Part shown: piece after piece, positions 1 to 35,847 of the stretch
Numbering within the stretch: the first letter of the stretch is position 1
How the letters are laid out: each line of letters opens with the position of its first letter
The notes under the pieces: generated by a model
The model's input: the letters and a program-made list of their open reading frames with translations, nothing else
The model's database searches: none
What the model was told of the DNA's origin: nothing
Assembly (NCBI GenBank): GCA_013138595.1
Contig: WTCM01000127.1
Location: 1-35,847 of the forward strand
Length of the DNA: 35,847 bases
DNA from: Methyloprofundus sp.
Lineage (GTDB): Bacteria > Pseudomonadota > Gammaproteobacteria > Methylococcales > Methylomonadaceae
Direction: 5' to 3'
Position numbers and translations under genes: made by a program

Positions 1-806
1 TTTTCTTGAATTAACAGCCAAGCATCTTCGACTTCTGTGCCGTATTCAACGCTAATCACGTCGCGCACCATAATATCGGCACACGTAATATCCCCACGTA
101 CACGTTTAAAAGTGTTTGCTTCGGCATTGCTTAGAATATTGCTTAATTCACTAGAGGTAATATCTACAAAGCTAGTGGATTGCTTTAAAGCAAGTTCAAT
201 GTCCTCTTCAGTAATGCCTATTTTATGCGACTCTGCTGATGTGCTATGACGTTGATTACGCTCACTGGGCTCAATGGATAAAGCATTAGGGTAGTTTCGG
301 TTCATGACCCAGCGGTTAATAATAAGTGCCAGTAATAACATAATGCCTACATTCATGGCGACAGGTAATAAGGCGAATGAATAGCCTAAAGACGTAATGC
401 TATCACCTGCCATTACTGGGGAGAGTGCGGTTGCCGCAGCAGGAGGGTGTAGGCAGCGAAATAACAGCATTATCAAAACGGAAGCTCCCGCAGCGGTTGC
501 GGCGGCTGAGGCTGTTTCGGTAATATTTAAGGCACACGCCATACCAATAAAGGCTGAGAGGATCTGCCCGCCTGCAAAGGGCCAAGGTTGTGCTAGTGGG
601 CTGTTTGGGATAAAGAAAAGTATCACAGCAGAAGCGCCCATAGACGCGACAATAATGGGTGTGTTTTCGCTACCGATAAAGGCTTGAGTGGCTAATGAGA
701 CAAAGAAAATAGCACAAAAGCAAGCGAGTAAAGAAAGAATCTTAACTTTTAAATTAAGCTGAACAGGGTCAACGGTAAAAGCTTTAAGTAGAGGGAGTAG
801 TTTCAT
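1..806 (-). CDS. HPP family membrane protein with C-terminal CBS-domain start, partial (runs off left edge)
   Basis: Manual minus-strand translation from ATG at 806: MKLLPLLKAFTVDPVQLNLKVKILSLLACFCAIFFVSLATQAFIGSENTPIIVASMGASAVILFFIPNSPLAQPWPFAGGQILSAFIG...RCLHPPAAATALSPVMAG..., ending in frame at the edge with ...ADIMVRDVISVEYGTEVEDAWLIQEK. The HPP motif and CBS-like start are visible. No stop inside the window, so the ORF track omitted it. Confidence 0.88.
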   Translation of the reverse strand, partial: MKLLPLLKAFTVDPVQLNLKVKILSLLACFCAIFFVSLATQAFIGSENTPIIVASMGASAVILFFIPNSPLAQPWPFAGGQILSAFIGMACALNITETASAAATAAGASVLIMLLFRCLHPPAAATALSPVMAGDSITSLGYSFALLPVAMNVGIMLLLALIINRWVMNRNYPNALSIEPSERNQRHSTSAESHKIGITEEDIELALKQSTSFVDITSSELSNILSNAEANTFKRVRGDITCADIMVRDVISVEYGTEVEDAWLLIQE

Positions 807-1037
807 TATTTATTCGTATGAGTTAATGAAAGCATGCGAGATAAGCGTATTGTAATGCATTTTTTTGGGATAGGTGTTGTGAGTCATTGTGATTCCAAAA
901 CCTAGAGGCTGTGAAAGAATTTTAAGTGGGAGTATATCTTCTTGAATTGATAGGAAAAATATTGAACGTGAATATATTAAGGTATGTATCATGCTTTTTA
1001 TGGCACAATAAGCAATTTTTAAACCATAATAGAAAAT

Positions 1038-2003
1038 ATGCTGATTAATTATCTTGCTTTAGCGGGAGGGCTGGTTTTTTTGGTCTTTGCGGCGGACTGG
1101 TTTGTAGATGGAACATCTGCTATTGCTAGGAATTTTGGGGTTTCTCCTTTATTGATAGGCTTGACTATTGTTGGCTTAGGTACGTCTGCACCTGAGATAT
1201 TAGTCTCTTTTTTAGCCTCTGCACAAGGTAACCCCGGCTTAGCGATTGGTAATGCGATTGGCTCTAATATTGCCAATATGGGCTTGGTTTTAGGTGCTAC
1301 TGCATTGATTGCCCCTTTGGCTTTTCATTCAGGCTTATTACGTCGTGAGTTACCGATTTTATTATTAATTAGTATTGCTTGTTATGTCGCTGCCTTAAAT
1401 GGTTTAAGCGTGCTAGACGGGATATTGATGCTACTGGGCTTAGGCTTGTTTCTATTTTGGTTGATACGTACGGCAATGCAGGAACGCAAAAAGGGCGATG
1501 TGTTAACACAAGAGCTAGAAAGCGAAGTACCTGATGCGATGTCTACTAAAAAAGCATGGATTTATTTTGCTATAGGGCTAATCGGTTTATTAGTGAGTTC
1601 TAAGATTTTGGTTTGGGCAGCAGTCAATATTGCACAGTCTATGGGAGTCAGTGACCTTGTGATTGGGCTAACGATTGTGGCACTCGGGACGAGTTTGCCT
1701 GAGCTAGCAGCTTCTATTGGCAGTGTGTTAAAAGGGGAAGATGACTTAGCGGTGGGTAATGTCATTGGCTCTAATGTGTATAACTTATTGGCAGTTTATT
1801 CCTTGCCTGCGCTGATTGCACCAGGTGCTGTGGATGCAACGGTGATTAGTCGTGATTTTCCGGTTTTATTAGCCTTTACTTTTTCCTTATTTATTTTAGG
1901 GTTGGGGTATTCTAAAGCCGGTCGTATCAACCGCTGGGAAGGGGGCGTGCTTGTCAGTGCTTATCTTGCCTATCAATGGGTGATTTATCAAAGTGTTATG
2001 TAG
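1038..2003 (+). CDS. yrbG: Calcium/sodium antiporter (CaCA family, YrbG-like)
   Basis: 321 aa with two inverted CaCA alpha repeats (GLTIVGLGTSAPEILVS... and GLTIVALGTSLPELAAS..., each followed by VGNxIGSN). Sits upstream of kdsD as in many gammaproteobacteria. Confidence 0.93.
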   Translation: MLINYLALAGGLVFLVFAADWFVDGTSAIARNFGVSPLLIGLTIVGLGTSAPEILVSFLASAQGNPGLAIGNAIGSNIANMGLVLGATALIAPLAFHSGLLRRELPILLLISIACYVAALNGLSVLDGILMLLGLGLFLFWLIRTAMQERKKGDVLTQELESEVPDAMSTKKAWIYFAIGLIGLLVSSKILVWAAVNIAQSMGVSDLVIGLTIVALGTSLPELAASIGSVLKGEDDLAVGNVIGSNVYNLLAVYSLPALIAPGAVDATVISRDFPVLLAFTFSLFILGLGYSKAGRINRWEGGVLVSAYLAYQWVIYQSVM

Positions 2004-2013
2004 GGTTTAGTGT

Positions 2014-2985
2014 ATGGATGATCAACAGTTAATAAAAACTGCAATTGATGTGATTACTTTAGAAGCGGATGCGGTTGGTGCTTTGCAAGCGACGATTGAT
2101 GCTGATTTTGTACGTGCTTGCCATATTATGATTGCCTGTAAAGGGCGGGTGGTGGTCACTGGAATGGGCAAGTCAGGACATATTGCCGGCAAAATTGCCG
2201 CGACCTTAGCGAGTACAGGCACGCCTGCTTTTTTTGTACATCCAGGTGAGGCAAGTCATGGTGATTTAGGCATGATTACTTCACAAGATGTGGTGCTTGC
2301 CTTGTCTAATTCGGGTGAGACAGGGGAAATACTCACTTTACTGCCGATTATTAAGCGCTTAGCCGTGCCCATGGTCGCGATCACAGGCAAGGCACACTCA
2401 AGTTTAGCGAAGTTTTCATCTGCACATTTAAGTAATGCAGTGGCAAAAGAAGCGTGCTCTTTAGGCTTAGCGCCCACAGCAAGTACTACTGCAGCACTGG
2501 TTCTAGGGGATGCGCTTGCGGTCAGTTTAATGACCATGCGCGGTTTTACTCGCGATGATTTTGCACTGTCTCACCCAGGGGGGAGTTTAGGGCGACGCTT
2601 ATTGGTTTTGGTCAGTGATGTGATGCATACAGGCGAGCAGTTACCTGTGATTGATGAAGATGCAGGTATTATGCAAGCTTTAGTTGAAATGACCGCGAAG
2701 AAATTAGGTATGACCGCTGTACTGGATGCGCAAGGTTGTCTATCTGGCGTGTTTACGGATGGTGATGTGCGGCGTTTATTAGAGCGTTCTATTGATATTA
2801 ATTACACGCCTGTTAAGCTAGTGATGACGGTGAATTGCCAAGTGGTTAAGCAAGATATTTTAGCGGCTGAAGCAATGCAGATCATGGAGCAAAAGAAAAT
2901 TAATGCTTTGATTGTAGTAGACCAAGCGAATAAAGTAATTGGAGCCTTAAATATGCACGATTTAATTCATGCAGGAATAGACTAA
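2014..2985 (+). CDS. kdsD: D-arabinose 5-phosphate isomerase (KpsF/GutQ family; SIS + 2 CBS domains)
   Basis: SIS-domain motifs GRVVVTGMGKSGHIAGKIAATLASTGTPAFFVHPGEASHGDLGMI and SNSGETGEI, with C-terminal CBS pair. Adjacent to kdsC. Confidence 0.95.
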   Translation: MDDQQLIKTAIDVITLEADAVGALQATIDADFVRACHIMIACKGRVVVTGMGKSGHIAGKIAATLASTGTPAFFVHPGEASHGDLGMITSQDVVLALSNSGETGEILTLLPIIKRLAVPMVAITGKAHSSLAKFSSAHLSNAVAKEACSLGLAPTASTTAALVLGDALAVSLMTMRGFTRDDFALSHPGGSLGRRLLVLVSDVMHTGEQLPVIDEDAGIMQALVEMTAKKLGMTAVLDAQGCLSGVFTDGDVRRLLERSIDINYTPVKLVMTVNCQVVKQDILAAEAMQIMEQKKINALIVVDQANKVIGALNMHDLIHAGID

Positions 2986-2986
2986 A

Positions 2987-3514
2987 ATGCAGAATAGAGC
3001 AGAGAAAGCAAAAAAGATTAAGTTATTAATTTTAGATGTGGATGGCGTTTTAACCGATGGCAAGCTATTTTTTGATGAGCAAGGGCGTGAATATAAGGCT
3101 TTTAATGCACGTGATGGTTTGGGTATTAAGCTATTACAAAAAGCAGGGATTCAAGTTGCGGTGATTTCAGGGCGTAGCTCAAAGCCTGTCGCTTTGCGTA
3201 TGCAAATGCTGGGTATAGAATTGGTTTATTTGGGGCAGAGCGATAAAGGCGCGGCTTTTAAAGACATTATTGCTAAAGTAGGTTGTACCGCTGAACAAGC
3301 CGCACATGTGGGAGATGATCTTATTGATTTACCTGTGTTAATGCAGGTGGGTTTAGCGGTTGCAGTACAAGATGCTAATGCGCAAATTTTGCCTTATGTG
3401 GATTGGCAAACGCAATTAGCAGGTGGTCAGGGTGCGGTTCGAGAGGTCTGTGATTACTTACTGATCACACAAGGAAAAATGACTGAGTTACTTGACGCTT
3501 ATAAAATTGTCTAA
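2987..3514 (+). CDS. kdsC: 3-deoxy-D-manno-octulosonate 8-phosphate phosphatase (HAD family)
   Basis: LLILDVDGVLTDGKLFFDEQGREYKAFNARDGLGIKLL...VISGRSS...VGDDLIDLPVL is the KdsC HAD signature. Confidence 0.96.
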   Translation: MQNRAEKAKKIKLLILDVDGVLTDGKLFFDEQGREYKAFNARDGLGIKLLQKAGIQVAVISGRSSKPVALRMQMLGIELVYLGQSDKGAAFKDIIAKVGCTAEQAAHVGDDLIDLPVLMQVGLAVAVQDANAQILPYVDWQTQLAGGQGAVREVCDYLLITQGKMTELLDAYKIV

Positions 3515-4086
3515 TGTTGAGTCAGCAATATAAAGGTGGATTATTATTACTGCTGATCTTTTTATTTTCTATGTGGGCGGTTAATAATGAGCCAGATGAG
3601 CAGGTAAAGCAAGAAACGCGACAGCGAGTAGAGCATAGTATTGACCATTTCGCAGAAAACTATAGTAAACTGACTTTAGATAAGTCGGGCGAGCCGGCGA
3701 ATAAATTAACCGCTAAATTAGTCAAACATTTTAGTGATACTGATGAGACCGAGTTAACGACCGCTGTGTTGATTGTCAATAAAGGAGATTTGCCACCTTG
3801 GAAAATACGCTCGGAAAAAGCTCTGTTAGCTGATGATGGCAGCGCTATTTTTATGCAAGGCAAAGTGTTTATAGACAGAGAAGCAGTGAAAAATGTACGT
3901 GGAGTGCATATCAAAACCAGTGAATTACATATACAACCCAAAAAAGATTATGCAGAAACAGCAGAGTGGGCTGAGTTAGTAACTGGTTTAAATACTCTTT
4001 CAGGTGTGGGGTTGAAACTTGTATATAAAGACCCTATTTATATAGAATTATTGGCAGATGTAAAAGGTAAACATGTTTATAAGTAA
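3514..4086 (+). CDS. lptC: LPS export ABC transporter periplasmic protein LptC
   Basis: N-terminal single TM helix, LptC-like beta-jellyroll size, and position between kdsC and lptA. Start overlaps the kdsC stop (TAATG). Confidence 0.9.
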   Translation: MLSQQYKGGLLLLLIFLFSMWAVNNEPDEQVKQETRQRVEHSIDHFAENYSKLTLDKSGEPANKLTAKLVKHFSDTDETELTTAVLIVNKGDLPPWKIRSEKALLADDGSAIFMQGKVFIDREAVKNVRGVHIKTSELHIQPKKDYAETAEWAELVTGLNTLSGVGLKLVYKDPIYIELLADVKGKHVYK

Positions 4087-4579
4087 ATGGTTTTTGAGCC
4101 TCTTTTTGTTAGCAAATATAGGCTTTAGCTCAGTCGCTTTTGCCCTAAAAGGGGATAATAAAGAGCCTATTTCTATTGAGTCTAATGCAGGCTTTTATGA
4201 TGAAAAAAATGGTGTGAGTACCTATACGGGTGAGGTAGTTATTGTGCAAGGAAGTATGCGCATAGAAGCCGATAAAGTCGTGGTTTCTTTGAATGATCGG
4301 CAAATAGAAAAAATTGTAGCCACAGGTAAGCCTGTTAAATATAAGCAGCAACCCAGTGAAGGTGCGGAATATATGCATGGTCATGCTTTAACGGCTGAAT
4401 ATTACCCTGAAACTGAAATCCTGATTATGTTGCAAGAAGCGATTGTATGGCAAGGCAAAAATAGCACAAAGAGTGAGCGTATAGAATATAACCGTATCAG
4501 TGAAGTACTAAGAGCAGGTGATAATAACTCCGCTAAAAAACGGGTAAAAATTGTGTTTCAACCTAAAGGTAGTAAGTAA
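4073..4579 (+). CDS. lptA: LPS transport periplasmic protein LptA
   Basis: Signal peptide followed by PISIESNAGFYDEKNGVSTYTGEVVIVQGSMRIEADKVVV, typical LptA/OstA. Position before lptB. Confidence 0.94.
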   Translation: MFISKWFLSLFLLANIGFSSVAFALKGDNKEPISIESNAGFYDEKNGVSTYTGEVVIVQGSMRIEADKVVVSLNDRQIEKIVATGKPVKYKQQPSEGAEYMHGHALTAEYYPETEILIMLQEAIVWQGKNSTKSERIEYNRISEVLRAGDNNSAKKRVKIVFQPKGSK

Positions 4580-4585
4580 TTCATC

Positions 4586-5311
4586 ATGGCCGTTCTTGCA
4601 GCAAAAAAAATTGGTAAAGCATACTCTAAGAGGACTGTGGTTAATGAGGTCTCTCTACATGTGAATAGTAATGAAATTGTCGGTTTACTGGGGCCTAACG
4701 GAGCAGGGAAAACCACAAGTTTTTATATGCTAGTCGGTTTAGTGCGTGCCGATGCGGGGAGTATTTTTTATGATGATAAAGATATTACTCAGTATCCCAT
4801 GCATAGCCGTGCAAAAATGGGCGTGGGGTATTTACCTCAAGAAGCGTCTATTTTTAGAAAGCTCAGTGTTGAAGATAATTTACGTGCCGTTTTAGAGTTA
4901 AGAGATGATTTGAATGCAGGGCAGGTGGAACTTTGTATTGATGAATTATTGACTGAATTTAGTATTACGCATATTCGTAAAAATATAGGCATGGGCTTGT
5001 CAGGTGGAGAGCGGCGCAGAGTCGAAATTGCACGCGCTTTAGCGACTGACCCTGAGTTTATTTTATTAGATGAACCTTTTGCAGGCGTAGACCCTATTTC
5101 TGTGATTGAGATCCAAAAGATTATTGCGCATTTAAAAGATAGAAATATTGGGGTATTAATTACCGAACATAATGTGCGCGAAACCTTAGGGATTTGTGAT
5201 CGTGCTTATATTTTAAATGCAGGTGAGGTGATTGCTGAAGGAACGGCGGAGGATATTATTGCCAATGAAGAAGTGCGACGTGTTTATCTCGGTGAGAACT
5301 TTAGCCTTTAA
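4586..5311 (+). CDS. lptB: LPS export ABC transporter ATP-binding protein LptB
   Basis: Walker [14 protein letters not shown], signature [16 protein letters not shown], Walker [17 protein letters not shown]. Confidence 0.97.
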
Positions 5312-5321
5312 AAGGAGAAGT

Positions 5322-5402
5322 ATGATGAAATATAAAGAGTTATACATTTTGCTGGTAGAGTCTTTGTTTTATGCAACTCGCGGAGTAGCGCAAGCCTTAT
5401 GA
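5322..5402 (+). CDS. Putative 26-aa leader/micro-ORF preceding rpoN, with ATGA overlap
   Basis: ATG at 5322 (or 5325) preceded by AAAGGAGAAG. Reads MMKYKELYILLVESLFYATRGVAQAL-TGA. Its stop (5400-5402) overlaps the rpoN ATG (5399-5401) as ATGA. Below the ORF-track size cut-off. Confidence 0.5.
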   Translation: MMKYKELYILLVESLFYATRGVAQAL

Positions 5403-6868
5403 AGCAGTCCTTACAGCTGCGCATGGGGCAGCAGTTATCCATGACACCGCAATTGCAGCAAGCGATTAAATTGTTGCAATTATCCACATTAGATTTACAG
5501 CAAGAAATACAGCAAGCCTTAGATTCAAATATGATGCTTGAAGTGACGGAAGAGGAAGGCTCTTCCTTAAATGAACAGCAAGTGGTTGAAGATAAAAAAG
5601 ATACGACAGACCAAATGGGGAGTGAAGGCTCACAGACGGATCTGCCTGATGAATTGCCTACCGATAGTTCTTGGGAGGATGTATTCGATTCTATACAGCC
5701 GAATTCAACACCGACTTTAGCCGCGGAAATACCTGATTTTGAAGTTCAACGCAGTAAATCTGAAAGCTTACAAGAATACCTAACATGGCAAATGGAAATG
5801 CTACCCTTTACTGAAAAGGACAGGGCGATTGCCATGGCGATTATTGATGCAGTCGATATGGATGGGTATTTAAATACGCCTGCTGATGATATTTACCAAC
5901 CTTTAATTGAGGGATTAGGGGCGCAAGAAGAATTAGAACCATTAGAAAAAGAAGAGTTTTTAGCTGTTTTACATAGAGTTCAGCGTTTTGACCCGCCAGG
6001 GGTTGCGGCAGAAAATTTACAAGATTGTCTGCGTTTACAGTTATTGCAGCTTGAAGAGACAACGCCTTTTAGGGCTAAGGCATTAAGGTTGGTTGAAGAT
6101 TTTTTGGATTTATTAGCAGGGCAGGAGCGGATTAAATTAATACGCCGCTTAGATGTTTCAGAAAGTGATTTAAACGCAGTTATTGCTTTAGTTCGCTCTT
6201 TGGATCCAAGGCCAGGACGCTCTATAGAAGAATCTGAGTCTGAATATATTATTCCTGACTTATTCGTATCTAAAGTAGAGGGTGAATGGCGGGTTGAGTT
6301 AAACCCTGATATTGCGCCTAAATTAAGAGTTAATCCTTTATATTCTGCATTGATTAAACGTGCGGATAATAGTAAAGATAACACCAGCATGAAAGAGCAT
6401 CTACAGGAAGCACGTTGGTTTATTAAAAGTTTACACAGCCGTAATGATACCCTGTTGCGTGTAGGGCGTAGTATTATTGCCAAGCAAATAGAGTTTCTTG
6501 AGCATGGTGCGATTGCGATGAAGCCGATGGTCTTAAGAGATATTGCTGAAGAGCTAGAGCTACATGAGTCCACTATTTCACGGGTGACCACACAAAAATA
6601 TATGCACTTACCTAGCGGTGTTATTGAATTTAAATACTTTTTTTCTAGTCATGTCGCGACATCAGCAGGTGGAGAATGTTCGGCAACGGCCATTAGAGCG
6701 TTTATTCAGGAGTTAGTGGGTAATGAAAACCCCGCTAAACCTTTAAGTGATAATAAAATCGCAGGCTTATTAGAAGAAAAAGGAATTCAGGTGGCAAGAC
6801 GTACGATAGCAAAGTATCGCGAAGCAATCTCTATTCCATCATCCAGCCAAAGAAAGCGGCTTTTGTAA
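5399..6868 (+). CDS. rpoN: RNA polymerase sigma-54 factor
   Basis: N-terminal MKQSLQLRMGQQLSMTPQLQQAIKLLQLS and C-terminal RpoN box ARRTIAKYREAISIPSSSQRKRL. Confidence 0.98.
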   Translation: MKQSLQLRMGQQLSMTPQLQQAIKLLQLSTLDLQQEIQQALDSNMMLEVTEEEGSSLNEQQVVEDKKDTTDQMGSEGSQTDLPDELPTDSSWEDVFDSIQPNSTPTLAAEIPDFEVQRSKSESLQEYLTWQMEMLPFTEKDRAIAMAIIDAVDMDGYLNTPADDIYQPLIEGLGAQEELEPLEKEEFLAVLHRVQRFDPPGVAAENLQDCLRLQLLQLEETTPFRAKALRLVEDFLDLLAGQERIKLIRRLDVSESDLNAVIALVRSLDPRPGRSIEESESEYIIPDLFVSKVEGEWRVELNPDIAPKLRVNPLYSALIKRADNSKDNTSMKEHLQEARWFIKSLHSRNDTLLRVGRSIIAKQIEFLEHGAIAMKPMVLRDIAEELELHESTISRVTTQKYMHLPSGVIEFKYFFSSHVATSAGGECSATAIRAFIQELVGNENPAKPLSDNKIAGLLEEKGIQVARRTIAKYREAISIPSSSQRKRLL

Positions 6869-6956
6869 GAAGGTAGTATATAATATACTTCACGCGGCGA
6901 GAGTGCCGAGCGGAGTATTTAGTTATTTATTTTGAAAATTATTAGGAGTTAAATCT

Positions 6957-7247
6957 ATGCAAGTTAGCGTAACAGGTCGTCACGTTGAAGTCACAGCAGC
7001 AATGAAGCAACACGTTGAAGAGAAAATTGGTAAATTAAAACGTCATTTTGATAATGTAACTGATGTTCATGTCATTTTAACAGTAGAAAAGCTAGAGCAA
7101 AAAGCAGAAGCAACCGTACAGGTTAGCGGTGCAAAATTATTTGCGGATGATGTACAAGCAGATATGTATGCAGCAATCGATAATATGGTTGATAAATTAG
7201 ACCGTCAAATTATTAAGCATAAAGAAAAAACTCAATCTCACCGCTAG
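6957..7247 (+). CDS. hpf: Ribosome hibernation promoting factor (HPF/YfiA family, short form)
   Basis: MQVSVTGRHVEVTAAMKQHVEEKIGKLKRHFDNVTDVHVIL..., located after rpoN. Confidence 0.95.
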   Translation: MQVSVTGRHVEVTAAMKQHVEEKIGKLKRHFDNVTDVHVILTVEKLEQKAEATVQVSGAKLFADDVQADMYAAIDNMVDKLDRQIIKHKEKTQSHR

Positions 7248-7273
7248 CTTTAGCGGCTTGTCGAAAAATAAAA

Positions 7274-7297
7274 GTCGCAGCTTGTGACAATATTTTT
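7274..7297 (+). terminator. Weak candidate intrinsic terminator after hpf
   Basis: GTCGCA-GCT-TGTGAC stem (one G-U pair) at 7274-7288, followed by AA-TATTTTT. Confidence 0.35.
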
Positions 7298-7314
7298 GCA
7301 TTAAGGTGAAAAGC

Positions 7315-7343
7315 AACGAAGAATAGTGTTTCTATTCTTCGTT
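7315..7343 (+). repeat. Perfect 12-bp inverted repeat (hairpin) in the hpf-mgtE intergenic region
   Basis: AACGAAGAATAG-TGTTT-CTATTCTTCGTT. No T-tract follows, so not a simple terminator. Confidence 0.85.
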
Positions 7344-7427
7344 CGCTCAATACAGAGTGTGTGATTGTAAATTAAGAAACAGCGAAACTAGGATTTTGGG
7401 TCGCTGAGTTTATGACAAAAAATTTTA

Positions 7428-7462
7428 AATACTGCTTGCTGGGAGTGCAGCTAAGCAGTATT
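7428..7462 (+). repeat. Second long hairpin upstream of mgtE
   Basis: AATACTGCTTGCTG-GGAGTG-CAGC-T-AAGCAGTATT: 10 bp plus 4 bp stem with a single-base bulge. Confidence 0.85.
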
Positions 7463-7578
7463 GTTCAGTTGTTTGATTGATGTCTTGAGGCGGCAATCAA
7501 CCTAGGTGTTTGATGATATTATCAGGCTTGTGTCGATGACAATGTTCATCTTTTGCTTGCCAGAAAAAAAGGATAGAT

Positions 7579-8925
7579 ATGCAAATTAGTAGACCGCAAG
7601 ATCATTCAGAATTAAATTTAGAGCACATTATTAATGATTTAGATAGTGGTGCTTTGTATAAAGCGCGGAGTCATTTGCATAATCTGTTTCCCACTGAAAT
7701 CGCTTTATTGCTGAGATCCTTACCCATGGATTATCGCTATCAGATTTGGGATATTTTAGCACCTGAAGCTATGGGGCAAGTATTAGCCGCATTACAAGGT
7801 GAAGTGCGTATTGGTCTTATTGAGCATAGTTCTTCATCAAACTTAGTGGAGGCAGTGAGTGAGCTAGCACCTGGGGAGATCGCTGATTTAATTGGTGATT
7901 TTCCAGACGAAGTAAGGCAAAAAGTTCTTAAGAATGAGGGCGGGAGTCGTCTTGAGGCTGCGCTATCTTATGATGGGCATACAGCAGGACGGTTGATGAG
8001 TATGGATGCTCTGACTGTTCGCAGTGATGCAACGGTCGATGCTGTTTTAAAGTACCTACGTGCACAAGACAAAATGCCAGCTAATATGGATAGCTTGGTG
8101 GTGATTGATAAAAATGAACAATACCAAGGTATGGTAGCGGTGGCGACTATTTTGACCACCGAGCCACAAGAAAGTATTACCAATATAATGGATGCTTCTG
8201 AAGCGATTCCTACTAATATGCCTGTTTCAGAAGTGGCGGCTATTTTTGAGCATCAAGAAATTTTGTCCGCGGCTGTTGTCGATAATAGTAAGGTGGTTGG
8301 GCGGATTACATTAGAAGAAGTACTGGATGTGATTCGAGAAGAAGCGGAACACGCGGTTTTAACTTCTGCGGGTTTAGATGAAGAGCATGATTTATTTGCA
8401 CCCGTGATGGTCAGTGCGAAACGCCGAGCAGTTTGGCTAGCGGTTAATTTATTTACCGCATTTTTAGCCTCTTGGGTGATTGGTTTATTTGAAGCGACTA
8501 TTGATCAAATTGTGGCTTTAGCGGTCTTAATGCCTGTGGTTGCAAGTATGGGCGGCATTGCAGGAAGTCAAACATTAACTTTGGTGATTCGTGGTTTAGC
8601 ACTGCATCAAATATCTGCTTCTAATGCGATGCAATTTTTGTTTAAAGAGCTGGCTGTCGGTGCTGTTAACGGTGTCGTTTGGTCGATAGTCGTAGCTATG
8701 ATTGCAGCGGCTTGGTTTTCTAATGTGCCATTAGGGGTTATGTTAGGTGGCGCGATGATCATTAATTTAAGTTGTGCAGCAGTCGCTGGGGTGTTAATTC
8801 CTTTATTCTTACATAAGAAAGGAATAGATCCAGCGTTAGCGGGTGGGGTGTTATTAACCACCGTGACTGATGTGATTGGCTTTATGTCATTTTTAGGTTT
8901 AGCGACAATCTTTTTGTTGGCTTAA
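7579..8925 (+). CDS. mgtE: Magnesium transporter MgtE
   Basis: N domain, CBS pair (GRLMSMDALTVRSDATVDAVLKYL) and TM domain with PVVASMGGIAGSQTLTLVIRGLAL and TDVIGFMSFLGLAT. Confidence 0.96.
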   Translation: MQISRPQDHSELNLEHIINDLDSGALYKARSHLHNLFPTEIALLLRSLPMDYRYQIWDILAPEAMGQVLAALQGEVRIGLIEHSSSSNLVEAVSELAPGEIADLIGDFPDEVRQKVLKNEGGSRLEAALSYDGHTAGRLMSMDALTVRSDATVDAVLKYLRAQDKMPANMDSLVVIDKNEQYQGMVAVATILTTEPQESITNIMDASEAIPTNMPVSEVAAIFEHQEILSAAVVDNSKVVGRITLEEVLDVIREEAEHAVLTSAGLDEEHDLFAPVMVSAKRRAVWLAVNLFTAFLASWVIGLFEATIDQIVALAVLMPVVASMGGIAGSQTLTLVIRGLALHQISASNAMQFLFKELAVGAVNGVVWSIVVAMIAAAWFSNVPLGVMLGGAMIINLSCAAVAGVLIPLFLHKKGIDPALAGGVLLTTVTDVIGFMSFLGLATIFLLA

Positions 8926-8971
8926 GCAGTGCGAAGTATAGAGTAAAAAATTAATAATTGAGGAAAGAAAA

Positions 8972-9334
8972 ATGAGTATGAAAAAATCACCTTTAGTGGT
9001 CGCGGTAGGCACAACATTATTATCAGGTCTAGCAGTGAGTACGGCGAGTGCCGAGGCAATTGAATCAGGTATTTCTCCTTTTGCCATGACCGAGCTAAGC
9101 GATGGTTATATGCAACTAGCAAAAGCAGATAAAGACCAAGGCGCAAGCAAAATGAAAGAAGGTGCTTGTGGTGAAGGACAGTGTGGTGCAAGTATGATAA
9201 AAGCGGGTGCTTTAGAAAAAACAGCGGAAGGTAAATGTGCAGGTAATAAGCCTATGCCGAATGCTAAAAAAGGCGCAGCGAAAGCGATGGAAGGAAAATG
9301 TGGTGAAGGGAAGTGCGGTAGCAGCATGAAATAA
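8972..9334 (+). CDS. Small secreted low-complexity Cys/Gly-rich protein with EGKCG-type motifs (HvfA-like)
   Basis: 120 aa. N-terminal signal-peptide-like MSMKKSPLVVAVGTTLLSGLAVSTASAEA. C-terminal region carries EGACGEGQCG, EGKCAG and EGKCGEGKCGSS. Good RBS (GAGGAAAG). Confidence 0.8.
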   Translation: MSMKKSPLVVAVGTTLLSGLAVSTASAEAIESGISPFAMTELSDGYMQLAKADKDQGASKMKEGACGEGQCGASMIKAGALEKTAEGKCAGNKPMPNAKKGAAKAMEGKCGEGKCGSSMK

Positions 9335-9340
9335 TTAGCT

Positions 9341-9367
9341 TATTGTCAGCTATATTGGCTGATAATA
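9341..9367 (+). repeat. Hairpin directly after the EGKCG-protein gene
   Basis: TATTGTCAGC-TATATTG-GCTGATAATA: 10-bp stem with one G-U pair, followed by AATTTT. Confidence 0.5.
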
Positions 9368-9375
9368 AATTTTAA

Positions 9376-9422
9376 AACCTCATAAAGTGCGGAAATATAT
9401 GCATTTTATGGGGTTTTTTTTT
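9376..9422 (+). terminator. Intrinsic terminator downstream of the EGKCG-protein gene
   Basis: AACCTCATAAA...TTTATGGGGTT: 11-bp stem with one wobble pair, directly followed by an unbroken T-run. Confidence 0.8.
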
Positions 9423-9620
9423 GTCTATTATGAGGTGTTTTTTGGCTGCGGCAAAGAGGGGGGTTGTTAGTTATTTTTTATTAGAATTTAATTATATAGT
9501 TATAGTGATAAATTACTTTAAGTTAGAAAGTTAAATAACTGATAGCTAGAGATATTTTTTTTAATAAAAAAAATAAGCCTAAGTCATTGGCAAAAAAAGG
9601 GAAATTATTTGTAATGTATC

Positions 9621-9649
9621 TTGACTATCGAATGCGAGAAAACTATAGT
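9621..9649 (+). promoter_or_regulatory. Sigma-70-type promoter for the mraZ/dcw operon
   Basis: TTGACT (9621-9626) - 17 bp - TATAGT (9644-9649). Confidence 0.8.
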
Positions 9650-9658
9650 CTACGCGTG

Positions 9659-9682
9659 GTGGTGAGAAGTGGTGAGAAATGG
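9659..9682 (+). promoter_or_regulatory. MraZ operator-like direct repeats
   Basis: GTGGTGAGAA GTGGTGAGAA ATGG: 10-bp-periodic GTGG repeats starting about 10 bp after the -10 hexamer, between promoter and mraZ. Confidence 0.75.
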
Positions 9683-9719
9683 TTTTTTCGGGAAAGTTTA
9701 GTCGCTAAAGGGGAAAAAA

Positions 9720-10190
9720 GTGTTCAGGGGGGTTACAGCAGTTAATTTAGATGCGAAAGGACGGCTTGCTATTCCGACTCGATACCGAGAGGAATTACAG
9801 GACTGTTGTGAGCGTCAGTTAATTGTCACCGTTGCCATTAATGAAAAATGCAAAGGCGAGCCAGGTTGCTTATGGTTATATCCTTTACCTGAATGGGAAA
9901 AATTAGAACTCACTGTGAGTAAACTCTCTACTTTAAATAAAATGGCGGGTCGATTACGTCGTTTCTTGGTTGGAAATGCCACAGAAACTGAAATGGATGG
10001 GCAGGGGCGCTTGTTACTTCCTGAGAAGTTAAGGTCATTTGCCAGTATGGAAAAAAAGCTCGTTTTAGTCGGGCAATTGAATAAATTTGAAATTTGGAAT
10101 GAAGATGCTTGGAATGCTAAAGAAAGTGAATGGATGAATGCCGATGATGACGATAATGACTTGGCAGAACTTGCTAATTTGTCTTTTTAA
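9720..10190 (+). CDS. mraZ: Transcriptional regulator MraZ (GTG start)
   Basis: MFRGVTAVNLDAKGRLAIPTRYREEL... with two MraZ/AbrB-like repeats. First gene of the dcw cluster. Confidence 0.96.
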   Translation: MFRGVTAVNLDAKGRLAIPTRYREELQDCCERQLIVTVAINEKCKGEPGCLWLYPLPEWEKLELTVSKLSTLNKMAGRLRRFLVGNATETEMDGQGRLLLPEKLRSFASMEKKLVLVGQLNKFEIWNEDAWNAKESEWMNADDDDNDLAELANLSF

Positions 10191-10206
10191 AAAAGGGAAT
10201 TAGTAT

Positions 10207-11130
10207 ATGCATTTACCCGTATTATTTAATGAAGCTTTACGTGAGTTATTGATAAAGCCTGACGGTATTTATCTGGACTGTACTTTTGGACGAGGTGGGC
10301 ACAGCAAGGGCATACTGGATCAATTAGGTGAAAAAGGTCAGTTACTTGCCTTTGATAGAGATTTAGATGCGATTAATTCCGAGTTTGCACAAGAATTATT
10401 AAAAGATTCACGTTTTCAGTTGGAACATTGTTGTTTTTCACAGTTACAAGCGCAATTGGAAAAGCGTGGCTGGCTAGGCAAAGTGGATGGTATTTTGATG
10501 GATTTTGGCGTGTCATCGCCACAACTGGATAATGCCGAACGTGGTTTTAGCTTTATGAGTGATGGTCCTTTAGATATGCGTATGGATTGTAGTTCAGGGC
10601 TTTCTGCTGCAGATTGGTTAGCAACAGTCTCTGAACAAGATCTAGTACAAGTCTTATTTGACTATGGAGAAGAGCGTTTCGCCCGTAGAGTAGCTAATGC
10701 CGTGGTGACGCAGCGTGTGGAACAGCGCTTAGAAACGACTAAGCAGTTTGCCGACTTAGTGGTAGAGGCAATACCGTTTAAAGAAAAACATAAACACCCA
10801 GCAACACGTAGTTTTCAAGCAGTACGTATTGCAGTGAATAGTGAGTTGGAAGAAATAAAAACCGTGTTAGAGCTTGCTGTTAATGCGCTCAATAGTGGGG
10901 GACGTATGGTCGCTATTTCATTTCATTCATTAGAAGATAGAATTGTTAAGCGATTTATTAGAGATGAATCCAGAGGGAAATATAACCCGACAAAATTACC
11001 CATGCAAGCAGCCGAGTTAGCCGCCATTAGATTGAACAAATGCGGCAAGACGATTAAGGCGAGTGCTGAGGAATTACAAACAAATCCAAGAGCGCGTAGT
11101 GCCGTGATGCGTGTTGCTGAACGTAAGTAG
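10207..11130 (+). CDS. rsmH: 16S rRNA (cytosine1402-N4)-methyltransferase
   Basis: MHLPVLFNEALRELLIKPDGIYLDCTFGRGGHSKGIL... plus NPRARSAVMRVAERK end. Confidence 0.97.
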   Translation: MHLPVLFNEALRELLIKPDGIYLDCTFGRGGHSKGILDQLGEKGQLLAFDRDLDAINSEFAQELLKDSRFQLEHCCFSQLQAQLEKRGWLGKVDGILMDFGVSSPQLDNAERGFSFMSDGPLDMRMDCSSGLSAADWLATVSEQDLVQVLFDYGEERFARRVANAVVTQRVEQRLETTKQFADLVVEAIPFKEKHKHPATRSFQAVRIAVNSELEEIKTVLELAVNALNSGGRMVAISFHSLEDRIVKRFIRDESRGKYNPTKLPMQAAELAAIRLNKCGKTIKASAEELQTNPRARSAVMRVAERK

Positions 11131-11396
11131 TGATGCAAAAAATTTTAGTCAGTGTGTTGTTAGTGTCGTGTATAGGCTCTGGGCTTGCCGTTATTTATGC
11201 TAAGCACCACTCGCGTTTGAAGTTTAAAGAGATGCAGCGACTAGAACATGCCTTAAATGAACTAGATATTAGTTGGGAGCGCTTAACATTAGAAGAAAAA
11301 ATGCTCTCTGAACATAATCGCGCGGAAAGAAAGGCGCGTAAGAATATGGGTTTAATTGACTTAGATAGAAAGGCAATTGTGTATATACAGCTGTAA
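11130..11396 (+). CDS. ftsL: Cell division protein FtsL
   Basis: 88 aa with N-terminal TM and coiled coil (ALNELDISWERLTLEEKML), between rsmH and ftsI. Confidence 0.9.
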   Translation: MMQKILVSVLLVSCIGSGLAVIYAKHHSRLKFKEMQRLEHALNELDISWERLTLEEKMLSEHNRAERKARKNMGLIDLDRKAIVYIQL

Positions 11397-11398
11397 TT

Positions 11399-13150
11399 AT
11401 GTTGAAACCAAAACAGAAATATACACAAAAAAAAGCAGATAAGTTTTTGGGTAGAAGGAAATTAATCTTTGCCTTGATGATTTGTGCTGTGGTTTCGCTG
11501 GTACTTAAAGCGGCACAGTTACAGCTTTTAGACACTCAGTTTTTGCAAAAAGAGGCACGTGCTAGGCATGCGGGTAGTGTTAAGTTAGCGGCTTATAGAG
11601 GAAGAATTAAAGATAGGCATGGCGAAAGTCTTGCGGTCAGTGCGCCCGTCAAAACAATTTCAGCTAACCCTCAGTATTGTCGTTTAAAAAAGGGTGAAAA
11701 GCCTAATAAACGTTGTTTACAGCTGAATAAAGAGAAATTGAAGCAACTGGCTAGTTTATTATCTTTACCCTTAGCTAAGGTAGAAAAGGCATTTGATACC
11801 AAAAGTCATAAGCAGTTTGTTTATTTAAAAAAACGTGTCGATCCTTTTTTGACACAGCAAGTGAAAAATTTGAAATTGCCAGGGGTTCAGTATGAAAGTG
11901 CTTTTAAGCGCTTTTACCCATCAGGTGAAGAGACAGCGCATTTATTGGGTTTTACCAATATGAGCGATCAAGGTCAAGAAGGGCTAGAGTTGCAATATAA
12001 TTCTACTCTGCAAGGCATTGCAGGCAGTAAACGAGTGATTCGTGATGGCACTAGGCGAGCGATTGCACATGATGTAGAGAGTATTAAAGAGCCTGTTGCT
12101 GGGCAGGATTTGATTTTAAGTATTGATGAGCGTTTACAGTATTTAGCGTATCGAGAATTAAAAACAGGTTTTGTAAAGAACCAAGCAAAAGCAGCTACAT
12201 TAGTGATGTTGGAGGCTGAAACGGGCAATATATTGGCAATGGTGAATCAGCCATCATTTAATCCGAATACGCGAAAAAGGTTAAATAAATCTATTTATCG
12301 TAATAAAGCAGTGACGGATCAGTTTGAACCTGGTTCAACAGTGAAACCCTTGGTCGTTGCGGCAGCCTTAGAAGGGGGGTATATCACGGATGATCAATTG
12401 TTTACGACTGAACCTATGCGCTTAAATCGCAGGACGGTACGTGATGGGCATCATTACGGCACGCTGACTTTAGGAGGTGTGCTCAAAAAATCAAGTAATG
12501 TGGCGGCAACGAAAATTGCCTTATCTATGCCGCCTGAGTATTTTTGGAATTTTTATTATTCAGTAGGTTTTGGGCGTTCTCCAGGGCTAAGGTTTCCGAG
12601 TGAAACGAGTGGGGCATTACCAGACTATACAGGTTGGAGTAACTTTGAGCATGCAACCTTATCATTTGGATATCACCTTGCTGTCTCGGCTTTGCAATTA
12701 GCGCGGGCTTATACGATTTTTGCTGATGATGGCCTATTGCATTCAGTGAGCTTACTTAAGCGTGAGCATGATGACTATGCGGAGCGTATTATTTCGCCAG
12801 AAGTAGCGATTAAAGTACGTACGATGATTGAGGAAGTGGTGAAAAAGGGCGGTACTGCTCAAAGAGCCAGAGTCAGTGGTTATCGAGTGGCTGGTAAAAC
12901 AGGAACCGCGAAAAAATCAGGTAAAGGTGGCTATACAGATGATTATTTATCTATTTTTGTCGGTATGGCTCCCGCAAGTGACCCTAAATTGATTATTGTC
13001 GTGATGGTCGATTCACCACAGGCAGGTGAATATTACGGGGGACAAGTCGCAGGGCCTATTTTTTCTAAGGTCATGGGGGGCGCATTACGTATTTTAAAAA
13101 TAGCGCCTGATGAAGAACAAAGTATGTCCGTCTTATTAAGTAAAGATTGA
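11399..13150 (+). CDS. ftsI: Peptidoglycan D,D-transpeptidase FtsI (PBP3)
   Basis: Single N-terminal TM, dimerisation domain, FEPGSTVKP active site, SSN motif, KTGT motif. Confidence 0.97.
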   Translation: MLKPKQKYTQKKADKFLGRRKLIFALMICAVVSLVLKAAQLQLLDTQFLQKEARARHAGSVKLAAYRGRIKDRHGESLAVSAPVKTISANPQYCRLKKGEKPNKRCLQLNKEKLKQLASLLSLPLAKVEKAFDTKSHKQFVYLKKRVDPFLTQQVKNLKLPGVQYESAFKRFYPSGEETAHLLGFTNMSDQGQEGLELQYNSTLQGIAGSKRVIRDGTRRAIAHDVESIKEPVAGQDLILSIDERLQYLAYRELKTGFVKNQAKAATLVMLEAETGNILAMVNQPSFNPNTRKRLNKSIYRNKAVTDQFEPGSTVKPLVVAAALEGGYITDDQLFTTEPMRLNRRTVRDGHHYGTLTLGGVLKKSSNVAATKIALSMPPEYFWNFYYSVGFGRSPGLRFPSETSGALPDYTGWSNFEHATLSFGYHLAVSALQLARAYTIFADDGLLHSVSLLKREHDDYAERIISPEVAIKVRTMIEEVVKKGGTAQRARVSGYRVAGKTGTAKKSGKGGYTDDYLSIFVGMAPASDPKLIIVVMVDSPQAGEYYGGQVAGPIFSKVMGGALRILKIAPDEEQSMSVLLSKD

Positions 13151-13151
13151 G

Positions 13152-14615
13152 ATGCATTTAGCTGAATTATTATTAGGTTTTGCTGATGTACAAGCAGAAA
13201 CTGACGTAGAAATTACGCAGATTAGCTTAGATAGTCGAGAGATTATTCAAGGCGGGGTGTTTTTTGCCGTCGCAGGTGCTGAGCAGCATGGCTTATGTTT
13301 TGCTAAGCAGGTGCAGCAGCAAGGTGCGCTAGCGATTGTTTATGATCCCGCTAAGCAAGGTGAGCAATTAGCGCAAAGTATCACAGGTATTGCCTTATAT
13401 GCCGTAGAAGAATTAGCGAGCAAATTAGCGGAGATAGCGGCTAAATTTTATGCTTATAGTGCGATACCGCTTAAGCTTATTGGTATTACGGGGACAAATG
13501 GCAAAACCTCATGTAGTCAGTTTTTAGCACAAGCGCTGGAACATACTGCACTGATTGGTACATTAGGGTGGGGGTGCTATGCAAGCTTGCATAACACTCT
13601 TAATACTACGCCAGATGCTTTTAATTTACATAAGATTCTTGCCCAGTTTGTGCAACAAGGTATTGAAAATGTAGCGATGGAAGTTTCCTCGCACGGCTTG
13701 CAGCAGGGGCGTGTTAATTCCCTTAGTTTTCAAGGTGTTGTTTTTAATAATTTGAGTCGAGATCACTTAGATTATCACGGCAATATGGAGGCTTATTTTC
13801 AAGTGAAGTTACGCTTGATGCAGTGGCCAGCGTTACAGTTTGTAGTGCTTAACTTAGATGATGATTATGCAGGGCGTGTTTTGCAGGCGGTGGCTGAGGA
13901 TGTAACAGTCGTCACTTATAGTTTGCAGAATAAAATAGATAGCAGGGCTGAGAGTCTGAATGCGAGCAATGTTCAATACAGCATGGCTGGGATATGCTGT
14001 GATGTGTCTTGGCAGGGAGAGCAAGTAAGTTTATCGCTGCCTTTGCTAGGCGATTTTAATTTACAGAATAGTTTAGCGGTCATAGCGGTGATGCTACTGA
14101 TGGGTAAGTCACTGACTGAATGTTGTCATGCTATGAACAGTATTAAAGCGGTTATAGGGCGTATGGAATGCTTTCAAGGCTCAGTAGGAAAGCCTTTGTT
14201 AGTGGTTGATTACGCGCATACTCCTGATGCTTTAAAGCAAGTGTTGTCAACTTTAAGACGGCATTGCGAAAATAACTTAAGCGTTGTTTTTGGCTGCGGG
14301 GGGGATAGAGATAAAGGCAAGCGTCAGGAAATGGGACGGATTGCGGCAGAATTAGCGGATACAGTCATTGTGACGGATGATAACCCACGCTTTGAAGAGC
14401 CAACAGATATTATTGACGATATTATTGCAGGGCTTATGACAGATAGTTTAAACGTTATTAATGATAGAAAGTCGGCGATTGAATATGCCATTAAGCATGC
14501 AGCAGAGCAAGATATTGTGCTAATTGCAGGTAAAGGGCATGAAGATTATCAAGATTTAAAAGGCGTTAAACAGCCTTTTAGTGATCGTGAGATTGTGCAG
14601 GAGTTATTAGTTTAA
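13152..14615 (+). CDS. murE: UDP-N-acetylmuramoyl-L-alanyl-D-glutamate--2,6-diaminopimelate ligase
   Basis: GITGTNGKTSCSQFL, NLSRDHLDYHG and DNPRFEEP (DNPR/DAP-type) motifs. Confidence 0.97.
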   Translation: MHLAELLLGFADVQAETDVEITQISLDSREIIQGGVFFAVAGAEQHGLCFAKQVQQQGALAIVYDPAKQGEQLAQSITGIALYAVEELASKLAEIAAKFYAYSAIPLKLIGITGTNGKTSCSQFLAQALEHTALIGTLGWGCYASLHNTLNTTPDAFNLHKILAQFVQQGIENVAMEVSSHGLQQGRVNSLSFQGVVFNNLSRDHLDYHGNMEAYFQVKLRLMQWPALQFVVLNLDDDYAGRVLQAVAEDVTVVTYSLQNKIDSRAESLNASNVQYSMAGICCDVSWQGEQVSLSLPLLGDFNLQNSLAVIAVMLLMGKSLTECCHAMNSIKAVIGRMECFQGSVGKPLLVVDYAHTPDALKQVLSTLRRHCENNLSVVFGCGGDRDKGKRQEMGRIAAELADTVIVTDDNPRFEEPTDIIDDIIAGLMTDSLNVINDRKSAIEYAIKHAAEQDIVLIAGKGHEDYQDLKGVKQPFSDREIVQELLV

Positions 14616-15979
14616 TGATCGCGATGAGTCTGAATGACATAGCGGTTTGCGTTGATGGGCAATTGCAGGGTGAAAACTTAGACATTACAGGCGTAGGAAT
14701 AGACACGCGTGCCTTAAAGGCGGGTGATTTATATATTGCTATTCGCGGCGAACAGTTTGATGGGCATGATTTTCTTGCCCAAGCGGAAGCCGCAGGTGCG
14801 CGAGCAGTGATTGTAGCTGAATTAATGCAAACGGCATTGCCGCAAATTATTGTTAAGGATACACGACTTGCACTAGCAGAATTAGCCGCTGCAGTACGTG
14901 AAAAAGCACAAGTCACTGTGTGTGCAATGACGGGGAGTAACGGTAAAACAACGGTCAAAGAAATGATTGCGGCTATTTTATCTGTGCAAGCGTCGGTGTT
15001 ATTTACCGCAGGTAATTTTAATAATGAGATTGGCGTACCGTTGACCTTATTACGCCTGACTGAGCAACATCAATATGCTGTGATAGAAATGGGCGCTAAT
15101 CACCAAGGTGAAATTGCTTATTCTTGTCAGTATGCAAAACCTGATGTAGCGATTATTAATAATGTCGGTGCGGCACATATAGAAGGCTTTGGCAGCCTTG
15201 CGGGGGTCGCACAGGCGAAAGCAGAAATTATTCAAGCCTTAAGCGCAGACGGCGTGGCGATTTTAAATGCTGATGATGTATTTTTTTCGCAGTGGCAGGC
15301 ACTCGCAGGCGAGCGTAAGCTTATTTCTTTTGGCTTGCAAAATTCTGCCGATGTGACGGCAGAGAATATAAGTATCCAGCTAGAGGGTTTGCAATTTAAA
15401 ACCGAGTTTGAATTAATTGCCAATCAGCAGCGAGTCTTAATTAATTTGGGCTTAGCAGGTGAGCATAATGTGCTTAATGCACTTGCAGCAAGTGCGGCTT
15501 GTTTAGCTTTAGGGATAGCATTAGAACAAATTCAGCAAGGCTTGCAACAGGTAAAAGCTGTGCAAGGGCGATTGCAGTTATGTGCAAGCGCGGCGGGAAA
15601 TAAAATTATTAATGATACTTACAATGCTAACCCTGCTTCCTTAGAGGTTGCTTTGCAAGTTTTACAAAAATGTGCGACGCAGCGATGGGTTGTTTTAGGG
15701 GCTTTTGGCGAACTAGGTGACGACAGTATGCAGTGTCATCGTGATATGGGAGAGCAGATTAAGCAAGCAGGTGTCACGCGTTTATTTGCAGTGGGTGAGC
15801 TGGCGAAATATAGCGTCAAAAGTTTTGGGAAGGGGGCTGATTATTTCAGCACAAAAGAAGAATTGATAACAGCTTTACAACAAGCAATAACAGCTGAGGT
15901 TGTGATATTGGTCAAAGGATCAAGGGCACAGAAAATGGAAACCGTAGTTAACGCCTTAATAGGTCAAGCAGGAAACTAA
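14615..15979 (+). CDS. murF: UDP-N-acetylmuramoyl-tripeptide--D-alanyl-D-alanine ligase
   Basis: [26 protein letters not shown] and [12 protein letters not shown] motifs. Start could alternatively be ATG 14627. Confidence 0.97.
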
Positions 15980-15981
15980 GC

Positions 15982-17064
15982 ATGTTATTGTATTTATTTG
16001 AGTATTTAAGCCAGTTTGACTCAGGCTTTAGTGTGTTTCAGTATTTAACACTACGTGGAATTATGGGCGCTTTAACGGCCTTATTAATCTCGTTTATTGT
16101 CGGTCCTACAATGATTCGGCGTTTAAGTAATAAGAATATAGGGCAAAGCGTACGTGAAGACGGGCCTGAAAGTCACTATGAAAAAGCGGGTACACCCACA
16201 ATGGGGGGAACCTTAATTTTAGTGAGTGTAGCGATTAGCACCTTGCTTTGGGGGAATTTAGAAAATAGTTATGTTTGGGTGGCTTTATTGGTCACTTTAA
16301 CTTTTGGGGTAATCGGTTTTGTGGATGATTATAAGAAAATAAAACTAGGCAATAGCGATGGCTTATCGGCGCGGTCGAAGTTTTTTTGGCAGTCAGTATT
16401 TGCTTTAACAGCCGCCTTATTTTTATTTAATACCACCGAGGTTCCCGCAGAAACACAGTTTATTGTGCCCTTTTTTAAAGATATTATTATTGATATGGGC
16501 TGGGCTTATGTGGTGCTCACCTATTTTGTGATTGTCGGTACCAGTAATGCGGTGAATTTAACCGATGGGCTGGATGGCTTGGCTATTTTGCCGACGGTTA
16601 TGGTAGCAGGCGCATTGGCTATTTTTGCTTATTTAACAGGGCATGCAACTTTTGCAGAGTATTTGGCGATTCCCTATATTCCTAGAGCAGGAGAGATGGT
16701 GATTTTTTGTGCTGCTTTAGTGGGTGCTGGTTTGGGCTTTTTGTGGTTTAACGCATATCCTGCGATGGTATTTATGGGAGATGTGGGGGCTTTGGCTTTA
16801 GGGGCTGCTTTAGGTATTGTTGCGGTCTTGGTGAGACAAGAAATTGTATTGGTTATTATGGGCGGTATTTTTGTGATGGAAACCGTATCAGTCATTATGC
16901 AAGTTGCCTCGTTTAAATTAACAGGTAAACGTATTTTTAGAATGGCCCCTATACATCATCATTTTGAATTAAAAGGTTGGCCAGAGCCACGGGTGATTGT
17001 TAGGTTTTGGATTATTACATTTATTCTAGTGTTAGTGGGTTTATCAACATTGAAATTGAGATAG
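15982..17064 (+). CDS. mraY: Phospho-N-acetylmuramoyl-pentapeptide-transferase
   Basis: Polytopic; [21 protein letters not shown] and HHHFELKGW motifs. Confidence 0.98.
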
Positions 17065-17067
17065 CAG

Positions 17068-18447
17068 ATGAATAATGACGCAATATTAGAGCTTCTGGAA
17101 AAGCAGTTTTCTCTCAAGCCTGACAGTGCGAAAGTACTGGTTGTTGGTTTAGGTAAGACAGGTCTATCTGTGGCTTATTATTTGCGCCATTTAGGGATAC
17201 AGTTTGCCATTGTTGATAGTCGTAAAAAACCACCTTATAACGATGAGTTATTAGCAGAAATGCCCGATGTTGCGGTTTTTACGGGTGGATTTGAGCCCAC
17301 AGTCTTTGCTGTTGCAACGCATATTATCGTCAGCCCTGGGGTGTCGATGGAAGAGCCTATGATTCAGCAGGCAATTGCGCAAGGAGTACAGCCATTAAGT
17401 GATATTGATTTATTTGCTTGTTCGGTAACTGAGCCAGTCGTGGCGATTACTGGGTCAAATGGTAAAAGTACGGTGACGACTATGTTGGGACAAATGGTCA
17501 AAGCAGCAGGAAAAAAAGTAGCTGTCGGTGGGAATTTAGGGACGCCTGCTTTAGATTTGTTGACGGAGCAGGCAGAAATATATATATTAGAGCTATCTAG
17601 CTTCCAGCTTGAGCGGACAAGTCAGTTAAATGCAGTGGCCGCAACGGTATTGAATGTGTCTCCTGATCATCTGGATAGATACGCAAGTCTGGATGAGTAT
17701 GCCGTAGAAAAACAAAAAGTCTTTCGTGGTAATGGGGTGATGTTAATTAATGCAGACTGCCCTTATGCTGCAAAGATGTTGGAAACAGCTCAAGCTAGGG
17801 AGCAAATTACTTTTGGTTTACAGAAAGATGCAGATTTTGGTGTCATTACCAGTACAGGGGGTGAATCACTGGCTTTTCAAGGAACAGAGATACTGCCCGT
17901 CAATAAGCTATTAGTCAGTGGTGTGCATAATCAAGCAAATGCACTCGCCGCCTTAGCATTAGGCAAAGTTATCGGGTTGCCAGAAGCTGCAATGTGTCAT
18001 GCCTTGCGCCAGTATAAAGGCTTAAAGCATAGAGTAGAGTTTATAGCGAATATTGATGGTGTTAATTGGATTAATGACTCTAAAGCCACGAATGTAGGCG
18101 CATGTATTGCGGCTCTGGAAGGTTTTGAGCAGGAAAGTGTTATTTTGATTGCAGGTGGTGATGCTAAAGGCGCGGATATGAGTGATTTAGTCCCTGTTCT
18201 GAAAGAAAAAGTGAAAGCCTTATTGTTGATAGGTAAAGACGGGGTCTTAATTAAACAAGTGATTGATGGCTGCATTGCAGTGCTTGAAGTTGCGACTATT
18301 AAAAAAGCGGTCAAGCAAGCCGCTAAACTTGCGCAGTCGGGAGACACTGTTTTGTTATCACCTGCTTGTGCCAGTTTAGATCAGTTTGCGAATTACCAAG
18401 AAAGAGGCTCTCGCTATATTTCAGAAGTGAAGAGATTAGAAAAATGA
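17068..18447 (+). CDS. murD: UDP-N-acetylmuramoylalanine--D-glutamate ligase
   Basis: VVGLGKTGLSVAYYL, AITGSNGKSTVTTML, NVSPDHLDRY and SPACASLDQFANYQERG motifs. Confidence 0.97.
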   Translation: MNNDAILELLEKQFSLKPDSAKVLVVGLGKTGLSVAYYLRHLGIQFAIVDSRKKPPYNDELLAEMPDVAVFTGGFEPTVFAVATHIIVSPGVSMEEPMIQQAIAQGVQPLSDIDLFACSVTEPVVAITGSNGKSTVTTMLGQMVKAAGKKVAVGGNLGTPALDLLTEQAEIYILELSSFQLERTSQLNAVAATVLNVSPDHLDRYASLDEYAVEKQKVFRGNGVMLINADCPYAAKMLETAQAREQITFGLQKDADFGVITSTGGESLAFQGTEILPVNKLLVSGVHNQANALAALALGKVIGLPEAAMCHALRQYKGLKHRVEFIANIDGVNWINDSKATNVGACIAALEGFEQESVILIAGGDAKGADMSDLVPVLKEKVKALLLIGKDGVLIKQVIDGCIAVLEVATIKKAVKQAAKLAQSGDTVLLSPACASLDQFANYQERGSRYISEVKRLEK

Positions 18448-19622
18448 TTGCGCTAGATCGATTAACAGCCCAATTAGAAAGCCTAAGAGAGGAAACGTTT
18501 TATTATGATACTGCGTTAGTTATTGCGGGTTTTGCACTGTTGATTATTGGCTATTTGATGGTCACATCAGCGGGCTTGGATTTAGGGGTAAGAAAACAAG
18601 GGAATGAATTTCATTACCCCTTAAGACAGTTGATACATATTATTATCGGTTTAATTGCAGCAGTCATTGTTTTTATGGTGCCGATGGAGTTGTGGGAAAA
18701 GTCAGCACAATTATTGTTTTTTATCGGCTTGCTGTTGCTGGTGTTAGTGTTGATTCCAGGTTTGGGCATTAAGGTTAATGGCAGTATGCGCTGGTTGTCG
18801 ATTGCTGGCGTGCGTATACAAGTTTCTGAGGCAATGAAATTTAGTGTGGTGATTTATATCGCTAGTTTTGTTGCGCATCACCATGATTTTGTCAAACAGT
18901 CTGTGTACGGTTTAGTTAAACCCTTGCTACTGTTATCTGTGGCTTGTGCTTTATTATTAAAAGAGCCTGATATGGGTTCAGCGGTTGTGGTGTTTGTGAT
19001 TGCCTTAGGCATTATGTTTTTAAGCGGCGCACGTATGCAGCAATTTTTATTATTGCTGTTAGCGGCGGTAGTCGCTGGTGTGATTGCAATTTCTGTCTCA
19101 GGCTATCGTATGCGGCGAGTTACCAGTTTTTGGGAACCATGGAAAGACCCTTATGGTGATAGCTTTCAATTAGTACAAGCGCTGATGTCCTTTGGGCGGG
19201 GTGAATGGTTTGGGGTGGGTTTAGGCAGTGGTGTACAGAAACTGACTTATTTACCTGAAGCGCATACTGATTTTTTATTTTCAGTCTTAGCGGAAGAGTT
19301 AGGTTTTATCGGTGTATTAACCGTCATTACTTTGTTTGCAGTGATTGTGTGGCGCGCCTTTGTGATTGGGATTCTTGCCGAAGAACTTAATCAGAAATTT
19401 CCTGCTTTTACCGCTTATGGGCTGGGTATATGGTTTGCTTTTCAATCCTTTGTCAATATGGGGGTTAATATGGGCTTATTACCGACTAAAGGCTTAACCT
19501 TACCCTTTATGAGCTATGGTGGGGGCAGTATGATTATTATGTGTTGTGCGATGGCTGTGCTATATCGTATTAATAGTGAAATGCAAGTTTTAAGAATTGC
19601 AAAGGAAAAAAAGTATGCCTAA
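18444..19622 (+). CDS. ftsW: Lipid II polymerase / cell division protein FtsW
   Basis: SEDS family protein (KEPDMGSAVVVF, LPEAHTDFLFSVLAEELGF, MSYGGGSM). The ORF-track start at 18366 lies inside murD; ATG 18444 overlaps the murD stop (ATGA) and gives a normal N-terminus MIALDRLTAQLE. Confidence 0.95.
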   Translation: MIALDRLTAQLESLREETFYYDTALVIAGFALLIIGYLMVTSAGLDLGVRKQGNEFHYPLRQLIHIIIGLIAAVIVFMVPMELWEKSAQLLFFIGLLLLVLVLIPGLGIKVNGSMRWLSIAGVRIQVSEAMKFSVVIYIASFVAHHHDFVKQSVYGLVKPLLLLSVACALLLKEPDMGSAVVVFVIALGIMFLSGARMQQFLLLLLAAVVAGVIAISVSGYRMRRVTSFWEPWKDPYGDSFQLVQALMSFGRGEWFGVGLGSGVQKLTYLPEAHTDFLFSVLAEELGFIGVLTVITLFAVIVWRAFVIGILAEELNQKFPAFTAYGLGIWFAFQSFVNMGVNMGLLPTKGLTLPFMSYGGGSMIIMCCAMAVLYRINSEMQVLRIAKEKKYA

Positions 19623-20664
19623 AAGTATTGTGATTATGGCAGGTGGTACAGGAGGGCATGTGTTTCCCGCTTTAGCTGTTGCACATTATTTTCTGGAGCA
19701 AGGCTGGAATGTCAGCTGGGTTGGCACAGATAAAGGCATGGAGAACCGTGTTGTTGCAGAAAATAATATAGACATAGATCGTCTTAGTGTGAATGGTTTG
19801 CGTGGTAAAGGCGGCTTAGCGCTTTTAAAAATGCCGAGTATGCTGCTTAAAACTTGCTTGCAAGCCAGAGCTATTTTTAAACAAAGAAAGCCTAATGTTG
19901 TGTTGGGCATGGGCGGTTTTGTCGCAGGGCCTGGTGGTGTGATGGCAAAGCTGATGGGGATTCCCTTAGTGATCCACGAACAAAATAGAATTCCAGGCAC
20001 AACGAATCGATTATTATCGAGATTTGCCACAAAAGTATTACAAGCGTTTCCGAATAGTTTTACCGCAGAAAAAAAAGCGGTTTTTACGGGCAACCCTTTA
20101 CGTAAAGAATTTATCGCACAGCAGTCTGTTGAAGCAGCGCATAAAAAGAACCTACAGTTATTAGTGATGGGGGGTAGTTTAGGGGCGCAGCGTTTAAACG
20201 AGCTTGTGCCTGAGGCGATTGCACAGTTGCAAGAGGTAGAAGTGCATCATCAAACAGGTGAGGCAATGCAACAACAAGTCGCGGATGCTTACCAACAAAG
20301 TGGGATTGAAGCAGAAACAACGGCTTTTATCAGCGATGTCGTGGCTGCGTATCGTCGTGCCGATATTGTGATTTGTCGAGCAGGAGCAATGACGGTTAGT
20401 GAAGTAGCGGCAATGGGTTTACCGAGTATTTTGATACCTTATCCGTACGCGATTGATGATCACCAAACGGCTAATGCCCAGTATTTAGTCGAGGCAGGTG
20501 CCGCGGTGATGATCAATCAAAAAGAGTTAACGGCAATAGAACTAGTGACCCAGATTAAATATTGTATAGAACATAAAGAGATGATGGCAAAAGCGGCAAA
20601 ACAATGTGCTAAATTAAATGCAACTGAAGGTGTTGCAGCGCAATGTCGATTGGTGGTGAGATGA
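19615..20664 (+). CDS. murG: UDP-N-acetylglucosamine--undecaprenyl-PP-MurNAc-pentapeptide transferase
   Basis: [37 protein letters not shown] and [18 protein letters not shown] 19615 (after AAGGAAAAAA) preferred over the ORF-track start 19597. Confidence 0.96.
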
Positions 20665-22097
20665 AAATACCTGAAAATTTAATTATTCGTCAACCTTTAG
20701 GAGATATACAGCGCATTCATTTTGTGGGTGTTGGTGGCACAGGCATGAGTGGTATTGCTGAAGTTTTATCCAACCAAGGCTATCAAGTTTCAGGTTCAGA
20801 TATAAAAGCAGGGCCTGTCACGCAACGCTTAGAACAAGCAGGTGTCAAAATTTTTATTGGGCATGATGCGGAAAATATTAACGGTGTCGATGTGGTGGTG
20901 ACATCAACCGCAGTGAACAAGCAAAACCCTGAAGTCAAAAGAGCGTATGAAACGCGTATTCCTGTGATTCCACGTGCAGAAATGTTAGCCGAGTTAATGC
21001 GCTTTCGCTTTGGTATCGCGGTAGCAGGCACACATGGCAAAACCACGACCACTAGTTTAGCGGCCAGTATTCTAGGTGAAGCAGGCTTAGATCCGACCTT
21101 TGTGATTGGTGGGCGATTAAACAGTGTGGGAACCAATGCACAACTGGGACAAGGTCGGTACTTAGTTGCTGAAGCAGATGAAAGTGATGCTTCCTTTTTA
21201 CATTTACAGCCGATGATTGCGGTGGTGACGAATATTGATCAAGATCACATGGAAACCTATGAAGGTAGCTTTACGCGTTTAAAAGATACCTTTATCGAGT
21301 TTTTACATCATCTGCCTTTTTATGGTTTGGCAGTGATGTGTATTGATGATGAAGGCGTGCGTGAAGTACTGGAGCATATCTCTAAGCCCATTAGAACGTA
21401 TGGAATGAGGGAGGGTGCTGATGTTCGTGCGGTCGAGATCAAACAACAGGGAATGCGTACTTCATTTTTAGTGCAACGTTGGGATGGGCATAAAGATATT
21501 CAAGTGACTTTGAATATGCCAGGTCTGCATAATATGTTAAATGCTTTGGCTGCGATTGTCATTGCCACTGAATTAAATGTGGATGATGCAGCGATTATAA
21601 AAAGTTTAGCGAATTTTAGTGGGGTAGGGCGACGCTTTCAACTCAATGGTGAAGTCGCATTGCCACAAGGTGCGGTGACTTTAGTGGATGATTATGGACA
21701 CCACCCTAGAGAAGTGACAGCAACTTTATCGGCACTTAAGCAAGCATGGCCAGAAAAGCGCAAAGTGGTGGTTTTTCAGCCGCATCGCTACTCCAGAACG
21801 CGCGATTTATTTGAAGATTTTGTGCATGCATTATCGGATATTGATGTCTTAATTTTATTAGAAGTGTATGCGGCAGGTGAAGAGCCGATGGCGGGAGCAG
21901 ATGGGCGCGCGCTGAGTCGTGCTATTCGTATTCGTGGGCAAGTGGATCCTGTGTTTGTGGAAAATATAGCGGATCTTGCGCAAATATTAGTAGGTATTTT
22001 ACAAGCGGGTGATGTTCTGCTGACGATGGGGGCAGGAAATGTGGGGCATATTGCCTCTGAGTTACCGCAGCAATTAGCTGAATTAATAAAAAAATGA
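20661..22097 (+). CDS. murC: UDP-N-acetylmuramate--L-alanine ligase
   Basis: [30 protein letters not shown] and [14 protein letters not shown] 20661 overlaps the murG stop (ATGA). Confidence 0.96.
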
Positions 22098-22987
22098 CGT
22101 CTGAAATAGTAGCTTTACGTGGGCAGTTACTCGAAAATGAGTTACTTGCTAAATATACAAGTTGGCGGGTCGGCGGTAAAGCTGAACGTATGTATATACC
22201 TGCAGACAAAGTGGATTTACAGCAATTTATAGCACAATTAGAGGGTGATGAACCTGTCTTTTGGTTAGGTTTAGGGAGTAACCTGTTAATTAGAGATGGG
22301 GGGCTGCGGGGAACCGTGGTTAATATCCGCAATAAACTGAAAAAAATGACGTTGCAAGGTGAACAGCTTTATGTTGAAAGTGGTGTGCCTTGTGCGCATG
22401 TGGCTAGGTTTTGTGCTGAATATGCTTTAGTCGGTGCTGAATTTTTAGCAGGAATTCCAGGCACGATGGGCGGCGCATTAGCGATGAATGCAGGTGCTTT
22501 TGGTGGAGAAACTTGGGACCTTGTGGACAGTGTTGAATTACTATCGGTGGGTGGCAAGACAGAGCATTGTCAGGCACAGAAATTTTCGGTAGGTTATCGT
22601 TCAGTAGAAGGCTTGCAAGGGCGTTGTTTTTTATCAGCGACTTTAACATTGAGGCAAGATAAAAGTCAGGCAGGGCAGCAAAAAATTAAAAAATTATTAG
22701 CCCAGCGTAGTGCCACACAGCCGGTTAATTTACCGAGCTGCGGCTCCGTATTTAGGAATCCAGAAAATGATTATGCCGCGCGTCTTATTGAAGCAAGTGG
22801 TTTAAAAGGCTATATGATTGGGGGGGCTGTGGTGTCTAAAAAGCATGCTAATTTTATTGTTAATATGGGCGATGCAAAAGCGGCAGATATAGAGCAGTTG
22901 ATTGACTATGTGCAAAGTGAAGTAGCTAAGCAACAAGGGGTCGACTTACAGGCCGAAGTGCGTATTATTGGAGAGGCGCTCGCATGA
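22094..22987 (+). CDS. murB: UDP-N-acetylenolpyruvoylglucosamine reductase
   Basis: [46 protein letters not shown] and SCGSVFRNP motifs. Confidence 0.97.
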
Positions 22988-23916
22988 AGCCTAAACAAAT
23001 AATACAAGCAGAAGCGTTCGGTCGTGTTGCGGTACTTATGGGAGGATCAGCAGCAGAGCGTGAGATTTCTTTAAACAGTGGGCATGCAGTGCACCAAGCT
23101 TTATTAGCGAATAAGGTCAATGCGATTGCTGTGGATGTCACCACAAATGCCTTAGAAGCATTAGAAAATACCTCGTTTGATCGTGTGTTTAATATTATTC
23201 ATGGGCGTGGTGGTGAAGATGGCGTTTTACAAGCTGTACTGGACTCTTTAAAGCTTCCTTATACGGGCAGTGATGTACTGGCCTCGGCACTGAGTATGGA
23301 TAAATTACGCACTAAATTGTGTTGGAAAGGTGCCGGTTTAAGTACGCCTAACTGGGTGTTGATTCAAACTGAAAGTGATATAGAGCAATGTAGTGCAGAG
23401 TTAGGTTTTCCTGTGATTGTGAAGCCTGCTTTGGAAGGCTCTAGTTTAGGCATGAGTCGCGCAGAGAATAAAGCAGAATTATTAACAGCATGGCAAATGG
23501 CGGCAAAATATCAATGTGATGTGTATGCAGAGTCATGGGTACAAGGGCAAGAATATACGGTGGGAATTTTAGGCGCTGAAGCACTCCCTGTTATTCGCTT
23601 AGAAACACCGCATGTATTTTATGATTTTGATGCTAAATATCGTGCAGATACCACGCAGTATCATTGCCCTGCAGGATTAACTGAAAAGCGTGAACAAGAA
23701 TTAGCCAATTTGGCACTAAAAGCCTGTAAAGTAGTAGGAGTAACAGGTTGGGGGCGAGTTGATTTATTTATAGATCGACAAGGGCAAGCACAATTAATCG
23801 AAGTGAATACAGTTCCTGGAATGACCGATCATAGTTTAGTGCCGATGGCAGCTAAACAAATAGGTGTTAGCTTTGAAGAATTAGTTTGGCGTATTTTAGA
23901 AACGAGTTTTAAGTGA
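22984..23916 (+). CDS. ddl: D-alanine--D-alanine ligase
   Basis: VAVLMGGSAAEREISLNSG, HGRGGEDG and EVNTVPGMTDHSLVP motifs. Confidence 0.97.
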   Translation: MKPKQIIQAEAFGRVAVLMGGSAAEREISLNSGHAVHQALLANKVNAIAVDVTTNALEALENTSFDRVFNIIHGRGGEDGVLQAVLDSLKLPYTGSDVLASALSMDKLRTKLCWKGAGLSTPNWVLIQTESDIEQCSAELGFPVIVKPALEGSSLGMSRAENKAELLTAWQMAAKYQCDVYAESWVQGQEYTVGILGAEALPVIRLETPHVFYDFDAKYRADTTQYHCPAGLTEKREQELANLALKACKVVGVTGWGRVDLFIDRQGQAQLIEVNTVPGMTDHSLVPMAAKQIGVSFEELVWRILETSFK

Positions 23917-24659
23917 GCAAAAAGTGGACTTTAGTACAGACCGCTGTCGGTTTGTTGCTTATCGCAGTGACCATATTTAGTTGGCCAGTGATACAAAAGT
24001 TAATGGCTGAGGCTTTACCGATACGCTACGTGCAGGTAGAAGGGGCTTTTCAATATATTAAGAAGCAAGATATACAGGAGAAAATAAATCCGCTGGTGCA
24101 GTTGGGTTATTTATCAGTTGATTTGCAACAAGTACAGCAGGCAATGATGAGTTTGCCGTGGGCAGAAAAGGTACAAGTACAAAGAATATGGCCGGATAAG
24201 TTAAAGCTTAGAATTTATGAGCAAAAACCAGTGATGCGCTGGCGAGCAGCAAGTTTGATTAATAAGCAGGCAGAAATTTTTACGCCTAAAAATATTGATA
24301 GGTTTCAGGTTCTGCCGTTATTATATGTACCGATAGAGCAGCGTCAGCCATTAATGCAAGTGATGGAAGGTTTAAGTTTGAGTTTATTAGATCACGGTTT
24401 AAGCTTAACCGAGTTTAGAGTCAATGATAGACAGTCATGGCTATTAGCGACAGAAAGTGGCATGGTTGTACAGTTGGGAAGGTTTGAACCGTTACAAAAA
24501 TTTACTTTGTTAATGCAAAGTTTAATGGTTCTGGGAAGTGAGTTAGTCGAGAAAATAGCTTATGTAGATATGCGTTACCCTAATGGGTACAGTGTTCGAT
24601 GGCGAGGTAATGAAGAGATAGATTGGAAAAAACAGTTAGCCAAAGAGCAAGAAAAATAA
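23913..24659 (+). CDS. ftsQ: Cell division protein FtsQ (GTG start)
   Basis: N-terminal TM, POTRA-like region (IRYVQVEGAFQYIKKQDIQEKI... LPWAEKVQVQRIWPDKLKLRIYEQKP), between ddl and ftsA. Confidence 0.95.
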   Translation: MSKKWTLVQTAVGLLLIAVTIFSWPVIQKLMAEALPIRYVQVEGAFQYIKKQDIQEKINPLVQLGYLSVDLQQVQQAMMSLPWAEKVQVQRIWPDKLKLRIYEQKPVMRWRAASLINKQAEIFTPKNIDRFQVLPLLYVPIEQRQPLMQVMEGLSLSLLDHGLSLTEFRVNDRQSWLLATESGMVVQLGRFEPLQKFTLLMQSLMVLGSELVEKIAYVDMRYPNGYSVRWRGNEEIDWKKQLAKEQEK

Positions 24660-24711
24660 ATAAAGTAACCGTAATACATAATGCAAAAATGCAGTGTGAA
24701 AGGCAAAAAAA

Positions 24712-25938
24712 ATGGCAAAACAAGTAGAACGTAATTTAATCGTAGGTTTAGACATTGGCACCTCTAAAGTGGCTGCTATTGTTGGAGAGGTTAATGAAGA
24801 GGGGGAGGTTGAAATTATAGGCATTGGGTCGACACCTTCGCGTGGTTTAAAAAAAGGCGTGGTGATTAACTTAGAGTCAACGGTTAATTCGATTCGTCGC
24901 GCCGTAGAAGAAGCGGAATTAATGGCGGGTTGTGAGATAACTTCAGTGTATGCGGGGATCGCAGGTAGTCATATTAAAAGCTTAAATTCGCATGGAATTG
25001 TGGCGATTAAGAATAAAGAAGTGTCACAATATGATATTGATCGAGTGATGGATTCAGCGCGTGCAGTGGCAATTCCAGCAGATCAGAAGATATTACATAT
25101 TTTGCCGCAAGAATTTGTGATTGATATGCAAGAAGGCATTAAAGAGCCTATTGGTATGTCAGGAATACGTTTAGAAGCAAAAGTTCATATGGTGACGGGC
25201 AGTGTGAGTGCGGCACAAAATATTGTTAAATGTATACGCCGTTGTGAGTTAGAGGTTGATGATATTGTCTTAGAACAACTCGCTTCTTGTACTTCGGTAT
25301 TAACCGAAGATGAAAAAGAGCTGGGGGTGTGTTTAATTGATATAGGCGGTGGAACCACAGATATTGCCATTTTTTCTCAAGGTGCGATTAAGCATACTGC
25401 GGTGATTCCTATTGCAGGCGACCAAGTGACTAATGATGTGGCTGTTGCCTTACGTACACCCACGCAAAGTGCAGAAAGTATCAAGCGTCAATATGCTTGT
25501 GCTTTAACGCAATTAGCGGATGTGAATGAAGTGATTGAAGTATCCAGTATTGGGGATCGCCCACCTAGAAAAATATCTAAACAGAGTTTGGCTGAAATCA
25601 TCGAGCCACGCTATGAAGAGTTAATGTTATTAGTACAAGCAGAGTTAAGGCGCAGTGGCTTTGAGGGCTTAATCGCAGCAGGTATTGTTTTGACAGGCGG
25701 TAGCTCAAAAGTCGAAGGTTTGATTGAGTTGGCAGAAGAGATTTTTCACATGCCAGTACGATTAGGTTTGCCGCAACATGTCTCAGGATTGACAGATGTG
25801 ATTGCAAATCCAGCACATTCAACAGGTGTGGGTTTAGTGTTATACGGGAGAGAGCACTTGCTAAATGGTGAGGGTTTATCAGATTCAGAGGACGGAGTTT
25901 TTTCAGGAATGAAAGCTTGGTTTCAGCGTAATTTTTAA
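24712..25938 (+). CDS. ftsA: Cell division protein FtsA
   Basis: NLIVGLDIGTSKVAAIVGE, CLIDIGGGTTDIAIF, and C-terminal MKAWFQRNF amphipathic helix. Confidence 0.98.
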   Translation: MAKQVERNLIVGLDIGTSKVAAIVGEVNEEGEVEIIGIGSTPSRGLKKGVVINLESTVNSIRRAVEEAELMAGCEITSVYAGIAGSHIKSLNSHGIVAIKNKEVSQYDIDRVMDSARAVAIPADQKILHILPQEFVIDMQEGIKEPIGMSGIRLEAKVHMVTGSVSAAQNIVKCIRRCELEVDDIVLEQLASCTSVLTEDEKELGVCLIDIGGGTTDIAIFSQGAIKHTAVIPIAGDQVTNDVAVALRTPTQSAESIKRQYACALTQLADVNEVIEVSSIGDRPPRKISKQSLAEIIEPRYEELMLLVQAELRRSGFEGLIAAGIVLTGGSSKVEGLIELAEEIFHMPVRLGLPQHVSGLTDVIANPAHSTGVGLVLYGREHLLNGEGLSDSEDGVFSGMKAWFQRNF

Positions 25939-25959
25939 AATAATTTGGGGTAGGAAGAC

Positions 25960-27120
25960 ATGAAATACGAACTAGGATTGGAGAATGCAGTGATTAAAGT
26001 GATCGGTGTTGGTGGCGGTGGCGGTAATGCTGTTGATCATATGGTGAATAGCCATATAGAAGGTGTCGATTTTATTTGTGCGAATACGGATGCGCAAGCA
26101 CTACAACGTTTAGAAGTGGATGCTATTATTCAGCTAGGTGCTGAATTAACTAAAGGATTAGGCGCAGGCACTAACCCAGAAGTAGGAAGAGAAGCGGCTG
26201 AAGAAAATAAAGATTTAATTCGCGAAGTATTGGAAGGCACTAATATGTTGTTTTTAACCGCAGGTATGGGCGGAGGAACGGGAACAGGCGCTATTCCTGT
26301 GATTGCAGAAATTGCAAGAGAACTAGGCATTCTAACGGTTGCTGTGGTGACTAAGCCTTTTGACTTTGAAGGTAATCAAAAGAAGAAAGTTGCCGAAGAA
26401 GGCATCAGAGAATTAGAAAAATATGTAGATTCGTTGATTATTATTCCTAACCAAAAATTATTACCTGTACTGGGTGCTAATGTTTCAATGAAAAGTGCAT
26501 TTGGTGCAGCGAATGATGTTTTATTAGATGCGGTACAAGGGATTACTGAGTTAATTACTTGCCCAGGTATGATTAATGTTGATTTTGCAGATGTTAAGAC
26601 TGTGATGTCACGCATGGGTGCTGCCATTATGGGAACAGGTGTTGCGAGTGGTGAAAATAGAGCCAGAGAAGCAGCAGAAAAAGCGATTGCTTGCCCATTA
26701 TTAGATGATATTAACTTACAAGGTGCGCGAGGTATTTTGGTTAATATTTCTGCTTCTGATATGGGGATTGCTGAATTTGATGAAGTAGGTAATATCGTTT
26801 ATGCCTTTGCCTCAGAAGAAGCGACTATTAAAATTGGTACAGCGATTGATGAAAGTTTAGGTGATGATATTAAAGTGACTGTCGTTGCGACAGGCATGGG
26901 CAATAGCTCTGAGCAAAAATCCGAAACAACCACCATTAAAAACACCCAAACAAGTGTAATCAATAGTGCGGCAACGCCTGATTATGCAGGATTGGATACC
27001 CCCGCTATTTCACGTAAACAAGGTGAAAATGCAGAATCACGTTTTGGTGTGCAGCCTAAAGGGACTGCAGATATGGAATATTTAGATATTCCAGCCTTTT
27101 TAAGACGACAGGCAGATTAA
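25960..27120 (+). CDS. ftsZ: Cell division protein FtsZ
   Basis: [26 protein letters not shown] tubulin signature, C-terminal peptide [15 protein letters not shown]. Confidence 0.98.
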
Positions 27121-27139
27121 GGAATGTGCAGAAGTAGAG

Positions 27140-27183
27140 CAGACTATTGGCGTGAGTTATTTTTTACTCACTCGAATAGTCTG
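27140..27183 (+). repeat. Long hairpin in the ftsZ-lpxC intergenic region
   Basis: CAGACTATT-ggc-GTGAGT...ACTCAC-tcg-AATAGTCTG: 9 + 6 bp stem with a symmetric internal loop. Confidence 0.8.
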
Positions 27184-27245
27184 TTCCTGAGCTTGTATGG
27201 CTAGAAAGTGAGCAATAAAAGCTTAGTAAAGTGGGTGATAATTAT

Positions 27246-27272
27246 GTAACCCATTATTTTATAATGGGTTAC
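27246..27272 (+). repeat. Perfect 12-bp hairpin in the lpxC leader
   Basis: GTAACCCATTAT-TTT-ATAATGGGTTAC. Confidence 0.85.
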
Positions 27273-27305
27273 ATTGCTCGGATAAGCGAGCAGTAGGTAT
27301 GATGA

Positions 27306-28226
27306 ATGATAAAACAAAGAACATTAAAGAATACAATTAGAGCAACAGGTGTGGGCTTACATACTGGGGATAAAATTTATTTAACCTTGCACCCAGCCGC
27401 AGCAGATACAGGGATCAAATTTAGACGGGTCGATTTAGAGGAACCTGTCACAATAGATGCGATTCCACACAATGTCGGCGAGACAAACTTATCGACCACA
27501 TTGGTTAAAGACGGTGTGAAAATATCCACCATTGAGCATTTACTCTCTGCGATGGCTGGCTTAGGGATAGATAATGCACTAGTCGATGTGTCTGCCGCTG
27601 AAGTACCCATTATGGATGGGAGTGCTGGGCCGTTTGTCTTTTTAATTCAATCTGCAGGTGTCTTAGAGCAAGATGCACCGAAAAAATATATTCGGATTAA
27701 AAAAGAACTGAAAGTGGAGGAGGGTGATAAATGGGCCGCTTTTTTACCGATGGATGGGTTTAAAGTGACTTTTACCATAGATTTTGAACACCCTGCTTTT
27801 GATGATAATGTGAAAACAGCCAGTATGGATTTTTCATCTACCACGTTTGTACGTGAAGTCAGCCGAGCACGCACCTTTGGTTTTATGAAGGATATTGAAT
27901 TTCTAAGAGAAAATAACCTAGCGTTAGGTGGAAGCTTAGAAAATGCTATCGTGATTGATGATAATAAAATTCTCAATGAAGGCGGCTTGCGTTATGCGGA
28001 TGAATTTGTAAAGCATAAAATGCTGGATGCGATTGGTGATTTATATTTATTAGGGCATAGCTTAATTGGTGAATACCAAGGCTATAAATCAGGGCATGGG
28101 CTTAATAATCAACTGTTAAGAGCGCTGATGGCGAATACTGATGCTTGGGAAACGGTCACCTTTGAAAATGATGAAGATGCGCCTATTCCTTTTATGCGTT
28201 CAGCAGAAAGCCGAGCAGGTGATTAA
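27306..28226 (+). CDS. lpxC: UDP-3-O-acyl-N-acetylglucosamine deacetylase
   Basis: [49 protein letters not shown] and [14 protein letters not shown] motifs. Located after ftsZ. Confidence 0.98.
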
Positions 28227-28241
28227 AGTGTGGCTATCCAC

Positions 28242-28332
28242 TTAACACGGGACATAATCGTCATGTAGGTGCAGATTTATCTGCACTGTGCGACTAAAGT
28301 CGCCGCTACGAATAATGCTGCTCCCGTGTTAA
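28242..28332. repeat. Nested inverted-repeat element (REP-like, cloverleaf/three-way-junction geometry)
   Basis: Outer arms TTAACACGGGA (28242-28252) and TCCCGTGTTAA (28322-28332). Inner arms GTAG/CTAC enclose GTGCAGAT-TT-ATCTGCAC and GCGACT-AA-AGTCGC. Confidence 0.75.
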
Positions 28333-28345
28333 ACCTGTAGCCTAA

Positions 28346-28376
28346 AGCCTATTAAACTAGGCTGGGTTAGCTTTTT
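28346..28376 (+). terminator. Candidate intrinsic terminator after lpxC
   Basis: AGCCTA-TTAAAC-TAGGCT stem, possibly extended by AACC/GGTT, then GGGTTAGCTTTTT. Confidence 0.5.
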
Positions 28377-28409
28377 ATTGCGATGTAAATACTCCTCACA
28401 TGCTGTCAT

Positions 28410-29945
28410 TTAACAGCCAGATAAAGCTCTAAAATCATTGATAGAACCGACATTAATAATTTGTGTGCCAAAAATAGGAATTAGCACATAAATATTACCA
28501 TCAGTATGTAAGGCTAAATACGAATCAGTGGCAGAATAATAGCGGTAAGTGTAACCCGCGAATTCTAAAGTCTCTAAACTAGCAGGGCTAAAAAATTCAG
28601 GGTAGCTTTGTTCTGCCCAATGGAATATACAGCTAGCGGTTGAGACTGCCTCAGCTCCTTCACCGACTGTTAAGCTTAATTCAGCCATATCAACGCCCAG
28701 CGCATTCATTGCTAATAGGTTTATATTGAAGTGCCCATTAACTTTGGATGTACCGCTGATAAGCCCATTTGAGTCAACACTTAAGCCTTCTGGTAAGCCT
28801 GTCGCATTAAACCCTGTTGGATGATCACCCGCTGTTATTTGGTAGAAAAAACTTTGTTCACTGGTGATACTTGCGCTCAAAGCACTATTAATATCAGGAA
28901 TAGCGCCATTTCCACCATCAGCGGTATGTAAAGAGTAGCTTCCACCCCATTCACCATAAGTGCTGGATGTAATGCCAAAGGCAGTTGAGCTATTATAGCT
29001 AGATTGACCCGCTAGAATAGACACTTTAACGGTAGCTGTTTGATCCAGCCCTATAATGCCTGCATGTACCGCAGAGACAGCTAAGCTAGAGTCATCCGTA
29101 TAAATACCAGCCCCCCAAATACTCGTGTTATTCTCTCCTGTGACAGTAAAATGAAAAGCCGCGCCTACTGTATCGCGAAATGCCGCTAAATTATAAAACC
29201 CTGTCAACGGTAGTGAAAAACTACCCGGATAAGGAATTAATGCAGTATTTCCTGAGACATTAGAGACCGCATAACTACCATTCCATGCACTAAAGGAAGA
29301 CGAGTTGATGGTATTATAGTGAGACGCGATATAGCTTTCTTGCTCAGGAACAATGACGACGCGTACCGTGCCAGATTCACCAAGGCGTAACACGCCAGTG
29401 TGAATCGCCACTTTTGCTAAAGCAGAGTCATCGGAATAGACATTGCTTCCCCATAAGCCCTTATTTTCTTCATCCGCGATGACATTGAAATGGTAAACCC
29501 CTCCAAGGACATCACGAAAAGCGGTCAGATTCCCGGGGTCTGCTAGGACAGGGTTATCGCCACCATCATCTGTCGCAACAGAATAACTGCCTTCCCAGCT
29601 ATTATAATTTGCAGAAGTGACATTATGAGCAGTAGAACCACTATAAGAAGTCTGCCCCGCTTGTATAGTCACTTTAATGACACCGACTTGATCAGCCGCT
29701 AATAAGCCCGCATGAACGGCAGCGACTGCTATTTCCGTATCATCGGTATAAATGCCTGTCCCCCAGATTCCCCCTGTCTCTTGCCCTGTGACATAAAAAT
29801 AATAAACAGCCCCAATTTGGTCGCGATATTGAGTAATATCGGCTAAGTTATGGGGTAGTGGGCTGATGTTACGTGATGTTACTTGGTTACTGAATAGTAT
29901 GCAAAAACAAACACTCAGTAACATGATTATATTTTTAGTGTTCAT
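28410..29945 (-). CDS. Secreted protein with three tandem LCCL-like repeats, a He_PIG-like Ig-fold segment and a C-terminal Cys-bounded domain
   Basis: N-terminal signal peptide (MNTKNIIMLLSVCFCILFSNQVTS). Three repeats of [NLxxxRDxxGxxYHFxVxxxxxxxxWGxxIYTDDSxLAVxAVHAGxxxxxQxxxVKVxIxxGQxSYxxSTxxxITSxxYxxWxGSYSV]. Then TGLPEGLSVDSNGLISGTS (He_PIG-like) and CIFHWAEQSYPEFFSP...YTYRYYSATDSYLAL...GC. Confidence 0.8.
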   Translation of the reverse strand: MNTKNIIMLLSVCFCILFSNQVTSRNISPLPHNLADITQYRDQIGAVYYFYVTGQETGGIWGTGIYTDDTEIAVAAVHAGLLAADQVGVIKVTIQAGQTSYSGSTAHNVTSANYNSWEGSYSVATDDGGDNPVLADPGNLTAFRDVLGGVYHFNVIADEENKGLWGSNVYSDDSALAKVAIHTGVLRLGESGTVRVVIVPEQESYIASHYNTINSSSFSAWNGSYAVSNVSGNTALIPYPGSFSLPLTGFYNLAAFRDTVGAAFHFTVTGENNTSIWGAGIYTDDSSLAVSAVHAGIIGLDQTATVKVSILAGQSSYNSSTAFGITSSTYGEWGGSYSLHTADGGNGAIPDINSALSASITSEQSFFYQITAGDHPTGFNATGLPEGLSVDSNGLISGTSKVNGHFNINLLAMNALGVDMAELSLTVGEGAEAVSTASCIFHWAEQSYPEFFSPASLETLEFAGYTYRYYSATDSYLALHTDGNIYVLIPIFGTQIINVGSINDFRALSGC

Positions 29946-29960
29946 GATAGTTCTCCCTAA

Positions 29961-30032
29961 ATTTTAAATAATCATTTAAAATCTAGTACTAAAGAACATA
30001 TCACTTATATAATATTGTATGTACTTTAGTAC
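29961..30032. promoter_or_regulatory. Pair of inverted repeats in the divergent intergenic region; possible operator or leader structure
   Basis: ATTTTAAAT-AATC-ATTTAAAAT (29961-29982); GTACTAAAG (29986-29994) with its reverse complement CTTTAGTAC (30024-30032). Confidence 0.35.
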
Positions 30033-30105
30033 AATAATTTCAGTATACTCTTAGTTTTTGTAAGTGTATTGTTTTTTGATGTGAAACAGGAATAATATAT
30101 AAAAC

Positions 30106-30861
30106 ATGAGCTTATTAGTTATTTTTACGAGTTTTTTCTGTGGGCTGCTTTGCCAGTATTTTAAATGGCATAAGGCAAAAAATATGTTGTTTGCTGGTAT
30201 TGCTTTAGCAATGATTTTAATGGGTGTTGGAATCGCCCCCAATTATTTATTGACCAAGCTACAAGCTCCTTATGAAGAAAGAGCCAAGATTAACTGGTTG
30301 ACTGATAATGTGATCGTACTTTTAGGCGCAAGCACACAAGCACTGGAGAGCGGTATAGAGCCCAGCTTTTTTGGGTATGGAAGACTCACAGAAACCGTGA
30401 GGCTTTATAAAGATTGTGTGCAACACTCTACACAGTGTCATATTATTGTTAGCGGTGGCGATGCGGCAAAAAATGGTGAAGCAGAATCCAGTGTGTATAG
30501 ACGCTATTTACTTGATTTAGGTGTAGCGGTAGCCGATATTAGTGAAGAATCTAATAGTATGAATACTTGGCAAAATGCTGAATTTACTAGCGCTATGATT
30601 AAAGCCAAAACATACGATACGATTATTTTGCTAAGCTCTGGGCTGCATTGTCAAAGAAGTGAATTATATTTTGCGCATTTTGGTATCAAGACGCAGCCAG
30701 TAAGAGCGGACTATATGTCAGCTAAACTATCCATCATGCCCTTATGGTATAACTTTGCCGTCATGGATTTTGCATTGCATGAATGGATGGGGTTGTATCG
30801 CTACTTTATTTATAACTATATGGGATGGAGTGCCAAACGTGTTAATGCAGGGGATGCATAA
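30106..30861 (+). CDS. YdcF/ElyC (DUF218/SanA)-like membrane-anchored protein
   Basis: Two N-terminal TM helices, then VIVLLGAS...RLTETVRLYKD...IIVSGGDA..GEAESSVYRRYLLDLGV...EESNSMNTWQNAEFTSAM...ILLSSGLHCQRSELYF, the DUF218 pattern. Confidence 0.88.
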   Translation: MSLLVIFTSFFCGLLCQYFKWHKAKNMLFAGIALAMILMGVGIAPNYLLTKLQAPYEERAKINWLTDNVIVLLGASTQALESGIEPSFFGYGRLTETVRLYKDCVQHSTQCHIIVSGGDAAKNGEAESSVYRRYLLDLGVAVADISEESNSMNTWQNAEFTSAMIKAKTYDTIILLSSGLHCQRSELYFAHFGIKTQPVRADYMSAKLSIMPLWYNFAVMDFALHEWMGLYRYFIYNYMGWSAKRVNAGDA

Positions 30862-31051
30862 TACCCGAGTTTGATTAGCCTTTTGGTTTTATTAGGTATA
30901 ATTGAATAACTTTGCGTAGTGGCTTGCTCTGCAGCTATTTTCCTAACATGTCTGTGAAGTCAAAATCTGATGTCATACTTTCGGGGTATTATTAACCCTT
31001 TACTTTTTATTAAAAATAATTGTGTCAAATTTAGTTTCTGGAGTTATCTAA

Positions 31052-32518
31052 TTGTTATTTAATAGTTACGAATTTATATTCGGTTTTTTACCCGTCAGTT
31101 TATTGGTTTATTTTTATTTACAGAAAAATGGCTTTACTAGAGCAAGTACATTTTTTTTAGTATTTAGTAGCTTATTTTTTTATAGTTGGTGGAATATTTA
31201 TTATCTACCTATCATTTTAGGTTCGATGTTATTTAACTATAATATCGGTAATATACTATCTAGGAATTCGTATAATACAAAAATCCCCTTCAGTAAAAAA
31301 AATATTTTAATTTCTGGTGTTTTGATAAATCTTATTTTACTCGGGTATTTTAAATATAGTGATTTTTTTATTGATAATTTAAATACTGTCTTTACTTTAG
31401 ATATTGAACCACTTAATCTGCTCTTACCTCTTGCTATTTCATTCTTTACTTTTCAGCAAATCGCTTACCTTATTGATAGTTACCGTTTAGAAACTAAAGA
31501 GTATGACTTTTTAACCTATGCTGTTTTTGTCACATTTTTTCCTCAGCTAATAGCAGGCCCTATTGTGCATCACAAAGAGATGATGCCCCAGTTTGCTAAC
31601 AAACACGCTAAAAATATTAATTATAAAAATATAGCGCTGGGACTGTTTATTTTTAGCATAGGCTTGTTTAAAAAAGTAGTTATCGCGGACACCTTTTCAA
31701 TATGGGCAAAAGCTGGATTTGACCTTTCAATTAATTTAAATTTATTGGAAGCATGGGCAACAAGTCTATCGTATACATTCCAACTTTATTTTGATTTTAG
31801 TGGGTATACTGATATGGCAATTGGTTTATCACTTTTATTTAATATAAAATTGCCTATGAATTTTAATAGCCCTTATAAAGCGAACAATATACAAGATTTT
31901 TGGCGTAGATGGCATATGACCTTAAGTCGATTTTTAAGGGATTATATTTATATTCCTTTAGGTGGAAGTCGTAAAGGTAATTTTAGGGCTTACTGTAATA
32001 TTATGATAACCTTTATATTGGGTGGTATTTGGCATGGTGCTGGCTGGACCTTTATATTTTGGGGGGCATTACATGGGGGAGCTCTCGTTATTTATCATTT
32101 ATGGAGTCAATTAGGCATAAAGCTTTGGAGATATTTAGCTTGGTTTATAACCTTTAACTTTATTAATATTTCTTGGGTTTTTTTTAGAGCGAAGGACTGG
32201 GGAGATGCCATTAAAGTTTTGAGTGCTATGTTTAGTTTAAATGCTATTGTTGTACCCAAATACTTAGCTAACCAACTTTGGTTTTTAAAGCAATACGATA
32301 TTGAAATTAGTACTAAATGGCGTGATTTTTGGGGAGATGAGTGGATCCTAGTATGCATGATTGTTAGTTTTATTTTAATCCTAGGGTTTAAGAACTCATC
32401 TGAAAAACTAGAGTCTTTTAAACCTACAGCTTTAACAGCAATGGCAATAGGTGTATTGTTTTTTGTAGCATCAATTTCTATTAATGTAGAGAGTGAATTC
32501 TTATATTTTAATTTTTAG
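31052..32518 (+). CDS. MBOAT family O-acyltransferase (AlgI-like), TTG start
   Basis: MLFNSYEFIFGFLPVSLLVYFYL...SLFFYSWWNIYYLPIILGSMLFNYNIG...FFPQLIAGPIVHHKEMMPQF...YFDFSGYTDMAIGLSLLFNIKLPMNFNSPYKANNIQDFWRRWHMTLSRFLRDYIYIPLGG...GGIWHGAGWTFIFWGALHG, classical MBOAT. RBS CTGGAG. Confidence 0.95.
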   Translation: MLFNSYEFIFGFLPVSLLVYFYLQKNGFTRASTFFLVFSSLFFYSWWNIYYLPIILGSMLFNYNIGNILSRNSYNTKIPFSKKNILISGVLINLILLGYFKYSDFFIDNLNTVFTLDIEPLNLLLPLAISFFTFQQIAYLIDSYRLETKEYDFLTYAVFVTFFPQLIAGPIVHHKEMMPQFANKHAKNINYKNIALGLFIFSIGLFKKVVIADTFSIWAKAGFDLSINLNLLEAWATSLSYTFQLYFDFSGYTDMAIGLSLLFNIKLPMNFNSPYKANNIQDFWRRWHMTLSRFLRDYIYIPLGGSRKGNFRAYCNIMITFILGGIWHGAGWTFIFWGALHGGALVIYHLWSQLGIKLWRYLAWFITFNFINISWVFFRAKDWGDAIKVLSAMFSLNAIVVPKYLANQLWFLKQYDIEISTKWRDFWGDEWILVCMIVSFILILGFKNSSEKLESFKPTALTAMAIGVLFFVASISINVESEFLYFNF

Positions 32519-32526
32519 CTTACACA

Positions 32527-33477
32527 ATGTATAAACAATTTATTTTTATTTCAAGTTTAACTTTCGGTTTATTATTTATTATTTATACTATTATAGTATT
32601 TAATTATAAGATACTTTATATGGACAAAGAATATGCAGCATGGTTACATGTAAAAAATACAATCAATACAGCTACAAAAGACAAAGTTAATTTACTTGTT
32701 ATTGGAGATTCTCGCTCAAAGGCGGGGTTTATTCCAAATGAAGTAAAAGGTTTTACATCAATCAACTTGTCCTTAGGGGGTGCCTCGGCTGTTGAAGGTT
32801 ATTATACTTTAGAAAAGTACCTACAAAATAACCCTGCTCCAGATCATTTATTACTAAGTTATGTGCCCTATCATTTAGAAGATTGGAGTTCTTATTGGAA
32901 TAGGGCAGTCTCTTATAATTTTCTGAACGATAAGGATTATCAAGAGATAGAAAATAAAGCCAAAGAATTTAAGGAAATATCTATTTTAAGAAGAAAAAGG
33001 TCTTATTGGTACTATAAAAACCCTATTAATTATCGTAGCAATTTTAGAAATGGTTTTTTTAATTTGCGCTGGGGAAGAAATATGCAAGTCTTTCGAGATT
33101 CAATAGCGGATCGTGGGCATTATTTTTATGGTACTAGAAACTCTAGTAATAAGTTAAACAAAGACACTAAGCAACAAGATTTTGAAATTTCAAGGTTTCA
33201 AAATTATTATTTACGTAAGCTTTTAGATTTAGCAGAAAAGTCAGAAATTAAATTATATTTTTTTAATATGCCCTTTAATAAGGCATCATTTGATCAAGTA
33301 AAGCCATTGTACGTGACTCACTTTACTGATTACGTAAATCAGCTATCAAGTGATTACGAATTAAAGATCTGTAATAAAATAAATTTTATGGAAAATAATA
33401 ATTTTGGTGATTCATCACACTTATATAAAGGAGCAAGGAAAAATACAAAGAATGTGATGCATTGTCTTGCCCTTTAG
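32527..33477 (+). CDS. SGNH-hydrolase-like membrane-anchored protein, probable partner of the MBOAT acyltransferase
   Basis: N-terminal TM, block I-like LLVIGDSRSKAGFIP, C-terminal FGDSSHLYKGA (D..H pair), 8 bp downstream of the MBOAT gene. Confidence 0.75.
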   Translation: MYKQFIFISSLTFGLLFIIYTIIVFNYKILYMDKEYAAWLHVKNTINTATKDKVNLLVIGDSRSKAGFIPNEVKGFTSINLSLGGASAVEGYYTLEKYLQNNPAPDHLLLSYVPYHLEDWSSYWNRAVSYNFLNDKDYQEIENKAKEFKEISILRRKRSYWYYKNPINYRSNFRNGFFNLRWGRNMQVFRDSIADRGHYFYGTRNSSNKLNKDTKQQDFEISRFQNYYLRKLLDLAEKSEIKLYFFNMPFNKASFDQVKPLYVTHFTDYVNQLSSDYELKICNKINFMENNNFGDSSHLYKGARKNTKNVMHCLAL

Positions 33478-33578
33478 ATTCGGTTCCTGAATATTATTTT
33501 AATATAGCTAGACTTTTATTCGTTTTAAACGGATAAGTAAAATATACAATGCTCTGTTTTGGGCATCTTGTGAGTTTG

Positions 33579-33607
33579 TTACAAACCATTCTCATTTAAA
33601 GTATAAT
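33579..33607 (+). promoter_or_regulatory. Sigma-70-type promoter upstream of grxC
   Basis: TTACAA (33579-33584) - 17 bp - TATAAT (33602-33607). Confidence 0.6.
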
Positions 33608-33641
33608 GGCGCTCTAAAATCGTTTCAATCATATAAAGAAA

Positions 33642-33896
33642 ATGCCAGAAATAATTATTTACTCTAGTACTATTTGCCCTTATTGCACGATGGCAAAACG
33701 CTTGTTAACAGCCAAAGGTGCTCGCTATACTGAACTTAATGTGGATACCACGCCAGGATTAAGAGAGGAAATGATGCAGAAAACTAAACGCCGTACCGTG
33801 CCGCAAATTTATATTGGTGATCAACATATCGGTGGTTTTGATGAGCTAAGAGCCTTAGATTTAAAAAAACAATTAGACCCTTTGTTGCAAGCTTAA
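33642..33896 (+). CDS. grxC: Glutaredoxin 3
   Basis: 84 aa; IYSSTICPYCTMAKRLL (CPYC) and RRTVPQIYIGDQHIGGFDEL. Confidence 0.96.
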   Translation: MPEIIIYSSTICPYCTMAKRLLTAKGARYTELNVDTTPGLREEMMQKTKRRTVPQIYIGDQHIGGFDELRALDLKKQLDPLLQA

Positions 33897-33917
33897 AACG
33901 TAGGATGGGTAGAGCGA

Positions 33918-33942
33918 ACGGCATGTCTTTTAGGCATGCCGT
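33918..33942. repeat. Hairpin in the grxC-lnt convergent intergenic region
   Basis: ACGGCATG-TCTTTTAGG-CATGCCGT: perfect 8-bp arms. Confidence 0.7.
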
Positions 33943-34025
33943 GAACTCCATAAACGCGTTTTGGACTCCTGTTTTGCTCTATTCTCTATGTGCTTAAAAA
34001 AGATGGGGACTGCGCTCTATCACTC

Positions 34026-35519
34026 CTAGCTAAAATAACGTGCTTTCCCTACCAGCCCTAAAAAAAGCAGTAGGATAAATAGCATAATCGGCTTATCCCC
34101 TATTCGTGCATAAGGCGTTAAGCCACTGATCGGTGGAATGTCGGTGGTCAGAGCATAAGCTTGTTGCAAAGGGGCTTGCTGCACAACTTTGCCTTTATCT
34201 GACACCACGGCTGTGATTCCTGTATTGGTCGTGCGCAATAAATAGCGTGCTGATTCCAATGCTCGCATTCTGGCAATTTGTAAATGCTGGTGCGGCTCTA
34301 TCGAGCCATCAAACCAGCCATCATTAGTCACATTGACTAAAAACCTCGCCTGTTCTATATCGCGTATACTTTGTGCTCCAAAGGCATCTTCGTAGCAAAT
34401 CGAGGTAACAAAGGCATGTCCTGCGACTTTAAGTAAAGGCTGGTCTATTGCGCCTGCTGTAAAACTACCTAATCTCACTTGCATTAAATCTAATAAATAA
34501 CCCGAGATAGGTTGCCAGGGTAAATATTCCCCAAAAGGTAAGAGGTGAATTTTTTGATACATGCCGCGTTCTTGCCCTAATACGATTACAGAATTATAGA
34601 GCTGACCTGCTGCATCTTTATACGGCAAACTGGTGATAATATCGGTCTGATGTTGTACTGCCTGTTTTTCTAAAGGCGCTAAATAAACATCTTTTACCTC
34701 ATTATAATAGGCTGGGATCGCTGTTTCAGGCCAGATAATGACATCTGATTCCCAGTGTTTTGCCGTTTCATCTCGGTAATACCTTAAGGTGTTATCTCTA
34801 TTTTCATCTGCCCATTTATCTTTTTGCGCGATATTACCTTGTAGTAAGGTCACTTTAATGAGTTCACCTCTGACATCTGCCCAATCGATGCGCTTTAGTT
34901 CTTGCCCTACTTGCGTCAATAAAGGCAACATCACAAACACAAGAGTCAATGCGCTGCGCTGAATAAAAACTTCTGCTAATAAGCCACACAGTAATAGTAC
35001 GACAAAAGCAGCTCCATAGCTTCCCATGATAGGAATATACCCTGCATAAGGGGAATCTAACTGGCTATAGGCGACTTGCAACCAAGGAAAGCCATTTAAG
35101 ACCCATTCACCGCGTAGGTATTCGATTAATACCCAAACACTTGCAAACAGCAGGCTATGATTTTCTTCAGGGTGATGTTGAGCAACTTTAACAAATAGGT
35201 AGGCAAAAATAGCAGGAAAAATTGCCCAAAAGCTGCAATATAACAAGGTTATTAAGGCGGGTAGGGCATAACTACTATTGGTATTGACCACCATACTGAC
35301 AAATACCCATGAAACACCTAAGCCAAAAATCCCTAAACCAAATAAAAAACCACGTAATAAGGCACGTTTAGGGCTGATATTAAACAGTAATAGTCTAAAG
35401 ACTACTAAGGCGATAAAAATTAATAGGCTTAGGTCGAAGGGAGCAAACGATAAAGTAAATAGCAGGCCTGAAAATAGGGCGATCACTTCGCCCCATTGGG
35501 TATTAAAAAGTTTTTTCAT
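34026..35519 (-). CDS. lnt: Apolipoprotein N-acyltransferase
   Basis: FDLSLLIFIALVVF...WVLIEYLRGEWVLNGFPWLQVAYSQLDSPYAGYIPIMGSYGAAF...LLQGNIAQKDKW...IIWPETAIP...ICYEDAFG...NVTNDGWFDGS. ATG 35519 (MKKLFNTQWGE) preferred over the ORF-track ATG 35537. Confidence 0.96.
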   Translation of the reverse strand: MKKLFNTQWGEVIALFSGLLFTLSFAPFDLSLLIFIALVVFRLLLFNISPKRALLRGFLFGLGIFGLGVSWVFVSMVVNTNSSYALPALITLLYCSFWAIFPAIFAYLFVKVAQHHPEENHSLLFASVWVLIEYLRGEWVLNGFPWLQVAYSQLDSPYAGYIPIMGSYGAAFVVLLLCGLLAEVFIQRSALTLVFVMLPLLTQVGQELKRIDWADVRGELIKVTLLQGNIAQKDKWADENRDNTLRYYRDETAKHWESDVIIWPETAIPAYYNEVKDVYLAPLEKQAVQHQTDIITSLPYKDAAGQLYNSVIVLGQERGMYQKIHLLPFGEYLPWQPISGYLLDLMQVRLGSFTAGAIDQPLLKVAGHAFVTSICYEDAFGAQSIRDIEQARFLVNVTNDGWFDGSIEPHQHLQIARMRALESARYLLRTTNTGITAVVSDKGKVVQQAPLQQAYALTTDIPPISGLTPYARIGDKPIMLFILLLFLGLVGKARYFS

Positions 35520-35616
35520 AAGTGCTTCACTATACATGAGTTGAAGCTTATAAGCTGAGTCGAATATTGCTCTAAAATCTGCTTAAAAGGAGCTGAATAA
35601 ATATTCAGCCCACAAA

Positions 35617-35641
35617 AAACCAGCAAAAAAACGGCTGGTTT
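35617..35641. terminator. Bidirectional terminator-like hairpin between lnt and aroQ
   Basis: AAACCAGC-AAAAAAACG-GCTGGTTT, with A-rich 5' flank and T-rich 3' flank. Preceded by a second hairpin GCTGAAT-AAAT-ATTCAGC (35592-35609). Confidence 0.6.
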
Positions 35642-35742
35642 TGTCGCGAACTGCTGTTAAAAAACATATATCTGGACAAAACCATACAAATTAGAGAGAA
35701 TTAGAGAATACTTACGTAAAATAATAAAAAACAACGTACAGA

Positions 35743-35847
35743 ATGGCAAAAATCACAATTCTTAATGGTCCTAATCTTAATCTTCTTGGTGTTCGTGAGC
35801 CAGGACATTATGGCAATAAAACCCTAGCGGATATACAAAATAGTACT
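35743..35847 (+). CDS. aroQ: 3-dehydroquinate dehydratase type II, partial (runs off right edge)
   Basis: Manual translation [35 protein letters not shown], the type II dehydroquinase N-terminal signature. Not in the ORF track because it is cut by the window edge. Confidence 0.92.

Follow-up and report, generated by a model that had tools for sequence, protein, structure and literature searches.

The 35,847 nt stretch of Methyloprofundus DNA analysed here (which we refer to as the window) carries an intact gene for a probably secreted protein whose three tandem repeats are cysteine-free domains of the LCCL fold, not canonical four-cysteine LCCL modules (Table 1). By sequence comparison the repeats belong to a widespread branch of bacterial cysteine-free LCCL domains, which makes this gene a real find and not an extraordinary one. 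We favour the reading, at a probability of roughly 0.55, that the protein is a secreted modular binding protein that attaches, with low affinity and at several sites at once, to surface glycans or components of the matrix. The LCCL family is itself known and annotated in Pfam; the cysteine-free branch and the paired loss of its cysteines are, as far as could be seen, undescribed. To our knowledge research on LCCL has been confined almost entirely to animals and apicomplexan parasites, and a search of the open literature turned up no publication about LCCL proteins of bacteria, which is weak evidence as subscription journals were outside its scope.

Table 1 Features of the triple-LCCL gene and its product (positions count from the first nucleotide of the window)
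Feature	Position	Strand	Basis
Complete ORF, 511 aa, putatively secreted triple-LCCL protein	28410..29945	(-)	Pfam and four orthologues
AGGGAG, putative Shine-Dalgarno-like site	29953..29958	(-)	8-13 nt upstream of ATG
Predicted signal peptide, residues about 1-24, no lipobox	29874..29945	(-)	Rule-of-thumb call
LCCL repeat 1, residues 30-125	29571..29858	(-)	Pfam LCCL
LCCL repeat 2, residues 136-229	29259..29540	(-)	Pfam LCCL
LCCL repeat 3, residues 249-341	28923..29201	(-)	Pfam LCCL, AlphaFold2 and Foldseek
He_PIG-like Ig segment, residues about 346-428	28662..28910	(-)	phmmer 4nzj/4ogz; Pfam He_PIG in 2/5 orthologues
C-terminal module, residues 439-511	28413..28631	(-)	Motif C..WAE..YxYRYY..YLa..VG..GC
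Orthologues in four other Methylococcales genomes			G139/L019, G007/L020, G034/L021, G076/L022

The Pfam LCCL model (PF03815) matched three stretches of the protein (E 8.5e-44, 148 bits vs. a cut-off of 22.6), with every single repeat exceeding the cut-off by itself, and the repeats scored 193, 268 and 208 against one another, where 500 shuffles reached maxima of 48-57. A profile built from 79 repeats found the cochlin LCCL domain (1jbi, E 9.2e-17) and the Rxt3 structure 8i03 (E 3.5e-11) in the PDB, and an AlphaFold2 model of repeat 3, made from the same 79-repeat alignment, was of high confidence (pLDDT 95.8, pTM 0.87) and contained the central helix and beta sheets of the LCCL fold. Foldseek placed 1jbi first for this model (TM 0.81, rmsd 2.0 Å, E 1e-4), with the Rxt3 chains of three Sin3/HDAC complexes next, and returned no other match with an E-value below 1. 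The Pfam match begins only at profile position 31-32; the structural alignment to 1jbi spans 93 columns, therefore the domain looks complete in the model, its first third being merely too diverged for the Pfam profile. The sequence-only reading had named three LCCL-like repeats, and both the profile search and the fold comparison with cochlin bear this out, its coordinates agreeing with our repeat alignment to within about 10 nt. The full-length model, made from an alignment of five sequences, was poor (pLDDT 57.5); Foldseek recognised in it the LCCL domain and, weakly, a He_PIG-like part, and nothing else.

The motif cores of repeat 3 (YTDDSSLAVSAVHAGII), repeat 1 (YTDDTEIAVAAVHAGLL) and repeat 2 (YSDDSALAKVAIHTGVL) fit the published LCCL motif YxxxSxxCxAAVHxGVI save for the cysteine and small changes, and the published domain has four conserved cysteines in two disulfides (PMC10892792). 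The 511 aa protein has cysteines at 13 and 15, within the signal peptide, and at 439 and 511, at the ends of the C-terminal domain, leaving residues 16-438 without any. We class the repeats as cysteine-free LCCL-fold domains for this reason and because a whole branch shares the absence of the core pair; bacterial repeats of this kind pass the Pfam cut-off yet lack the cysteines listed as a hallmark in the literature. Cochlin and the window repeats have in common the YxxxSxxxxAAVHxG core, GxxxYxxxxxNGIxS and a closing S-F/Y strand, whilst cochlin has cysteine in SSxC where the window repeats have alanine. Rxt3 (PF08642; 8i03, 8hpo, 8ga8), a subunit of the Sin3 HDAC complex, is the second-best fold match (TM 0.76), and its Pfam model also matches the window protein (E 4.8e-23). 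The Schizosaccharomyces pombe Rxt3 likewise has alanine at the cysteine site (DSDIATI), and, unlike the three repeats here, Rxt3 forms a single domain within a larger protein of a eukaryotic complex. A special kinship with Rxt3 was put to the test and is not supported, as it scores 45.9 bits with the cysteine-free and 45.0 bits with the cysteine-bearing bacterial profile. As Rxt3 has the same WGxxxYTDDS core, conservation of that core probably marks the fold, not an extracellular ligand site.

We then compared 158 LCCL repeats from 84 bacterial proteins, gathered mainly via one DNA pattern around WGxxYTD, so that rarer forms may escape; 156 were readable at both core cysteine columns, i.e. the FxC preceding the WG motif and the SSxC preceding AAVHAG. 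Both cysteines were present in 84 of the 156 and both absent in 72, with neither ever found alone (0/156), and the missing pair was replaced mostly by valine and alanine, a hydrophobic/small pair. This all-or-none state is what one would expect if the core cysteines form a disulfide. Because kinship among repeats inflates the pair count, a tree was built with both cysteine columns removed, on which the cysteine state needs two changes only, their direction being unrooted, and a single clade for all cysteine-free repeats is weakly rejected (p-AU 0.029). The main cysteine-free branch, supported at 100/99 in the tree that kept both columns, comprises eight named phyla (Pseudomonadota, Verrucomicrobiota, Planctomycetota, Bacillota, Kiritimatiellota, Thermotogota, Cyanobacteriota and Ca. 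Fermentibacterota) and one unplaced record. The window repeats fall within it, and its proteins elsewhere contain one to three repeats each. The second case is in Spirochaetota (L064, L065), where the same pair is missing and the repeats score 108-119 bits with the cysteine-bearing profile vs. 87-94 with the cysteine-free one, so that their cysteine-free state is apparently separate from the main branch. The absence of cysteine noted in the sequence-only reading is therefore real in this protein, but is not peculiar to it, being the property of a large bacterial branch.

The arrangement of signal peptide, three LCCL repeats, He_PIG-like segment and C-terminal domain occurs in five genomes, the window's included, at 45-61% identity with every ORF intact. 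In the tree, repeats 1 of different species cluster together, as do repeats 2, and therefore the triplication predates the split of these species, an old feature that has been kept. Repeat 2 of one orthologue (L020:658-2253) contains two additional cysteines (CIGC), located at a site unrelated to the LCCL core pair. A Pseudomonadota MAG protein (L041) shares the three repeats and the Ig-like segment but ends in another C-terminus. LCCL of any kind is found in about 1-2% of the genomes sampled at class and phylum level; the family of the source organism also includes unrelated proteins (L004-L006) whose LCCL domains do bear the cysteines. Relatives were found by the repeat-alignment search, whereas a whole-protein search of genome contigs found none; phage records and viral contigs held no relatives, and plasmids gave only two matches, both in Rhodococcus at <60% identity.

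LCCL is known mainly from animal extracellular proteins, and the idea that the gene is a recent horizontal gain from a eukaryote draws on this and on its patchy spread, LCCL being present in 8 of 151 genomes of the source organism's family. The nearest relatives of the window repeats are nevertheless bacterial and come from many phyla. With the cysteine columns masked, cochlin scores 65.9 bits with the cysteine-bearing bacterial profile vs. 53.7 with the cysteine-free one, whilst the window repeats score better with the cysteine-free profile, which itself includes them; the gene's GC content is 0.43 against 0.41 for the window. The bacterial LCCL tree and the masked-profile scores lead us to reject this origin as extremely improbable, and the sequence-only reading's picture of LCCL as mainly eukaryotic gives way to one of bacterial domains scattered across many phyla.

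The triple-LCCL frame is unbroken from its stop codon to its ATG start. Its product is most hydrophobic at residues 6-24, the second-highest stretch lies at residue 72, within repeat 1, and there is no other strong membrane-spanning candidate in the protein. All five orthologues (window protein counted) have a signal-peptide-like head, which makes secretion probable, as had been claimed, and AxAR-type sites precede a conserved xSP(F/L)P. A Sec-type signal peptide would thus export the protein, which is probably soluble once secreted. The gene converges with lpxC and diverges from a DUF218 gene, and Pfam annotation of the window genes revealed no killing or immunity gene nearby. The flanking genes of the window are absent from the stretches examined around all four orthologues, lpxC is followed by different genes in those other members of the genus that were checked, and no conserved neighbourhood was found; we therefore rejected prediction of function from neighbouring genes. 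Between lpxC and the triple-LCCL gene (28227-28409) lie the adjacent short palindromes GCGACTTTAGTCGC and GTGCAGATAAATCTGCAC, with a REP-like look. At 31052-33477, an MBOAT (DltB-like) gene with a GC content of 0.30 and the next, 316 aa gene (0.29) depart from the 0.41 of the window, and this low GC suggests that both were recently acquired.

Candidate ligands come from animal LCCL proteins: the LCCL domain of cochlin appears to be its binding site for sulfated heparan sulfate/heparin (PMC9333281), and the LCCL domain of Akhirin reportedly binds bacteria (PMC12839204). A role in LPS binding had also been proposed from the sequence, and its target would be the LPS of other Gram-negative bacteria or of the cell itself; CRISPLD2/Lgl1 reportedly binds lipid A (PMC10892792) and the LCCL domain of Limulus factor C is reportedly involved in LPS binding (PMC9333281). 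Set against these reports are the acidic character of the mature protein (computed pI 4.4), the variable genes after lpxC and the lack of a nearby killing or immunity gene. The repeats are acidic in the window protein (net charge -4 to -5), whereas several orthologues have neutral or basic ones (-5 to +2 across all), and because of this variation LPS binding lacks specific support; we consider it improbable.

In other bacteria some cysteine-free LCCL proteins also contain F5/8 type C, Laminin_G_3, Ig, BspA-type LRR and MBG domains. Members of the same branch in Pararhodobacter (L031/L035), Planctomycetota (L040) and Opitutia (L047) are mostly long, extracellular-looking proteins, which differ from the window protein in their partner domains and in having no C-terminal module. 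One Planctomycete protein of >1400 aa (L042:2-4372) combines a protein-kinase-like N-terminal start with a cysteine-free LCCL near its C-terminus. Attachment to glycans or matrix is favoured because of the animal LCCL ligands and the F5/8 type C, laminin-G-like and Ig partners. A purely structural protein of the surface or matrix, i.e. a passive scaffold in which the repeats act as stable spacers or protein-contact domains with no glycan ligand, is a less likely account. Rxt3 has the same fold inside a multiprotein complex, which shows that such a domain can mediate contacts between proteins, and the surface charge of the repeats varies between orthologues; however, some partner modules are carbohydrate-binding types, and most ligands reported for LCCL are glycans or the surfaces of bacteria. 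Under the favoured attachment reading, the three LCCL-fold domains, a fold supported by sequence and model, would present a repeated binding surface, with the Ig-like segment as a spacer. This segment resembles the Ig-like heads of Bacteroides alpha-galactosidases (4nzj, E 9e-8). Pfam He_PIG (PF05345) matched two of the five orthologues (best E 1.6e-9) and not the window protein; together these matches support the He_PIG-like call.

The C-terminal domain, described from the sequence as bounded by cysteines and confirmed as such, is modelled at a pLDDT of about 77-92 across most of its length within the full-length model. It is one copy of a module of about 72 aa with the pattern C..NWAE..YPxxFxP..YxYRYYxxTNxYLG..VG..GC (L097, L104-L129). 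The source genome has four further copies; 11 of 61 family genomes sampled contain the module, at up to 12 copies per genome, and among 249 phylum genomes only one besides the window's own carries it. It was absent outside Methylococcales among the cysteine-free LCCL proteins collected. Pfam and NCBIfam searches, known C-terminal sorting domains included, with 20 copies gave a best E of 0.019 and no hit common to most, and a PDB sequence search gave no match; unclassified as it is, the module is perhaps a more novel part of the protein than the LCCL repeats. It sits mostly at the extreme C-terminus, ending in GC, of diverse, otherwise unrelated secreted proteins in the family, among them trypsin-like peptidases, PhoD and phosphoesterase proteins, lipases, an endonuclease and cyclophilins. 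As six proteins carry it near the N-terminus, it is not exclusively a C-terminal tag. Its union with hydrolases elsewhere could hint at an enzyme or enzyme inhibitor on an adhesive chassis, which we regard as very improbable, domain searches having found no catalytic family in the 511 aa. In the attachment reading, this cysteine-closed module may keep the protein on the surface of the cell or in the extracellular matrix, or aid its export.

The observations of the sequence-only reading are thus confirmed and its interpretation partly supported, the adhesive or carbohydrate-binding role that it suggested still being the most probable one. We advance only tentatively, and with some doubt, the wider proposal that the cysteine-free branch forms a distinct bacterial matrix-binding class, long parted from cysteine-bearing LCCL, and that the C-terminal module, hitherto undescribed, anchors many secreted proteins of Methylococcales at the surface or serves in their export. 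In animals folding defects of LCCL matter, as in DFNA9 deafness, and in apicomplexan parasites the transmission of malaria relies on LCCL. The bacterial cysteine-free branch offers a disulfide-independent version of the domain, which helps to tell the requirements of the fold apart from the contribution of the disulfide, and the C-terminal module may be the common mark of a group of surface or secreted proteins, in methanotroph-type bacteria, that escapes current domain libraries.
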